This document shows positions 1 through 64,000 of a stretch of 64,000 nucleotides of DNA, piece after piece. The translations under genes were made by a program, and so were the position numbers. How positions within the stretch are numbered: position 1 is the stretch's first letter; each line of letters opens with the position of its first letter. The notes below the pieces were generated by a model. The model saw only the letters and a program-made list of their open reading frames with translations. It searched no databases and had not been told where the DNA came from. The DNA is from Rubellimicrobium rubrum. GTDB taxonomy: Bacteria; Pseudomonadota; Alphaproteobacteria; Rhodobacterales; Rhodobacteraceae. The stretch is from contig NZ_VDFU01000001.1 in assembly GCF_006152115.1 (NCBI RefSeq), positions 186,001 to 250,000 on the forward strand, in the 5' to 3' direction.

Positions 1-1415
1 GGCCCGTGATCCAGCACCCCCGCCGGGATCACAGCCGTCCCGAAGGACGGCAGGAACAGCGTCCAAACCCAGACCGCCGCTCCGAGAAGGAGACCCGCCG
101 CCGCGCCGCCTGCCGTGCCGCCGCGCCAGAAGATGCCCCCGAGCATCGCGGGCAGGATCTGCGCCACGCCGGCAAAGGCGATGAGCCCAATGGCCGAAAG
201 CGCCACACCCGACCCGGTGAGTTGAAAGTAGATGTAGCCCAGCGACAGCACCCCCCCGACCGAGACCCGCCGCGCCAGGAGGATCGTGCCCCGCAGGTCG
301 CGCGACACCGCATCGGGCTCGCGGGTGGACAGCCAGAGCGGTGCCACGATGTGGTTGGACACCATGGTCGCCAGCGCGATCGTGGCGACGATCACCATGG
401 ACGTCGCCGAGGAGAACCCCCCGAGGAAGGCCAACAGGGCGAGGCCGCCATGTCCTTCCGAGATGGGCAGGGCCAGCACGAAAAGGTCGGGGTTCGACCC
501 AGAGGGCAGCCGCTCCAGGCCCACGACGGCGATGGGTACGACGAACAGGCTCATAAGCAGCACGTAGAGCGGGAAGGCCCAACTCGCGACGGCAAGGTGC
601 CGGTCGTCGTCGTTCTCCACCACCAAGACGTGGAACATGCGCGGCAGGGTCAGGAAGGCAGCCCCCGACAGGAGCGTGAGCCCGACCCAACGGCCGCCGT
701 CGCCCTGCCACATCGGCACGTCGGACGCGTCGATCCGCGCAAGCGTCCCTGACAAGCCGCCCCCCAGTCCCCAGACCACGAATGCGCCGACCGCAAGCAG
801 CGCAAAGAGCTTGACCACGGCTTCGACGGCGATGGCCATGACGATGCCGTGGTGCCGTTCGGACGGATCGAGGTTGCGAGTGCCGAAAAGGATCGTGAAC
901 ACCGCAAGGCCCACGGCCGTCCAAAGCGCCACGAACTCCACATCGGTCGATCCGCCTGGCATGCCTTCGGTGAAGGCCGCAAAGGTGAGCGAAATGGATT
1001 GGAGCTGCAGCGCGATGTAGGGCGTGACGCCCGCCACCGCGATCAGGGTAACAAGAGCCCCGATCCATGGCGACTTGCCGAAACGGGAGGACACGAGGTC
1101 GGCGATGGAGGTGATCCGCTGGGCGCGGCCGATCCGCACCAGCTTGCGCAGGACCCACCACCAGCCGATCATCACGAGGCTCGGCCCCAGATAGATGGTC
1201 AGGTATTCGAGACCGGACCGCGCGGCGTATCCAACCGCACCGTAGAAGGTCCAGGCCGTGCAGTAGATCGACAGCGACAACGTATAGATGAGAGGAGAGC
1301 GCAGCCAGACGCTGCTGCCGGCATCGGCCCGACGCTCGGCGGCAAAGGCTACGGCGAACAGGACCGCTACGTAGCCCAGCGACACTGCCACCAGCGTATC
1401 GAAGGTCAGCGTCAT
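1..1415 (-). CDS. CbrA-like sodium:solute symporter-family sensor, 3' end outside window
   Basis: The reading frame is open from an ATG at 1415 to the window edge, giving about 471 residues without a stop. It encodes many hydrophobic segments of the SSS (sodium/solute symporter) fold. The early segment with YTLSLSIYCTAWTFYG and the later GGFSSATSMVIV resemble the transporter half of CbrA-type proteins, where this domain is fused to PAS and histidine kinase domains. The fusion itself cannot be seen because the C-terminus is outside. The ATG overlaps the stop of the preceding small gene (ATGA), so the two are probably translationally coupled. The neighbouring receiver gene supports a signalling role. 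The alternative is a plain acetate/proline-type permease. Confidence 0.8.
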   Translation of the reverse strand, partial: MTLTFDTLVAVSLGYVAVLFAVAFAAERRADAGSSVWLRSPLIYTLSLSIYCTAWTFYGAVGYAARSGLEYLTIYLGPSLVMIGWWWVLRKLVRIGRAQRITSIADLVSSRFGKSPWIGALVTLIAVAGVTPYIALQLQSISLTFAAFTEGMPGGSTDVEFVALWTAVGLAVFTILFGTRNLDPSERHHGIVMAIAVEAVVKLFALLAVGAFVVWGLGGGLSGTLARIDASDVPMWQGDGGRWVGLTLLSGAAFLTLPRMFHVLVVENDDDRHLAVASWAFPLYVLLMSLFVVPIAVVGLERLPSGSNPDLFVLALPISEGHGGLALLAFLGGFSSATSMVIVATIALATMVSNHIVAPLWLSTREPDAVSRDLRGTILLARRVSVGGVLSLGYIYFQLTGSGVALSAIGLIAFAGVAQILPAMLGGIFWRGGTAGGAAAGLLLGAAVWVWTLFLPSFGTAVIPAGVLDHG

Positions 1416-1696
1416 GCCGACGGATCCCGCCCGTCCTCGTCCGCGTCGTCCTCCGTGTCGCGCCGCAGAAGCCGCGACAGGAGGTTCGCCCCGGCAATGA
1501 GGCCCGCCCAGACCGCAAACACATAGATCAGCGCCACCGAGTTGCCGACTCCGCCCGGCTGATCCGAGCGGGTCCAGAGCAGCGGTACCACCAGCAGCAC
1601 GACGCCCAGGACCGGCAGCAGCCGCGCCGCGTCCCTGACTCGCCGCCGTCGATAGCCGGCAGGCGGCAGGAACACGGGTCGATGGGCACGCGCCAT
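1412..1696 (-). CDS. Small two-segment membrane protein coupled to the CbrA-like gene
   Basis: This 94-residue protein has a basic N-terminus, two hydrophobic segments (about residues 25-41 and 52-74) and an acidic C-terminal tail. Its stop overlaps the start of the downstream transporter/sensor gene by four bases. It begins five bases after the receiver gene. I do not recognise a named family. Small membrane proteins encoded immediately before SSS transporters or CbrA-type sensors are known (DUF4212-type subunits, CbrX), and the position suggests a similar partner role, but that is inference. Confidence 0.65.
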   Translation of the reverse strand: MARAHRPVFLPPAGYRRRRVRDAARLLPVLGVVLLVVPLLWTRSDQPGGVGNSVALIYVFAVWAGLIAGANLLSRLLRRDTEDDADEDGRDPSA

Positions 1697-1701
1697 GGCC
1701 C

Positions 1702-2070
1702 TCAGCCTCCCGCGAGCCGTCGCACCTCGGCCACGATCTCGGAGTTGGCAAAGGGCTTCGTCATGAACTCGGTCGCGCCTAGCCGCATGGCCAGTTCGCG
1801 GTCCTTCTCCTGCCCACGCGCGGTCAGCATCAGGACCGGAACGCTCGCCGTGTCCGGATCAGCTCGCAGGTCGCGCAGGATGTCGAAGCCCGACCGTCCT
1901 GGCAGCATGGCATCGAGCACGACGACCTCGGGCGAGCCGTTCTTGACCCGCGCGGCCGCCGTCGCTCCGTCGGCGTGCGTGTGCACCGTCCAGCCGTCGC
2001 GCGTCAGGATGAAGCTCAGGGCTTCGATGATGTTGGGCTCATCTTCGATGAGCAGCACACGACGCGCCAC
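1702..2070 (-). CDS. Single-domain response regulator
   Basis: The protein is a stand-alone receiver domain of 122 residues with no output domain. The acidic pair follows LLIE near residue 9, the phospho-acceptor is Asp53 in VVLDAMLPG, the conserved Thr lies in MLTARG, and the Lys is in the KPF motif. A TTG start at 2085 is possible, but the GTG at 2070 is preferred because GGGAGGAGA lies just upstream. It sits between an ScfR-like regulator and the CbrA-like sensor gene, so it is probably the partner or a phosphate shuttle of that sensor. Confidence 0.88.
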   Translation of the reverse strand: MARRVLLIEDEPNIIEALSFILTRDGWTVHTHADGATAAARVKNGSPEVVVLDAMLPGRSGFDILRDLRADPDTASVPVLMLTARGQEKDRELAMRLGATEFMTKPFANSEIVAEVRRLAGG

Positions 2071-2133
2071 AGGTCTCCTCCCCAAGGCCCGGCTGAACTG
2101 ACTATCGCGGTCCTGGGGACGGCTGTCAAAGAC

Positions 2134-3417
2134 TCAGAGTTCCCCACGCAGGATCGATGGTTCCCGCCGCGCCGGACAGGATCTGCGGGGGCAAATGCGG
2201 CAGGTGGGCCCGACGTGGCGCTCTGTCGGCTGGACCTCGGGCGCGGCTGGCGTCAGGAGCATCGTTCCCTCGATCAGACCGGGCGAGTCCCAGTCCGGTA
2301 CCTCCCGAGGCGAGGCCACCGCATGGCACAGGAAGCGGGGAGCGTTCTGCCCCGGCAAGACCGCATGGGCGCGCACCCCTTGGCCTGGTCGCGCCAGCGC
2401 CTCGAACAAAGGCCAGAGCGGACAGCCCGCAGCACGCGGCAACGTCACACCCTCGAGCGGCTTGAGGTGAGTGATCGTGCCGCTGGCATCGCAGATCGCG
2501 AGACCCATGGGCGGATGCCCCATCCCCGCCGGCAAGGCGGCAAGCCGCCTCAGGACCTGAGGCAGGGACACGCCAAAACGCCGGGCCAGGGGCGCGGGAT
2601 CATGGGCGGCCTGCTGGGCGGCCGACGAGAACGCATCCAAGGGCAGCGCCCTCGCATCCTCGGCATAACGACGGACCCAGGCGCGGACTAGATCGCCCGC
2701 CGCGCCGTCGGGAAGGTCCACTGGCAGTCCTCCGCTCTCGACCTCGGGGATGTGGTGGTCGCGGGCGTTCAGCCACCGCTCGGCCTCCTCTACAGCGCTG
2801 ACCGAAGGCGGAAGCGTCGTCGCGGGCGCCTCGAGGAACCGGACGAGCGCCCGGCTGGCCTGCGCCAGCGCTTCGCTATCGGCCCTGATGTTGCCCAGGA
2901 AGCGATTCTGCCAGTCGCGGTCGAGGTCGGGATTCTCGGCCAGGATGCCTGAGGTCGCCCGGATGGCGGTCACGCCCGATATCACCTGATGCAACGCCTG
3001 AGCCAGGTCAGGGTCATAACTCAGGCGTCCCGACAACTCGGTCACGCGGCCTTCCAGCACCTCGACCCTGGCAGCCTGCGCCGCCACAAGCGCGGCCCAT
3101 CCGGGGAAGCGGTCCGCGAACTCCTGCACGCGCTCCACTTCGGGATGCGGGCGGGCCAGATCGGGCACCGCCGCTACCGCTGCCCGAAGGCTGCGCAGGC
3201 GATTGCCGTCCGAGGCCTCGCCCAACGCGGTGGGATCCAGATCGAGAGCGCGGGCGATATCGGCCAGGAGCTTGCCAGCGATGCGACGGCGTCCGTGCTC
3301 GATCAGGTTCAGGTAAGACGGTGAGATGCCGACCCCTGCCGCGAGTTCGGCCTGACGCAGGCCGCAGACCTGCCGCCGGTCACGGATGCGAGAGCCGATC
3401 GAAGCGTGGTCGGGCAT
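2134..3417 (-). CDS. XRE-family transcriptional regulator with ScfR-like C-terminal domain
   Basis: Residues about 8-62 form an XRE helix-turn-helix (RQAELAAGVGISPSYLNLIE). The C-terminus carries a conserved Cys cluster (CRICPRRSCPARREP) typical of ScfR/RamB regulators, which control acetate, propionate and short-chain acyl-CoA metabolism. At 427 residues it is slightly short for the family. The usual IrrE-like middle domain is present in outline, but I see no HEXXH motif. AAGGAGGAG lies just before the ATG. Position upstream of a receiver and a CbrA-like transporter/sensor suggests a carbon-source control module. The ligand is unknown. Confidence 0.82.
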   Translation of the reverse strand: MPDHASIGSRIRDRRQVCGLRQAELAAGVGISPSYLNLIEHGRRRIAGKLLADIARALDLDPTALGEASDGNRLRSLRAAVAAVPDLARPHPEVERVQEFADRFPGWAALVAAQAARVEVLEGRVTELSGRLSYDPDLAQALHQVISGVTAIRATSGILAENPDLDRDWQNRFLGNIRADSEALAQASRALVRFLEAPATTLPPSVSAVEEAERWLNARDHHIPEVESGGLPVDLPDGAAGDLVRAWVRRYAEDARALPLDAFSSAAQQAAHDPAPLARRFGVSLPQVLRRLAALPAGMGHPPMGLAICDASGTITHLKPLEGVTLPRAAGCPLWPLFEALARPGQGVRAHAVLPGQNAPRFLCHAVASPREVPDWDSPGLIEGTMLLTPAAPEVQPTERHVGPTCRICPRRSCPARREPSILRGEL

Positions 3418-3575
3418 GGACTCCTCCTTGCAGGTGGAACGAGGTTGAGCACGCCCCCAAGGGATTTACCAACATGAACGATAGCTTGAGCATCCTCCTG
3501 CGACATTAAGACTTCATCAACGCCCGGTTCGCTATCCCCAACCGGGGAGGCTGCTGTCTCGTGTGGGAGTTGATC

Positions 3576-4157
3576 ATGGACATCTCTGTTACTTCCGTTG
3601 CCCCGCGCCATGTCGCGGATCTCCGGCCGACGGCCGATGCCGCGGCGACCGCAAGGATCACGGCTCCGCCTTTGGCGATTGCGCAGGCACCCGTGGTCGC
3701 CCCCGCCTCGCCCCAGCAGGGGGCTCTGGTCGTGAAGGGCCTCATCGAAGCAGGAGTGGCGGTCGGTTCCGCAAGCGGGGCCACTGCCACCGAGACGAAG
3801 AATGCGCCGCCCCGGGTGCTTAAGCCCTTCGGGTTGCACATGCTCCCGTATAACGAACCGCGCCACGAAGCGGCGGAGCGCCAAGAGGCCGAACTGGCGG
3901 CCCAACTCGAGGTCGCTGCAAGCAAGTCCAACATGATCGAGTCCGAGCCGCAGGAGACCCGCAGCGAGGACCCGGTGCCGCGGGATGTTGTCCTTGACCC
4001 GACCGAGCTTGCCGAGGCGAAGGAGGGGCTCTTTCCGCGCCCTGGTGTGCCGGAACCGGCAGCCGTCTCAGAGGAAACCGGTCCGGTGTCTGTCACGCCC
4101 CCGGCCGATGAGCCGACCCCGCCGCGCCAGACTGCGTCAGATCCTGCGAAGCCATAG
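3576..4157 (+). CDS. Hypothetical Ala/Pro/Glu-rich protein
   Basis: This 193-residue protein is low-complexity, rich in Ala, Pro, Glu and Thr, with no membrane segment or signal peptide. The only ordered-looking part is a central stretch (residues about 85-115) containing LKPFGLHMLPYNEP followed by a charged helix rich in Glu, Ala and Gln. I do not recognise the family. The ATG at 3576 follows GGGAG; a GTG five codons upstream is also open. It is divergent from the ScfR-like gene and precedes accB, but the 205-base gap argues against shared function. Confidence 0.6.
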   Translation: MDISVTSVAPRHVADLRPTADAAATARITAPPLAIAQAPVVAPASPQQGALVVKGLIEAGVAVGSASGATATETKNAPPRVLKPFGLHMLPYNEPRHEAAERQEAELAAQLEVAASKSNMIESEPQETRSEDPVPRDVVLDPTELAEAKEGLFPRPGVPEPAAVSEETGPVSVTPPADEPTPPRQTASDPAKP

Positions 4158-4362
4158 CAAAGCGCAAGCCCCCCCTGGTCGGAGCGGCCCGCCCCACCAT
4201 CTCCCCAGACGGGCTGGGCCCGAGCGCACGGTGGCGGCTTTCCAGAGCCCGATGCGTGCCCTATAAGCCCTGTTCAACCGGCCATTGGCGGCTCCGGCAG
4301 CGTCCGGCCCCATGGAGTCGGACAATGGCCGCGAGACGGCTGCGGGGCAAGGCGAAGGACAC

Positions 4363-4863
4363 ATGAGCGACAAGACCACCACCGAAAGCGACGTGAACTT
4401 CATTCGGGCCTTGGCGGAGCTTCTGCGAGCGAACGACCTGAACGAACTCGAGGTCAAGCGGGAATACGGCGATAACGACCGTTTGAACGTCCGCGTGTCG
4501 CGCGGCGCTGTCTATGTCGCGCCGCCCCCGGTCGCCGCTGCTCCTCAAGCCGCTGCCGGACCGGCGCTCCCGGCCGCATCCGCTCCTGCAGCGGCGGCAT
4601 CGTCGTCGGGGGGCGACCCGGCCTCGCATCCGGGGGCGGTCACCTCGCCCATGGTGGGCACCGTGTATCTCCAAGGGGAGCCAGGCTCCGCGCCCTTCGT
4701 ATCCGTGGGCCAATCGGTCAAGGTCGGTGACACCCTCCTGATCATCGAAGCGATGAAGACCATGAACCAGATCCCTGCGTCCCATGCCGGGGTGGTCAAG
4801 CGCATCCTTGTCGAGGATGGGGCCCCGGTCGAATACGGTGCCCCCCTCATGATCATCGAGTAA
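4363..4863 (+). CDS. accB: Biotin carboxyl carrier protein of acetyl-CoA carboxylase
   Basis: This is the biotinylated carrier subunit of acetyl-CoA carboxylase, the first committed step of fatty acid synthesis. It is 166 residues long. An N-terminal helical domain is followed by an Ala/Pro-rich linker (about 54-85) and the C-terminal biotinyl domain with EAMKTMN, biotin attachment at Lys132. The ATG at 4363 is chosen over one at 4285 because MSDK.. begins the conserved region. accC follows after five bases. The aroQ gene often found upstream in proteobacteria is absent here. Confidence 0.95.
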
Positions 4864-4868
4864 CCGCG

Positions 4869-6224
4869 ATGTTCGACAAGATCCTGATCGCCAACCGGGG
4901 CGAGATCGCGCTCCGGGTCGTGCGGGCCTGCCGCGAGATGGGCATCCAGTCCGTCGCGGTACACTCCACGGCCGACGCCGACGCGATGCACGTCCGCATG
5001 GCGGACGAGGCTATATGCATCGGCCCGCCGCCATCGTCGCAAAGCTACCTGAGTTTTCCCGCCATCATTTCGGCCTGCGAGATCACGGGCGCGCAGGCGA
5101 TCCACCCCGGCTATGGCTTCCTGTCCGAAAACGCCGCATTCGTGCAGGCAATCGAGGATCACGGCATCACCTTCATCGGCCCCACGGCCGAGCACATCCG
5201 GATCATGGGCGACAAGATCACCGCCAAGGAGACGATGAAGGCGCTAGGCGTACCCTGCGTTCCCGGCTCTGACGGCGGCGTGCCCACGCTTCAGGATGCC
5301 CGCCGCGTGGCCGAGCAGATCGGCTACCCAGTGATCATCAAGGCCACGGCGGGCGGCGGCGGACGCGGCATGAAGGTCGCGCACGACGCCGAAGAGCTTG
5401 AGACCGCCTTCATGACCGCACGGTCCGAGGCCAAGGCTGCCTTTGGCAACGACGAGGTTTACCTTGAGAAGTACCTTACCACGCCGCGCCACATTGAGGT
5501 GCAGGTCTTCGGCGACGGCAAGGGCCGGGCGGTGCATCTGGGGGAGCGGGACTGCTCGCTCCAGCGCCGCCACCAGAAGGTGCTGGAGGAGGCTCCAGGC
5601 CCTGTGATCACGCCCGCGTTGCGCGACCGCATCGGCCGCGTCTGTGCGGACGCCGTGGCGCGCATCAACTACATCGGCGCCGGCACCATCGAGTTCCTGT
5701 TTGAGAACGACGAGTTCTATTTCATCGAGATGAACACCCGCCTTCAGGTGGAGCATCCCGTGACCGAAGCGATCTTTGGCGTTGACCTCGTGCGCGAGCA
5801 GATCCGCGTGGCCTCCGGGCTACCCATGTCCTTCCGGCAGGAGGATCTGCGGATCAACGGGCACGCCATCGAGGTGCGGATCAACGCCGAGAAGATGCCG
5901 AACTTTGCTCCTTCCCCCGGCAAGATCACGCAATACCACGCGCCGGGCGGCTTGGGTGTACGAATGGATTCGGCCCTCTACGATGGCTACCGCATCCCGC
6001 CCTACTACGACTCCCTTGTGGCCAAACTCATCGTCCATGGGCGCGACCGGCCCGAGGCTCTGGCACGGCTGAACCGCGCCCTGGGCGAGTTGATCGTCGA
6101 TGGCATCGACACGACGATCCCGCTCTTCCACGCCTTGGTGGAGGATCCCGCGATCCAGCAGGGAACCTATGACATCCACTGGCTGGAGCGTTGGTTGAAG
6201 GAGAACGTGGTAGCCCCCGCGTGA
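4869..6224 (+). CDS. accC: Biotin carboxylase subunit of acetyl-CoA carboxylase
   Basis: The 451-residue protein carries out the ATP-dependent carboxylation of biotin on AccB. It starts with the family signature [15 protein letters not shown]. The glycine-rich ATP-grasp loop GGGGRGMK is near residue 165, and the catalytic region [14 protein letters not shown] lies near 288-301. Length matches the E. coli enzyme. It is co-transcribed with accB, and its stop codon overlaps the GTG start of aat. Confidence 0.97.
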
Positions 6225-6814
6225 GAGGCGAGGATCTCACTCCCGAGATCCTCCTCGCGGCCTATCGCCAGGGGGTCTTTCCCATGGCCGAAAGCCGGAG
6301 CGACCCGGACGTGTTCTGGGTCGATCCGCGCCGTCGCGGCATCCTGCCGTTGGACGGCATCCATGTCTCGCGCAGCCTTGCACGGACGCTGCGCCGGGGC
6401 TTGTTCCGCGTCACTCATGATGCCGCCTTTGACGATGTGGTCCAAGGCTGCGCCGATCGGACCGAGACGTGGATCAGCGGCACCATCGCCGCGCTTTATT
6501 CCGCGCTTCACGCCTGGGGCTACGCGCATTCTGTCGAGGTGTGGGAGAACGACGACCTGGTGGGTGGCGTCTACGGCGTTTGCATCGGCGCCGCATTTTT
6601 CGGTGAAAGCATGTTCTCGCGGCGGACGGACGCCTCCAAGGTAGCTCTGGTCCATCTTGTGGAGCATCTGCGCAGACAAGGCTTCGCCCTGTTCGACACG
6701 CAGTTCCTGACCCCTCATCTAGCCAGCCTGGGCGGCATCGAGATCAGCCGGGGCGAGTATCGCCGCCACTTGGCCGACGCGTTGACCCGCACTGCAAGCT
6801 TTATCCCTGAATGA
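6221..6814 (+). CDS. aat: Leucyl/phenylalanyl-tRNA--protein transferase
   Basis: Aat adds Leu or Phe to proteins with N-terminal Arg or Lys, marking them for ClpAP/ClpS degradation. The family signature is clear: [11 protein letters not shown] near the start, [19 protein letters not shown], and the GESMFSR...ASK segment. The GTG at 6221 overlaps the accC stop (GTGA); a TTG ten codons upstream is also open but would overlap accC more deeply. Length is 197 residues. A GC-rich inverted repeat lies just after the stop. Confidence 0.94.
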
Positions 6815-6818
6815 GCAA

Positions 6819-6842
6819 CCGCCGGTCCCTGGGGACCGGCGG
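6819..6842 (+). terminator. GC-rich hairpin after aat
   Basis: Eleven bases at 6819-6829 pair with 6832-6842 (CCGCCGGTCCC against GGGACCGGCGG). It starts five bases after the aat stop. There is no T-run, so termination efficiency is uncertain. Confidence 0.5.
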
Positions 6843-6867
6843 CACCAGTTCGCCTGTGGGGGGCTTG

Positions 6868-7047
6868 TCAGTTCGACAATTTGCGATCTTTGATGAGCTG
6901 GTCAGCATCGGGGCGCCGGTTCCGGTCACTTCCGTTGGACTGCTGCGTCTGGCGGCTCACGCTTCCTGACGTTTCACCCTGGTGCGGGCGACTCATGTCG
7001 CGGTCCGTGCGGTTGTCGGGGCCAGTGCCTTGCTGCTTCTGAGCCAA
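6868..7047 (-). CDS. Small hydrophilic protein with TTG start
   Basis: This 59-residue ORF is below usual length cut-offs. It is highly polar, rich in Gln, Arg, Asp, Asn and Ser, with no hydrophobic segment, and is probably disordered. The start is a TTG preceded at ideal spacing by AAAGGAGG, one of the strongest ribosome binding sites in the window. An internal ATG at 6996 has no such site. It does not match a family I know. It lies downstream of DUF2155 on the same strand, 94 bases away. Confidence 0.55.
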   Translation of the reverse strand: MAQKQQGTGPDNRTDRDMSRPHQGETSGSVSRQTQQSNGSDRNRRPDADQLIKDRKLSN

Positions 7048-7141
7048 GGGCCGCCTCCTTTGCAGAACAGGGCCACGCGAGAAGCCCTGCATGGAGTCAA
7101 CCGTCGAAGGCCCTGCTCGCTCCGCCGAATGTTCGCTTTGG

Positions 7142-7561
7142 CTAGTCGGCCCCCAGGCAACGGAGCGCCCAGACATCGTAGCGTGAATGGTCCAGCGCAC
7201 TGAGCGCCGGGGCCGAGGCGATCAGCCAGCCTTCGAAGACGGCGGTGTCGTCGGGCTCGGTACGGATGCTGACCAGCACGAAGGCATCGCCCGCAGGGTT
7301 GTCGCCTGGAAAGCGGCAGTCCCCCATCACCACGGCCAGATTGCCAACGCTGCCCGATTCACCGTTGCGCAGATCAAGATCCGTGATGGTACCAGTGATC
7401 TTGTCGAGGACCCTTACGATCCCGCCCGGCGCCGAGACGGCGGCACTGGAGGCCTGCGTCTCAGGCACTGTGCCGCGGCTCGGTGGAGTGATCGACAGCG
7501 TATCCTGCGCGCCTGCAGGGGCAGCCAGACTCAGCGCGACCAGAAGGGAGCGCCGCATCAT
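7142..7561 (-). CDS. DUF2155 exported protein
   Basis: The 139-residue protein has an N-terminal signal peptide (MRRSLLVALSLAAPAGAQ) and a mature domain with GGIVRVLDKITGTITDLDL, the hallmark of DUF2155, an alphaproteobacterial periplasmic or outer-membrane-associated family of unknown biochemical role. Three cysteine or aromatic positions near the C-terminus (DCRFPGDNP, EGWLIAS, LRCL) also fit the family. Its ATG overlaps the mlaD stop (ATGA), so it is the distal gene of an NDUFA12-mlaD-DUF2155 operon. Confidence 0.85.
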   Translation of the reverse strand: MMRRSLLVALSLAAPAGAQDTLSITPPSRGTVPETQASSAAVSAPGGIVRVLDKITGTITDLDLRNGESGSVGNLAVVMGDCRFPGDNPAGDAFVLVSIRTEPDDTAVFEGWLIASAPALSALDHSRYDVWALRCLGAD

Positions 7562-8013
7562 GACGGCTGCTCGCTCCCGCCCGAAATGTACTGGAGAAGA
7601 AGTTGCAGAAGGCTCACCGCCCCTTGCGTGTCCACGATCTCGCCGCCGTCGGCCAGAGTGGTAAGGGAGCCGCCCGGCACGATCTCCACGAAGTTTCCGC
7701 CCAGGAGTCCCTCGCTCGCTACCACGGCCGAAGAATCGTCGGGGATGGGCACGTCGGCGTTGACGGTTAGCTCGGTCGTGGCCCGAAAGGTTTGGGGGTC
7801 CAGCGCAGTGTCGGTCACACTTCCGATCTTGACGCCCGCCAGCCGGACATCGGTCCCCAGCGACACCCCTTCGATGGAGCGGAAGCTCGCATTCAGGCGG
7901 ACACCCTCGGACGGGCCGCCAAGGCCTGTGGCCTGCGCGGCGTAGACAAGGAATCCGCCCGCGACCAGCACCACCAAGGCGCCAGTCAGCACTTCGACGG
8001 GGCTCTCGCGCAT
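7558..8013 (-). CDS. mlaD: MlaD-type MCE-domain lipid transport protein
   Basis: MlaD is the membrane-anchored periplasmic component of the Mla phospholipid transport system. The protein has one N-terminal membrane segment (about residues 8-29) followed by an MCE domain (GVRLNASFRSIEGVSLGTDVRLAGVKIG, later EGLLGGNFVEIVPGG). Length is 151 residues. The ATG at 8013 shares its A with the TAA of the upstream NDUFA12 gene. The ATPase and permease genes (mlaF, mlaE) are not in this window. Confidence 0.9.
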   Translation of the reverse strand: MRESPVEVLTGALVVLVAGGFLVYAAQATGLGGPSEGVRLNASFRSIEGVSLGTDVRLAGVKIGSVTDTALDPQTFRATTELTVNADVPIPDDSSAVVASEGLLGGNFVEIVPGGSLTTLADGGEIVDTQGAVSLLQLLLQYISGGSEQPS

Positions 8014-8396
8014 TACTTCGGAGTCCAGGCTTCGTAGTCGGTCCGGTCGACCGGATCCGTCCGGCGCAACGACCCAGGCGGCGCGTAGGCGTGGGGTGTG
8101 CCGGTCATGTTCGGCAACGAGGGCTTCTCCCAGAAACGGCGCACCGGCGGACGCTCGACGGGCGTTTCGTCCCAGGTGCGATGCAACCAGCCGAACCATT
8201 CGGTCGGAACACGCGACGCTTCGGCCTCGCCGTTGAAAATCACCCAGCGGCTCGAATCGTTCTTGGTGCGGTAGTAGATGTTGCCCAGGGCATCCTCGCC
8301 GACCTTGACGCCGTTGCGCGCTGTCCAGAGCTGCGTTCCCCAGGTCTGGCTATTCCACCAAGTGAATGTGCGCTTGAAGATGTCCAAGAATGTCAT
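8013..8396 (-). CDS. NADH:ubiquinone oxidoreductase NDUFA12-type accessory subunit
   Basis: The 127-residue protein matches the NDUFA12/B17.2 family, a supernumerary complex I subunit shared by mitochondria and alphaproteobacteria. Typical features are FTWWNSQTWGTQLWT, GNIYYR, RWVIFNGEAEASRVP and EWFGWLH. It has no membrane segment and should sit on the peripheral arm. It heads an operon with mlaD and DUF2155; this grouping is common in Rhodobacterales although no functional link is known. The nuo operon is elsewhere. Confidence 0.93.
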   Translation of the reverse strand: MTFLDIFKRTFTWWNSQTWGTQLWTARNGVKVGEDALGNIYYRTKNDSSRWVIFNGEAEASRVPTEWFGWLHRTWDETPVERPPVRRFWEKPSLPNMTGTPHAYAPPGSLRRTDPVDRTDYEAWTPK

Positions 8397-8459
8397 GAGG
8401 TGACTCCGCCGCTCCGAGCTTCAATGCCCCGGATGGCCGGGAGGGTCAATGTCGCCCCC

Positions 8460-8490
8460 ATGAAACCCCCACAAGCTCTGCGGGTTTCAT
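8460..8490 (-). terminator. Hairpin at the 3' end of the RidA-like gene
   Basis: ATGAAACCC at 8460-8468 pairs with GGGTTTCAT at 8482-8490, overlapping the stop codon of the minus-strand RidA-like gene. There is no downstream T-run, so this may be a weak terminator or an mRNA 3' stabiliser. Confidence 0.4.
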
Positions 8491-8882
8491 CCCGCATCGG
8501 GACAGCGGGCATCGACCTCGATCTCTATCTTGTGACGCGGATCAATGAGGCCGGCCTGAATCATCGTAGCGGCTGGCGGATTTCCCCCGAACGCAGCGGA
8601 CAGCATGGGCCAGCACGGCTCGAAGTCGGCCCGGTCCGGCAGGATGTAGCGCACCCGGACCACATCGGCCAAGGACGCTCCCGCCTCTTGGAGGGCTGCT
8701 TCGATGATGCGGAGAGCCGAAGCACATTGATCCTCGACCCGCTCGGGAATGGCGCCGGTCTCATGGTCGGTTCCCGTAGTTCCCGAGACGAAAATCCAGC
8801 CACTTGCCACGACCGCTCGGCAATAACCCACCCGAGGCTCCCAGGTGGAGTTGGTCGAGATGCGGCGAATGTCACTGGGCAT
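8487..8882 (-). CDS. RidA/YjgF-family protein lacking the usual active-site Arg
   Basis: This 131-residue protein has the YjgF/RidA fold signatures FVSGTTG, ADVVRVRYILPD and KIEIEVDA. RidA proper hydrolyses reactive enamines/imines and needs an Arg in a PARS(C/T)-like motif. Here the aligned segment reads PPAATMIQ, with Ala at that position. It therefore probably belongs to a Rid subgroup without imine deaminase activity. It lies nine bases after the SMR transporter gene and is likely co-transcribed with it. Confidence 0.85.
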   Translation of the reverse strand: MPSDIRRISTNSTWEPRVGYCRAVVASGWIFVSGTTGTDHETGAIPERVEDQCASALRIIEAALQEAGASLADVVRVRYILPDRADFEPCWPMLSAAFGGNPPAATMIQAGLIDPRHKIEIEVDARCPDAG

Positions 8883-8891
8883 GCCAAGTCT

Positions 8892-9233
8892 TCAGTGCGG
8901 GATGGAGTTGGAGAACACGTTGACGACGACGACCCCGGCAATGATCAGGCCAAGGCCCAACAGGGCCGGACCATCCAGCACCTGCCCTGACCACAGCCAA
9001 GCCACAGTGGCGATCAGGACGATGCCCAGACCTGACCAGATCGCATAGACGATCCCGGTGGGCATGACGCGGAGCGGAAAGGAGAGGAGCCAGAACGCGA
9101 TGGCATAGCCAAGCACTGCGACGATGCTTGGCCAAAGCTTGGTGAAGGTTTCAGATCGTGCGAGCGCCGTCGTAGCGACGACTTCGGCCAGGATGGCTAC
9201 GGCCAGCACGGCATACACCTCGACTCGGCTCAT
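8892..9233 (-). CDS. Small multidrug resistance (SMR) transporter, EmrE-like
   Basis: The 113-residue protein has four hydrophobic segments and matches EmrE closely: AILAEVVATT with the essential Glu at position 17, FTKLWPS, PTGIVYAIWSGLGIVL and the C-terminal SNSIPH. SMR proteins exchange protons for quaternary ammonium or other cations as antiparallel dimers in the inner membrane. It is upstream of the RidA-like gene. The EmrE branch is favoured over the guanidinium exporter (Gdx) branch by the overall similarity, but substrate is not proven. Confidence 0.92.
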   Translation of the reverse strand: MSRVEVYAVLAVAILAEVVATTALARSETFTKLWPSIVAVLGYAIAFWLLSFPLRVMPTGIVYAIWSGLGIVLIATVAWLWSGQVLDGPALLGLGLIIAGVVVVNVFSNSIPH

Positions 9234-9262
9234 GGCATTCTCCGGCTTCGCCTATTGGTCTG

Positions 9263-9275
9263 GTTCGTTCCGAAC
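9263..9275. promoter_or_regulatory. Small palindrome upstream of the SMR gene
   Basis: GTTCG and CGAAC are separated by TTC, 30 bases upstream of the minus-strand SMR start. It could be an operator for an unlinked regulator, but half-sites of five bases arise often by chance. Confidence 0.25.
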
Positions 9276-9324
9276 ATGGCATTGGGCACGCGGAGTCGGC
9301 TCGGCACTGGCGACATCGGACATG

Positions 9325-9355
9325 AAAAAGGCGACGGACCCTGCGATCCGTCGCC
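9325..9355 (-). terminator. Rho-independent terminator of clpX
   Basis: On the minus strand GGCGACGGA pairs with TCCGTCGCC across an eight-base loop, followed by TTTTT. It begins 23 bases past the clpX stop. Confidence 0.85.
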
Positions 9356-9377
9356 TCGGCTCGTCACGCGGCCGGCC

Positions 9378-10649
9378 TTAACGGCCGGCGGCGACTTCCT
9401 TTTTCGGGCCCTGCTCGGTGTGGATCATCAGGGGCTTGCCGCTGTTGCCCACGGCCTCCTCGTTGACGACCACCTCACGGACCGAGGTGAGGCCCGGAAG
9501 GTCGAACATCGTGTCGAGGAGGATGTCCTCCATGATCGACCGCAGACCACGGGCGCCCGTCTTGCGCTCGATGGCGCGCTTGGCGATCGCCTTGAGAGCA
9601 TCCTCGGTGAAGGTGAGCTTGGTGTCCTCAAGCTCGAACAGACGCTGGTACTGCTTGACTAGGGCGTTCTTGGGCTCGGTCAGGATCTTGACGAGTGCGG
9701 GCTCGTCGAGGTCCGTTAGCGTCGCGATGACCGGCAAACGGCCAACGAATTCGGGGATCAAACCGAACTTCAGCAGATCCTCGGGCTCCAGGTCCTTGAA
9801 GATCTCGCCCACGCCACGCTCGTCCACGTCGCGGACCTTGGCGTTGAAGCCCATGCCCTGACCCTTGGCGCGCTGGCCGATGATCTTTTCCAGGCCCGCG
9901 AAGGCGCCACCGCAGATGAACAGTATGTTCGTGGTGTCCACCTGCAGGAATTCCTGCTGGGGGTGCTTCCGACCACCCTGGGGCGGCACGGAGGCCACGG
10001 TGCCTTCCATGATCTTGAGGAGGGCCTGCTGCACCCCCTCGCCCGACACGTCCCGCGTGATGGACGGATTATCGGACTTGCGGGTGATCTTGTCGACTTC
10101 GTCGATGTAGACGATGCCGCGCTGCGCCCGTTCCACGTTGTATTCCGAAGCCTGCAGCAGCTTGAGGATGATGTTCTCGACATCCTCACCCACATAGCCG
10201 GCTTCGGTCAGCGTAGTCGCATCCGCCATCGTGAAGGGCACGTCGAGGATGCGGGCCAGCGTCTGCGCGAGCAGCGTCTTGCCGCAACCGGTCGGGCCGA
10301 TAAGCAGGATGTTGGATTTCGCAAGCTCGATATCCGACGCCTTCTGGGCATGGGACAGGCGCTTGTAGTGGTTGTGCACTGCGACGGACAGAACGCGCTT
10401 GGCATGGATCTGGCCGATCACGTAGTCGTCAAGCACGTCGCAGATTTCGCGCGGGGTGGGCACGCCATCGGTGGTCTTCAGCCCGGAGGTCTTGGTTTCC
10501 TCCCGGATAATGTCCATGCAAAGCTCGACGCATTCATCGCAGATGAACACGGTCGGGCCCGCGATGAGCTTGCGCACCTCGTGCTGGCTCTTGCCGCAGA
10601 AAGAGCAGTAGAGCGTGTTCTTGCCGTCGCTGCCGGATGCGTTCGCCAT
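9378..10649 (-). CDS. clpX: ATP-dependent Clp protease ATP-binding subunit ClpX
   Basis: ClpX is the AAA+ unfoldase that feeds substrates to ClpP. The 423-residue protein has the N-terminal C4 zinc domain (CSFCGK and CDECVELC), Walker A GPTGCGKT near residue 120, Walker [10 protein letters not shown], the pore loop GYVG, and [13 protein letters not shown] near the C-terminus. It lies 158 bases downstream of clpP on the same strand, with its own ribosome site (AGAGGAG). The pair is the usual alphaproteobacterial arrangement and controls cell-cycle and stress regulators. Confidence 0.98.
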
Positions 10650-10807
10650 GTGACTCCTCTGGCCCAGGGGGCCTCAGCTTGCCCCTCGGGGGCTCGTCGG
10701 GAGATGCGCCCGGCTCTGGCGCCGCCCGTCCGTCAGATTAGGGCACCCGCCCTGGGTCCACAACGCCAAAATCCCGTGTGCGGGTCCGTCCGTGAGCGCG
10801 TGTTGCC

Positions 10808-11446
10808 TCAGGCTGCCGCCGCGTCCGCGCCCTGCGCCGGATCGCGCGAGGTCAGGATGTCGTCGATCAGGCCCCAGGCCTTGGCTTCCTCGGGATCCAT
10901 GAAGTTGTCGCGCTCGAGCGCGTTCTCCACGGCCTCGTAGGACTGGCCGGTGTGACGGACGTAGATCTCGTTCAGCCGCTTCTTCAGGGCTTCGGTGCGC
11001 TTGGCGTGGATCATAATGTCCGTCGCCTGCCCCTGATATCCGCCCGAGGGCTGGTGGACCATGATCTCGGAGTTCGGAAGCGAGAACCGCATTCCCTTCT
11101 CGCCCGCCGTGAGCAGCAAGGAACCCATCGACGCCGCCTGCCCAACAACCAACGTGGACACCTTGGGCCGGATGTACTGCATGGTGTCGTAGATCGACAG
11201 ACCCGACGTCACCACCCCGCCAGGGGAGTTGATGTACATCGAGATCTCCTTCTTGGGGTTCTCGGCTTCGAGGTGGAGAAGCTGGGCGACGATGAGTTGT
11301 GCCATCACGTCGTGCACCGGGCCGGAGACGAAGATCACCCGTTCCTTGAGCAGGCGCGAGAAGATGTCATAGGCCCGTTCGCCGCGACTCGTCTGCTCGA
11401 CGACCATGGGCACGAGGTTCATGTAGTGGTTGACCGGGTCTTGCAT
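10808..11446 (-). CDS. clpP: ATP-dependent Clp protease proteolytic subunit
   Basis: The 212-residue serine peptidase has catalytic Ser106 ([11 protein letters not shown]), His131 (MVHQPSGG) and Asp180. The ATG at 11446 is chosen because the conserved N-terminus [19 protein letters not shown] begins there and AGAGG lies upstream; a longer open frame to 11671 has no family similarity. It works in the cytoplasm with ClpX, encoded next, and ClpA. Confidence 0.97.
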
Positions 11447-11555
11447 CGGATGAACCTCTGTTGGGGGCGGCTCCCTATCTACGGCCCTCACGGAGGGGCC
11501 GCAAGGGCGCGAGGAGTTGGCGTTTTCGTGAGCGCGACCGAACCTGCCCATCTGG

Positions 11556-13304
11556 TCAGGCAGACTCCACCTCGTCGGCCGGCAGGTGCGACTCGATCGG
11601 GAAGGCGACGGACAAGCAGTAGAGGCCTTCCCGCACCTCGGTCTCCACAGGCCCGCCAACCTGGGCCGCAAAGGCCTGAATCAGGTGCTGGCCCAACCCG
11701 CGCGCGGGTTCTTCGAGTGGGGCCGGTGGGCCGGCCAGGCTGTTGGCGATGCGCAGCACGGCCTTGTCGCCTTCGCGGTGGAGCGTGACGGACAGGCTGG
11801 GGCGGCCTTCGACGGCCCCGGCCCGCGCCAACGCGTTGGACACTGCCTCGGCGGCCAGGAAGGAGAGCGGGACCACCTTGTCGGGATCGAGCACGATGTC
11901 CTCGATGTCCAGCACCGCCTCCACCATGTCCGGCGAACCTCGCAGCTCCTGCTCGACGATGGCCCTCAGCACGGGCGCGGCGTTCACGTCGCCCATGTCG
12001 GGGCTCATGTACAGGCTGCGATAGATCGATGCGAGCGTGAGCACCCGATCCTGGAGCCGGCGCAGGATACCGCGCACCCTGGGGTCAGGCAGGCGGCGCA
12101 CCTGCATGGAGATGATCGATGAAATGAGCTGAAGGTTGTTCTTCACCCGGTGGTGAACCTCGCGCAGCAGAACGCCCCGTTCACGAAAGGCATTCTCCAT
12201 CCGTGCCTCGTCCTGGAGAATGGATGCTGCCATCGCCCGAAAGGCTTCCTCGATTTCCCGCAACTCGAGTGGCGCAGGGGTCGCGGACGGATCGTTGGCC
12301 ATGCTTCGGTTCCGGCCGAAGCGGCGCATCCGAAGCCCCAGATCCGTCACACGCCGGATCACGAGACTGTGTATGGCGAAGAACGCCACCACCAGGCTGG
12401 TAGCCCACATCAGCAGTGGAAACAGGAGCGGCGAGCCGGCCAGGCTCTCGATGCCCTGCCCGGCCTGCTCGGGAGACCATATGGCCAGTGCATAAGCCAC
12501 GTCGGGGATCAGCGGCGTGATTGTGTAAACCTGATCCTCGCCCAATCCGCTGACGGCTTCGAACACGCGGGGGCCCCCAAGCCGGACTTCGTCGCCCAGG
12601 CTTCGACCTCGCGGCAGCAGGTCTTCGGTCGAAAGCTCCTCGGCATCCCCCATCTGCCGGGTCAGGATCTCGCCCGTTCCGCTGACGGTGAGAAGGCGCA
12701 AGGGACGCAGTTCCGACACCCCGAATTGCGCCTCGGGAATGCGGTCGCGAGGGATGGACAGGGCCAGGTAACCGGGAAAGCCTCCCTGTTCACCCTGCTC
12801 GGCGGCCCCGGGGATCAGGACTGTCAGCACGTCCTCGCCCGGGACGAAGCTGCCGAGGACGGCACTCACGCGGACTCTCGGCTCGGCCATCAGCCCAGCG
12901 ATGTCGATGCCGGGGTCCACCTCGAACGGAGCATCCGCCGAGGAGCAGGTCACCGGCCCCGAGGCTGGGAGGAACCCGACAAAGCTGTAAAGGTCACGGC
13001 CCTCGACGAAGCGGCTCAGGTATTCCGAGCAGGTCTCGGGGTCGTCCAGAAGACCCGAGACGACTCCCAGCGCCTCGCCCGCGCCAAGGGCCTGCTCGAT
13101 GGCTTGCCCAATGCCAGTCGCGCCCTGCTCGGTCAGGCCGAGAAGGGACAACTCGGAGCGTCGCTCGGTTTCGCGCTGGAACTCGCGGGTCTGATACAGC
13201 GCGATCAGCCCCAGCGGCAGCAGCGCGATCGTCAGATATGCGGCGACGCGCGGTGCAAGCCCATCGAGACGTGGGCGAAACCAAGGCCGGGGGGCTTCGG
13301 TCAC
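11556..13304 (-). CDS. Membrane sensor histidine kinase of the general stress locus (HisKA_2 type)
   Basis: The 582-residue protein has membrane segments at about 20-38 and 293-316 flanking a periplasmic sensor domain of about 250 residues. A linker leads to a HisKA_2 dimerisation domain with [18 protein letters not shown] (phospho-acceptor His384/385) and an ATPase domain with the N-box [12 protein letters not shown]. Such kinases phosphorylate PhyR. The GTG start overlaps the ecfG stop (GTGA), so it is translated from the nepR-ecfG transcript, strongly suggesting a PhyK-type role. The periplasmic signal is unknown. Confidence 0.85.
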
Positions 13305-13966
13305 AGATGCGGTCCACCCTGCGATGCTATGACCGCCAGGGTGGCTCCATCCGTCAGCTCGAGGCTTTCGGCATCGTTGAGCTGGAGGATCTGGGCCAAG
13401 CGGGCCCGCGCGCGGTTGGCCCGACTCTTGACCGTGCCGACGGCCACGCCTGTCATGTCGGCTGCTTCCTCATAGGAGAAGCCCGAAGCCCCAACGAGCG
13501 CCAGCGCCTCGCGCTGTTCGTCGGGGAGTTGCTGAAAGGCGCGGATGAAGTCGGCCATCTGAAGGCGCCCGTCATGCGCGGGCTTCTCCGCCAAGGTTGC
13601 GACCAAAGCGCCGTCGCTGTCGCTGACCTCTCGTACGGTGCGGCGACGCGTGGAATAAAACGTGTTGCGCAGGATTGTGAACAGCCAGGCGCGCAGGTTC
13701 GTCCCCGGCATGAACCGGTCGAAATGGGACCAGGCCTTTACCACCGTGTCTTGGACAAGGTCATCGGCCTGAGACGCATTCCTGGTCAGGCTGAGCGCAA
13801 AGGCCCGCATGGCGGGAAGGTGGGACACCAACTCGTCCCGCGGGTCGGCCGGCCGGGCCCCCGCTGCACCGTCGGATGGTCGTCCTTGCTGCGCGACCGG
13901 GCCCTCTGCCGCTTCCCGGGGGACGCGGCGCCCGGGTCCGTCGCGGGGACCGGACATCCTGGGCAT
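13301..13966 (-). CDS. ecfG: General stress response sigma factor EcfG (ECF15 type)
   Basis: The 221-residue protein has sigma2 (FALSLTRNASQADDLVQDTVVKAW, TNLRAWLFTILRN) and sigma4 (LPDEQREALALVGASGFSYEEAADMTGVAVGTVKSR). It is the alternative sigma factor sequestered by NepR and released when PhyR is phosphorylated. The N-terminal 40 residues are Gly/Pro/Arg-rich and poorly conserved, so a start further inside is possible; the ATG at 13966 is favoured because it shares one base with the nepR stop (TGATG). Confidence 0.93.
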   Translation of the reverse strand: MPRMSGPRDGPGRRVPREAAEGPVAQQGRPSDGAAGARPADPRDELVSHLPAMRAFALSLTRNASQADDLVQDTVVKAWSHFDRFMPGTNLRAWLFTILRNTFYSTRRRTVREVSDSDGALVATLAEKPAHDGRLQMADFIRAFQQLPDEQREALALVGASGFSYEEAADMTGVAVGTVKSRANRARARLAQILQLNDAESLELTDGATLAVIASQGGPHL

Positions 13967-14148
13967 CAGACGCCCAGCCGAGGCTGTTCGTCGCGCTGCG
14001 GGGAGAAGGACGGCTGCACCTGGCTCAAGCGGTTGAGAAGGACTGCAAAAGGTTGGGGCAACTCACCTTCGACGGGCGTGCCAAAGGCGCGGCGCAGGCT
14101 GTCGGCGGCCGCGGCTCCGCGCAGCTCGTGAGTCGAAAGCTCATCCAT
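13966..14148 (-). CDS. nepR: NepR anti-sigma factor
   Basis: This 60-residue protein has the NepR core LPQPFAVLLNRLSQ, the helix that binds both EcfG and phosphorylated PhyR. It holds EcfG inactive in unstressed cells. It is the first gene of a nepR-ecfG-kinase operon and is divergent from phyR. Its start lies 90 bases from the phyR start, across a shared promoter region. Confidence 0.88.
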   Translation of the reverse strand: MDELSTHELRGAAAADSLRRAFGTPVEGELPQPFAVLLNRLSQVQPSFSPQRDEQPRLGV

Positions 14149-14179
14149 GTCGGGTAGAAACCTTTCCCTCTTCCCTTTC

Positions 14180-14212
14180 CGAACCTAAATCTCGGGCCTA
14201 ATGTTTGGTTCC
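14180..14212. promoter_or_regulatory. Candidate EcfG-type promoter region between nepR and phyR
   Basis: EcfG promoters follow GGAAC-N16/17-CGTT. Toward phyR, CGAAC (14180-14184) is 17 bases from TGTT (14202-14205). Toward nepR, a perfect GGAAC (complement of 14208-14212) is followed at 16 bases by GATT. The two -35 elements form an imperfect dyad. Autoregulation is expected of this locus, but both -10 elements are poor. Confidence 0.35.
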
Positions 14213-14238
14213 AACGCAATTCAGGGACGTCCCATCAC

Positions 14239-15048
14239 ATGAGCACGAACGCCGCACCCGACCTGTCCGCCATGATCGGGTCCGAGCTCCCCTATCTGCG
14301 CCGCTACGCCCGCGCCCTGACCGGCAGCCAGTCGAGCGGCGATGCCTATGCGCTGGCCACGCTGGAAGCGATCCTTGAGGAACCGGAACTGTTCGAGACA
14401 GGCGTGAACCCCCGCGTGGCGCTGTTCACGGTCTTTCACACGATCTGGCAAAGCTCGGGCGCGCCGGTGGACGAAGGCGAGACCGGTCTCGCAAAGGCGG
14501 CGCAGCAGCACCTCGCCCGTCTCACGCCCAACACCCGCGAAGCGCTCCTTCTCGCTACGGTCGAGGATTTCAAGCCCGAAGAGATCGCGACCATCATGCG
14601 GACGGACGTGGACGAGGTCATGCACCTCATCGGTCGCGCCCGCGCCGACATGGAAGACAGCGTCTCGGGCCGCGTGATGATCATCGAGGACGAGGCGATC
14701 ATCGCACTCGATCTTCAGAGCATCGTGGCGGACATGGGGCACGCCATCACGGGCGTGGCGCGCACACGCGACGCCGCGGTGAGCTTGGCCGGCATTGAGC
14801 GCCCGGATCTCATCCTCGCGGATATCCAGCTTGCGGACAAGTCGTCGGGCATCGATGCCGTCAACGACATCCTGTCGGCTGGCGGGGACATCCCGGTGAT
14901 CTTCATCACCGCCTTCCCCGAGCGCCTGCTGACCGGCGAACGGCCCGAGCCTGCGTTCCTGATCTCCAAGCCCTACAGGGAAGATCAGGTCCGCTCGGCC
15001 ATCAGTCAGGCCATGTTCTTCTCATCGACCGAATCGCTGCACGCCTGA
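14239..15048 (+). CDS. phyR: General stress response regulator PhyR
   Basis: PhyR has a sigma-like domain (about 10-135) that mimics EcfG and a C-terminal receiver domain (about 145-262). Phosphorylation at Asp195 (ILADIQLAD) exposes the sigma-like part, which binds NepR and frees EcfG. The receiver also shows the acidic IIEDE motif, Thr in FITAF and Lys in SKPYREDQV. At 269 residues its length is typical. It is divergent from nepR-ecfG-kinase and ends at a strong hairpin. Confidence 0.96.
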   Translation: MSTNAAPDLSAMIGSELPYLRRYARALTGSQSSGDAYALATLEAILEEPELFETGVNPRVALFTVFHTIWQSSGAPVDEGETGLAKAAQQHLARLTPNTREALLLATVEDFKPEEIATIMRTDVDEVMHLIGRARADMEDSVSGRVMIIEDEAIIALDLQSIVADMGHAITGVARTRDAAVSLAGIERPDLILADIQLADKSSGIDAVNDILSAGGDIPVIFITAFPERLLTGERPEPAFLISKPYREDQVRSAISQAMFFSSTESLHA

Positions 15049-15079
15049 GACTCGCACCTTTCCTCCGACGGCACGTAAG

Positions 15080-15110
15080 GGAACGGCCCGGGTCAGACCC
15101 GGGCTGTTCC
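15080..15110. terminator. Hairpin terminator between phyR and the lipoprotein gene
   Basis: Fourteen bases at 15080-15093 pair with 15097-15110, with one G-T wobble and a three-base loop. It lies between two convergent stops and can serve both strands. There is only a short T-containing tail. Confidence 0.7.
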
Positions 15111-15114
15111 GATT

Positions 15115-15651
15115 TCAGAAGCCATACACCGTCAGTTCCGGAAGACCAGTGAGTGGCGCGCCCAAGGCCCGCATGGCTTCAAGGCTGATCTGGCTACCCG
15201 ATCCGGGCTCGCCGCCCGAGGGGCGAAGCTCCACCTCGACGGTCTGACCGTTGTACTCGATTCGCCCACGACCCGGCTCGCTCACCAGCGCGGTCTGCAG
15301 CCACAGGCCAGGGCTCGTGGGCGACCCCAGTGAGGCGACGGTGGTGCCAAGCTGGCCGGTCCGGGCCGGCCCGGGGGCCGCGGCGGGAATCGGGGCAGGC
15401 TCGCCGATCGCGATCCCCTCGGCGGCAGGAGGCGGCGACAAAGGGTCGAGAGGTTCGGATTGTATGGGCGCGGGCAGCGCGACCGGAGTGGCCAACGGCC
15501 CCCCTCCGTCCAGCGACGCGGGGCGCACGACCGGAGTCGTCGACTCGGTCACGGCCGAGGCGCCCGGACCATCGAGACCAGCCTCGTTATCCGTGCAAGC
15601 GGCGAAGGGAAGGAGGGCGAGAAGCGGGAGGAGGGAGATGCGGATGCTCAT
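15115..15651 (-). CDS. Hypothetical Pro/Ala-rich lipoprotein
   Basis: The 178-residue protein begins with a lipoprotein signal peptide ending in LLPFAAC, so the mature form should be lipidated on Cys17. A Pro/Ala/Ser-rich linker (about 20-105) follows, then a compact C-terminal domain with GLWLQTALV, GRIEYNGQTVEVEL and LGAPLTGLPELTVYGF. I do not recognise the family. The ATG at 15651 is preferred over one 12 codons upstream because it places the signal peptide at the N-terminus. It is convergent with phyR and divergent from moaA. Confidence 0.65.
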   Translation of the reverse strand: MSIRISLLPLLALLPFAACTDNEAGLDGPGASAVTESTTPVVRPASLDGGGPLATPVALPAPIQSEPLDPLSPPPAAEGIAIGEPAPIPAAAPGPARTGQLGTTVASLGSPTSPGLWLQTALVSEPGRGRIEYNGQTVEVELRPSGGEPGSGSQISLEAMRALGAPLTGLPELTVYGF

Positions 15652-15758
15652 GACTGCGACGCTAGCCAAGCCGTGCAAGCCGTGCAACGCCCGCGAAAGG
15701 CTGCGCGGACCTCCGCCGCCGCTTGCGGCGGGTCGGCCTTCGGCCTAGGTGGGGAACC

Positions 15759-16772
15759 ATGGACCCGCTTGTCGATCCCTTCGGCCGGTCGATCCGATAC
15801 CTCCGGGTCTCGGTTACGGACCGGTGCGACTTCCGCTGCGTCTACTGCATGTCCGAGGACATGACGTTCCTGCCCAAAAACGAGATCCTGACGCTGGAAG
15901 AGCTCGACCGCCTTTGCTCGGCCTTCGTGCGGCACGGGGTCGAAAAGCTGCGCATCACCGGCGGGGAGCCGCTGGTCCGCCGCAACATCATGTCCTTCTT
16001 CGAGGCCATGGGCCGGCATCTCCGCTCGGGCGCGCTGCGCGAGTTGACGCTGACCACCAACGGCAGCCAGCTCGAACGCTTCGCTGCGGATTTGGCCCGC
16101 GTAGGAGTGCGTCGGGTCAACGTCTCGCTCGACACCCTGGACGAGGATCGATTCCGCAAGCTCACCCGCTGGGGCCGCCTGCCCCAGGTCCTGCGTGGCA
16201 TCGAGGCCGCGCATGCCGCCGGGCTGCGGGTCAAGATCAACGCCGTGGCGCTGAAGGGCGACACCGAGGAGGAGATGTTCGATCTCGTGCAGTGGTGCGC
16301 GAAGGAAGGGCATGACCTCACCTTCATCGAGGTCATGCCGATGGGCGACATCGGTAACGAGATGCGGCTAGACCAGTTCTGGTCCCTGCGCGACCTGCGC
16401 GCCCGTCTGGCAGAGCGTTACACTCTTACCGACGTTACGGAACGGACCGGCGGTCCTGCAAGATACGTTCGGCTGGAGGAAACGGGCCAGAAGATCGGCT
16501 TCATCACGCCGCTGTCCCACAACTTCTGCGAATCCTGCAACCGGGTGCGCCTCACCTGCACCGGGCAGCTTCACACCTGTCTGGGACAGGAAGGAGCGTC
16601 GGACCTGCGCGCAAGCCTTCGGGCATCCACCATGGACGACGCCGTGCTGGACGACGCCATTCGCGCCGCGATCCGCCTCAAGCCCAAGGGGCACGACTTC
16701 GACTATTCGCGCGGCGAGGCGGGCGTGGTCGGGGGCCGGATCAGCCGTCACATGAGCCACACGGGCGGCTGA
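15759..16772 (+). CDS. moaA: GTP 3',8-cyclase MoaA
   Basis: MoaA is the radical SAM enzyme that opens molybdenum cofactor synthesis by cyclising GTP. The N-terminal cluster is Cys23/27/30 (CDFRCVYC); the second cluster is in [15 protein letters not shown]. The SAM-binding GGEP and the C-terminal GG dipeptide, needed for activity, are both present. At 337 residues it has normal length. The ATG at 15759 precedes the conserved DPFGR. waaA follows three bases after the stop, though the two are not functionally linked. Confidence 0.96.
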
Positions 16773-16775
16773 GCC

Positions 16776-18050
16776 TTGCCGGACGCCCTGCCCTGGCCCG
16801 CGCCGCTGTGGCTCTACGGCTGGGTCGCCGACGGCCTGCAAAAGACAGCCTACCGAAGAGTGGCGGAGCGGTTGGCCGAGCAGGGCGTCACGCCGGAGCG
16901 GCAGCGCGAACGACTGGGCCATGCGACGGCCCAGCGCCCGGCAGGGCGGCTCGTGTGGTTCCATGCGGCCAGCGTCGGGGAAAGCCTCTCCATCCTGCCG
17001 CTCATTGACGTCCTCCGGCAGCATGTGCAGGTGCTCGTCACCACCGTGACCGCCAGTTCGGCCGAGGTCATGGCCCGTCGCGTAGCCCCCGAAGTCATCC
17101 ACCAGTTCGCCCCGCTGGATGCTGCGGGGCCAGTCCGGCGCTTTCTCGATCACTGGCGCCCCGATCTGCTCGTGGTCGTCGAGAGCGAGATCTGGCCCCA
17201 GACCCTGCGCCTGGCCGGTCTGCGGGGCATCCCTCTCGTCCTGATGAACGCGCGTCTTTCGCCGCGGTCCATCCGCGCCTGGAGCCGTTTGCCGCGCAGC
17301 GCGCGGGCCCTCCTCCGCCGCTTCGACCAAATCGTCGCCCAGACCGATACGATGTGCGATGCCCTGCTGGCCTTGGGCGCGGACCCGGCGCGCATTCGGG
17401 TGGGCGGCAATATGAAGGCTTCGGCACCGCCGCCGCCCGACGCTCCGGAAGAACGGGCGCGACTGAGCACAGTCCTGGGTGATGCTCCGGTCTGGGCCGC
17501 CGTGTCGACCCACCCGGGCGAGGAAGAGACCGTGCTGGCCGCTCACGTCCGGCTGCGGCAGACACGACCAGACGCCCGGCTCATCTTGGTCCCGCGTCAC
17601 CCGGACCGGGCCGAAGAGATCGTCCGGCTCGTCGACGGCCATGGTTTGGGCTGGACGCGCCGGAGCACGGGCGGGCTACCCACCATGGCGGTCCATCTGG
17701 CCGATACGCTGGGCGAAACGGGACTTTGGTTCCGGCTCGCGCCCGTAGTGTTCCTCGGGGGATCGCTGGTGCCGGTCGGCGGCCACAACCCTTGGGAAGT
17801 GGTGCAGTGCGGCGCGGCGCTGTTGATCGGACCTCTTCGTGAAACGGTCGAAGCCGACCTGGCCGAGTTGGAGGCGGCAGGCGCGGCCTGGACCGTGCGG
17901 GGGACCGAAGATCTGTCGAGAGCCGTCTCTGACCTTTGGAGCGATCCGCTAAGATTGGAGACGATGCGCAAGGCGGGACGGAGCATGGCTCTGGCGCAGG
18001 TGGGCGGGACCGAAGACATCGCGCGCGAACTCTTGGGGATGATCGGTTGA
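16776..18050 (+). CDS. waaA: 3-deoxy-D-manno-octulosonic acid (Kdo) transferase
   Basis: WaaA (KdtA, family GT30) transfers Kdo from CMP-Kdo to the lipid A precursor at the inner membrane. The 424-residue protein shows the family motifs FHAASVGE, VVVESEIWPQTLR, LMNARLS, STHPGEE and GGSLVPVGGHNPWE. The start is TTG at 16776, three bases after moaA; the first 20 residues include a hydrophobic anchor-like stretch. It overlaps the next glycosyltransferase gene by four bases (TTGA), forming an LPS inner core unit. Confidence 0.94.
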   Translation: MPDALPWPAPLWLYGWVADGLQKTAYRRVAERLAEQGVTPERQRERLGHATAQRPAGRLVWFHAASVGESLSILPLIDVLRQHVQVLVTTVTASSAEVMARRVAPEVIHQFAPLDAAGPVRRFLDHWRPDLLVVVESEIWPQTLRLAGLRGIPLVLMNARLSPRSIRAWSRLPRSARALLRRFDQIVAQTDTMCDALLALGADPARIRVGGNMKASAPPPPDAPEERARLSTVLGDAPVWAAVSTHPGEEETVLAAHVRLRQTRPDARLILVPRHPDRAEEIVRLVDGHGLGWTRRSTGGLPTMAVHLADTLGETGLWFRLAPVVFLGGSLVPVGGHNPWEVVQCGAALLIGPLRETVEADLAELEAAGAAWTVRGTEDLSRAVSDLWSDPLRLETMRKAGRSMALAQVGGTEDIARELLGMIG

Positions 18051-19105
18051 CCCGGAACCTGAGGGACCCGGCGCAGGTCCAGGTCATAGCACCCAACTTC
18101 AAGAAGCGGCTGTCGGGCGTGACCTCCACGGTGTTTCGCCTGGTGCCGGTCCAGGCGGGCGATCTGGCAGTCGTGGTCACGGGGCCGGCGATCCCCGACG
18201 ACCTGCCGCAGGTCCGGCTGCGCGACCTGCTGCTGATGCCCAAACACGGCCCGGACGGCCCCAGGGTCTGGCACGCGCGGCGCAACCTCGAGATGCTGGG
18301 TGGCTTGGCGCTGCGGGTGCTGGGCAAGGATCTGCGGCTCGTCTTCACCTCGGCCTCGCAGCGCCGGCACACCGGCTTCACGAAAGCTCTGATCCGGCAA
18401 ATGGACGCGGTGGTGTCCACCTCGGCCAGGACCGCGGCCTATCTGGAACGGCCCTCGGTCGTCGTGCATCACGGCATCGACGTGGAGGCGTTCCGGCCCG
18501 TCCCTGACCGCGCCGCCCTACGGGCCACGCTGGGACTTCCTTCCGGGCCGCTCGTGGGTTGCTTTGGACGCGTCCGGGCGCAAAAGGGCACCGACCTGTT
18601 CGTCGATGCAATGATCGCGGTGCTGTCACAACGCCCTGACGGTGGCGGGATCATCCTGGGCCGCGCGACTGCCGAGCATCGGGAGTTCCAGCGGGGGCTG
18701 GAAACGCGCATCGCGCAAGCCGGCCTGTCGAACAGACTGCGCTTCATGGGCGAGGTGCCCGTGGGTGAGATCGCGCAGTGGTATCAGGCGCTCGACCTTT
18801 TCCTCGCGCCGCAGCGCTGGGAAGGGTTCGGCGTCACCCCCATCGAGGCGATGGCCTGCGGGGTGCCCGTGGTCGCGACCCGCGTCGGCGCCTTTGAGGA
18901 ACAGGTGGTGGATGGGGCGACAGGCCTGCTGATTCCGCCCAACGACGCCCAAGCCATGATCGCCACCCTGCACGGGGCCTTATCGGACCCTGCGCGCCTG
19001 GCCCTCTGGGGGACGGCTGCGCGGGACCATGTCGTCGCGAACTTCCGCATCGAGGCCGAGGCGGCGCGCCTCAATGCCCTTTATCGCGAGCTTCTCAGGC
19101 GCTGA
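18047..19105 (+). CDS. lpcC: LPS core mannosyltransferase, LpcC/LpsB type (GT4)
   Basis: The 352-residue protein begins with VQVIAPNFKKRLSGVTSTVFRL, which matches rhizobial LpcC/LpsB, the mannosyltransferase acting on the Kdo of LPS inner core. A GT4 domain follows with GRVRAQKGTDLFVDA and the donor-binding EGFGVTPIEAMACGVPVVAT. The TTG at 18047 overlaps the waaA stop and fits the conserved N-terminus; a longer ATG frame from 17936 has unrelated extra sequence. It overlaps the convergent amidohydrolase gene by 11 bases. Confidence 0.9.
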   Translation: MTRNLRDPAQVQVIAPNFKKRLSGVTSTVFRLVPVQAGDLAVVVTGPAIPDDLPQVRLRDLLLMPKHGPDGPRVWHARRNLEMLGGLALRVLGKDLRLVFTSASQRRHTGFTKALIRQMDAVVSTSARTAAYLERPSVVVHHGIDVEAFRPVPDRAALRATLGLPSGPLVGCFGRVRAQKGTDLFVDAMIAVLSQRPDGGGIILGRATAEHREFQRGLETRIAQAGLSNRLRFMGEVPVGEIAQWYQALDLFLAPQRWEGFGVTPIEAMACGVPVVATRVGAFEEQVVDGATGLLIPPNDAQAMIATLHGALSDPARLALWGTAARDHVVANFRIEAEAARLNALYRELLRR

Positions 19106-20261
19106 TCGGCATCCGGGCCTCGGCCATGCCAGCAAGCCAGGAGCAGCCCGCCGGGATCGCCTCGTCGTTGAAGTCGTATTCGGGATGGTGGACCGGCGCG
19201 GTCATGCCGTTGCCCAGGAGGATATAGGCCCCCGGCCGTTCCTCCAGCATGTAGGCGAAATCCTCTCCGCCCATCACCAGCGGAGCCTCGTCGCAGGAGC
19301 CCGAGACCGCCGCCGCAACCTCGCGGGCAAAGTCCGTCTGCGTCTCGTGGTTCGCCATCACGGGATAGCCGCGATGGTAGGAGACGCGGGCCGAGGCGCC
19401 ATAGGCCAGCGCCGTCGCCTCGGCGATGGCCTTGACCCGCGTCTCGGCCAAATCGCGCAACTCTCGCGACATCGTCCGTACGGTGCCGCGCAGCGTGACG
19501 CGCGACGGGATCACGTTGAACGCCTTGGACGAGGACTCGATGGAGGTGACCGACACGACGATCTGGCTCACGGGGTCGGCGTTGCGGCTCACGATGCTTT
19601 GCAGCGCGAGCACGAGGTGCGCAGAAGTGACGGTCGGGTCCACCGTTTCCTGCGGCTTGGCCGCGTGGCCCCCCTTACCCTCGACCACGATTTCGAAGGT
19701 ATCGGTAGCGGCAAAGAAGGTGCCCGCGCGGATCGAGAAGCTGCCCACCGGCCGTCCGGGCCAATTGTGCATGCCATAAACCTCGGTCACGCCCCAGCGG
19801 TCCATCATGCCGTCGGCGCACATCTCGCGGCCACCGCCGCCGCCCTCCTCGGCGGGCTGGAAGATGACCAGCACGGTTCCGTCGAAGTTCCGCGTCTCGG
19901 CCAGGTACTTGGCCGCGCCCAGCAGCATCGCCGTATGTCCGTCATGCCCGCAGGCATGCATCGCGCCGGGCGTCTTGGAGGCATGGGGCAGACCCGTCGC
20001 CTCCAGGATCGGCAGAGCATCCATGTCGGCGCGCAGGCCGATCACGCGGCCCGACCCGGTCTCGCGCCCCTTAATGACGCCTACGACGCCGGTCCGGCCG
20101 ATGCCCTCGACGACCTCATCGCAGCCGAACTCCCGCAGGCGTTGGGCCACGAGCGCCGAGGTGCGATGGGTTTCAAACAGGATCTCGGGGTGTTCGTGGA
20201 TGTCGCGACGCCAGGCGGCGATCTCAGGCTGCATCTCGGCGAAGCGGTTCTTGGGCGGCAT
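19095..20261 (-). CDS. M20-family amidohydrolase (hippurate/N-acyl amino acid hydrolase-like)
   Basis: This 388-residue metallopeptidase belongs to the M20D branch, which cleaves N-acyl or N-aryl amino acids. It has the dimetal motifs GLRADMDALP and HACGHDGHTAMLLGAA, the QPAEEGGGGG motif, and a dimerisation domain near 190-300. The start at 20261 follows AAGGAGGTG; a much longer open frame upstream has no family similarity. There is no signal peptide, so it is cytoplasmic. Divergent arrangement with a peptide-type importer suggests imported N-acylated amino acids or peptides as substrates. Confidence 0.9.
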   Translation of the reverse strand: MPPKNRFAEMQPEIAAWRRDIHEHPEILFETHRTSALVAQRLREFGCDEVVEGIGRTGVVGVIKGRETGSGRVIGLRADMDALPILEATGLPHASKTPGAMHACGHDGHTAMLLGAAKYLAETRNFDGTVLVIFQPAEEGGGGGREMCADGMMDRWGVTEVYGMHNWPGRPVGSFSIRAGTFFAATDTFEIVVEGKGGHAAKPQETVDPTVTSAHLVLALQSIVSRNADPVSQIVVSVTSIESSSKAFNVIPSRVTLRGTVRTMSRELRDLAETRVKAIAEATALAYGASARVSYHRGYPVMANHETQTDFAREVAAAVSGSCDEAPLVMGGEDFAYMLEERPGAYILLGNGMTAPVHHPEYDFNDEAIPAGCSWLAGMAEARMPISA

Positions 20262-20289
20262 GGGACGGCACCTCCTTGGCTGACGGGAT

Positions 20290-20317
20290 GTTGCCCCCGG
20301 GTGGACCGGGGGGCAAC
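20290..20317. promoter_or_regulatory. Stem-loop between the amidohydrolase and the ABC importer operon
   Basis: GTTGCCCCC (20290-20298) pairs with GGGGGCAAC (20309-20317), with a possible extra GGT/ACC inside. It lies between divergent genes, 12 bases upstream of the amidohydrolase ribosome site, so it may act in the 5' leader or as an operator. Confidence 0.4.
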
Positions 20318-20446
20318 CCCACCTCCCTGACCGCCGCCACGTCACGCCAGGATAAGGGGTTGCCGGACAAGTGGAGGATGGTAGCGTGGGGCACCCAGCA
20401 AGCGGCCACAGGGCCCGACACGACAAAGACCGGGGAGGCCTGCCGC

Positions 20447-21472
20447 ATGCCCGACGGGGCACCGCCCATCCTGGAAGTCCGGGACCTCAGGACAGTTTTC
20501 CGCCTCCGGTCGGGCGACGTCCATGCCGTCAACGGGGTATCCTTCGACCTTCGCGAGGGCGAGCTTCTGGGCGTCGTGGGCGAATCCGGGTCAGGCAAGT
20601 CGGTCACCATGATGTCGCTCTTGGGCCTCCTGCCTTCGCCGCCTGCCGAGGTCTTGGGTGGTCCCGTGACCTTCGAGGGCAAGGATCTCCTGCGCGCCGG
20701 CCCCGAGGCGATGCGGGCGGTCCGCGGTGGGCGGATCGGCTTCGTCTTTCAGGACCCGATGACGTCGCTCAACCCGGTGTTTACGGTGGGCTTCCAGATC
20801 ATGGAGCCGTTGCGAAAGCACCTGGGACTCGGCAAGCGCCAGGCCCGTGCGCGGGCGGCCGAGTTGCTGGCGTTGGTTGGCATCCCCGACGCGGGACGCC
20901 GGCTTGACGACTACCCGCACCAGTTCTCAGGAGGCATGCGCCAGCGGGTCATGATCGCCATCGCGCTGGCCTGCGACCCCAAGGTGCTGATCGCCGACGA
21001 GCCCACGACCGCTCTCGACGTCACGATCCAGGCCCAGATCATCGAACTGATGCAGGAGCTTCGGCAGAAGATGGGCATGGCGGTGATCTGGATCACCCAC
21101 GACCTGGGCGTGATCGCGGGCATCGCCGACCGGGTGATCGTGATGTACGGCGGCCAGATCGTGGAGCATGCTCCGGTGGACGCGCTGTTCGCGAATCCCC
21201 GGCACCCCTACACGCAGGCCCTCCTCACCACTGTCCCCAAGGTTCAGGGCGAGCGGGTGCGCCGCCTTGCCGTCATCGACGGGCAGCCGCCGATCCTGGG
21301 GCAGTTCCCGGACGAATGCACGTTCCGTGACCGTTGCCCCTATGCCTTCGATGTCTGCCACCGCCTCAATCCCCAGCGCTATCCGGTGGGCGAGGGGCAC
21401 GACGCCGCGTGTTTCCTCAACGATCCGGGGCTTGCGCCACAGCGCCCTGTGCTGGAGGTCGTCGATGGCTGA
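20447..21472 (+). CDS. Peptide-type ABC transporter ATP-binding protein (DppD/OppD family)
   Basis: The 341-residue ATPase has Walker A GESGSGKS, signature QFSGGMRQR, Walker [13 protein letters not shown], and a C-terminal oligopeptide/dipeptide domain with the Cys cluster [11 protein letters not shown] that may bind an Fe-S cluster. The ATG at 20447 follows GGGGAGG. It is the first of five overlapping genes encoding a complete importer; placing the ATPases ahead of the binding protein is less common than the reverse. Confidence 0.93.
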
Positions 21473-22553
21473 CGCCACCCGCCCGCTCCTGTCGGTCCGC
21501 GACCTCAAGATGCACTTCCCGATCACCGCGGGCCTGCTGCGCCGCCGCGTGGGCGCCGTGAAGGCCGTGGACGGGGTGAGCTTCGACATCCTCCCCGGAG
21601 AGACGCTGGGCCTCGTGGGCGAGTCCGGCTGCGGCAAGTCCACGACCGGACGCGCGGTCCTTCGGCTTCATGACATCACCTCGGGCAGCATCCGGCTGGA
21701 CGGGACCGAGATCGGGCGGATGTCGCAATCCGCCCTCCGCCCGCTGCGCCCCCGAATGCAGATGGTCTTTCAGGACCCGCAGGCGAGCCTTGATCCCCGA
21801 ATGACCGTGGAAGCGATCATCCGCGAGCCTCTGGACGAGCACACCCGCCTGTCCGCCAGGCACAAGCGCGACAAGGTGCTGGAACTGATGGACGCCGTGG
21901 GCCTGAACCGGCGCTTTGCCGGGCGCTTCCCCCATGCCTTCTCGGGCGGGCAGCGGCAGCGGATCGGCATCGCACGGGCGCTGGCTCTGAACCCCCGCCT
22001 CGTCGTCTGCGACGAGCCCATCGCCGCGCTCGACGTGTCGATCCAGGCGCAGGTCGTGAACCTCCTCGAGGACCTGCAGGAAAGGTTCGGCCTCACCTAC
22101 CTGTTCATCAGCCACGACCTGTCGATGGTGCGCCACATCGCGACAAAGGTGGCGGTCATGTATCTGGGCCGGATCGTGGAACTGCAGGCGCGCGAAGGAC
22201 TTTATCGCGACCCGCTCCATCCTTATACCCGCGCGCTCCTTTCAGCGGTGAACGAGCCCGATCCCGTCGCGGCGCGGTCCCGCAGGCGCATCGTCCTCAG
22301 GGGCGACGTTCCCTCGCCCGCGAACCCGCCCAAGGGGTGCAACTTCTGCACGCGCTGCCCGGACGTGATGCCGGTCTGCCGCGAGGTGGACCCCGCCACG
22401 CTGGAGGTCGGCCCCGGCCGCTGGGTGGCCTGCCATCTCCACGATCCCGCCGTCATGCGCGGGCAAACGACCCGTCCCTTCGGGACCATGGGCCATCGGG
22501 GACCGGGACCCAACCCGGCTCCGCTCGACACACCAGCAAGGAGCGCGACATGA
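21465..22553 (+). CDS. Peptide-type ABC transporter ATP-binding protein (DppF/OppF family)
   Basis: The second ATPase of the importer is 362 residues long. It has Walker A GESGCGKS, signature AFSGGQRQR, Walker [11 protein letters not shown] and the C-terminal [15 protein letters not shown] motif. Its ATG overlaps the end of the preceding gene by eight bases, and its TGA overlaps the binding-protein ATG (ATGA), so translation is coupled throughout. It should form a heterodimer with the first ATPase on the membrane. Confidence 0.93.
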
Positions 22554-24268
22554 GAGTGAAGACGGCCCTTCTGGGCGTCGCGTCGCTGGCCTTCGCCAGC
22601 CAGGCGATGGCCCAGTCGACGACCCGGGGCGAGGACGGCAACCTCAACATCTTGTTCTGGCAGGCGGTCTCGATCCTGAACCCCTACCTGTCCGGGGGCA
22701 CCAAGGACGTGGAGGCCTCGGCCCTCGTGCTCGAGCCGCTGGCCCGCTACGACGAGAACGCGACCCTCATCCCTTGGCTGGCCGAGGAGATCCCCTCGCT
22801 TGAGAACGGCGGCGTGGCCGAGGACCTGACCTCGATCACATGGACCCTCAAGGAGGGCATCGTCTGGGCCGACGGCTCGCCCGTGACCGCCAACGACGTC
22901 GTCTTCACCTGGCAGTACTGCACCGCCGAGGGGATGGGCTGCGCCCAGGAAGGCAAGTTCGAGGGCGTCACGAACGTCGAAGCCGTGGACGACCGCACGG
23001 TCCGGATCACCTTCGGCGCGCCTACGCCCTTTCCCTGGGTGGCCTTCGTTGGCGGGCAGTCCCCCATCATCCAAGCCGCGCAGTTCGCGGATTGCCTTGG
23101 CGCGGCGGCAGCCCAGTGCACCGAGGCCAACACCAAGCCCATCGGCACCGGTCCGTTCCAGGTGACCGAGTTCCTGCCCAACGACGTCATCTCCTTCGAG
23201 GCGAACCCGAACTACCGCGACCCGGCCAAGCCCGCCTTTGCGACAGTGACCTTCAAGGGCGGCGGCGACGCAGCGGCGGCAGCGCGGGCAGTGCTGGAGA
23301 CGGGCGAGTTCGACTATGGCTGGAACCTGCTTCTGGCCCCGGACGTGCTGGCCTCCATGGAAGCCGCCGGCCAGGGTCAGATCGTCTCGGCTTTCGGCAC
23401 GAACGTCGAGCGGATCGAGGTCAACCTGACCAACCCCTCGCCCGACCTGCCCGAGGGTGAACGTTCGACCGTCGCGCATCCCCATCCGTTCCTGACCATC
23501 CCCGAGGTGCGCGAGGCGCTGTCGCTCGCCATCGACCGGCAAACCCTTGTGGATGTGGGGTACGGTGAGACGGGGCGGCCGACCTGCAACCTCGTCCCCG
23601 CACCCGAGATCTACAAGTCGGACGACGCCGAATGCGCTGCCGCCTATGACCCCGAGCGGGCCATGCAGCTTCTGGAGCAGGCCGGCTTCACGGACACGGA
23701 CGGCGACGGTGTGCGCGAGAACGCGGACGGCCTGCGGCTCTCGATGCTCTACCAGACCTCCACGAACCGGGTGCGGCAGGACTTCCAGGCGCTCATCAAG
23801 GAATGGTGGGAGGAGATCGGCTTCGAGGTGGAGTTGCGGAACGTGGACGCCGCCGTCTACTTCGGCGGCGACCCGGCGAGCCCCGACACCATCGAGAAGT
23901 TCTACGCCGACGTGGAAATGTACGCGAACACCTTCGAGGGCACCGATCCGACAAGCTACCTTGCCGCCTATACCTGCGACAAGATTCCCTCGCCCGAGAA
24001 CAACTGGCAAGGCCAGAACATGAACCGCGTCTGCGACCCGGCCTACGAGGAGATGCTCGCGCAGTTCCAGGGCACCGCCGATCAGGAAGAGCGGAGCCGT
24101 CTGGCCAAGGCGCTCAACTCCTACCTCACGATCGAGAACCACATCATCATCGGCCTCGTGGACCGTGGACGTGTGTCGGCCCACTCCAACACGCTGGGCG
24201 GCGTGCGGCTGAACACCTGGGATGCGGAGTTGTGGAACATCGCCGACTGGCACCGACTCGACAACTGA
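22550..24268 (+). CDS. Peptide-type ABC transporter substrate-binding protein (SBP_bac_5)
   Basis: The 572-residue periplasmic protein has a signal peptide of about 21 residues ending in SQAMA. The SBP_bac_5 signature is clear: [48 protein letters not shown] and [14 protein letters not shown]. Family members bind dipeptides, oligopeptides, nickel or opines; the sequence alone does not identify the ligand. A GC-rich stem-loop follows the gene, consistent with keeping binding-protein mRNA more abundant than permease mRNA. Confidence 0.93.
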
Positions 24269-24276
24269 CCGTGGCC

Positions 24277-24303
24277 GGACCCCGCCCCTGCCGGGCGGGG
24301 TCC
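24277..24303 (+). terminator. Intra-operon stem-loop after the binding-protein gene
   Basis: GGACCCCGCCC pairs perfectly with GGGCGGGGTCC across a five-base loop, eight bases after the stop and 70 bases before the permease start. There is no T-run. It probably attenuates transcription or protects the upstream mRNA 3' end. Confidence 0.65.
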
Positions 24304-24373
24304 TTCCCGGCGGGCGTCATCTGCCCTGCCCCCAGAGCGGCTGAGACCCGCGCCCCCGTTCAAGGTTCCCGTC

Positions 24374-25381
24374 GTGCTCACCTTCACGATCCGCCGCCTC
24401 GTCCTCGCGATCCCGACGCTTCTGTTCATCGCGCTAGTGATCTTCCTGCTGCTCGACATGGCGCCGGGCGATCCCATGGCGGACCAGCCGCTCACCATCC
24501 CGCCCGAAGTGCGCGAGGAGATGCGGCGCGCGCTCGGCCTCGACCAGCCGGTCTATGTCCGCTTCGGCCTTTGGCTGTACCAGTTCTTCGTGGTCGAGCC
24601 TTTGGTCGTGATCGACCACCTGTTCGGCACAGCCTACAGCGCCGGGCAGGCCCGCGTCATCTCCTGGCAGTTCAAGTCGCCGGTCATGGACATCATCGTG
24701 CAGCGCCTGCCGCAGACGCTTTGGGTCGTGGGATCGGCCTATATGCTGGGCGTGCTGATCGCGATCCCCATCGGCATCGTGTCGGCGGTGCGGCAGTACT
24801 CCGTCTTCGACCAGATTGGGACCTTCATCTCGATGGTGGGCTTCTCGGTGCCCACCTTTTTCACCGGGGTGCTGCTGATCGTGATCTTCTCGGTGAATCT
24901 GGGCTGGTTCCCGTCGATCTACGACACTCAGCTCCGGGTCACCGATTGGAGCAGCTTCGGCCAGCAGGTCCGCCAGATGGCGCTTCCGGTCTTCGTTTTG
25001 GCGCTCTTCAACGCCGCGCAGATCAGCCGCTACATGCGGGCTTCCATGCTCGACAACATGACCCAAGACTATGTCCGCACCGCCCGCGCCAAGGGGATGG
25101 ACGAACGCACGGTCGTGCTGCGCCATGTCCTGCGCAACTCCATGATACCGGTCGTGACGGTGATCGCGCTGGGCGTGCCATCGGTCTTTGGAGGAGCCAT
25201 CATCACCGAGCAGGTCTTCAAGGTGAACGGCCTTGGCGCGCTTCTGATCACCGCAATCAATGCCAATGACCTACCCATGGTGCAGACGCTGACCTTCATC
25301 TTCGCGGTGCTGATCGTGCTGTTCAACTTGGTGGCGGACGTGCTCTACGGCATCCTCGACCCAAGGATCCGCTATGACTGA
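24374..25381 (+). CDS. Peptide-type ABC transporter permease (DppB family)
   Basis: The 335-residue inner-membrane protein has six predicted segments, the first at about 9-28. The permease EAA-like loop reads YVRTARAKGMDERTVVLRHVLRNS, typical for the DppB/OppB family. It starts with GTG. Its stop overlaps the next permease gene by eight bases. It forms the translocation channel together with that protein. Confidence 0.93.
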   Translation: MLTFTIRRLVLAIPTLLFIALVIFLLLDMAPGDPMADQPLTIPPEVREEMRRALGLDQPVYVRFGLWLYQFFVVEPLVVIDHLFGTAYSAGQARVISWQFKSPVMDIIVQRLPQTLWVVGSAYMLGVLIAIPIGIVSAVRQYSVFDQIGTFISMVGFSVPTFFTGVLLIVIFSVNLGWFPSIYDTQLRVTDWSSFGQQVRQMALPVFVLALFNAAQISRYMRASMLDNMTQDYVRTARAKGMDERTVVLRHVLRNSMIPVVTVIALGVPSVFGGAIITEQVFKVNGLGALLITAINANDLPMVQTLTFIFAVLIVLFNLVADVLYGILDPRIRYD

Positions 25382-26366
25382 CGCCCCCGCCGCGGGCCCG
25401 TCCTCCGCAACCAAGATGCCCATGCCCGGCCCTGACGTCCGCTTGGCCGCCGCGGGGGCGAGCCAGTGGAAAGACGTCTGGCGCCAGTTCCGCACCCACA
25501 AGGGGGCGGTGCTGGGCGCCACGTTCCTTGTCCTCGTCACGCTGTTCTGCATTCTCGGGCCGTGGATCTGGCGCGTGGACCCCGGCGACCTCGACGTCCG
25601 CAACAAGGACCTCCGCCCTATCTACCACGCACTTTGGGACTCGGGGGCCAAGGTCGCCTGGGCGCACCCCCTGGGCTCGGACAACCTCGGCCGCGACCTG
25701 CTGGCTAGCCTGATCGCGGGGGGGCGGGTGAGCCTCGCCGTGGGCTGGACGGCGATGCTGCTGTCCATGGTCATTGGGACGCTGGTTGGGGTCCTGGCGG
25801 GCTACTTCTGGCGGCTGGACGGGGTTCTGATGCGCTTCACGGACCTCGTGCTGGCGCTGCCGCTTCTGCCGCTCCTCCTCGTGATGATGCTGCTGTTCCG
25901 CGACAGCCTGCGCGCGGCCTTCGGGCCCGAGATGGGGATCTTCCTCCTCATTGTGACGGGGATCGGCATCACCTCGTGGATGAACACGGCCCGCATCGTC
26001 CGCGGCGACGTCCTCGCTCTTAAGGAGCGGGAGTTCATTCTTGCTGCCCGGTCCATCGGCACGCCCGCACGGCGCATGATCCCGCGGCACATCCTGCCGA
26101 ACGTCATGTCATCGATCATGGTCTCGGCGACGTTGGGCCTCGCTTCGGCCATCATCACGGAAAGCGCGCTCAGTTTCCTGGGCCTGGGCTTTCCGTCCGA
26201 TTTCCCGACCTGGGGCAAGCTCCTGTTCGACTCCACGGACCGGATGGCCGACTTCCCGGAGCGGGTGATCTGGCCCGGCCTCGCCATCTCGCTTACCGTG
26301 CTGTCCGTCAACTACATCGGGGACGGGCTTCGCGACGCGTTCGACCCCCGCATTCGGGGGCGCTAG
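25374..26366 (+). CDS. Peptide-type ABC transporter permease (DppC family)
   Basis: The 330-residue second permease has a Pro/Ala-rich cytoplasmic N-terminus (about 35 residues) and six membrane segments. Family marks include HPLGSDNLGRDLLASLIAGGRVSLAVG and the loop REFILAARSIGTPARRMIPRHILPN. It ends the five-gene importer operon, four bases from the stop of the convergent DUF3422 gene. Confidence 0.93.
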   Translation: MTDAPAAGPSSATKMPMPGPDVRLAAAGASQWKDVWRQFRTHKGAVLGATFLVLVTLFCILGPWIWRVDPGDLDVRNKDLRPIYHALWDSGAKVAWAHPLGSDNLGRDLLASLIAGGRVSLAVGWTAMLLSMVIGTLVGVLAGYFWRLDGVLMRFTDLVLALPLLPLLLVMMLLFRDSLRAAFGPEMGIFLLIVTGIGITSWMNTARIVRGDVLALKEREFILAARSIGTPARRMIPRHILPNVMSSIMVSATLGLASAIITESALSFLGLGFPSDFPTWGKLLFDSTDRMADFPERVIWPGLAISLTVLSVNYIGDGLRDAFDPRIRGR

Positions 26367-26369
26367 GCC

Positions 26370-27653
26370 TCAATGGTGCGCGCTGTCGTTCAGGCGACGG
26401 CGCGCCCAGCCCAATCCCAGCCAGACCGCCAGAACGACCAAGGGCGTCACCACCGCCGCGAGCAGGGTCTTCTCGATCAGATGGCTGAGCGGGCCGAGCA
26501 GATACAGCGCCAGCCCCACGGCGTAATAGCTGATCGCCACCACCGACAATCCCTCGACGGTGTGCTGGAGCCGCAACGCGAGGTCTGCCCGCCGGTCCAT
26601 GCTTTCCAGAAGCCGCTGATTCTGGGCACTCCGCTCCACGTCCACCCGCGTCCGCAGCAGGTCCCCCGCACGCTTGGCCCGATCCGCCATGGCCTGAAGC
26701 CGCCCACGGGTCGAGGCCGCGGTCCGCATCGCCGGATCAAATCGCCGGGCCATGAACTCGGCCAGGGTCTGGAACCCATCGAACCGTTCCTCGCGCAACG
26801 CCTCGATGCGCTGGTTGACCAAGGCCTCATAGGCCTCGGTGGCGCCGAATCGGAAGCTCGATCGCGCCACGACCCCCTCGAGGTCCGCCGAAATGTCCAG
26901 AAGCGCGTGCAGCGCTTCCTCCGCCTTGCCCTGCCCGGCCATCTCGGCCACCAGCATCGTCAGGCGACGGTCCAACGTCCCCATCTCGGGCGACAGCGCA
27001 CGGGCGCGGGCATAGCCCAGCATCGCCATGGCCTTGTAGGTCTCGATCTCGCATAGCCGCTGGATGACGCGGCCCACCCGCGCCCCGCTCACCCCTGGTC
27101 GGGCGAAGACGGCAAAGCGCATGTGCCCTGCCACATCGATCCGGAAATCGCCGGCCACGACCAGTTCATCGTCCACCACCCGCGAGACGGCGAGCGACTC
27201 GGGTACCAGCCAACTCTCGGCCTTGGTGGCAATCTCCGCGTCGCCCTCGGCCGTCTCGATCTGGATCAACGCCGACGTCACGCGGGCGCCCGGCGCGGCA
27301 GCCAGCCAGTCCGGGGGAAGCACGTCGAACATGGCGGGGTCGAACGGCCGACCGCCCGGCTCGGTCCCGATCACCGTGTAGGTCACGAACTCGGTATGGC
27401 TTTCCCATTTGAGCCAATGGCGCCCCAGGGGACCATACCAGTGCGTGGCGCCCGGCTGCGGATGCGCCGTTCCGAACCGGTCAAGCAGCATGAGCAGATG
27501 CGCCCGCTCGGCCTCACGGTCACGGGCGGCGGCGTCCTGGGGCGGTTTCAGCGCGACGAACACCGCCCAGCCCGGAGCCGAGGCCGTCGGAAAGGGCCGG
27601 GCGTGCAGTTCATTGGCGAGTTGGTAGCGGAGCGGATGGTCGGTCAGGTTCAC
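26370..27653 (-). CDS. DUF3422 membrane protein
   Basis: The 427-residue protein belongs to DUF3422, found widely in proteobacteria and of unknown function. The N-terminus HPLRYQLANELHARPFP is diagnostic. The middle is largely helical and charged, and two membrane segments near 370-415 form a C-terminal hairpin, resembling a coiled-coil protein anchored at its end. The start is GTG at 27653 preceded by TTTGGGGG. It stands alone on its strand. Confidence 0.88.
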   Translation of the reverse strand: MNLTDHPLRYQLANELHARPFPTASAPGWAVFVALKPPQDAAARDREAERAHLLMLLDRFGTAHPQPGATHWYGPLGRHWLKWESHTEFVTYTVIGTEPGGRPFDPAMFDVLPPDWLAAAPGARVTSALIQIETAEGDAEIATKAESWLVPESLAVSRVVDDELVVAGDFRIDVAGHMRFAVFARPGVSGARVGRVIQRLCEIETYKAMAMLGYARARALSPEMGTLDRRLTMLVAEMAGQGKAEEALHALLDISADLEGVVARSSFRFGATEAYEALVNQRIEALREERFDGFQTLAEFMARRFDPAMRTAASTRGRLQAMADRAKRAGDLLRTRVDVERSAQNQRLLESMDRRADLALRLQHTVEGLSVVAISYYAVGLALYLLGPLSHLIEKTLLAAVVTPLVVLAVWLGLGWARRRLNDSAHH

Positions 27654-27668
27654 GGGACCCCCAAATGC

Positions 27669-27696
27669 AAAACGGGGGCAGCCTAGCCGCCCCCGT
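27669..27696 (-). terminator. Rho-independent terminator of the ornithine decarboxylase gene
   Basis: On the minus strand ACGGGGGC pairs with GCCCCCGT, followed by TTTTGC. It lies 38 bases beyond the decarboxylase stop and ends before the DUF3422 start. Confidence 0.85.
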
Positions 27697-27733
27697 CCGT
27701 TCGTCCATCCTTCTTAAGTCCGACTACGCCGGA

Positions 27734-28921
27734 TCAGATCGCCATGACGTCCAGCGGAGGGAAGCCGTTGAAGCAGACCGACGAATAGGTCGAGGTGTAT
27801 GCCCCGGTGTTGCGGATCAGAACCCGGTCACCGGACTTGAGAGCCAGTGGCAGATTCATCGGACGCTTTTCGTAAAGCACGTCGGCCGAGTCACAGGACG
27901 GACCGGCGACTATGCAAGGGCCCGTGACCTCTCCGTCATGGGGAGTCACGAACTGGTAGCGGATCGCCTCGCCTTCGGTCTCGGCAAGGCCCGAGAAGCG
28001 GCCGATCGACAGGTAGACCCAGCGATGCAGGTCGCGGTCGGACTTGCGCGAGGTCAGGACCACCTCGGCCACGATCATGCCCGCCTCGGCCACGAGGCCA
28101 CGGCCCGGCTCTGCCATCAGGCGCGGCACATGGCCAAAACGCTCGGTCACCATCGCCATTACGCCCGCCGCATAGTCGGTGGGAGCCTGAATCTCTTCGC
28201 CGTAGAAAGCCGGGAAGCCGCCACCAATGTTGAGCAAAGTCAGCGCGTGACCAGCCGCCTGCGCGTCGGCCCAAAGCTGGGCCACCGCGTCGAGCGTCGG
28301 GCGCCACATCTCGGCCTTGCGGGTCTGCGAACCGACATGGAACGAGAAGCCGACCGGATCGAGACCAAGCTCCTTAGCGGTGTCGAGGAGGCGCAGCGCG
28401 GTGTCGCGGTCACAGCCGAACTTGCGGGTCAGCGGCCAGTCAGCCATCGACACCTCGACGATGACGCGGATGTAGACCTGCGCGCCGGGGGCATGCTCGG
28501 CAATCTTCTCCAGTTCCTCGTCGGCGTCGGCGGCGAACAGGGTGATGCCCGCCTGGTGCGCCCAGGCAATGTCGCGGACGCGCTTGATCGTGTTGCCGTA
28601 AGAGATCTGGTGCGGCTGCGCGCCCTGGGCGAAGCACATCTCGATCTCCCCGCGCGAGGCGGCGTCGAAATGCGCACCGAGCGTAACGAGCCGACCAAGG
28701 ATCGCAGGATGCGGGTTGGCCTTGACGGCGTAGTGGATGTCGGCATGGCCAAGGCCCGCCTTGAGCGCATGGTACTGCGCTTCCATGCGGTCCACATCGA
28801 TGACCAGCGTCGGCCGATCGAACTCCGCCGTGCGGCAGAACGCCTCAAGGCGAGTCGAGTCGAAAGCGCGGACGGCAAGGGATTGCGATGGGGCGAATGC
28901 CCCCGCGAGCTGAACAGTCAT
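27734..28921 (-). CDS. Ornithine/lysine decarboxylase, PLP fold type III
   Basis: The 395-residue enzyme decarboxylates ornithine (possibly also lysine or arginine-derived substrates) to give putrescine for polyamine synthesis. The PLP lysine lies in YAVKANPHP near residue 69. Phosphate-binding GGGFP and EPGRGLVAEAG, and the catalytic-Cys segment GPSCDSADVLYE, are all present. It is the eukaryote-like group IV enzyme, not the large bacterial SpeF/SpeC type. It has a long structured leader and its own terminator, so it is probably monocistronic. Confidence 0.92.
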   Translation of the reverse strand: MTVQLAGAFAPSQSLAVRAFDSTRLEAFCRTAEFDRPTLVIDVDRMEAQYHALKAGLGHADIHYAVKANPHPAILGRLVTLGAHFDAASRGEIEMCFAQGAQPHQISYGNTIKRVRDIAWAHQAGITLFAADADEELEKIAEHAPGAQVYIRVIVEVSMADWPLTRKFGCDRDTALRLLDTAKELGLDPVGFSFHVGSQTRKAEMWRPTLDAVAQLWADAQAAGHALTLLNIGGGFPAFYGEEIQAPTDYAAGVMAMVTERFGHVPRLMAEPGRGLVAEAGMIVAEVVLTSRKSDRDLHRWVYLSIGRFSGLAETEGEAIRYQFVTPHDGEVTGPCIVAGPSCDSADVLYEKRPMNLPLALKSGDRVLIRNTGAYTSTYSSVCFNGFPPLDVMAI

Positions 28922-28945
28922 CGGTCATCTCCGACAGAACAAAGA

Positions 28946-28961
28946 GGCCCCTCGCGGGGCC
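28946..28961 (-). terminator. Terminator-like hairpin in the decarboxylase leader
   Basis: Six G-C pairs close a four-base loop and are followed on the minus strand by a T-rich stretch, 25 bases before the start codon. It could be an attenuator or could block the ribosome site. Confidence 0.5.
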
Positions 28962-29109
28962 AGACGATTCCAAGGGAGACGTTACCGTCGCTACGTAAAC
29001 ACGTAAGCTTTGCTGTCCGGCCAGAGGCGCGTGCGTTGGCGTCTATGGCCTCCATTTGGGACATTTGCCGGCTCGGATCAAGACTTTTCTCCGGGGTACA
29101 AACAATTTT

Positions 29110-29157
29110 CCCAAGAGAAAGTTTTTCATGCAAGATCTTGAGCCCCAAGGGAAAGTT
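29110..29157. repeat. Direct repeat flanking a perfect palindrome
   Basis: CCCAAGAGAAAGTT (29110-29123) recurs as CCCAAGGGAAAGTT (29144-29157), 34 bases apart with one mismatch. Centred between them is the ten-base palindrome CAAGATCTTG (29131-29140). The arrangement sits in the divergent promoter region and looks like a protein binding array. Confidence 0.5.
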
Positions 29158-29218
29158 GCTCGATGGGCTCAGTTGACCGGCTTTGACGCCAGAGCCCCGG
29201 CATGAAACGCTGGGCCGC

Positions 29219-29770
29219 ATGGCCCGCCTCATTCTCCTCAACAAGCCTTATGGTGTCCTGTCCCAGTTCACGGATGCCAAGAGCCCGTCCCCCCGCCCGA
29301 CCCTTTCGGGTCTTGTGGACCTGACCGGCGTCTATCCCGCCGGGCGGCTCGACCGCGACAGCGAGGGTCTGCTGCTGCTGACCGACGACGGGCGGCTTCA
29401 GGCCCGCATCGCCGATCCCCGGCACAAGATGGAGAAGACCTATCTGGCCCAGGTCGAGGGGGACCCCTCCGAGGCGGACCTTGAGCCCCTGCGGCGAGGC
29501 GTGACGCTCAATGACGGGCCGACCCGCCCCGCCTCGGTGCGGCGGATCGAGGCCCCGGAGTTCTGGCCACGGGACCCGCCGATCCGGGTGCGGCAGAGCA
29601 TCCCCGATTGCTGGCTGGAGATCACGATATCCGAGGGGCGCAACCGCCAGGTCCGCCGAATGACCGCCGGAGTCGGCCTTCCCACGCTGCGACTGGTGCG
29701 CTGGCGCATCGGCCCCTGGGCGGTCGAGGGACTTGCGCCGGGCGAATGGCGGGAGGTCCGGGCCCCCTGA
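29219..29770 (+). CDS. rluE: 23S rRNA pseudouridine synthase, RluE-like
   Basis: The 183-residue protein belongs to the RsuA/RluB/RluE branch without an S4 domain, as in RluE, which modifies U2457 of 23S rRNA. The catalytic Asp lies in PAGRLDRDSEGLLLLT near residue 46, with LNKPYGVLSQF at the N-terminus and SEGRNRQVRRM late. The ATG at 29219 is preferred; a TTG at 29183 is also in frame. The stop is followed by a hairpin shared with pntB. Confidence 0.88.
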   Translation: MARLILLNKPYGVLSQFTDAKSPSPRPTLSGLVDLTGVYPAGRLDRDSEGLLLLTDDGRLQARIADPRHKMEKTYLAQVEGDPSEADLEPLRRGVTLNDGPTRPASVRRIEAPEFWPRDPPIRVRQSIPDCWLEITISEGRNRQVRRMTAGVGLPTLRLVRWRIGPWAVEGLAPGEWREVRAP

Positions 29771-29773
29771 AAC

Positions 29774-29796
29774 AAAAGGGGGGCCGAAGCCCCCCT
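29774..29796 (-). terminator. Terminator of pntB, bidirectional hairpin
   Basis: On the minus strand GGGGGGC and GCCCCCC enclose a TTCG tetraloop and are followed by TTTTGTTT. The same hairpin follows the rluE stop on the plus strand. Confidence 0.88.
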
Positions 29797-29800
29797 ATCC

Positions 29801-31237
29801 TCAGGCCACCAGCTTGGGCAGCAACTCGTCCAGCGACTTCTTGGCGTCGCCATAGAACATCCGCGTGTTCTCCTTGAAGAACAGTGGGTTCTCGATCCCC
29901 GAATAGCCCGTTCCCTGCCCGCGCTTGCTCACGATGACGTGCTTGGCCTTCCACACTTCCAGAACCGGCATCCCCGCGATGGGAGAGTTCGGGTCTTCCT
30001 GTGCCGCAGGGTTCACGATGTCATTCGAGCCGATGACGATGGCCACGTCCGTGTGCGGGAAGTCCTCGTTGATTTCGTCCATCTCCATGACGATGTCGTA
30101 GGGGACCTTGGCCTCCGCCAGCAGGACGTTCATGTGGCCGGGCAGGCGTCCCGCGACGGGGTGGATGGCGAAGCGCACAGTCTTGCCCTGTGCCCGCAGC
30201 CGCTTGGTCAGTTCCGACACCGACTGCTGCGCCTGCGCGACTGCCATGCCGTAGCCTGGAATGATGACGACGCTTTGCGCATCGTCCAGCAGCGCCGCCA
30301 CTCCGTCCGAATCGATGGCGACCTGTTCACCCGTGATCTCCATGGCGGGGCCGGTCGTGGCGCCGAAGCCGCCCAGGATCACGCTGACGAAGCTGCGGTT
30401 CATGGCGCGGCACATGATGTAGCTCAGAATCGCGCCCGAGGAGCCCACCAGCGCGCCCGTCACGATCAGCAGATCATTCGACAGCGTGAAGCCGATCGCC
30501 GCTGCAGCCCAGCCCGAGTAGCTGTTCAGCATGGAGACCACGACCGGCATGTCCGCACCGCCGATCCCCATGACGAGGTGGTAGCCGATGAACAGCGCCG
30601 CCAGCGTCATCAGGAACAGCCAGATGAACCAGCCGGTCGAGACATATAGCACCAGCATAAGCAGCGAGAACACCGCCGCCCCCAGGTTCAGCATGTGCCC
30701 GCCCGGCAGCTTGGTCGCCTTGCCATCCATCCGCCCGGCGAGCTTGCCGAAGGCGACGATGGAGCCGGTGAAGGTCACCGCCCCGATGAACACGCCCAGG
30801 AACAGTTCTACCAAGAAGATGTTCACCTCCACGGGCGTCTTGTGCGCCAGCACGGCGGCAAAGCCCGTCAGCCCCTCGCGCGCCTCGGGCGTCAGGGCGG
30901 CGACGCGACCCATTTCCAGATGGCCGTTGAAGCCGATCAGTACGGCGGCCAGACCCACGAAGCTGTGCAGCGCCGCCACGAGTTGCGGCATCTCGGTCAT
31001 CTGCACGCGTTGGGCAACCATTGCGCCCAGGACCGAGCCCACGGCCACCATCAGGATCACGACCCAAAGGTTGTCCACGTCCGGTCCGAAGACCGTGGCC
31101 AGCACGGCCAAAGCCATGCCCGCGATGCCGTACCATACGGCGCGCTTGGCGCTTTCCTGCCCCGACAGACCGCCCAGGCTCAGGATGAACAGGATCGCTG
31201 CGGCGACGTAGGCGGCGCCCACAAGTCCGATGCTCAT
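29801..31237 (-). CDS. pntB: NAD(P) transhydrogenase subunit beta
   Basis: PntB is the membrane and NADP-binding subunit of the proton-translocating transhydrogenase, which makes NADPH from NADH. The 478-residue protein has about nine membrane segments over residues 1-260 and a C-terminal NADP domain with [29 protein letters not shown] and the [10 protein letters not shown] motif. It follows pntA by ten bases with a GAGGAGGG ribosome site and ends at a strong terminator. Confidence 0.97.
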
Positions 31238-31247
31238 GGTGCCCTCC

Positions 31248-32819
31248 TCAGGACCGCTGGAACATGGCGAGCATCCGGCGCGTGACCAGGAAGCCCCCCA
31301 CGATGTTGATGGTGGCGATCAGGATCGAGATCGCCGCCAGGAAGACGATCAGCCAACTGCCCGACCCGACCTGCAGGAGCGCCCCCAGGATCACGATCCC
31401 CGAAATGGCGTTGGTGACGGCCATCAGCGGCGTATGGAGCGAGTGCGATACGCTCCAGATCACCTGGAACCCTACGAAGCAGGCCAGCGCGAAGACGATG
31501 AAGTGCGACATGAACGAGGCCGGCGCGACCAGGCCGATCAGGCCCAGCACCACCGTGCCCGCGACCAGCATCCCGACCTGCCGGCGCGTCTCACCCTTGA
31601 AGGCGAGCGTCTCCTGCTCTCGCCTTTCAGAGGGGGTCAACTCGCGGGGTTTCGGCTTGGCTACGGCGCTGGCAATGGCCTGGATCTTGGGCGGCGGCGG
31701 CGGCCAGGTGACTTCACCGTGGTGGGCCACGGTCGCGCCCCGGATCACGTCGTCCTCCATGTTGTGGAGGAGAACGCCATCCTTGCCCGGCGTCAGGTCC
31801 GTCAGCATGTGACGGATGTTGGTGGAATAGAGCGTGCTGGCCTGCGCGGCCATGCGCGACGGAAAATCGGTGTAGCCGACGACCGTCACGCCGTTCGGGG
31901 TGACGAACTTCTCGTTGGGGACGGTCGCTTCGCAGTTGCCGCCCCTCTCGGCCGCCAGATCGATGATGACCGACCCGGGCTTCATCGCCTCCACCATGTC
32001 GCGGGTCCAGAGGACCGGCGCGGGCCGCCCCGGAATCAGCGCCGTGGTGATGACGATGTCCATCTGCGGGGCCAGTTCACGGAACTTGGCGAGCTGCTTT
32101 TCCCGGAACTCAGGCGAGGACGGGGCGGCGTAGCCCCCTGTCGCCGCACCGTCCTGGGCCGCTTCGAATTCGAGGAACACAAAGGACGCGCCCATGGATT
32201 CGATCTGCTCGGCCACCTCGGGCCGCACGTCGAAGGCATGGACGACCGCGCCAAGGGAGACCGCCGTGCCGATCGCCGCCAGCCCCGCGACTCCAGCGCC
32301 CACGATCAGCACCTGCGCCGGGGGCACCTTACCCGCCGCTGTCACCTGCCCCGTGAAGAAGCGGCCGAAGTTCGCGCCCGCCTCGATCACCGCGCGGTAG
32401 CCTGCGATATTGGCCATGGACGACAGCGCGTCCATCTTCTGGGCGCGGCTGATGCGCGGCACCATGTCCATCGCGATGACCGACGCCCCGGTCGCGCGGG
32501 CCTGCTCCAGCAACTCGGAGTTTGAGCTGGGATAGAAGAAGGAGATGAGCGTCTGCCCTTCCCGCAGGAGGGCCGCCTCCTCGGGCTCGGGCGGGCGGAC
32601 CTTCACGATCACGTCCGCCTCCGCCACCAGCGTGGCCGCATCCGGCACGATCTCCACGCCCGCGGCCCTGTAGGCCGCGTCCGAGAAGCCCGAGTCCTCC
32701 CCGGCCCCGGTTTCGATCAGGCACGTATGCCCGAGCTTGCGGATGTCTTGCGCCGAGACCGGGGTCATGGCGACGCGCGCCTCGCCCGGCATGATCTCCC
32801 GTAGCGCGCCGATCTTCAT
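31248..32819 (-). CDS. pntA: NAD(P) transhydrogenase subunit alpha
   Basis: The 523-residue protein joins the soluble NAD-binding domain (about 1-370, with [20 protein letters not shown] and the nucleotide fold [17 protein letters not shown]) to a C-terminal membrane part of about four segments (about 400-510). This fused form matches E. coli PntA; many other alphaproteobacteria split it into two genes. GGAGGGGA precedes the ATG. It is transcribed with pntB. Confidence 0.97.
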
Positions 32820-33078
32820 GGGCTGTCCCCTCCCGTGCGGCTCATGCCCAAGCTGCTTAACGCGCGCGCCGCAACGTCACAAGGCGACCAAGCGCGTAGG
32901 ATCGGTGGCACGTGCAGATCACGCCGCCTGACGGACCGGCGCCCGGAGCCCTAGACGTGGGATGATACAGAGGCGCAGCATCTCGACCTTGGCGCAGAGG
33001 TCAGGGCAACGAGAGACCGCGGCGCCTGTCCATGGCCGTGCCGCTGCCTTATCCTGTCGGTGCAAGGGAGTTTCCACC

Positions 33079-34272
33079 ATGACCGATTTTTCCGCCACCC
33101 GCGCGTTGTTCGACCTGCCGCCTGACCTCATCTACCTCGATGGCAACTCCCTGGGTCCGCTGCCCAAGGCCGCTCCGGCTCGGATGGAGCAAGCCATGCG
33201 CGAGGAATGGGGTGCCATGCTCATCGGCGGCTGGAACAAGGCAGGCTGGATGGAGCAGCCGCGCGCCTTGGGCGACCGGATCGGGCGGCTCATCGGTGCG
33301 GAACCGGGGCACACCGTGGTGGGCGATACCCTGTCGATCAAGGTGTTCCAGGCGCTGGCCGCCTGCGTGGAGATGCGGCCGGACCGCCGGGTCATCCTGT
33401 CGGACACCGGCAACTTTCCCTCGGACCTTTACATGGCCGAAGGGTTGATCCGCATGCTGGGCGGACGGCACGAACTGCGCCTGGTTGACCCCGAGGCCGT
33501 GGAGGATGCCATCACCGAGGAACTGGCCGCGATCCTCATCACCGAAGTGGACTACCGGACCGGGCGGCGGCATGACATGCCGCGCCTCACGGCCAAGGCT
33601 CATGCAGTGGGCGCGCTGACCATCTGGGACCTTGCCCATTCGGCGGGGGCGCTGCCGGTGGAGGTCGGACGCGGCGGTGCGGACTTTGCCTGCGGTTGTA
33701 CCTACAAATACCTCAATGCCGGTCCCGGCGCGCCCGCCTTCATCTATGTCGCGCCACGCCACGCGGGCCGGGCCGTGCCGGCGCTTTCGGGCTGGCTTGG
33801 CCATCGGGCGCCGTTCGCCTTCGAACCCTCGTACCGGGCCGGCGACGGGATCGACCGGATGCGCGTCGGTACGCCCCCCGTCCTGGCCTTGGCCGCGCTG
33901 GATGCCGCGCTCGATGTCTGGGATACCGTGGACATGGCCACGCTCCGGCAGGAGTCACTCCGCCTTACGGACCGCTTCATCGCCGGGGTGGAGGCTGCCT
34001 GCCCGGAACTTGAAGTCGTCACCCCTCGCGAGCACGACAGGCGCGGCAGCCAGGTGAGCTTCCGCCACCCCGAGGGCTATGCGGCGATGCAGGCGCTGAT
34101 TGCCCGGGGCGTCGTGGGGGACTTCCGCGCACCCGACATCATGCGATTCGGCGTCACGCCGCTTTTCATCGACGAGGCCGATATCGATCGCGCGATCACA
34201 ATAATCGGCGCGGTCATGAACGAACGCTTATATGATGCCCCGCTTTACCGGACCCGGTCGGCGGTGACCTGA
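33079..34272 (+). CDS. kynU: Kynureninase
   Basis: Kynureninase is a PLP enzyme cleaving kynurenine to anthranilate and alanine in tryptophan breakdown. The 397-residue protein shows YLDGNSLGP at the N-terminus, SDTGNFPSDLYMAEG, WDLAHSAGALPV and the PLP-lysine motif CTYKYLNAGPGAPAF. The ATG at 33079 follows AAGGGAG. The kynA and kynB partners are not adjacent; the gene stands alone between pntA and a sugar isomerase gene. Confidence 0.94.
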   Translation: MTDFSATRALFDLPPDLIYLDGNSLGPLPKAAPARMEQAMREEWGAMLIGGWNKAGWMEQPRALGDRIGRLIGAEPGHTVVGDTLSIKVFQALAACVEMRPDRRVILSDTGNFPSDLYMAEGLIRMLGGRHELRLVDPEAVEDAITEELAAILITEVDYRTGRRHDMPRLTAKAHAVGALTIWDLAHSAGALPVEVGRGGADFACGCTYKYLNAGPGAPAFIYVAPRHAGRAVPALSGWLGHRAPFAFEPSYRAGDGIDRMRVGTPPVLALAALDAALDVWDTVDMATLRQESLRLTDRFIAGVEAACPELEVVTPREHDRRGSQVSFRHPEGYAAMQALIARGVVGDFRAPDIMRFGVTPLFIDEADIDRAITIIGAVMNERLYDAPLYRTRSAVT

Positions 34273-34297
34273 ACGCGGTGATGCCAGCCCGACCCGG

Positions 34298-34984
34298 TCA
34301 GAGCAGCCAAGTCGGATAATCGCTCACCAGCAGCCGTAAAGGGGCCTCATCCTCCTCGACGGCAGCGAAACGGCCGACCGGTTGGTGAAAGACGTTATCC
34401 GTCTCGTCGTCGTTGACAGTGGACACCTCTCCGATGAGTACCGTCCCGCCCTCCCCCCAGAAGGCATGCCAGTCGCCCGGCAGCAGCGTGACGCTTTCAC
34501 CCGGCGCGAGACGAAGCCGCTCCCCGGGCCCGTAGGGGCGCGGGATGCCATCGGTGTGGACGGTGCCACCGTGCGATTCGCTGAACCGCCCCTCCTCGTC
34601 AGACCCGAACAACTCGATCACCAGCGTGGCACCACCGCGATTGATGATGTCCTCGGCCTTGATGACATGGGTGTGGTGCGGCGTGACCTGATGGTCGTGC
34701 GAAATCAGGATCTTCTCGGCATAGCACATGCCGCGCCCGGCCTGCAGGTCGGCCAGCCGCCCGTTGCGCAGAGTGAACAGGAATAGCCCGGTCCTGTCAT
34801 ACTCGCCCGTGCCGAAGTCGGTGATGTCCCAGCCATTGCGGGCGTCGATGATCGCGCGCGCCTCGTCCCGGCGAGCCCTGAACTCCTCTGGCGTCCAGTT
34901 TGCGAAGGGCGGCAGAACGAAGCCGTGGGAGCGGATAAGATCGTCGGATGCCCGAATGATCTCATTGATTCGGCTACGCTTCAT
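34298..34984 (-). CDS. D-lyxose/D-mannose isomerase-type cupin enzyme
   Basis: The 228-residue protein matches D-lyxose isomerases, which interconvert D-lyxose and D-xylulose or D-mannose and D-fructose. The metal ligands of this cupin are visible as HHTHVIKAED and GDWHAFWGE. The N-terminus (NEIIRASDDLIRSHGFVLPPFANWTPEEF) also fits. AGGGGA lies before the ATG. No sugar transporter or kinase gene is next to it, so the pathway is not clear from context. Confidence 0.85.
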   Translation of the reverse strand: MKRSRINEIIRASDDLIRSHGFVLPPFANWTPEEFRARRDEARAIIDARNGWDITDFGTGEYDRTGLFLFTLRNGRLADLQAGRGMCYAEKILISHDHQVTPHHTHVIKAEDIINRGGATLVIELFGSDEEGRFSESHGGTVHTDGIPRPYGPGERLRLAPGESVTLLPGDWHAFWGEGGTVLIGEVSTVNDDETDNVFHQPVGRFAAVEEDEAPLRLLVSDYPTWLL

Positions 34985-35296
34985 GGCTGTCCCCTGGGCT
35001 GCGGGGTGACTATATCGACGATCGGCGCCCCCTCAAGCTCAAGTCGGGGACGGTGACCGTATCATGCCCACGACAGCCAACCGCAAGCGGAGGCCCGATG
35101 CCGTACAGGCCTGCGCCCGTACTAGGCCACCATGGTGCAGAGGGTTGAAGCGGCCAGACCGCTAACGACCGGCACCCCTAACGCCACCATAACCCCACAC
35201 ACATGCAAGCACGGCCCGACCGCCCTACTCGTCACGCGGTCCAGCACTGGACCGTGACGATCCTAACACGGCGAAGCGCGTTTTCCAAAGGCGGTG
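34985..35296. other. Intergenic region of about 310 bases with an inverted repeat
   Basis: I find no convincing ORF or RNA gene here. The only clear structure is the inverted repeat at 35230-35259. It is the longest gap in the window and may hold the promoter of the isomerase gene at its left end and remnants of lost genes elsewhere. Confidence 0.5.
35230..35259. repeat. Imperfect inverted repeat downstream of the amidotransferase-like gene
   Basis: CGTCAC plus GGTCCAG pair with CTGGACC plus GTGACG, 13 pairs with a two-base bulge and a two-base loop. It lies 37 bases past the minus-strand hydrolase stop and may be its terminator, although no T-run follows. Confidence 0.45.
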
Positions 35297-36070
35297 TCAG
35301 GCCCGCTTGAGCGCCCTCTGCCCCCGTGCCGCCCAGTCATGGACCGCCGCGCCAAACGCTTGGAACAGCGGACGCGAAACGGGATCGTTGGCTGCGTTCC
35401 ATTCGGGATGCCACTGGACCGACAGAGTGAAGCCCGCCGACCCCCTGACATAGATCGCCTCGGGGGTGCCGTCCGGCGCCGTCCCGTCAATGACGATGCG
35501 CGGCCCCGGTGTCTTGATTCCCTGACCGTGAAGGGTGTTGGTCATCACCTCCCGCGCGCCCATGAGCTGATGGAAAGGTCCTCCCTCGGTGAAGATCACC
35601 TTGTGGCGCAAGGCGAACTTCTCCTCCAAGGTGCCGTCCGGGGGCATCCGGTGGTTGTCACGGCCCGGCAGCTCCCGGATCTCGGGGTACAGCGTACCGC
35701 CCAGTGCCACGTTGACCTCCTGGAAACCGCGGCAGACCCCCAGGAAGGGCTGCCCGCGTTCCACGCAGGCGCGAATGAGCGGCAGGGCCACTGCATCACG
35801 GGATCGGTCGAAGCTGCCATGGGCTGGGGTTTCCGCCTCCCCGTACTCCTCGGGGTGGACGTTGGGACGACCCCCGGTCAGCAGGAAGCCGTCGCAGACC
35901 TCCAGAAGCTCGGCCACGGAAACGAGCGATGGGTCCGAGGGGATCAGCAGCGGCACGCAGTCCGACACATGGGCCACCGCAGCCGAGTTCATCGTCCCGC
36001 CAGAATGCGCAGGGTACTGATCGTTGATCAGGTGGCTGTTCGATATGATGCCGACGACGGGGCGGGCCAT
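35297..36070 (-). CDS. Gamma-glutamyl-GABA hydrolase-like class I amidotransferase (peptidase C26)
   Basis: The 257-residue protein belongs to the peptidase C26/PuuD group, which hydrolyses gamma-glutamyl amides such as gamma-glutamyl-GABA in putrescine degradation. The nucleophile is Cys113 in GVCRGFQEVN, and the His/Glu of the triad lie in QWHPEWN. The start at 36070 (MARPVVGII) follows AGGAC; a longer open frame upstream lacks similarity. No other puu genes are adjacent, so the exact substrate is uncertain. Confidence 0.85.
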   Translation of the reverse strand: MARPVVGIISNSHLINDQYPAHSGGTMNSAAVAHVSDCVPLLIPSDPSLVSVAELLEVCDGFLLTGGRPNVHPEEYGEAETPAHGSFDRSRDAVALPLIRACVERGQPFLGVCRGFQEVNVALGGTLYPEIRELPGRDNHRMPPDGTLEEKFALRHKVIFTEGGPFHQLMGAREVMTNTLHGQGIKTPGPRIVIDGTAPDGTPEAIYVRGSAGFTLSVQWHPEWNAANDPVSRPLFQAFGAAVHDWAARGQRALKRA

Positions 36071-36159
36071 GGCGATTGTCCTACTGCTCTGCGCTATAAG
36101 GTATGGGCGATAAGCAGCCATGAAAACCCCGCGCCGCTGCACGACCTGTTCTCATCTTG

Positions 36160-36184
36160 CGAAACGGCGCGGCCTGCGCCGTTA
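36160..36184 (-). terminator. Hairpin terminator of glcB
   Basis: AACGGCGC and GCGCCGTT pair across a five-base loop 35 bases after the glcB stop, followed on the minus strand by TTTCG counting the last stem base. Confidence 0.6.
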
Positions 36185-36217
36185 CGCCTGTCCCGCAGGC
36201 AGGACGCGCGCCGCGCC

Positions 36218-38392
36218 TCAGCCCGCGATCTTCCGTTCGGCCCGCCGACGGTGCAGCACCGGTTCGGTATAGCCCGAGGGCTGGATGCGTCCTTTGAAGA
36301 CAAGGTCGCAGGCGGCCTGGAAGGCCACCGAGTCGAAGTTGGGCGCCATGGGCCGGTACATCGGATCATTCGCGTTCTGCCGGTCCACCACCGCCGCCAT
36401 CCGGCGCATCGCAGCCATGACGCGCGGCTCGTCCACGACCTCATGATGGAGCCAGTTGGCCAGCGCTTGCGAGGAGATGCGAAGCGTCGCCCGGTCCTCC
36501 ATCAAGCCGACGTCGTGGATATCGGGCACCTTGGAGCAGCCGATCCCCTGATCGACCCAGCGCACGACATAGCCGAGGATGCTCTGGACGTTGTTCTCGA
36601 CTTCGGCGGTCACCTCGTCCTCGGACAGGTTCCGCCCGCTCAGGACCGGGATGGTAAGCAGTTCGCGCAGAGTGCCTCGTGCCCCAGCGGATGCGATCTC
36701 GTCCTGCCGGGCGGCGACATCGACCAGATGGTAATGCGTGGCGTGCAGCGTGGCCGCCGTGGGCGACGGCACCCAGGCGCAGTTCGCCCCGGCCTTGGGA
36801 TGCGCGATCTTGTCCCGCAGCATCGCGGCCATGAGGTCGGGCATCGCCCACATCCCCTTGCCGATCTGCGCCCGTCCCCGTAGCCCGCAGGCCAGCCCGA
36901 TGTCGACGTTCCGCTCCTCGTAGGACCGGATCCAGGGCTGGGCCTTCATGTCCCCCTTGGGGACCATCGGCCCAGCCTCCATGGAGGTGTGGATCTCGTC
37001 GCCCGTGCGATCAAGGAAACCCGTGTTGATGAAAGCCACCCGTTCGCGCGCGGCGCGGATGCATTCCCTGAGGTTGGCGGAGGTGCGCCGTTCCTCGTCC
37101 ATGATGCCGATCTTGACGGTCAAACGCGGCAGGCCCAGCGCGGCCTCCACCCGGTCGAAGATCTCGCAAGCGAAAGCCACTTCCTCGGGGCCGTGCATCT
37201 TGGGCTTCACGACATAGACCGAGTTCGTGACGGTATTGCGCGGCCCGCCCTCGCGACGCAGGTCGTGCATCGCGCAAAGCACCGTGACCATCGCGTCCAT
37301 GAGCCCCTCATGGGCCTCGGCGCCGTCGCGATCCAGGATCGCGGGATTGGTCATCAGGTGGCCTACGTTCCGGATCAGCAGTAGCGACCGCCCTTTGATG
37401 GGCAAGCGCTGGCCGTCGATGCCTGTGTATTCGACGTCGGGGTTCATGCGCCGGGTGACAGTCTGCCCACCCTTCTCGAACGTCTCCTGTAGGTCGCCGC
37501 GCATGAGGCCCAGCCAGTTGCCGTAAGCCTGCACCTTGTCGGCGGCATCCACGCAGGCGACCGAGTCCTCGCAGTCCATGATGGTGGACAACGCGGCCTC
37601 GAGCCAGACATCCGACAGCCCGGCCGGGTCAGCGCTGCCAATGGGGGTGGAGCGGTCCACGCGAAGCTCGATCAAAAGCCCGTTCACGCGTAGGAGGATC
37701 TGCCATTCGGCCCCGTCGAGCCCCTTCCAGCCCACGAACTGATCCGGATCGGCCAGCATGACCCTCCGCCGCTCCGCGCCGTCACCCGCCACCTCGATCG
37801 AAAGGGCTTCCTGCTCCACTGCGATGCGGCGCACGTCCCGCCAGGAGGCACCGGCGAGCGGTGCCACCCGATCCAGGTGATCCTTGGCCCAAGCCACCAC
37901 GCGCGCGCCGCGCGCTTCGTCATAAGGGCCTTTGGGCGGCAGGTCACCCAGCGCGTCTGTCCCGTAGAGCGCATCATAAAGCGAGCCCCAACGCGCATTC
38001 GCAGCGTTCAGCGCAAAGCGGGCGTTCGTCACCGGTACGACAAGTTGCGGGCCGGCGACCTGCGCGATCTCGGGGTCGGTGGGGGGCGTCTCGATGACGA
38101 AGTCGGGTCCTTCGGGCACGAGGTAGTCAATCTCGCGCAGGAAGGTTTCGTAGTCCTCGGGGTCGTGCTCGGCACCGCCTTGCGCGATGTGCCAGTCGTC
38201 GATCTGACTTTGAAATTGGTCGCGCCGGGCCAGCAAAGCGCGGTTGCGCGGGCCCAGGTCGTGAACCAAGGCCGAAAGCCCCGCCCAGAAGTCCTCGGCC
38301 GCCACGCCGGTGCCGGGGATCGCGCGATCTTCGATGAACTGCGCCAGCGCCTCGTCAACCCGCAGACCGGACCGTTCTACCCGCTGTTGCAT
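36218..38392 (-). CDS. glcB: Malate synthase G
   Basis: Malate synthase G condenses glyoxylate with acetyl-CoA to malate. The 724-residue length equals that of the E. coli enzyme. Marks include [20 protein letters not shown]-like sequence in the middle, the catalytic region [40 protein letters not shown], and [19 protein letters not shown] near the C-terminus. The ATG at 38392 gives the family N-terminus; an open frame running 66 codons further overlaps the ArsR promoter region. No glycolate oxidase genes are adjacent. Confidence 0.95.
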
Positions 38393-38465
38393 CCGTGCCC
38401 CCAAGCCTTGCTTCCGCGTGAAGGCGTAGAGCAGGATTCCGCCGCAGGCAACCACGGGCCCTATA

Positions 38466-38482
38466 GTTAGTCGTATTGCTAA
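38466..38482. promoter_or_regulatory. ArsR-type operator copy 1
   Basis: The sequence GTTAG-N8-CTAA lies nine bases upstream of the -35 element of the ArsR gene. Reversed, its 17 bases match the second copy at 38518-38534 with one mismatch. It is also within 75-90 bases of the glcB start, so glcB might be affected. Confidence 0.6.
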
Positions 38483-38490
38483 GTTTCCAC

Positions 38491-38519
38491 TTGACAGAAT
38501 CGGCCCACCGACTTTAGTT
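38491..38519 (+). promoter_or_regulatory. Promoter of the ArsR-AHSA1 operon
   Basis: A perfect -35 TTGACA (38491-38496) is followed after 17 bases by TTAGTT (38514-38519). Initiation six or seven bases later falls on the A of the ArsR start codon, implying a leaderless mRNA. Confidence 0.65.
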
Positions 38520-38534
38520 AGCAATATGACTAAC
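38517..38534. promoter_or_regulatory. ArsR-type operator copy 2, over the start codon
   Basis: GTTAG-N8-CTAAC is a palindrome that overlaps the -10 element and the first three codons of the ArsR gene. Its centre is about 51 bases from that of copy 1, close to five helical turns. Confidence 0.65.
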
Positions 38535-38870
38535 AATTCGGAGCTCGACGCCCTGTTCCAGTCGCTGGCCGATCCGACGCGGCGCGCCATCCTGGCCCGC
38601 CTCGCTCATGGTTCGGCCAGCGTGACCGACCTTTTCGCGCCGTTCGACATGGCTCTCCCGTCCTTCCTCCAGCACCTCCGCAAGCTGGAGGACGGGGGCC
38701 TGATCGAGACGACAAAGCAGGGCCGCGTGCGGACCTGCACGCTCCGGGTCGGTGCCCTCGCCCCTGCCCGCGGCTGGATGGAGGAGCAGCGCCTCCTTTG
38801 GGAAGGCCGGCACGACCGGCTCGAAGACTACCTCGCCACCCTTTTGCAAGGACCCGACACCGATGGCTGA
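38526..38870 (+). CDS. ArsR-family transcriptional regulator
   Basis: The 114-residue winged-helix repressor has [19 protein letters not shown] and the recognition region [29 protein letters not shown]. It has no CXC metal site, fitting the non-metal subgroup that accompanies AHSA1/SRPBCC proteins. The ATG at 38526 matches the family N-terminus but has no ribosome site and coincides with the predicted transcript start. It overlaps the next gene by eight bases. Two matching palindromes around its promoter suggest autorepression. Confidence 0.9.
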
Positions 38871-39315
38871 CCTGACCCTGAACCGCATCTTCAAGGCTCC
38901 TCGCTCCAAGGTATGGGAGTGCTGGACCAATGCCGAGCACCTCAAGAAGTGGTTCGTTCCCCCGCCCGCCGAGTTGCCCGAGGCCATTATCGAGCCCCAC
39001 ACGGGCGGGCGCTTCTACACGGTGATCCGCTACCAGGGGCAGGACATGCCCGGTGACGGTGTGATCCTCGAAGCGGTCCCGAACGAGCGGCTGGTCTTCA
39101 CCAATATCCTGGCGCCCGGCTGGAAGCCCGCGACCAACGTGGACCTGCCTTTCACTGCCACCATCGAGTTCTTCGACCACCCCGAAGGGACCGAGTACCG
39201 CGTCACCGCACGTCACCCCGACGAGGAGACCGCCCGCAAGCACGAGGAGATGGGCTTCTCGCAGGGATGGGGCACCGCCGCCGACCAGCTCGGCCGCCTT
39301 GCAGAGTCGCTCTGA
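38863..39315 (+). CDS. SRPBCC/AHSA1-domain protein
   Basis: The 150-residue protein has the AHSA1 ligand-binding fold: LNRIFKAPRSKVWECWTNAEHLKKWFVPPP at the N-terminus, PHTGGRFYTVIRYQGQ, and a C-terminal helix with MGFSQGWGTAADQLGRLAESL. Such proteins beside ArsR regulators may bind small hydrophobic ligands; the ligand is unknown. The start overlaps the ArsR stop, and the stop shares a base with the next start (TGATG). Confidence 0.9.
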   Translation: MADLTLNRIFKAPRSKVWECWTNAEHLKKWFVPPPAELPEAIIEPHTGGRFYTVIRYQGQDMPGDGVILEAVPNERLVFTNILAPGWKPATNVDLPFTATIEFFDHPEGTEYRVTARHPDEETARKHEEMGFSQGWGTAADQLGRLAESL

Positions 39316-39779
39316 TGGACACCGCGACCCTGCCCGACGACCGCGTTCTGACGATCACGCGCTGGTTCCGTGCAAGCCCGGCCCAGGTCTATGCTGCCTG
39401 GACCGACCCCGAAGCCCTGCCCCGCTGGTTCGGCCCGAACGGTTATAGCTGCGAGGCCCACGCCAAGGATCTGCGGGTGGGCGGCGAATAGCGCCTTACG
39501 ATGCGCGGCGAGGGGATGCAGTTCGCCAATCGCCACCGCTGGACCGAGCTGTCGCCCCCCGGCGACGGGGCCGGGCGCATCGCCTTCCTCATGGATGGCC
39601 TCGACGGCAGCCCGCCCAAAGCGGTCACCGTGACGCTCACGTCCGAAGGCTTGGGCACCCGGCTTCGGCAGGTAATGGTGTTTCCGACTGCCGCCGAGGT
39701 CGCCGTGGCCCGGTCCCACGACGCCGAGGCAAAGGGCCTGCAAACCCTGGGCAAGCTTGCCGCTAGCTTGGGCGAGTGA
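39315..39779 (+). pseudogene. Second SRPBCC/AHSA1 gene interrupted by an amber codon
   Basis: The frame encodes RWFRASPAQVYAAWTDPEALPRWFGP up to GGE, then TAG at 39489-39491, and continues in the same frame with RLTMRGEG and a normal C-terminal helix to 39779. Family members have Trp at this position (G-E/R-W-R), so a single TGG to TAG change explains the stop. Without it the protein would be 154 residues. It could be a recent pseudogene, a sequencing error or a suppressed stop. The downstream half shows no other damage. Confidence 0.85.
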
Positions 39780-39924
39780 CCCTGCGCCGCTCGCCCCGGC
39801 ACCGGTCCGAGCAGTAGACCACTTCGTCCCAGACCTTGGCCCAAGCCTTGCGCCAGGTGAAGGGACGCCCACAGACCGGGCAGGTCTTGGTGGGCAGATC
39901 CGCCTTTTGGCGCATCTTCGGCAT
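39763..39924 (-). CDS. DUF2256 small zinc-ribbon-like protein
   Basis: This 53-residue gene was found by reading the minus strand. It has KTCPVCGRPFTWRKAWAKVWDEVVYCSDRCR, the DUF2256 signature, with two Cys pairs likely to bind zinc. GGAGGAG lies four bases before the ATG. Its 3' end overlaps the convergent SRPBCC pseudogene by 17 bases. A perfect 38-base palindrome lies directly upstream. Function is unknown. Confidence 0.85.
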   Translation of the reverse strand: MPKMRQKADLPTKTCPVCGRPFTWRKAWAKVWDEVVYCSDRCRGERRRVTRPS

Positions 39925-39936
39925 CCGGCTCCTCCA

Positions 39937-39974
39937 TGCGATAAGGGGCGGCCCCGGGGCCGCCCCTTATCGCA
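39937..39974. terminator. Perfect 38-base palindrome, likely terminator
   Basis: Nineteen bases (TGCGATAAGGGGCGGCCCC) are exactly mirrored, centred at 39955/39956. It follows the minus-strand gene ending at 40001 and ends 13 bases before the DUF2256 start, so it may also regulate that gene. Confidence 0.65.
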
Positions 39975-40000
39975 CTAACGGTTCCAAGTCCCGGGGGACA

Positions 40001-40438
40001 TCACTCGTTCTGCGAACCGCCCTGTTCAGGGGATGCCGCGTCGGATTCGTCCGTCACGGGGTTCAGGGGCTCGGCGGACTGGCTTTCGCCCGGATCGGTG
40101 TCGGGCGGGCTGCCGGTGCCGACCTGCGGAGCCGTGACCGTTTCAGGCGCGACCGTCACGGCATTGGGATCGGCGGCCTGAGTCGTCCCGGCGTCGGCGT
40201 CGTCCTCGGCGATGTCGTTGGCGCTCGGACCGGCGGTCGCCTCGTTCGTGGGCGTGACCTCGCCCGTTGCGTCGTTCACCTGCGCCTCGGCCCCCTCGGG
40301 ATCTCCGCCCCGGCCAAAGGCCCAAAACGACAGCAGACCCAGCAGGATCAGGGCGAAGATCACCACGGCGAACATCCCCTGAAGGGGCCCGCGGTGATGC
40401 TTGGATTGCCGTTCGAGGTCGCCGTCGGGTGCGGACAT
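40001..40438 (-). CDS. Single-pass membrane protein with acidic disordered tail
   Basis: The 145-residue protein has a polar N-terminus of about 20 residues, one membrane segment (about 22-42, GMFAVVIFALILLGLLSFWAF) and a long acidic tail rich in Asp, Glu, Thr, Pro and Ala, probably periplasmic. I do not recognise a family. It carries a near-consensus EcfG promoter upstream, suggesting induction by general stress. CAGGAG lies before the ATG. Confidence 0.7.
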   Translation of the reverse strand: MSAPDGDLERQSKHHRGPLQGMFAVVIFALILLGLLSFWAFGRGGDPEGAEAQVNDATGEVTPTNEATAGPSANDIAEDDADAGTTQAADPNAVTVAPETVTAPQVGTGSPPDTDPGESQSAEPLNPVTDESDAASPEQGGSQNE

Positions 40439-40488
40439 GATTAAGCTCCTGCTTCGCGCCCGCCTTGCGGGCCGGTTTCAAGGCTCCT

Positions 40489-40514
40489 AACGTCCGAGCC
40501 CTCGGATTTGTTCA
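40489..40514 (-). promoter_or_regulatory. Near-consensus EcfG promoter
   Basis: On the minus strand TGAAC is followed after 17 bases by CGTT. The EcfG consensus is GGAAC-N16/17-CGTT, so there is one mismatch. Transcription would begin about 45 bases before the membrane protein gene. Confidence 0.6.
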
Positions 40515-40537
40515 CCCGCAGCCAGAGGGAGCGCAGC

Positions 40538-43090
40538 ATGGCCGACGGCGCCACGGACCCCCGCACGATCTATCTGAAGGACTACACGCCCTTCCCCTGG
40601 GTCATCGACGGGGTGGACCTGACCTTTGCCCTAGCCCCTCGGGGTACGCGCGTGACCTCGCGCATCCGCTTCCGCCCCGACCCGGACGCTCCGCCCGGTC
40701 CGTTCTTCCTCCACGGCGAGGATCTGCGCCTGATCGAGGCCCGGATCGACGGCCAGCCGGTGACGCCCACTGTCACGCCCGAAGGATTGACCTGCGACGT
40801 CCCCACAGGCCCTTTCACCTGGGAGGCCGTAGTCGAGAACGACCCCGAGCTGAACACCCGGCTCGAAGGGCTTTATCTCTCCAAGGGCATGTACTGCACC
40901 CAGTGCGAGGCCGAGGGCTTCCGCCGGATCACCTACTACCCCGACCGACCCGACGTGATGGCTGTCTTCACGGTCCGGATCGAGAGCGACCTGCCCGTGC
41001 TCCTGTCGAACGGCAATCCGGAAGAGTCCGGCCCCGGCTTCGCCACCTGGCACGACCCCTGGCCCAAGCCCGCCTACCTGTTCGCGCTGGTCGCAGGCGA
41101 CCTCGTGGCGTTGCACGACAGCTTCACCACCCGCTCGGGCCGCCACGTGGACCTCGGCCTCTGGGTGCGGCCCGGCGACGAAGGCAAGTGCGCCTGGGGC
41201 ATGGAATCGCTCAAGGCCTCCATGCGCTGGGACGAGGAGGCTTATGGGCGGGAATACGACCTCGATGTCTTCAACATCGTGGCCGTCGACGACTTCAACA
41301 TGGGGGCCATGGAGAACAAGGGCCTCAACATCTTCAACTCCTCGGCCATCCTGGCCTCGCCCGACACCGCGACCGATGCGGACTACGAGAGGGTGGAGCG
41401 CATCGTTGCCCACGAATACTTCCACAATTGGACCGGCAACCGGATCACCTGCCGCGACTGGTTCCAGTTGTCGCTCAAGGAAGGGCTCACGGTCTTCCGC
41501 GACCAACAGTTCACCGGTGACATGCGCGGCCACGGGGTCAAGCGCATCGGGGACGCGGTCCTCCTGCGCGGGCGCCAGTTCCGCGAGGACAACGGCCCCC
41601 TCGCCCACCCCGTGCGGCCCGAAAGCTTCGTCGAGATCAACAATTTTTACACAGTAACGATCTACGAGAAGGGCGCCGAAGTCATCGGGATGCTCAAGCG
41701 CCTCGTGGGCGACGACGGCTACCGGCGCGCGCTCGACCTTTACTTCGACCGCCACGATGGCCAGGCCGCAACGGTCGAGGACTGGCTCAAGGTCTTCGAG
41801 GACGCTACCGGGCGGGATCTTGCGCAGTTCAAGCTCTGGTACTCCCAGGCGGGCACCCCGCGCGTGAAGGTCGAGGAATCGTGGGAAGACGGGCGCTACC
41901 GGCTGGACATGACTCAGACGATCCCGCCCACCCCCGGTCAGCCTGACAAGCAGCCGATGGTAATTCCGGTCGCCTTGGGCCTCCTCAACCCCAACGGCGA
42001 CGAGGTCCTGCCCACCACGGTGCTGGAGCTGACGGGGGGGCAGCAGAGCTTCACCTTCGACAACCTGTCCGCCCGCCCTGTCCCGTCGATCCTGCGGGGC
42101 TTCTCGGCGCCCGTCATCCTCGAACGCGACGCCCCCGAAGGCGAGGCGGCCTTCCTGCTCGCCCACGACACCGACCAGTTCAACCGCTGGGAGGCCGCGC
42201 AGACGCTGGCCCGCCGCGCGATCCGAGCCCGGCTTGACGGGCAGGCCATCGACGCGAGCTGGGTTCCGTCCCTCGCGGCGGCGCTGCGGGACGACGCGCT
42301 CGCGCCCGCCGACCGGGCGGCGCTGCTGGGTCTCCCGTCCGAGGAGGAGACCGCCCAAGCCCTCTGGGACGACAAGCGCATCCCCGACCCGACCGCGATC
42401 CACCATGCCCACGAGGCCGTGAGGGACCACCTCGCCCAAGGTCTTCGCGACCTCTTGCCGCAACTCCATGATGGTGGCCGCATGCCCGGCCCCTATTCGC
42501 CCGACGCGAAATCGGTGGGGCGCAGGTCGCTCGGCAATGCGGCCCTGCGCCTCCTGTCGCGCACCGATGATGGCGTCCGGGCGGCGGCCCAGTTCGCCGA
42601 GGCCGCAGACATGACCCAGAGCGTGGCCGCCCTAGGTGCGCTGCTGGCCGTTGGACGCGGCGAGGAGCAGTTGCGGGCCTTCCACGACCGCTGGGCGCAG
42701 GACCGCCTTGTCCTCGACAAGTGGTTCTCGCTCCAGGTCGGGCTTGCCCGGCCCGAGGCGGCAGTGGCGCTGGCCCAACGCCTGACGCAGCACCCGGATT
42801 TCGACTGGAAGAACCCGAACCGCTTCCGCGCGGTGCTGGGGGCGCTCGCCTCCAACCCCGCCGGGTTCCATGATGCGTCGGGAGCGGGCTACCGGCTGTT
42901 GGCCGACTGGCTCATCCGGCTTGACGGCGCGAACCCATTGTCCGCCGCTCGCATGTCCACGGCCTTTGACAGCTGGCGCCGGCTCGATGTGGACAGGCAG
43001 GCGCTGATCCAGTCGGAGCTTGGCCGGATCCAGGCGGCTCCCGGACTATCACGAGACCTGTCCGAGATGGTCGGGCGCATGATCGGCTAG
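40538..43090 (+). CDS. pepN: Aminopeptidase N
   Basis: This M1 zinc aminopeptidase removes N-terminal residues from peptides in the cytoplasm. The 850-residue protein has the substrate-binding GAMENKGLN near residue 256 and the zinc site HEYFHNWTGNR starting at His292, with the third ligand Glu downstream in LKEGLTVFRDQ. Length is typical of the E. coli-like form. The ATG at 40538 follows GAGGGAGC; a further ATG ten codons upstream is weaker. A hairpin terminator follows. Confidence 0.96.
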   Translation: MADGATDPRTIYLKDYTPFPWVIDGVDLTFALAPRGTRVTSRIRFRPDPDAPPGPFFLHGEDLRLIEARIDGQPVTPTVTPEGLTCDVPTGPFTWEAVVENDPELNTRLEGLYLSKGMYCTQCEAEGFRRITYYPDRPDVMAVFTVRIESDLPVLLSNGNPEESGPGFATWHDPWPKPAYLFALVAGDLVALHDSFTTRSGRHVDLGLWVRPGDEGKCAWGMESLKASMRWDEEAYGREYDLDVFNIVAVDDFNMGAMENKGLNIFNSSAILASPDTATDADYERVERIVAHEYFHNWTGNRITCRDWFQLSLKEGLTVFRDQQFTGDMRGHGVKRIGDAVLLRGRQFREDNGPLAHPVRPESFVEINNFYTVTIYEKGAEVIGMLKRLVGDDGYRRALDLYFDRHDGQAATVEDWLKVFEDATGRDLAQFKLWYSQAGTPRVKVEESWEDGRYRLDMTQTIPPTPGQPDKQPMVIPVALGLLNPNGDEVLPTTVLELTGGQQSFTFDNLSARPVPSILRGFSAPVILERDAPEGEAAFLLAHDTDQFNRWEAAQTLARRAIRARLDGQAIDASWVPSLAAALRDDALAPADRAALLGLPSEEETAQALWDDKRIPDPTAIHHAHEAVRDHLAQGLRDLLPQLHDGGRMPGPYSPDAKSVGRRSLGNAALRLLSRTDDGVRAAAQFAEAADMTQSVAALGALLAVGRGEEQLRAFHDRWAQDRLVLDKWFSLQVGLARPEAAVALAQRLTQHPDFDWKNPNRFRAVLGALASNPAGFHDASGAGYRLLADWLIRLDGANPLSAARMSTAFDSWRRLDVDRQALIQSELGRIQAAPGLSRDLSEMVGRMIG

Positions 43091-43104
43091 GCATGGCCGG
43101 GCCC

Positions 43105-43131
43105 ACCCCTGCCCGTTTTCCGGGCGGGGGT
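43105..43131 (+). terminator. Hairpin terminator of pepN
   Basis: Eleven bases (ACCCCTGCCCG) pair with CGGGCGGGGGT, one G-T wobble, across a TTTTC loop. It begins 15 bases after the stop. Confidence 0.6.
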
Positions 43132-43185
43132 TGCCGAAGCTGCCTCCAAGCAATACCTCTGGCATCACAGATACGTGGGCCGACC

Positions 43186-43223
43186 CTGTCACGGGTGAGC
43201 CAACTACCATCACTCGGTGACAG
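43186..43223 (+). promoter_or_regulatory. Inverted repeat just before the acyltransferase start
   Basis: CTGTCAC (43186-43192) pairs with GTGACAG (43217-43223), with an inner GTGA/TCAC pair. It ends three bases before the ATG and covers the place where a ribosome site would be. Confidence 0.4.
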
Positions 43224-43226
43224 AGA

Positions 43227-44087
43227 ATGAGAGACCGAATCGACCCCCTCATAGAGGAACGCGCGCCGTGGCTGGCCAATGGCAGCCCCCTGGCGAAGCC
43301 TGCGCGCTATCTCCTCGACAAGACGCTGTCCTACGAACGGACCGTGTCCCTTGGTGAGTCGTTCGAGAAGAGATCCACCGCCGAACTGATGGGCGAGCTT
43401 GGTCGCATGCTCGCACGCGAGGTGACGGTTACCGGCCTCCACAACATCCCGCGGCACGGCCCTGCCATGATCGTGGCCAACCACCCCACGGGCATTGCGG
43501 ACGGAATCGTGCTCTGGCACCTGCTCGCGCCCCTGCGGCCCGACCTCTACTTCTATGCCAACCGCGACATCCTTCGCGTGCTGCCGCAGATGGAGGATTC
43601 CATCGCCCCGGTCGAATGGCGACAGGAGAAGCGCTCCCACGCCAAGACCCGCGAAACCATGGCCTACACCAAGAAGGCCGTGGAGGACGGGCGGCTCGGC
43701 GTGATCTTCCCCTCGGGCCGCCTCGCCAAACGCGAGGGGCTGCGGCTGCATGAACGGCCCTGGATGGCGTCGGCGGCGATGCTGGCCCGCAAGTTCGAGC
43801 TTCCGGTCATCCCCGTGAACATCCGGGCCCGCAACTCGGTGTTGTTCTACCTGTTTGACCTAATCCACCCGACCTTGCGGGACATCACCCTGTTCCACGA
43901 GATGCTGAACAAGGCCAAGCAGCCCTATGTCGTGACCGTGGGCGAGGAGATCAGCCCCGCCTCGCTCCCCGCCTCCTCTGAGGAGGGGATCGAGATGCTG
44001 CGCCGGGCGACGCTGGCCCTGGGCGGCCGCGAGGATCAGACGGTGAGCATGTTGTCCGTCACCCGCAAGCCCGCTCTCCGGTTCTGA
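43227..44087 (+). CDS. PlsC-like acyltransferase
   Basis: The 286-residue protein has a 1-acylglycerol-3-phosphate acyltransferase-type domain. The catalytic motif appears as NHPTGIADG, where the usual spacing is HX4D, and the acceptor-binding motif as FPSGRLAKREG. The N-terminal region (about 1-65) is mostly polar and not found in standard PlsC. It therefore belongs to the wider PlsC superfamily and may use another acceptor lipid. It follows pepN but has its own inverted repeat upstream and a terminator downstream. Confidence 0.82.
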   Translation: MRDRIDPLIEERAPWLANGSPLAKPARYLLDKTLSYERTVSLGESFEKRSTAELMGELGRMLAREVTVTGLHNIPRHGPAMIVANHPTGIADGIVLWHLLAPLRPDLYFYANRDILRVLPQMEDSIAPVEWRQEKRSHAKTRETMAYTKKAVEDGRLGVIFPSGRLAKREGLRLHERPWMASAAMLARKFELPVIPVNIRARNSVLFYLFDLIHPTLRDITLFHEMLNKAKQPYVVTVGEEISPASLPASSEEGIEMLRRATLALGGREDQTVSMLSVTRKPALRF

Positions 44088-44096
44088 TACGAGAAA

Positions 44097-44117
44097 GGGG
44101 TCCCCTTCAGGGACCCC
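44097..44117 (+). terminator. Hairpin after the acyltransferase gene
   Basis: GGGGTCCC pairs with GGGACCCC across a five-base loop, nine bases after the stop. It lies between convergent genes. Confidence 0.6.
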
Positions 44118-44172
44118 TCCATCGCTCCGTCGTCCCTCTGGCAGCCTTTGATGGCTGCTCGTTCCACGGATT

Positions 44173-45027
44173 TCAGTCGAGCAGCGCCACCTCGAAGGCA
44201 TCCGGCGCCGTCGGGCGCACGGGCGGGATCAGCGACGCCATGACAGCGGTCTGAACCTCGCAGTAGCTTTGGCCTTGCACCCAATCGCGGATCTGGCCTT
44301 GGAGCTTGTCGTTCGACATCGGCCCCCAGTCCGCCGCGATGCCACGGTCCCCCGCCGCCACGACGCCGTCTCGCGCCACCGTGCGCGACATGATCCGGAT
44401 GGCGCATTCGAGATTGGCCTCGCCGTCGTGCAGCTCGGACGCGCTGGTAGCGTCGCAGCCGTAATGCCGCGCTGTCGCCGGAGATATCTGCAGGAGCCCG
44501 TGCCACGCCCCGCCGCCGCCCTGGGCCTGTGGGTTGAAATTGCTCTCGTACCGGGCCAGCGCTGAGACGGTCCCGACCCAGAACGCGGCGCGCAGATGCG
44601 GCGGGTTGCGCTCATAGCCGGGGCACCAGGCGTCGATGTCGGCAGGCACGATGTCGCGAAGGTCGCGGGGCGCCTCTTCGATGGCAGCCATGGCCGACTC
44701 GCTCCAGGCCTCGCCTTGGCTGCGATCGTCCCAGCGAGCCTCAGCGGTGAACACCGGGCGGGGCTCGGGACGCCGTTCCGCGCCGGTCTGCACCGTGATC
44801 TCGACGGGGATGCTCGCCAGCGCACGGGCTCGGGGCCGCTGGGCCGGCTCGACGGTCGGCATCGCCGAGACATCCAGATGAAGGGGCAGCAGGCTTTCGG
44901 ACATGAAGGCTGCTGACCGCAGGTGCGGATCCATCGGGGCCAGCGGCTCGGCAGAAGCCGCCAGCCCCGCGATCACGGCAAAGGCCCCCCCCAGGGTCCA
45001 ACGTGCCACGTGCAGCGAACTCACCAT
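44173..45027 (-). CDS. Exported lytic-transglycosylase-like protein, paralog A
   Basis: The 284-residue protein has a signal peptide (to about residue 27, GLAASA) and a variable region of about 100 residues. The C-terminal SLT-type domain shows ALARYESNFNP with the candidate catalytic Glu, GGGGAWHGLLQISPATARHYGC and a Cys-containing core. Such enzymes cleave peptidoglycan. It is immediately downstream of paralog B, with which it shares most of the C-terminal domain. The ATG at 45027 follows CGGGAG. Confidence 0.8.
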   Translation of the reverse strand: MVSSLHVARWTLGGAFAVIAGLAASAEPLAPMDPHLRSAAFMSESLLPLHLDVSAMPTVEPAQRPRARALASIPVEITVQTGAERRPEPRPVFTAEARWDDRSQGEAWSESAMAAIEEAPRDLRDIVPADIDAWCPGYERNPPHLRAAFWVGTVSALARYESNFNPQAQGGGGAWHGLLQISPATARHYGCDATSASELHDGEANLECAIRIMSRTVARDGVVAAGDRGIAADWGPMSNDKLQGQIRDWVQGQSYCEVQTAVMASLIPPVRPTAPDAFEVALLD

Positions 45028-45099
45028 GACAGGGGTCTCCCGATTCGCCAAACCGATAATCCCGGTTCTATTTCAATCACTTGGACGCCAAGCCTCACC

Positions 45100-45741
45100 T
45101 CACGGGGAAACTTGGTTCCGACAGTAGCTCTGGCTTGACACCCACTGCGCCATCTCCCGGCGCTTCTCGGCCGAGGCAAAGGGGCCCCAGTCGGCTGCGA
45201 ATCCGCCGCCGCCCGCCGCCACCACGCCATCCCGAGTCACGGTCTTGGCCGCGATCCGCACTGCGCATTCGAGGTTCTCGGCCCCGTTCGTCAGCTCGGA
45301 GCCCGAATCCGCGTCGCAGCCGTATCCGCGGGCAGTGGCCGGAGCGATCTGCACCAGCCCGAACCACTTGCCGCCTCCCCCGACAGCCTGCGGGTTCCAA
45401 GTGCTCTCGAAGCGGGCAAGCGCCGACAGCAAGCCCGCCCAAAAGGCGGCACGCTGGCGCGGCGCTGCTTCGACATACCCAGGGCACCACGTCCCGATGT
45501 CGCCCGGAACCTCGGAGAGGAGAGCGGCACCCTCGGTCTGGAGCGCGTCCATGGTCGCTTCGGTCCATGCGTCGGTATGGGAGCCCTGATGATCCCAGGC
45601 CATCGCTGGCAAGGCCTCGGGCACGACTGGAGCAACCGTGGGTTGCGGGGCGCAGGCACCGAGGATGAGAAGAGTAAGGAACGGAACCGCTACGCCAAGC
45701 GTTGCAGGTCTGACACGGGATGTGTTTCTTTTGTCTTGCAT
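45100..45741 (-). CDS. Lytic-transglycosylase-like lipoprotein, paralog B
   Basis: The 213-residue protein has a lipoprotein signal ending in LLILGAC and the same SLT-type domain as paralog A: WCPGY, SALARFESTWNP, GGGGKWFGLVQIAPATARGYGC, RDGVVAAG and ADWGP. It should be lipid-anchored in the periplasm. An overlapping 243-residue frame (45095-45826) on this strand is a shadow, because only this frame has domain similarity. Paralog A follows after 72 bases. Confidence 0.8.
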   Translation of the reverse strand: MQDKRNTSRVRPATLGVAVPFLTLLILGACAPQPTVAPVVPEALPAMAWDHQGSHTDAWTEATMDALQTEGAALLSEVPGDIGTWCPGYVEAAPRQRAAFWAGLLSALARFESTWNPQAVGGGGKWFGLVQIAPATARGYGCDADSGSELTNGAENLECAVRIAAKTVTRDGVVAAGGGGFAADWGPFASAEKRREMAQWVSSQSYCRNQVSP

Positions 45742-45958
45742 GGCCGCATGACGAACACCCTGGGCCAAGCGGGTAAACCCATGCTGGTCCGAATGGGCCG
45801 TCTAGGCGGATAACAGCCCGAGTCACTGGGTCGTGATAAGCAGACTCTCGCCGGTCAATCCGTTCAATTAACGCAATCTGGGGATAAGTCCTCCTGCTTG
45901 CGGAAATTGGCGCATCCTCCTAGGACCGTTGTCGATTCCTTCCGGCATGAGGTTCCCG

Positions 45959-47467
45959 ATGCTTGACCAGTCCGTTCCCGCGCCAAAGCCCAAAGTCATC
46001 GAGGGCGTGACCGGTCCCTGGGAGATCGTGATCGGCCTCGAGGTTCACGCACAGGTTGCAACCGCCGCCAAACTGTTCTCGGGGGCCTCGACGGCTGTCG
46101 GGGCAGAGCCGAACAGTCAGGTGAGCTTCATCGATGCCGGGATGCCGGGGATGCTGCCGGTCATCAACGAAGGCTGCGTCGCACAGGCGGTTCGCACCGG
46201 CTTGGGGCTTAGGGCGCAGATCAATCTGTGGTCGGCCTTTGACAGGAAGAACTACTTCTACCCGGACCTGCCGCAGGGCTACCAGATCAGCCAACTCTAT
46301 CACCCCCTCGTCGGCGAGGGTGAGGTGATCGTGGAGATGCCGGGCGGCACCGCCCGTCGCGTGCGGATCGAACGCATTCACCTCGAGCAGGATGCAGGCA
46401 AGTCGATCCACGACATGGACCCGACCATGTCCTTCGTTGACCTGAACCGGACGGGCGTGGCGCTCATGGAGATCGTGAGCCGCCCCGACATACGGGGACC
46501 GGAGGAAGCTGCCGCCTATGTGTCCAAGCTTCGCCAGATCATGCGGTATCTCGGCACCTGCGACGGCGACATGCAGCACGGCAACCTTCGGGCCGACGTG
46601 AACGTCTCCGTCTGCCGCCCCGGCGCTTGGGAGCGGTTCATGGAGGGTGACGCCTCCGGCCTCGGTACCCGCTGCGAGATCAAGAACATGAACTCGCTCC
46701 GCTTCATCCAGGCCGCCATCGACCACGAGGCGCGCCGCCAGATTGCCATTCTGGAGGATGGCGGATCTGTCGTGCAGGAAACTCGCCTTTATGACCCCGA
46801 CCGGGGCGAGACGCGGTCGATGCGCTCCAAAGAGGAGGCGCACGATTACCGCTACTTCCCCGACCCGGATCTCCTGCCGCTCGAGATCGAGCAGGCCTGG
46901 GTCGATGACCTCGCGGCATCGCTGCCTGAGTTGCCCGATGAGAAGAAGGCCCGGTTCATCCGCGATTTCGGCCTGTCGGATTACGACGCATCGGTCCTGA
47001 CCGCCGATACCTCGGACGCCGCCTTCTTCGAGGCGGTGGCCCAGGGTCGCGACGGCAAGATGGCGGCGAACTGGGTTATCAACGACCTGTTCGGCCGCCT
47101 CAAGAAGGAAGGGCACGAATTGTCGGACAGCCCGGTCTCGCCCGCACAGCTTGGGGGCATTATCGACCTCATCCAGTCGGGCGACATCTCCGGCAAGATC
47201 GCCAAAGACCTGTTCGAGATCGTCTACACTGAGGGTGGCGAACCTGCAGCCCTGGTCGAGGGACGCGGGATGCGGCAGGTCACCGACACCGGCGCCATCG
47301 AGAAGGCGGTGGAGGAGGTCATCGCCGCGAACCCCGCCCAGGTGGAGAAGGCCAAGGCGAACCCCAAGCTCGCGGGTTGGTTCGTAGGTCAGGTGATGAA
47401 AGTCACAGGCGGTAAGGCCAATCCGGCGGCGGTCAATGCGCTCGTGAACGAACGTCTCGGACTGTAG
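45959..47467 (+). CDS. gatB: Asp-tRNA(Asn)/Glu-tRNA(Gln) amidotransferase subunit B
   Basis: GatB, with GatA and GatC, converts misacylated Glu-tRNA(Gln) or Asp-tRNA(Asn). The 502-residue protein has [22 protein letters not shown], the catalytic-site [14 protein letters not shown] and the C-terminal YqeY-like tail ending near [11 protein letters not shown]. The ATG at 45959 follows TGAGG at good spacing; an ATG four codons upstream has no site. gatA and gatC are elsewhere. Confidence 0.97.
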
Positions 47468-47490
47468 GGTTCGAATCGTTGGACGAACCC
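47467..47490 (+). terminator. Hairpin after gatB
   Basis: GGGTTCG pairs with CGAACCC across a ten-base loop, starting at the last base of the stop codon. No T-run follows. Confidence 0.4.
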
Positions 47491-47531
47491 CCCGGGCCAC
47501 CTATCCTTTGGGGAACCCAGGGGGTCCGATC

Positions 47532-47987
47532 ATGCAAAGCCACGAATACCGCGTCATTCCGGCGCCCCGTCGGGGCGTGAAGATCAAGGGCGCCCGGACG
47601 CCCGAGGATCGCTTCGCCCGCGCCGTCGAAGGAGAGATGAACCGCATGGCCCTCGACGGTTGGGAGTTCGTGCGATCAGATACTCTTCCGTGCGAACAGA
47701 AGGCGGGCTGGTTCAGCAAGCCCACGACCGTGTTCCAGACCCTGCTCGTGTTCCGACGCTCCAAGGTCGAGGAAGCCACCGTTCCGGTCGGCGCGGCAAT
47801 GCCGCCGCCTCTGGCTCATGCGACCATGCCCCCGGCTGTTCCGCCATTGGCCGACCTGTCCGCTCCGGCGCGCAGCCTGGGTTTGCCAGACCTTCAACCG
47901 GCTGCAGCCCCGGCCCCATCGGCCCCGCCGCATCTGGCCTTGGTGGAGCCACCCCGCGCCGCGGAGTCGCGTCACGCGGCTGAATAG
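47532..47987 (+). CDS. DUF4177 protein with Pro/Ala-rich tail
   Basis: The N-terminal 75 residues form a DUF4177 domain (HEYRVIPAPRRGVKIKG, MALDGWEFVRSDTLPCE, GWFSKP, TLLVFRR). The remaining 75 residues are Pro/Ala/Leu-rich and probably disordered. The function of DUF4177 is unknown. The ATG at 47532 precedes the domain. It lies between gatB and the convergent bolA gene, four bases from the bolA stop. Confidence 0.8.
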   Translation: MQSHEYRVIPAPRRGVKIKGARTPEDRFARAVEGEMNRMALDGWEFVRSDTLPCEQKAGWFSKPTTVFQTLLVFRRSKVEEATVPVGAAMPPPLAHATMPPAVPPLADLSAPARSLGLPDLQPAAAPAPSAPPHLALVEPPRAAESRHAAE

Positions 47988-47991
47988 GACC

Positions 47992-48249
47992 TTAGGCCGC
48001 GATCTCCAGCGCCAGCGCGTGGAGCCTCCCGATCAACTCGGGGCCAAGCGCGGCATGGATGGCGCGGTGCCGCTCCAGACGGCTCATGGGACCGAAGGCC
48101 GGGGCAGCGATGCGGATGCGCCAATGCGTCCCGCCCCCTTCCCGCCAGCCCGCGTGACCCCTATGTCCCTCGCTCTCATCGAGAACCTCGATCCGGGTGG
48201 GCGCGAACGCCGCTTCGAGTCGGTGGCGCATTTCCTCCGCAAGACCCAT
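47992..48249 (-). CDS. bolA: BolA-family protein
   Basis: The 85-residue protein matches BolA, which partners monothiol glutaredoxins in Fe-S handling and regulation. Marks are the conserved His-rich region EGHRGHAGWREGGGTHWRIRI and SRLERHRAIHAAL. The ATG at 48249 is preferred; a TTG four codons earlier and an ATG six codons later are possible. It is divergent from the dnaJ-like gene, as in many Rhodobacterales. Confidence 0.9.
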   Translation of the reverse strand: MGLAEEMRHRLEAAFAPTRIEVLDESEGHRGHAGWREGGGTHWRIRIAAPAFGPMSRLERHRAIHAALGPELIGRLHALALEIAA

Positions 48250-48339
48250 CTTTTTGAACAAGCCCCCTTCTATCCGTCGCTCCGATGACTAAACTCGCGC
48301 GTCCCGGACTGAAAGGCGTGACACGAGGTTCAAGGCAGA

Positions 48340-48975
48340 ATGGCAAAGAACGATCCCTTCGGCTTCGACATGTCCGTGTCAGCCTCCAAGAAGAAGAATC
48401 CGCGCGGACGCCGCGGCATGACTGGGGCGTCGGACACGTCCACCCGCATCTGCGACCACGCAGGCTGCGAGGAGAAGGGGGCTTTCCGCGCGCCCAAGTC
48501 GCCCGACGTGCTCGATGACTATTGGTGGTTCTGCAAGGATCACGTCCGCGAGTACAATCTGAAATGGAACTTCTTCCACGGCACGACCGAGCAGGAGTTC
48601 GTGGAGCAGGTGGCCAGCGACAGGGTGTGGGGCCGCGAGACCAAGCCCTTTGGCAAACGCAGCGAAGAGCAGCGTGCCTGGGCGCGGCTTGGCATCGACG
48701 ACCCGCATCAGGTGCTGGGCGACAACGCGACCCGCAACGCGGGCCGGGTTCCTGTGGCGGGCACACGCCGCCTGCCCCCGACCGAGCGTCGCGCCTGCGA
48801 GATCCTCGATGTCCGCGACACCGCCACCAAGACCGAGATCCGCAAGGCCTACAAGGCCTTGGTCAAGGTCCTGCATCCTGACATGAACGGCGGCGACCGC
48901 AGCCAAGAAGAGCAGCTCTCCGAGGTGGTCTGGGCGTGGGACCAGATCAAGGAAAGTCGCAACTTCAAGGATTGA
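48340..48975 (+). CDS. J-domain protein of the cobS-cobT locus
   Basis: The 211-residue protein has a C-terminal J domain (about 152-208) with the HPD motif in KALVKVLHPDMNGG, which stimulates DnaK. The N-terminal part holds a Cys pair and a second Cys (ICDHAGCEEKGAF, WWFCKDHV) that may bind zinc. Unlike DnaJ, the J domain is at the C-terminus. It lies upstream of cobS as in relatives, but here two minus-strand sigma genes intervene. Confidence 0.9.
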   Translation: MAKNDPFGFDMSVSASKKKNPRGRRGMTGASDTSTRICDHAGCEEKGAFRAPKSPDVLDDYWWFCKDHVREYNLKWNFFHGTTEQEFVEQVASDRVWGRETKPFGKRSEEQRAWARLGIDDPHQVLGDNATRNAGRVPVAGTRRLPPTERRACEILDVRDTATKTEIRKAYKALVKVLHPDMNGGDRSQEEQLSEVVWAWDQIKESRNFKD

Positions 48976-49020
48976 TCCAGAACTGCGGCTCCCGATGCTG
49001 ACGGGGGCCGCGCCAGCAAC

Positions 49021-49719
49021 TCAGCGCGGGGTGATGGTCCCCAAGGCCACGACCTCGCCGGTCGCCTGCCCTGTGGGTGAGCCCCCCAGCGGCTCGTCGG
49101 ACAGCGCAAGCGCGTTGTTCTCGAACTCCGGGATCAGATCGGCCCGCACGGTGATCACCCCGGCCTCGTCGCGCGGCAGGACCCCTAGCGAGGTGGTCGT
49201 GCTGTCCTGCAGTCGGACGAGCCACAACTCCAGATCGCGGCCCTGGGGGATGGTTCCGGCAATGCGCCGGACCTCCAGCCGCCCCTCGTCGCGGTCGAAG
49301 CTGGCTTCCACGACCAGCGAGCCGTCCTCGGCAGCGATGCGGGCCGCGTACTCGGGCGCGCCCGTCCCGCGCCGGATCAGCCCAGGATCAAGGGCCAGCA
49401 CGACCAGCCCCGCCGTGACGACCCCACCCAGAAGCAACGGCCAGATCCCCCAGCGCTGCAGCAGGCTGGGCCGGGCATCCGTTTCGGGGAACAGGCGCCG
49501 CATTACACGGTCCTGCAGCGGCCGGGGCGGTTCGATCGCTGGGATGTCGTCGGTCATGGTGGCGAGTTGTTCGGTCCAGTCGCGCACCAGATCGCGCAAG
49601 GCCGCGTCCTCGGCCATGCGCCGCTCTACGGAAGCGGCCTCCTCGGGCGCGAGAAGGCCCAGGACGTACTCGGCCGCCAGCGCGCTGTCATCGTCGTGGT
49701 CCAAGCCCCAGCCGCTCAT
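49021..49719 (-). CDS. RskA-type anti-sigma factor
   Basis: The 232-residue protein has a cytoplasmic N-terminal helix region (AAEYVLGLLAPEEAASVERRMAEDAALRDLV), one membrane segment (about 92-112, GIWPLLLGGVVTAGLVVLAL) and a periplasmic RskA domain with RDLELWLVR and SLGVLPRDEAG. No zinc-binding HXXXCXXC is seen. Its ATG overlaps the sigma gene stop (ATGA), so it should bind that sigma factor and release it in response to an envelope signal. Confidence 0.88.
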   Translation of the reverse strand: MSGWGLDHDDDSALAAEYVLGLLAPEEAASVERRMAEDAALRDLVRDWTEQLATMTDDIPAIEPPRPLQDRVMRRLFPETDARPSLLQRWGIWPLLLGGVVTAGLVVLALDPGLIRRGTGAPEYAARIAAEDGSLVVEASFDRDEGRLEVRRIAGTIPQGRDLELWLVRLQDSTTTSLGVLPRDEAGVITVRADLIPEFENNALALSDEPLGGSPTGQATGEVVALGTITPR

Positions 49720-50261
49720 GACCCGATGCACTCCCGCAGGGTCAGTAGACCCCGCCGCAGCCAGGTTCGGATGGTGTTCAGCGGCACGCGGTATCGCTCT
49801 GCGAGGTCGGCATAAGCCTCGCCGCCCAGATAAGCGCGGCAGATGGCCTCGGCTCGGTCGGGCGGAAGCGTCTGCAGGCACGCCCCGATCCGCCCCCGCA
49901 TGGAGGCAGCCAGCGCGCTCTCCTCCGGGTTGGGGGCACCGTCCGCCAGTTCGGACACTGCCTCGATGGGCGCGGTGGCGCGGCCTCGGCGTGCGCGCAG
50001 GCGATCGATGGCATGGTTGCGCGTGACCGTGATCAGCCAGGTCATGGGGCTGAGACCATTCGACCTGTAGCGGTCAGCGTTGTGCCACAGCTTCACGTAG
50101 ATCTCCTGGAGCGCGTCTTCGGCCTCGGACCGGTCATCCAAGACACGCAGCGCGATCCCGAAGAGTTTCGCGGACGTCGCGGCATAGAGCGCCGACAACG
50201 CATGGCGATCCCCGATCGCCATGCGCGCGATCATGTCCTCGATGTCCGTCAGGCTGGCCAT
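49716..50261 (-). CDS. ECF sigma factor, SigK-like, paired with RskA
   Basis: The 181-residue protein has sigma2 (LYAATSAKLFGIALRVLDDRSEAEDALQEIYVKLWHNADRY, SPMTWLITVTRNHAIDRLR) and sigma4 (LPPDRAEAICRAYLGGEAYADLAERYRVPLNTIRTWLRRGL). The combination with an RskA-like partner places it in the SigK-type ECF groups. The ATG at 50261 follows GGGGAGA. The pair lies on the minus strand between dnaJ and cobS. Confidence 0.9.
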   Translation of the reverse strand: MASLTDIEDMIARMAIGDRHALSALYAATSAKLFGIALRVLDDRSEAEDALQEIYVKLWHNADRYRSNGLSPMTWLITVTRNHAIDRLRARRGRATAPIEAVSELADGAPNPEESALAASMRGRIGACLQTLPPDRAEAICRAYLGGEAYADLAERYRVPLNTIRTWLRRGLLTLRECIGS

Positions 50262-50481
50262 GTCGTCTCCCCGCCGCCACTTTGCCCATGCAGTAGGAAA
50301 AGGCAAATGGTCCCTATGGTTGCGGCGCTTGAGGCCGGGCCCGTGTCCCTTGGACTCTGTCCGGTCAGGCCGGCTCGGGCCCTCCGGCCCCCTTGCGGTG
50401 AAAACAGAACAGACTAAGAAACTCTGACCCGAAACGTCGCCATGCTATGTCCGAACGCGACCGAGGAAGATGGGAACAGGA

Positions 50482-51456
50482 ATGACCGATCCGCAGGCCA
50501 GGCCGACCGAAGAGATCTCCGTTCGGGATGTCTTTGGCATCGACAGCGACATGAAGGTCAAGGCCTTCGCGGAGCGGGGCGACCGCGTGCCGGAGATCGA
50601 CCCGACCTACAAGTTCGACCCCGACACCACCCTCGCTATCCTGGCGGGCTTTACCTACAATCGCCGTGTGATGATCCAGGGCTATCACGGCACCGGCAAG
50701 TCAACCCATATCGAGCAAGTGGCGGCACGGCTCAATTGGCCCACGGTGCGCGTGAACCTCGACAGCCACATCAGCCGCATCGACCTCATCGGCAAGGACG
50801 CGATCCGCCTCAAGGAGGGCGTCCAGGTCACCGAGTTCCAGGAGGGCATCCTTCCCTGGGCGCTGCGGAATCCTTGCGCCATCGTCTTCGACGAATACGA
50901 CGCGGGCCGCCCGGACGTGATGTTCGTCATCCAGCGCGTGCTGGAAACGGACGGCAAGCTCACGCTGATGGACCAGAACCAGATCCTGAACCCGCACCCG
51001 TCCTTCCGCCTGTTCGCGACCGCGAACACCGTGGGCCTGGGCGACACGACGGGCCTGTATCACGGCACCCAGCAGATCAACCAGGCGCAGATGGACCGCT
51101 GGTCGCTGGTGGCCACGTTGAACTACCTCAGCCACGACGCCGAGGCCGCGATCGTGCTGGCCAAGAACCCGCACTATAATACCGAAAAGGGCCGCAAGCA
51201 GATCAACCAGATGGTCACGGTCGCCGACCTGACCCGCACGGCCTTCATGAACGGCGACCTTTCGACCGTCATGTCCCCGCGCACCGTCATCAACTGGGCC
51301 CAGAACGCGGAAATCTTCCGTAATGTGGGCTACGCGTTCCGGCTTTCGTTCCTCAACAAGTGCGACGAACTGGAGCGTCAGACCGTCGCCGAGTTCTACC
51401 AGCGCTGCTTCGCCGAGGAGCTTCCTGAAAGCGCCGTCGCCATGGCGATGCGGTGA
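50482..51456 (+). CDS. cobS: Aerobic cobaltochelatase subunit CobS
   Basis: CobS is the AAA+ ATPase which with CobT and CobN inserts cobalt into hydrogenobyrinic acid a,c-diamide during aerobic B12 synthesis. The 324-residue protein has Walker [10 protein letters not shown], Walker [10 protein letters not shown] and sensor-1 [13 protein letters not shown]. The start could be the ATG at 50470 or 50482; both precede the conserved [11 protein letters not shown]. cobN is not in the window. A small secreted-protein gene follows closely. Confidence 0.93.
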
Positions 51457-51458
51457 CC

Positions 51459-51815
51459 ATGCGGGCGTCCCTCCTCGGGGCGCCCCTAGCCTGCCTTCTG
51501 GCGGCTATGCCGCTCGCGGCCGAGATCACGGTCCATGCTTACCCTCCTGCCTATTGTGCAGCGTTCTGGCAGGGCTATGCCGACGTGTTGGGCGACGACG
51601 GAGAGAGGGCGCTAGCGGACCGGTTCCGCGACGCCTCCGTCCGCCTGATCGGCGAGGCCGAGACCGATGCCATCATCGAGGAGCGGCGTCCCTGGATCAG
51701 GGATCTGATGGACGCCTACATCTATGCCCAGGACGATCAGAGCCGCAAACTGTTTGAAAGGCTGGTCACCGACTGTGGGCGGCTGGAAGCCGACCTTCCC
51801 TATCTGCGCCCTTGA
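51459..51815 (+). CDS. Small secreted protein downstream of cobS
   Basis: The 118-residue protein has a signal peptide (about 1-21, ending in PLAA) and a mature helical domain containing two cysteines (AYPPAYCAAFWQGYADVL and VTDCGRLE), which could form a disulfide. I do not recognise it. A GTG at 51453 overlapping the cobS stop (GTGA) is an alternative start. Tight coupling to cobS suggests co-expression, but a periplasmic protein is unlikely to take part in cytoplasmic chelation. Confidence 0.65.
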   Translation: MRASLLGAPLACLLAAMPLAAEITVHAYPPAYCAAFWQGYADVLGDDGERALADRFRDASVRLIGEAETDAIIEERRPWIRDLMDAYIYAQDDQSRKLFERLVTDCGRLEADLPYLRP

Positions 51816-51875
51816 AGCGCAACTCATCGCTCTGCCTCAAGGGACCCCACCGGACATAGCGGGATCGCGCGAACG

Positions 51876-51901
51876 AAAAGGCCGCCCTGCGAGGGGCGGC
51901 C
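51876..51901 (-). terminator. Rho-independent terminator of the FMN reductase gene
   Basis: On the minus strand GGCCGCCC pairs with GGGCGGCC and is followed by TTTTCGTTC, 34 bases past the gene stop. Confidence 0.85.
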
Positions 51902-51934
51902 AAGTCCATTCATTCGATGAGATGTCGAACGACC

Positions 51935-52540
51935 TCAGGCAGCCTGCTGCACGGCTGCGCGGGCGGTCTTGAGGATGCCAGCATACCAGGACACCTGGTC
52001 GAGCATGTCCTTGACCGATCCGGCAAGGATGCCATCCAGGGCCTCCATGGGCTCGGGGTTCGGGTTGTAGGCGCTGACCCGGAAGAAGTCCGAGCCGCCG
52101 ATATGGACGCCCGCACGCACGGGAACCATCTGGAGTTCAATGGCCATCAGGCGCAGCTGCTCGATGGCGCGGGCGGCACCCACGGAGCCGTAGCCGATCA
52201 CACCCATCGGCTTCTTGCCCCAGTTGATGTAGTCCTGGTCGAGCGCGTTCTTGAGCGCGCCGGTGATGGACCGGTTGTACTCGGCCACGAGGAAGACATA
52301 GCCGTCGAAGCGGGCGATCTCCTGCTGCCAGCGGACGGCGCGGGGGTCCTGCGTCGGCACATAGGCATTCGACGCCACTTCATTGAAGAAGGGGAGATCG
52401 AAGTCGCGCAGGTCCACGAGCTCGACCTCGATGTCGTCGCGCGCCTGCATGTGCTTGAGCGCCCACTGGGCGGGCTTGTCGGCCCAGCGCGAGTCGCGGG
52501 TGGAACTGATGATCAGCGCGATCTTGGGCTTGTCGGCCAT
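51935..52540 (-). CDS. NAD(P)H-dependent FMN reductase-type flavoprotein
   Basis: The 201-residue protein has the flavodoxin-like FMN_red fold. The phosphate-binding loop is STRDSRWADKP and the isoalloxazine loop is VAEYNRSITGALKNALD. Related enzymes reduce FMN, quinones or chromate. It lies on the minus strand between cobS and cobT, with its own terminator and a GGAG ribosome site. Whether it supplies reducing power for the corrin pathway is speculative. Confidence 0.88.
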   Translation of the reverse strand: MADKPKIALIISSTRDSRWADKPAQWALKHMQARDDIEVELVDLRDFDLPFFNEVASNAYVPTQDPRAVRWQQEIARFDGYVFLVAEYNRSITGALKNALDQDYINWGKKPMGVIGYGSVGAARAIEQLRLMAIELQMVPVRAGVHIGGSDFFRVSAYNPNPEPMEALDGILAGSVKDMLDQVSWYAGILKTARAAVQQAA

Positions 52541-52702
52541 GGGGGTGACTCCAGTTTGTCCAATCCGGGTGGAACCTGAGCCTCAACGCCGACAAGGGCA
52601 AGTCCCGGAGCCGCGCGCCGCCGCACAGCCCCTGCGCGCGAGGATTAGATCGTGACCAGCCGCGCCCTTGCCGCGACCCCACTCGGGTGCTTTATCTTTG
52701 TC

Positions 52703-54568
52703 ATGTCCAAGCCCAGCGACAACCCCGCCGATCCCTTCAAGAAGGCCCTGGCCGAAGCCGCCAAGGTCATGGCTGACGATCCGGAGCTGACCGTAAGCTA
52801 TTCGGTCGATCCGCCCGGCCTGTCCTCGGACACCATGCGCCTGCCACAGGTGAGCCGCCGCCTGACAAAGGACGAGGTGCTGCTGGCGCGCGGCACCGCC
52901 GACAGCCTCGCGCTGCGCCGCCGCCTGCACGATCCTGCGGTGGCCGACCGCTATCGCCCGCAGGGCCAGATGGCGCGCGATATCATGGAGGCCATGGAAA
53001 CCGCCCGGGTCGAGGCTCTGGGGGCCGAGCACATGCCCGGCACCGCCGGCAACATCGACGCACGCATCGCGTCGGATGCCAAGCGCAAGGGCTATGACCA
53101 GATCCGGCAGGCGCAGGACGCCCCCCTAGCCATTGCGGCAGGCTACCTGATCCGCCACCTCGCTACGGGTCGCCCGCTTCCGCCAGGCGCCGACAACGTC
53201 ATGCAGCTTTGGCGCGGCTTCATCGAGGACATGGCGGGCGAGCGGCTGGACGATATCCCCAACCTTCTCGACTCTCAGAAGGAGTTCGCCCGCTTCGCAC
53301 GCGAGGTCATACGCGACCTGGGCTATGGCGACCAGCTGGGCGACGACCCCGACGATCTCGAGGACGAATCCCAGGACAATGCCGAACCCGAGGAGGAAGA
53401 GGACGAGGACGCCGGGGGCGAGCAGGAGAGCGAGTCCGAGGAGGCCGAAGCCTCACCCGAGCGTTCGCAGGACGACGAGCAGGACCCATCGCAGGCGCAG
53501 GTTTCCATGGAAGCCGATTCGGCCTCCGAGGAGATGGACTCCGAGGAACTGCCCGAGGGTGAGGCCCCACACGAACCCCCCGCCCCCGCGCCCATTTCGG
53601 ATGCCGACCCGACCTACAAGGTTTTCGCCACCCAGTTCGACGAGATCATCGGGGCCGAGGATCTGGCCGAACCCGCCGAGCTTGACCGGCTCCGGGCCTA
53701 TCTGGACCAGCAACTCGACCCGTTAAAAGGGGCGGTGTCGCGGCTGGCCAACAAGCTGCAGCGCCGGCTCCAGGCCCAGCAGAACCGGTCCTGGGAGTTC
53801 GACCGAGAGGAGGGCATCCTCGACGCCGGACGGCTCGCGCGGGTTGTAGCGAACCCGACGACGCCTCTCAGCTTCAAGGTCGAGAAGGACACCGAGTTCC
53901 GCGACACGGTGGTGACGCTGCTTCTGGACAACTCCGGGTCCATGCGCGGCCGTCCCATCTCGATCGCAGCAATCTGTGCCGACGTGCTGGCGCGGACGCT
54001 GGAACGCTGCCAAGTCAAGGTCGAGATCCTGGGCTTCACCACTCGCGCCTGGAAGGGCGGGCAGAGCCGCGAGAAGTGGCTGGGCGAAGGCCGCCCGCCC
54101 CTACCCGGCCGCCTGAACGATCTTCGCCACATCGTCTACAAGAGCGCCGACGCCCCCTGGAGGCGGGTGCGCCCAAACCTTGGGTTGATGATGAAGGAAG
54201 GACTGCTCAAGGAGAACATCGACGGCGAGGCGCTGGAATGGGCGCACCGCCGCATGGTCAGCCGTCCCGAGTCGCGCAAGATCCTGATGGTGATCTCGGA
54301 CGGTGCCCCGGTGGACGACTCCACGCTGTCGGTGAACCCGGCCAACACTCTGGAAAAACACCTGCGCGACGTGATCGCGATGGTGGAGCGTCGCAAGGCC
54401 GTGGAGCTGATCGCCATCGGCATCGGCCACGACGTCACGCGCTACTACCAGCGCGCCGTCACGATCACCGACGTGGAGCAGCTTGCAGGGGCCATGACCG
54501 AGCAGCTGGCCTCGCTGTTTGAGGCCGACCCCCGAAAACGCGCGCGGATCGAAAGAAGGCGGGCCTGA
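52703..54568 (+). CDS. cobT: Aerobic cobaltochelatase subunit CobT
   Basis: The 621-residue protein has the CobT layout: an N-terminal helical domain, a very acidic linker (about 215-300, runs of Glu and Asp) and a C-terminal von Willebrand A domain with the metal site DNSGSMRG near residue 410. It assembles with the CobS ring. No strong ribosome site precedes the ATG at 52703. Its stop shares a base with the next ATG (TGATG), coupling it to the aminopeptidase gene. Confidence 0.93.
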
Positions 54569-56367
54569 TGTTTCAACGCTTCGACGTGACGGCGGACCCG
54601 TCGCATGGGCCTGCGCGGCTGGATGCGCTCCGCGAGTTGATGCTTTCCGAGGGTCTGGATGCCGTGCTGGTCCCCCGCGCCGACCGGCATCAAGGCGAGT
54701 ATGTCGCCCCCGCCGACGAACGTCTGGCCTGGCTTACCGGCTTCACCGGATCGGCCGGGTTCTGCGCCGTAACGGCTTCCGAGGCCGGGGTCTTCGTGGA
54801 CGGTCGCTATCGCGTGCAGGTCCGGACTCAGGTCGCCCCCGCCTTTACCCCGGTGAACTGGCCCGAGACCAAACTGGCCGACTGGCTGCTGGAACGGCTG
54901 ACGAGCGGCCAGCGGATCGGCTTCGACCCCTGGCTTCATACGATCGAGGAAGTCGAGAAGCTGCGCGACCGACTGCTGCCCAAGGGGCTGGGCCTTGTCC
55001 CGATCGCCAACCCCATCGACCGGCTCTGGACCGACCGGCCGGCATCGCCCTCGGCTCCGTTCTCCGCGTTTCCGGACGCCATCGCGGGCGAAAGCCATGC
55101 GGCCAAGCGCGCCCGAATCGCGGCCGAACTGCAGCGGACGGGGGATAGGGCCTGCGTGCTGACGCTTCCCGACTCGATCGCCTGGCTGCTGAACATCCGG
55201 GGCGGCGACGTCGCCTACAACCCGATTCCCCACGCCTTTGCCGTGCTGCACGAGGACGCCACCTGCGATCTGTACTGCCGCGACGGCAAGGCCGACGCCA
55301 TCCGCGACCATCTGGGCGAGGAGGTGCGGGTGCATCCCGAGACCTCCTTCGTCCCCGGTCTCGACTTCCTCCCCTCGCCCACCAGGCTCGACCCGAAGAG
55401 CTGCCCCGAGGCGGTCCACGAGTTCCTGACTGTTCGCGGGATTACGGTGTCGCGGGGTCAGGACCCCTGCCTGCTGCCCAAGGCACGCAAGACGTCCCAA
55501 GAGATCGCTGCCACTTCCGAAGCGCATCTGCGCGACGGGGCGGCCATGGTGAACTTCCTGGCCTGGCTGGACGCCGAGGCGCCGAAGGGCGGCCTGACCG
55601 AGATCGACGTGGTCCGCGGTCTCGAGGGGTTCCGGCGGGCGACCAACGCGCTCCTGGACCTCAGCTTCGACACGATCTGCGGCGCAGGTGCGCATGGCGC
55701 CATCGTCCATTACCGCGTGACCGAGGCGACGAACCGTCCCGTTGCACCGGGCGAGTTGCTGTTGGTGGATTCGGGCGGACAATACCTCGACGGGACCACC
55801 GACATCACGCGCACCGTCGCCGTCGGCCCGGTGCCCGATGGGGCGTCGCAAGCCTACACCCGTGTCCTTCAAGGCATGATCGCCATCAGCCGGGCGCGGT
55901 TCCCCAAGGGGGTCGCGGGGCAGCATCTTGACGCGCTGGCGCGCTATCCGCTCTGGCTCGCGGGACAGGACTACGACCATGGGACCGGTCACGGCGTCGG
56001 CGTGTTCCTGAGCGTCCACGAAGGGCCGCAGCGCCTGTCGCGCCTGTCGGACGTCCCGCTGGAGCCTGGGATGATCCTGTCCAACGAGCCAGGCTACTAC
56101 CGCGAGGGGGCCTGGGGCATCCGGATCGAGAATCTGATCCTCGTGGAGGAGGCTGGGTCCGTCCCGGGCGGGGATGATCGACCGATGCTGAGCTTCCGAA
56201 CTTTGACCTGGGTGCCGCTCGACCGGCGGTTGATCCTGGCGGACCTGCTCAGCCACGACGAACGCGTCTGGATCGACGCCTATCATGCAGGCGTCCTGGC
56301 GCGGATCGCACCCCGAGTGGAGGGCTCGGCCCTGGAGTGGCTGCGGACGGCCTGCGCGCCGCTCTGA
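54568..56367 (+). CDS. pepP: M24-family Xaa-Pro aminopeptidase
   Basis: The 599-residue enzyme has two N-terminal creatinase-like domains and a C-terminal pita-bread domain. Metal ligands are seen in VDSGGQYLDGTTDITRTV (two Asp), GTGHGVGVFLSVHEGPQ (His), SNEPGYYREG (Glu) and GIRIENLILVEE (Glu). The length and domain layout match the long, eukaryote-like aminopeptidase P. It is translationally coupled to cobT, although no functional link is known. Confidence 0.93.
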   Translation: MFQRFDVTADPSHGPARLDALRELMLSEGLDAVLVPRADRHQGEYVAPADERLAWLTGFTGSAGFCAVTASEAGVFVDGRYRVQVRTQVAPAFTPVNWPETKLADWLLERLTSGQRIGFDPWLHTIEEVEKLRDRLLPKGLGLVPIANPIDRLWTDRPASPSAPFSAFPDAIAGESHAAKRARIAAELQRTGDRACVLTLPDSIAWLLNIRGGDVAYNPIPHAFAVLHEDATCDLYCRDGKADAIRDHLGEEVRVHPETSFVPGLDFLPSPTRLDPKSCPEAVHEFLTVRGITVSRGQDPCLLPKARKTSQEIAATSEAHLRDGAAMVNFLAWLDAEAPKGGLTEIDVVRGLEGFRRATNALLDLSFDTICGAGAHGAIVHYRVTEATNRPVAPGELLLVDSGGQYLDGTTDITRTVAVGPVPDGASQAYTRVLQGMIAISRARFPKGVAGQHLDALARYPLWLAGQDYDHGTGHGVGVFLSVHEGPQRLSRLSDVPLEPGMILSNEPGYYREGAWGIRIENLILVEEAGSVPGGDDRPMLSFRTLTWVPLDRRLILADLLSHDERVWIDAYHAGVLARIAPRVEGSALEWLRTACAPL

Positions 56368-56432
56368 ATCCGCTTGCCGCCCTGGCCTTTGGACCTTCAT
56401 GATCGAGGCGGCACATTGCCGGGGGAAGACGC

Positions 56433-56774
56433 ATGGCAGACCACATCACGATTCGTCCTTCCGACGGCACCTGGGTCGTCCGCGCGGGCGGCGCGGTGCT
56501 GGCCGAAACGGCCCAAGCGCTGGAACTGCGCGTGGGAGAATACCCTGCGGTCGTCTACGTCCCGCGCGAGGATGTCGCGATGGCGTTGTTCGAACGGTCA
56601 GCCACCCGAACCACTTGCCCCTACAAAGGCGAGGCGAGCTATTATTCCTTTGTCGGCAAGAGCGCGACAGTCAAGGACGCCGCCTGGAGCTATGAGACCC
56701 CGAAAGACGGGGTAAGCTCGATCGCCGGGCACCTCGCGTTCTACACAAACAAGGTGACGCTGGAGCGGGTCTGA
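56433..56774 (+). CDS. DUF427 protein
   Basis: The 113-residue protein matches DUF427: GTWVVRAGGAVLAET, PAVVYVPREDVAM, the CPYKGEASYYSF motif and GHLAFYTNKV at the end. The family is cytoplasmic with a beta-tent fold and unknown function. GGGGGAAG precedes the ATG. It lies 65 bases after pepP and is convergent with recN. Confidence 0.9.
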   Translation: MADHITIRPSDGTWVVRAGGAVLAETAQALELRVGEYPAVVYVPREDVAMALFERSATRTTCPYKGEASYYSFVGKSATVKDAAWSYETPKDGVSSIAGHLAFYTNKVTLERV

Positions 56775-56813
56775 CACTGCGCCAGCAAGGCCGCCCAGCG
56801 TCCCCCATAAAGG

Positions 56814-58487
56814 TCAGGCCGCATGCGCCGCCCCCAGCAGCTCCCTCGCGGCGCCCCGGGCGGCTTCGGTCACCGTCTCGCCCGCGAGCATCCGCGCGAT
56901 CTCGTCCACGCGGTCCTGAGGTTCGAGCGGAACGACGCGCGAGGTCGTCATGCCGTCCAGCACCCGTTTCTCGACGCGCCAGTGATGCGCGCCCAGCGCG
57001 GCCACCTGGGGCGAGTGGGTGACGACCAACACCTGTCCTTCATGGGCGAGGTCCGCAAGTCGGCGGCCCACGGCGGCGGCGGTGGCCCCGCCCACGCCGC
57101 GATCGATCTCGTCGAAGATCATGGTCTTTGCGTCGCCTTCGCGCAGGAGGCAGACCTTGAGCGCGAGGAGGAAGCGCGACAGTTCCCCGCCGCTGGCAAT
57201 GCGGTCCAGGGGTCCCGGCGGCGCTCCGGGGTTGGTCGCGGCGACGAAGCGCACGTCGTCCTGCCCCTCGGGGCCCGGCTCGGCCGCGGTAACCTGCACG
57301 GAGAAGACAGCACGCTCCATCTTGAGCGGCGGCAGTTCGGCTGCCATCGCCTGGGCGAGCCGACGGGCCGCTTCGCCCCGAAAGGCCGACAGCGCCTCGG
57401 CCGCTTCAAGATAGGCCGCATCCGCCGCCTTGACCGCCGCGCGCAGCCGCCCTTCGTCCGCCTCGGAGGCGTCGAGCGCGGCAAGCCGGCCTGCCATGTC
57501 CTGCGCCAGCACGGGCAGGTCGTCAGCCAGGACGTTGTGCTTGCGGGCCATGGCGCGGATCGCGAAAAGCCGCTCCTCGGTCTCCTCTAACGCGCGCGGG
57601 TCAAAGCGGAGCGCGTCCAGAAAGTCGCGCACGCCGGACTCGGCTTCGCCCAAGGCCTCCTGTGCGCGCTCCAAGGCGGCGAGGGGCTCGTCAAGCCTGC
57701 CCTCGGCCTGCTCGGCGGCGTTGTCGAGGCGGCGCATGGCCTCCGAGATCAGCCCCTCAGCTCCTTGCGAAGAGATCGCGTTGAGAGCCTTGGCGATGCC
57801 GTCGCGGATCTTCTCGCCTGACTGCATGAGGCGGCGCTGGGCGTCGAGCTGGGTTTCCTCGCCCGGCTGCGGGTCGAGCTTGGACAACTCTTCGACCGCG
57901 TGGCGCAGGAAGTCCTCCTCGGCCTTGAGCTTATCCCGCCGCGCTTCGGCCTGGGCCAGGGCGCTGCGCGCCTCGCGACGGCCCGACCAGGCCGAACGGA
58001 CTCGCGCCACCAGATCCTCGGCGCCGGCGAAGTCGTCGAGCAGGGTGCGGTGGACGCGCGGATTGAGGAGGCCCTTGTCATCCTGCTGGCCGTGCAACTC
58101 GACCAGGGTGTCCGACAGCGCGCGCAGCGTCTCGCCCGAGGCGCGGCGGTCGTTGATCCAAGCGGTCTTGCGGCCGTCCTGATAATTGACGCGGCGCAGG
58201 ATCAGTTCGGAGGGATCGTCCTCATTGGGGTCGATCCCTGCCTCGGCCAGGATGGCGTGGGCGGGATGGCCTGGAGCCAAGTCGAAGACGGCCGTGACCT
58301 CGCCACGATCCGCCCCCGTGCGGACAAGCTCGGCCCGCCCACGCCACCCCAGCACGAACCCCAGCGAATCGAGCAGGATGGACTTGCCTGCCCCCGTCTC
58401 GCCCGTGAGCACGTTGAGGCCGGGGCGGAAGGCCAAATCCAGCCGCTCAATGATGAGCATGTCGCGGATCTCGAGCGCGCGGAGCAT
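56814..58487 (-). CDS. recN: DNA repair protein RecN
   Basis: RecN is an SMC-like ATPase acting in double-strand break repair. The 557-residue protein has Walker A GETGAGKSILLDSL near residue 33, a long coiled-coil middle (about 150-370), and the C-terminal signature LSRFLLALK with Walker B IFDEIDRGVGG. It would normally follow bamD in this order, but here three genes separate them. Confidence 0.97.
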   Translation of the reverse strand: MLRALEIRDMLIIERLDLAFRPGLNVLTGETGAGKSILLDSLGFVLGWRGRAELVRTGADRGEVTAVFDLAPGHPAHAILAEAGIDPNEDDPSELILRRVNYQDGRKTAWINDRRASGETLRALSDTLVELHGQQDDKGLLNPRVHRTLLDDFAGAEDLVARVRSAWSGRREARSALAQAEARRDKLKAEEDFLRHAVEELSKLDPQPGEETQLDAQRRLMQSGEKIRDGIAKALNAISSQGAEGLISEAMRRLDNAAEQAEGRLDEPLAALERAQEALGEAESGVRDFLDALRFDPRALEETEERLFAIRAMARKHNVLADDLPVLAQDMAGRLAALDASEADEGRLRAAVKAADAAYLEAAEALSAFRGEAARRLAQAMAAELPPLKMERAVFSVQVTAAEPGPEGQDDVRFVAATNPGAPPGPLDRIASGGELSRFLLALKVCLLREGDAKTMIFDEIDRGVGGATAAAVGRRLADLAHEGQVLVVTHSPQVAALGAHHWRVEKRVLDGMTTSRVVPLEPQDRVDEIARMLAGETVTEAARGAARELLGAAHAA

Positions 58488-58538
58488 CCCTGTCCCCTGT
58501 CTGTTCCACTCAGGATGTGGCTTTTGCGCGATGGGGGG

Positions 58539-59540
58539 TCAACCCTTCTCGGGCGGAATGAGGCCCTGTGCCGCGAGGTCGGCCCAGAGCGCCTCTGGCG
58601 GCTCGGACCGGGCAGCGCGAAGGTTGCCCTCCATCTCGGCCACGGTCTGGCTGCCGGGAATGACCGACAGCACGGTGGCGTGGCGAAGCGGAAACCGGAA
58701 GGCCGCGTCGATGATGTCAACGCCATGGCTGGCGCAGACCGCACGGAGCCGCCTGGCCTTGTCCGCCACCTCCGGGGGCACGGCGTCGTAGTTATAGAAG
58801 TCCTTTCCGGCGAGGATGCCCGAATTGTAGGGACCCCCTATGATGACGCCGATGCCCTTGGCCTCGCAGACGGGCAGGAAGGACTGCGCCGCCTCCTGCT
58901 CCAGCAGCGTGTAGCGCCCGGCCAGAAGGATGACGTCGAGGTCCGCCCGTTCCGCCAGCCACTGGGCGGTCTGCCATTCGTTGATGCCGAGGCCGATGGC
59001 CCGGATCACCCCTTGCGATCGGAGATCGTGCAGCGCCCGGTGGCCGCCGGCAATGAACTGCCTGATCCAGACGTCCAGCGCATCCTGGGTACCGTGGGTC
59101 CAGACATCGAGGTCGTGGGTGTGCAGGATGTCGATCCGGTCCACGCCCAAACGTTCGAGCGAGAATTCCAGGGAGCGCATGACGCCGTCGTAAGAATAGT
59201 CGTAGACCCCTACACGGGACGGCACGTCGAACCACTTGCCGTGGCCTTCGCGCCCTTCTGGGGTCGTGGCCTTCAGCCAGCGGCCGACCTTGCTCGCCAG
59301 GACGAAACTGTCCCGGTCCTTGCCCCTGAGGAACGGATTGAGCCGCGTCTCGGCAAGACCCAACCCGTAAAGGGGAGCAGTGTCGAAGTGGCGCACGCCT
59401 CCGGCCCAAGCCGCATCCATGATCGCGCGGGCCTCCTGCTCGGGCACGGCGCGATAAAGGTTGGCAAGCGGGGCCGACCCCAATCCCAGTTCCGTGAAGG
59501 TCAGCCCGGTCCGGGCGTGCTGCCTCGTGGTCAGTTGCAT
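58539..59540 (-). CDS. Aldo/keto reductase, D-threo-aldose/L-fucose dehydrogenase-like
   Basis: The 333-residue NAD(P)H-dependent TIM-barrel enzyme shows the catalytic Tyr in FDTAPLYGLGLAE, Lys in VLASKVGRW and His in ILHTHDLD. The C-terminal FRFPLRHATVLSVIPGSQT fits the AKR group oxidising L-fucose, L-galactose or D-arabinose. The ATG at 59540 follows GGGGGGACAGG. Neighbouring GntR and altronate-dehydratase-type genes support a role in sugar or sugar-acid catabolism. Confidence 0.88.
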   Translation of the reverse strand: MQLTTRQHARTGLTFTELGLGSAPLANLYRAVPEQEARAIMDAAWAGGVRHFDTAPLYGLGLAETRLNPFLRGKDRDSFVLASKVGRWLKATTPEGREGHGKWFDVPSRVGVYDYSYDGVMRSLEFSLERLGVDRIDILHTHDLDVWTHGTQDALDVWIRQFIAGGHRALHDLRSQGVIRAIGLGINEWQTAQWLAERADLDVILLAGRYTLLEQEAAQSFLPVCEAKGIGVIIGGPYNSGILAGKDFYNYDAVPPEVADKARRLRAVCASHGVDIIDAAFRFPLRHATVLSVIPGSQTVAEMEGNLRAARSEPPEALWADLAAQGLIPPEKG

Positions 59541-59637
59541 CCTGTCCCCCCGTTGTGCCGGCATGCTAGTCACCGCAAGGACCGCGAGGCAAGGACGGGA
59601 CCGCAAGGAGCATCACGCCGGTCGTGAGGGCACCTCG

Positions 59638-60360
59638 TCAGGCAAAAAGCTCGGGGCGTTCCTCGACCAGCCGTTCGAGCCGTGTGACAAGCTGGCGCAG
59701 ATGGGTCCTGGCGGCGGAGCGGGCGCGCTCGGGGTTGCGCGCGTCAAGGCCCGCGAGGATGGCCCGATGCTCCTCCAACGTTTCCTGCACCCGGCCCGGA
59801 GTGGGCAGCAACAGCCGGCGCGCCCGATCCACATGGACCCAGGCCGTGCGCGACAGTTGCGGCAGGCGGCGGTGGCCGGTGAAGCTCAGGATCAGTTCGT
59901 GGAACTGCGCATCGGCGGCGTAGAAGCCCTGGGTGTCGCCATCCGCAACCAGCACTTCCTGAAGCCGGAGGTTGCGGCGCAACTGGGCCAACTGATCGTC
60001 GGTCGCTTGCCCTGCGACCAACTCCATGGCAGCGAGTTCAAGGGCTTCGCGAAGGAAGGCCCCTTCGCGCACCTCCTCGACGGATAGACGGGCAACGAAG
60101 GTGCCGGCCTGGGGGACCACATCCACCAGAGCCTCGGTGGCCAGACGCGCCACAGCCTCGGACACCGGACTGCGCGAGACGCCCAGCAGCGCGCACACTT
60201 CGCTTTTCCGCAGGATCGCGCCTGGCCGCAGCGTCAGGTCCAGGATCGCTTCCTTTAGCGAGGAATAGACCTTCTGGGATAGGGAGCCCGGAAAATCCCC
60301 AAGAGGCCGAAGCCGGGTGGATGCGTCAACGGGCGGCGTTTCAAGGCGATCTTGCAGCAT
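59638..60360 (-). CDS. GntR/FadR-family transcriptional regulator
   Basis: The 240-residue protein has an N-terminal winged helix (LSQKVYSSLKEAILDLTLRPGAILRKSEVCALLGVSRSPVSEAVARL) and a C-terminal all-helical FCD ligand-binding domain with DAQFHELILSFTGHRRL supplying likely metal or ligand contacts. The ATG directly abuts a palindrome, and the promoter predicts a leaderless transcript. It is divergent from the UxaA-type dehydratase gene and probably controls it. Confidence 0.9.
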   Translation of the reverse strand: MLQDRLETPPVDASTRLRPLGDFPGSLSQKVYSSLKEAILDLTLRPGAILRKSEVCALLGVSRSPVSEAVARLATEALVDVVPQAGTFVARLSVEEVREGAFLREALELAAMELVAGQATDDQLAQLRRNLRLQEVLVADGDTQGFYAADAQFHELILSFTGHRRLPQLSRTAWVHVDRARRLLLPTPGRVQETLEEHRAILAGLDARNPERARSAARTHLRQLVTRLERLVEERPELFA

Positions 60361-60374
60361 GCTAGCATGTTAGC
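60361..60374. promoter_or_regulatory. Candidate GntR operator
   Basis: The 14-base near-palindrome GCTAGCATGTTAGC has two mismatches across its axis. It touches the GntR start codon and overlaps its -10 element, and lies 44 bases upstream of the dehydratase start. Confidence 0.6.
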
Positions 60375-60394
60375 TACAGGCCGAATCATGTCAA
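60367..60394 (-). promoter_or_regulatory. Promoter of the GntR gene, leaderless
   Basis: On the minus strand TTGACA is followed after 16 bases by TAACAT. The expected start, seven bases on, is the A of the GntR ATG, so there is no room for a ribosome site. Confidence 0.55.
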
Positions 60395-60417
60395 CGACCC
60401 GGCTCAGGGGAACACCG

Positions 60418-61947
60418 ATGCTCGACCAGATGACTGCCGCCACGATCCGCCTCCATCCTGCCGACAACGTCGTAATCGCGCTTGCGGACCTTGGCGCGGG
60501 GACCGTGCTACCCGAGATCGGCGTGCCGCTTCTCCTGCCCGTGCCGCGCGGGCACAAGGTCGCCGTGGCCCCAATCGCACTAGGCGCCAACGTCATCCGC
60601 TACGGCCAGATCATCGGGGCGGCCACGCAGGCGATCCAGGCCGGCGAGCATGTGCACACCCATAACCTCGGGATGGGGGCGCATGACACCGACTATGCTT
60701 TCGGCACGGACCTGCGGCCCCTGCCCCCGGTCACCGAGGCGCGGCAGTTCCTGGGCTACCACCGGGCAGACGGACAGGTGGGGACGCGCAACTACCTGGG
60801 CGTCCTCACGTCGGTGAACTGCTCCGGATCGGTCGCGCGCTTCATCGCCGAAGCCTGCGAGAAGGAAGATTGGCTGCGCGACAACCCCGCCATCGACGGC
60901 GTGGTGCCCATCGTGCATGGCACCGGTTGTGGCATGTCCGGCAAGGACGAAGGCTACGAGACGCTGTTCCGCACGTTGCAGGGCTATGCGCGCAACCCGA
61001 ACTTCGCGGGGATTCTGCTCGTGGGGCTGGGCTGCGAGGTCATGCAGGTGCCCGACCTCATCGGCAAGGGCCGGATGCGGGGCGACGGAGCCTTCCGTTA
61101 CATGACCATCCAGCAGACCGGCGGCACACGCCGCACCGTCGAGAAAGGTGTGTCGATCCTGCGGGAAATGGCCGAGCAGTCCGCCCAGGCCGTGCGCCAG
61201 CCGGCGGGGCTCGAGCATCTTGTCATCGGGATGCAGTGCGGCGGCTCGGACGGCTATTCGGGGATCACCGCCAACCCGGCGCTGGGCGCGGCATCGGATC
61301 TGCTGGTAGCCCATGGCGGCACCACGATCCTGAGCGAGACGCCTGAGATCTATGGGGCCGAGCACCTCCTGACCCGGCGGGCGGTATCGCGCGAGGTGGG
61401 CGAGAAGATCGTGGAGCGCATCAAGTGGTGGGAGGACTATACCGGGCGCTGGGGCGGCGAGATGGACAACAACCCGTCACCTGGAAACAAGAAGGGCGGG
61501 CTGACCACCATCCTCGAAAAGTCGCTGGGCGCTGTCGCCAAGGGCGGCACGGCCCCGCTGTCCGAAGTGTACAAGTTCGCCGAGCCCATCACCACGCGCG
61601 GCTTCGTCTACATGGATTCGCCCGGCTACGACCCCTGCTCCGTCACAGGCCAGATCGCCTCGGGCTCGAACCTGATCGTGTTCACGACGGGGCGCGGGTC
61701 GGTGTCGGGCTACAAGCCAGTGCCCTGTATCAAGCTGTCCACCAACAGCGAGATGTACGCCCGGATGTCCGAGGACATGGACATCGACTGCGGCGACATC
61801 GTCGCACAGGGCGTTTCGCTGGAGGAGAAGGGACGCGAAATCTTCGAGATGTTCCTGGCCACCGCGTCAGGCCAGAGAACCAAGTCCGAAGATTTGGGGT
61901 TCGGCGGAGCCGAGTTCGTGCCGTGGCAAATGGGCGCCGTGATGTGA
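60418..61947 (+). CDS. Altronate dehydratase-type enzyme (UxaA/GarD family)
   Basis: The 509-residue protein has an N-terminal SAF domain (about 1-95, RGHKVAVAPIALGANVIRYG, HTHNLGMG) and the large catalytic domain with GTRNYLGVLTSVNCSGSVA, HGTGCGMS, GLGCEVMQV and MQCGGSDGYSGITANP. These iron-dependent enzymes dehydrate sugar acids such as altronate or galactarate. The ATG at 60418 follows CAGGGGA; ATGs at 60352 and 60388 would overlap the operator. Altronate is the default guess for substrate. Confidence 0.9.
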   Translation: MLDQMTAATIRLHPADNVVIALADLGAGTVLPEIGVPLLLPVPRGHKVAVAPIALGANVIRYGQIIGAATQAIQAGEHVHTHNLGMGAHDTDYAFGTDLRPLPPVTEARQFLGYHRADGQVGTRNYLGVLTSVNCSGSVARFIAEACEKEDWLRDNPAIDGVVPIVHGTGCGMSGKDEGYETLFRTLQGYARNPNFAGILLVGLGCEVMQVPDLIGKGRMRGDGAFRYMTIQQTGGTRRTVEKGVSILREMAEQSAQAVRQPAGLEHLVIGMQCGGSDGYSGITANPALGAASDLLVAHGGTTILSETPEIYGAEHLLTRRAVSREVGEKIVERIKWWEDYTGRWGGEMDNNPSPGNKKGGLTTILEKSLGAVAKGGTAPLSEVYKFAEPITTRGFVYMDSPGYDPCSVTGQIASGSNLIVFTTGRGSVSGYKPVPCIKLSTNSEMYARMSEDMDIDCGDIVAQGVSLEEKGREIFEMFLATASGQRTKSEDLGFGGAEFVPWQMGAVM

Positions 61948-61978
61948 AGCGGCGGGCGGGCCTGAGGGCCCGCCCCGC

Positions 61979-62821
61979 TCAAATCCACTCGCCGCGAATG
62001 ACCTGCCGGTAGATGGCCGTCAGCCAGCTCTCGCCCACCACGTCGGGCCGCAGCCCGCGTCCGGTCAGGAGGACATAGGCGTCGCGGTACCAGCTCGTGG
62101 TCGGGAAGTTGGTTCCCAGGATCGCCCCGGCCGTCTGCGCCTCGGCGTTCAGACCCAGGGCGACATAGGCTTCCACGAGGCGATAAAGAGCCTCGGGCGT
62201 GTGGCGGGTGGTCTGGTAATCCTCGACCACGGTGCGGAAGCGGTTCACGGCCGCCGTGTAATGTCCGCCGGCGATGTAGAAGCGCCCGATCTCCATCTCC
62301 TTGGAGGCGAGATGGTCAAAGGCCAGGTCGAACTTGGCCATCGCATCGGCGGCGTAGGGACTGTCCGGATAGACCTCGATCACCGTGCGCAGCGCCTGAA
62401 GTGCCTGGAAGGTCAGGCCCTGGTCGCGGCCTACGTCGTCGATCTGGTCGTAATAGGACAGCGCAAGAAGATACTGGGCATAGGCCGCATCCTCCTCGGC
62501 CGGGTAGAAGTCGAGGTAGCGCTGGGCGCTGGCCCGGGCATCCTCGTAGGCACCGTCGCGATGAAAGGCGAAGGCCGCCATGATGAGCCCGCGCTTGGCC
62601 CATTCGGAATAGGGATACAGCCGCTCGATCTCGGTGAAATGGAAGGCGGCGTCGTCCTCGCGGCCACTTTCCAGCAGCGACTCGCCTTGGATGTAGATCT
62701 GCTCCGGGGTCAGAGTATCCAGGGCACCGGACTCACGGAACCCGTCGCCACGCCCGCCACAGGCCGAGAGGGCCAACGCCATCGCAGCCCAAAGCCCTGC
62801 CCGTCCCCGCCCTCTGGCCAT
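61979..62821 (-). CDS. bamD: Outer membrane assembly factor BamD
   Basis: BamD is an essential lipoprotein of the BAM complex that inserts outer-membrane proteins. The 280-residue protein has a lipobox LALSAC, then tetratricopeptide-type helical repeats (QIYIQGESLLESGREDDAAFHFTEIERLYPYSEWAKRG, YLDFYPAEEDAAYAQYLLALSYYDQI). The ATG at 62821 places the signal peptide at the start. It lies 112 bases downstream of lpxC and is probably expressed with it. Confidence 0.94.
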   Translation of the reverse strand: MARGRGRAGLWAAMALALSACGGRGDGFRESGALDTLTPEQIYIQGESLLESGREDDAAFHFTEIERLYPYSEWAKRGLIMAAFAFHRDGAYEDARASAQRYLDFYPAEEDAAYAQYLLALSYYDQIDDVGRDQGLTFQALQALRTVIEVYPDSPYAADAMAKFDLAFDHLASKEMEIGRFYIAGGHYTAAVNRFRTVVEDYQTTRHTPEALYRLVEAYVALGLNAEAQTAGAILGTNFPTTSWYRDAYVLLTGRGLRPDVVGESWLTAIYRQVIRGEWI

Positions 62822-62933
62822 CCCGCGCCCCACCGCAGCTTCTGATTGGAAGACCCGTCGGATCCCCGTCCCCGCTCCGATTAGCATGGTTTGTAGAGGG
62901 GCAAAACGCCCATTCGCCAAGTGCCTGCCCGAG

Positions 62934-63863
62934 TCACGCCACGGCCAGCAGGTCGGCCAGTCCCGGCACCGCCTCGGGCAGACCCGGCAGCCGGTCGCGA
63001 ATCGCCTCGTCGCAGCGCACGAGGCGCCATCCCTCTGGTCGGGCGAAGAGCGCGCGCAGCAGTGCATTGGTGACCGCATGGCCGGCACGGACGCCGGTGT
63101 AGCGGCCCAGAATCGGGGCTCCTGCCGTATAAAGGTCGCCCACGGCATCGAGCATCTTGTGGCGCACGGCCTCGTCCGGGTGGCGCAGGCCACCCGGGGT
63201 CAGGACCCGCGCGCCGTCCACGACGACCGCGTTCAGATACGTCCCCCCAAGCGCGAGTCCGCGAGCGCGCATCGACTCCACGTCGGATTCGCGGCAGAAG
63301 GTGCGGCTGTCGCTCAACTCACGCAGGAAGGCGACGCCTGACAAGTCCAGCGCCTTCTCCTGATGGCCGATGGCGGCGTCCGTGAAGTCGATTGTGAACG
63401 AAATCGAGGGTCCCGGCGCAGGCTCCAGCCGGGCCAGCGCATTGCCATGGCGTACCTCGACCGGCGCGAGGATCTCGATGGCGAACAGCGGGTCGGCCAG
63501 CGTCGTAATTCCAGCGGCCAGGATAGCCCGGACCCAGGGCGCGGCAGAGCCGTCGAGGATCGGAACCTCTGGCCCGTCGATCTCCACGACGGCGTTGTGG
63601 ACCCCAGTGCCCGACAAGGCGGCCATGAGGTGTTCGATCGTCGATACTGTGACGCCATCCGCGTTCGCGATGCGCGTGTTCAGAGGCGAAACCTCGACGT
63701 GGTCCCACCGGGCCGGGATCAGCGGATCCGCCCCCACCACATCGGTGCGCCTGAACAGGATACCCGTGCCGGCGACAGCGTCCCGCAGGGTGACGCGGGC
63801 CAGAACCCCGGTGTGGAGCCCTGTACCCAGGATGGTCGCGGGCGTCTGGAGTGTCGTCTGCAC
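62934..63863 (-). CDS. lpxC: UDP-3-O-acyl-N-acetylglucosamine deacetylase
   Basis: LpxC is the zinc deacetylase committing to lipid A synthesis. With the GTG at 63863 the protein is 309 residues and its ligands are His78 (STIEHLMAAL), His235 and Asp239 (RHKMLDAVGD), with catalytic His262 (RAGHAVTN), nearly the E. coli numbering (79, 238, 242, 265). A GTG at 63893 would add ten residues but has no ribosome site. It sits beyond a strong terminator of an unseen upstream gene, likely ftsZ. Confidence 0.94.
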   Translation of the reverse strand: MQTTLQTPATILGTGLHTGVLARVTLRDAVAGTGILFRRTDVVGADPLIPARWDHVEVSPLNTRIANADGVTVSTIEHLMAALSGTGVHNAVVEIDGPEVPILDGSAAPWVRAILAAGITTLADPLFAIEILAPVEVRHGNALARLEPAPGPSISFTIDFTDAAIGHQEKALDLSGVAFLRELSDSRTFCRESDVESMRARGLALGGTYLNAVVVDGARVLTPGGLRHPDEAVRHKMLDAVGDLYTAGAPILGRYTGVRAGHAVTNALLRALFARPEGWRLVRCDEAIRDRLPGLPEAVPGLADLLAVA

Positions 63864-63960
63864 GGCGGTGACCTGTGATCTGCTCGGAGTCACGAGATAG
63901 TCACTCTGATAGGAGTCGCCAATTCACGGATTCTGACTCGCTGAAACAGTGCGGCCCGCT

Positions 63961-63996
63961 TGCAAAAGAAGAAGGGCCGCCCGATCAGGGCGGCCC
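63961..63996 (-). terminator. Terminator of the gene upstream of lpxC
   Basis: On the minus strand GGGCCGCCC pairs with GGGCGGCCC, followed by TTCTTCTTTT. It ends an unseen minus-strand gene; by common gene order that gene is probably ftsZ. Confidence 0.85.
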
Positions 63997-64000
63997 CTCC

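Follow-up and report, generated by a model that had tools for sequence, protein, structure and literature searches.

The arsR gene of Rubellimicrobium rubrum, encoded together with an AHSA1 gene in the window (the whole stretch of 64,000 nucleotides analysed here), appears to be expressed from an autoregulatory promoter, in which a leaderless arsR mRNA is combined with two predicted operators and with repression of the arsR-AHSA1 operon by ArsR itself, a reading to which we assign a probability of about 0.8. Autorepression through two operators had been proposed from the letters of the window, and its support now comes from comparison of homologous loci, which brings out, as regularities of sequence, the predicted sites, their position, a constraint on codon 2 acting at the DNA level, the absence of a ribosome binding site and the co-occurrence of these traits with ArsR.

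The mechanism that we infer would begin with RNA polymerase using TTGACA and TTTAGT and taking the A of the arsR start codon as the first transcribed base, so that the mRNA would have no leader. The inner operator has its centre at this A and, when bound by an ArsR dimer, would close off the -10 element and the start site. The outer operator would take up another dimer, which would add to the repression from a place immediately before the -35 element or, in other lineages, overlying it. Some signal, possibly read via the conserved Cys71, would release ArsR and thereby derepress both arsR and the AHSA1 gene. Because the inner operator runs into arsR, it would dictate codons 2-4 and leave a ribosome site no room.

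The features of the locus are collected in Table 1. In the host genome of 4.6 Mb (G000) arsR is separated from glcB by an intergenic gap of 133 bp, the ATG listed is the first possible start of the arsR frame, and Rubellimicrobium proteins, with 89-91% identity, are the closest to the window ArsR among the matches listed. In four relatives examined (L010-L013) the counterpart stretch of the second AHSA1-type frame is open, so that the TAG interrupting it here would be either a nonsense mutation of recent date or an error of sequencing.

Table 1. Genes, promoter elements and predicted operators of the arsR locus (positions in the window)
Feature	Positions	Strand	Remarks
glcB, malate synthase G	36218..38392	-	divergent neighbour of arsR
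Tentative glcB promoter TTGCCT-N17-TACGCC	38423..38451	-	found by eye; weak -10
Outer operator (predicted) AGTTAGTCGTATTGCTAAGT	38465..38484	.	12/12 to ASTTAG-N8-CTAAST; directly upstream of -35
-35 element TTGACA	38491..38496	+	first base at -35 from ATG; TTG similarly placed in homologues
Likely -10 element TTTAGT	38513..38518	+	16-bp spacer
Inner operator (predicted) AGTTAGCAATATGACTAACA	38516..38535	.	11/12 to ASTTAG-N8-CTAAST; dyad centre at 5' edge of ATG
Predicted transcription start (A of ATG)	38526..38526	+	from promoter geometry and absence of a ribosome site
arsR	38526..38870	+	114 aa; HTH_20/HTH_5 winged helix; single cysteine C71
AHSA1 gene (PF08327, 99.9 bits)	38863..39315	+	overlaps the end of arsR
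Second AHSA1-type gene	39315..39779	+	frame broken by in-frame TAG, 39489-39491

Two near-identical inverted palindromes about 51 bp apart had been described ahead of arsR, and this description holds: the 18-base cores of the dyads, GTTAGTCGTATTGCTAAG at 38466-38483 and GTTAGCAATATGACTAAC at 38517-38534, are inverted copies agreeing in 16 of 18 bases, and exactly 51 bp separate their centres (38474.5 and 38525.5). The inner dyad covers the end of the -10 element, the predicted transcript start and codons 1-4 of arsR. As to the promoter, the original prediction stood in its TTGACA and in the placing of the 5' end on the ATG, but not in its -10 element, TTAGTT (38514-38519) with a 17-bp spacer, which agrees with TATAAT at only 2 of 6 positions. 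TTTAGT agrees at 4 of 6, and homologues most often have GATACT, AATACT or ATTACT at the same place, so that the -10 element is probably better read as TTTAGT with a 16-bp spacer. No Shine-Dalgarno-like run precedes the ATG in the window.

Conservation of the dyads and their association with ArsR

For the comparison 184 homologous loci were fetched in addition to that of the window, 80 of them kept from at least 524 listed relatives and 104 taken from genomes of the genus, family and class (by three sets of places, of which 69 of 69, 8 of 8 and 30 of 44 were used). One locus with no start found (L123) was left out, and of the resulting 184 near-duplicate and identity filters removed 14, leaving 170 non-redundant loci, the window included, that extend to Actinomycetota, Myxococcota and non-alpha Pseudomonadota. 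Dyads were scored by matches to ASTTAG-N8-CTAAST at 12 scored positions. An inner dyad at the edge of the ATG scores at least 7 in 142 of the 170 loci (core loci) and at least 9 in 135, exact STTAG occupies -9 to -5 in 116, and an outer dyad scoring at least 10 is found in 141 of the 170 upstream regions, where about one is expected from dinucleotide shuffles. Both dyads are strong (inner at least 9, outer at least 10) in 120 loci; phylogenetic footprinting thus finds the palindromes conserved across ArsR-AHSA1 loci and supports the proposal of two matched operators at arsR. The distance between the dyad centres, for the 126 loci with inner score at least 7 and outer score at least 9, is either 33-35 bp (52 loci, short design) or 47-52 bp (74 loci, long design, to which the window belongs).

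An inner dyad at the called start is missing in 28 of the 170 loci, including two (L059 and L167) in which an upstream GTG was called though an in-frame ATG stands on the dyad centre. Six of these 28 (L016, L019, L125, L127, L160 and L162) are without any dyad of at least 9/12, and 16 of the 142 core loci are without a good outer dyad. In two Corallococcus loci (L055 and, by eye, L078) no ATG stands at the inner dyad centre and the nearest in-frame ATG falls into the -10 region, the dyads of L055 being 33 bp apart.

With two mismatches allowed, 5 dyads were found in the window against 4.4 expected, so that the loose match carries no meaning. The exact 18-mer occurs at one place in the 4.6-Mb genome and, with at most one mismatch, at 9; the motif is not over-represented there, the reversed pattern having 60 places. 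Neither is the exact 20-bp dyad over-represented across 198 genomes of the family, where it occupies 33 places in 25 genomes against about 77 for the reversed pattern. Yet 25 of these 33 places adjoin an ArsR gene of the same subfamily (23 by coordinates, 2 by tblastn), and of the 8 outside this count 4 were read, none with ArsR. By these counts it is the location alone of the dyad that is special, not its number, and ArsR itself is the likely binder, since exact dyads concentrate beside ArsR genes of its subfamily. Upstream of three further ArsR paralogues that the genome contains (found at E 0.001; L002-L004) no such dyad is seen by eye, and in one of them (L002) a ribosome-site-like GGAAGGAG stands ahead of a second ATG; the design is therefore, on this evidence, a trait of the subfamily and not of ArsR genes generally.

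The 8 exact sites outside the ArsR-adjoining count might also be taken to mean that the dyads are bound by another regulator, or that they are promoter elements with no dimer binding them. We consider this very improbable in view of the 25 sites adjoining ArsR, of the presence of the dyad pair with and without glcB as a neighbour, of its recurrence in Actinomycetota, Myxococcota and other Pseudomonadota, and of the position of the inner right half in coding sequence, where a promoter element is unexpected.

ArsR, the binder preferred here, belongs to its family by the Pfam models HTH_20 and HTH_5 (44.7 and 31.1 bits; cut-offs 27 and 22) and by NCBIfam HTH_metalloreg (65.7 bits; cut-off 55). 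The ArsR-family structure 3F6O matches the window protein with E 2.3e-32 and, with E 2.6e-52, a Rhodococcus homologue (L033) whose locus carries both dyads; NolR, a regulator with a TTAG-type motif, is absent by name among the PDB sequence matches to ArsR. Assignment to the SdpR autorepressors (NF033789) was rejected at 48 bits against a cut-off of 100. ArsR/SmtB metal sensors carry a cysteine metal site in the region of the DNA-recognition helix; the window ArsR has one cysteine only, C71, and thus no multi-cysteine metal site, and it was not classed with the cysteine-type metal sensors. A cysteine occupies the C71 column in 143 of 170 homologues. By its position C71 probably lies in the wing and is a candidate signal site; a thiol-type signal acting on ArsR via C71 is our guess.

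The start of arsR and its second codon

The claim that arsR has no ribosome site is supported by pairing with the anti-Shine-Dalgarno sequence: the 142 core arsR starts behave like shuffled sequence (mean -2.37 vs -2.24 kcal/mol, 11% of starts at -6 or below), and the next reading frame pairs better (mean -5.88 kcal/mol, 52% at -6 or below, n=137). A Shine-Dalgarno-like tetramer within -20 to -3 was detected at 15 of the 142 starts. Counted from the ATG, TTG[AC] lies at -34 to -36 in 52 of the 53 loci of the short class and in 64 of the 75 of the long class. Since the distance of the -35 element to the ATG is kept and a ribosome site is missing, the arsR transcript would start on the AUG as a leaderless mRNA. 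The marks of a leaderless autorepressor are present in that, on average over these 142 and 137 starts, the regulator is without a ribosome site and the next gene has one, that the -35 and -10 elements put +1 on the ATG by their geometry, and that a predicted operator dyad overlaps the promoter.

Six loci with a displaced start (L018, L021-L024 and L101) lead to a different view of the 5' end. Their inner centre is followed by the called ATG only after 20-22 bp and, by eye, they have no strong ribosome site, so that translation of a leader lacking such a site may occur in the family; with the same operators and autorepression, the main transcript could then generally start upstream, with a leader of this kind. 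The fixed position of TTG[AC] in both classes speaks against this, as do the sequence logos, in which no second conserved promoter appears over the roughly 70 to 95 bp upstream that they cover, and an upstream start seems improbable to us in comparison with the leaderless one.

Codon 2, which lies in the right half of the inner dyad, is restricted in its third base. In core loci Ala is written GCT in 49 of 49 cases (6% elsewhere in the same genes), Thr ACT in 19 of 19 (4%), Pro CCT in 17 of 18 (10%) and Ser TCT in 4 of 4 (5%), so that codons of NCN type are NCT in 89 of 90, although the ArsR tree requires at least 22 changes of the residue itself. NCT is absent from codon 2 in all 28 non-core loci, and the next gene does not follow the T rule, with ACT for 6 of 58 Thr; its GCT for 4 of 6 Ala and CCT for 1 of 6 Pro come from samples too small to judge. 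These regularities support a constraint on the coding half of the inner dyad as DNA: if arsR has a leaderless mRNA, transcription leaves out the left half of the dyad, and selection would act on DNA and not on an RNA hairpin. A part of the codon-2 T could be a preference of leaderless starts. Across the inner dyad, positions -12 and +12 covary strongly by shuffle, and -4 and +4 are complementary in 108 of 142 loci against 78.4 by shuffle (reached in 0 of 2000). As proof of dyad selection, the -4/+4 covariation was dropped, there being only 5 supported independent pairs on the tree.

Spacing of the dyads and the divergent glcB gene

The 126 loci whose inner dyad is on the ATG have no centre distance between 35 and 47 bp. 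The short design places the TTG of the -35 element within the outer dyad, and the two move together (sd 0.14 bp, r 0.99, n=53); in the long design the -35 element follows shortly after the end of the outer dyad. The two designs interchange at least 3 times on the tree, so that the gap between them rests on few independent events. The long-design distance changes at least 35 times within a range of only 47-52 bp, and it therefore seems to be limited by something besides the -35 element.

Eight loci carry two dyads that are both upstream of the called ATG. In the six of them introduced above the dyads are 49-51 bp apart, codon 2 being AAC in five and ATC in one; in the other two, L096 and L091, the distances of 39 and 46 bp fall into the gap. 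Judging from the 49-51 bp kept with a displaced ATG, the spacing in most of these loci is apparently a property of the operators and the promoter, with the start codon as a passenger. One further locus (L075) has three tandem dyads centred at -102, -69 and -34 (33 and 35 bp apart), none of them on the ATG.

DNA looping, suggested in the original prediction, was not borne out. Calculated at 10.5 bp per turn, the 33-35 and 47-52 bp classes correspond to about 3.2 and 4.7 turns, about half a turn apart, and the long class itself varies by about half a turn; the common helical phase of looping repressors is thus missing, also with regard to the 39 and 46 bp of L096 and L091, and looping is not supported by these distances. 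The same data bear on a contact of the two dimers, via a small DNA loop or by stacking, with cooperative repression as its outcome, which we regard as unlikely but worth keeping in mind. The outer dyad is the better match in 73 of the 126 pairs (the inner in 19, with 34 ties), but its advantage is mainly that of the short class (mean scores 11.47 for outer vs 9.42 for inner dyads), where its movement with the -35 element fits direct occlusion of the latter; in the long class the means are nearly equal (10.84 vs 10.64). The long-class distance stays within its narrow range despite the many changes and with no -35 element forcing an upper limit, and 49-51 bp are kept in 6 of the 8 displaced-ATG loci, but the half-turn difference leaves the two designs no common face, the two loci with dyads 39 and 46 bp apart depart from both, and the few exchanges between the designs amount to few independent events. 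The autoregulatory promoter, with the outer dimer adding to repression from its place on or next to the -35 element, is the reading we prefer.

Divergent glcB was found upstream in at least 31 of 169 loci with the short flanks available, and in 28 of these the gap is estimated at no more than 288 bp; the glcB hits other than the window's own are 57-88% identical to it. It had been supposed that the outer copy may also reach glcB, which would make the intergenic region a control region shared by arsR and glcB, with the outer operator serving the latter. Besides the frequency of this neighbourhood, the tighter spacing of the dyads in the presence of glcB (sd 0.76 bp, n=18, vs 1.40 bp without it, n=56) would agree with such a role. 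The supposition gained no support, however, from the outer score of long-class loci, which is unchanged by glcB (10.78 with it, n=18, vs 10.84 without, n=56), or from the 53 short-class loci, which have an outer dyad by definition and no glcB found upstream; by eye, the tentative glcB promoter is clear of the outer operator and lies between it and glcB. An effect of the outer operator on glcB is possible, and a shared control region seems to us rather doubtful. At one locus (L015, apparently the same as L090) short repeats in tandem, resembling GGCCCCAGTTTTCAGA on the glcB strand, are placed between the outer operator and glcB.

Significance and relation to known systems

Taken together with the autoregulatory promoter, the comparison leads to a broader proposal, on which we see the chances as even, of a widespread and old device of two operators: one of them, having its centre at the first base of a leaderless gene, would write the first residues of the protein (such as MTN, MAN, MAK, MPN, MEQY, MDQY), two non-equivalent spacing designs would repress differently, with the outer dimer on the -35 element or just upstream of it, and a moved ATG would free both the N-terminus and the leader. 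The locus would offer a clean, testable case in which a binding site determines how a protein begins and takes away the ribosome site, with natural material at hand in the 142 variants of the sample, in the two spacing designs and in the loci whose ATG lies outside the operator. It allows operator, promoter and start codon to be predicted for a large group of arsR-AHSA1 operons, and its conserved cysteine is the first candidate for the signal of ArsR. No published account of the arsR-AHSA1 arrangement was found in the open-access literature, searched mostly by titles and abstract openings of the papers listed or ranked best.

Phage lambda CI and the TetR of Tn1721 have operators near their own promoters, with multi-operator cooperation in the case of CI, and differ from ArsR in protein family. 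Both are cited as repressors with leaderless mRNAs (PMC3017554). In S. meliloti 171 leaderless transcripts have been mapped (PMC3616915).

A close parallel is AcuR of the Rhodobacter sphaeroides acuR-acuI-dddL operon, whose transcript was located by 5' RACE as beginning with the AUG (PMC3017554). Like arsR, acuR encodes an autorepressor heading its operon, has no ribosome site and carries an inverted repeat over its promoter, the downstream genes have ribosome sites, and similar operons are reported from other lineages (PMC3017554). AcuR differs in being a TetR-family protein with one operator, TAATAGAC-n6-GTCTATTA, and acrylate as co-inducer, and the accessible part of that paper mentions neither an operator with its centre at the start codon nor a restriction of codons (PMC3017554). 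NreA of Mesorhizobium nreAXY, another small autorepressor with a dyad operator in its promoter, has a leaderless mRNA according to 5' RACE with a reporter in A. fabrum; it differs by its CsoR/RcnR family, by its single 19-bp operator in the -35/-10 spacer and by its nickel signal (PMC12724321).

By gene content the arsR locus is approached by Rv2034 of Mycobacterium tuberculosis, likened here by its published description: an ArsR-type autorepressor in an operon with an SRPBCC-type (polyketide_cyc2) gene, whose footprint extends over a palindrome from -30 to +3 of the coding strand, apparently counted from the start codon (PMC3338718). Its single palindrome, CCGTAAGT-N4-inverted CCGTAAGT, has another arrangement of half-sites, and neither a leaderless start nor a second operator is described in the accessible part of the report (PMC3338718). 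The leaderless autorepressor with an operator in its promoter is thus an established type, known from AcuR, NreA, lambda CI and TetR, and what appears to be new, as far as the open-access literature shows, is the ArsR-AHSA1 form, in which a predicted operator with its centre at the start base is joined by a second one, by a forced codon 2 and by two spacing designs.
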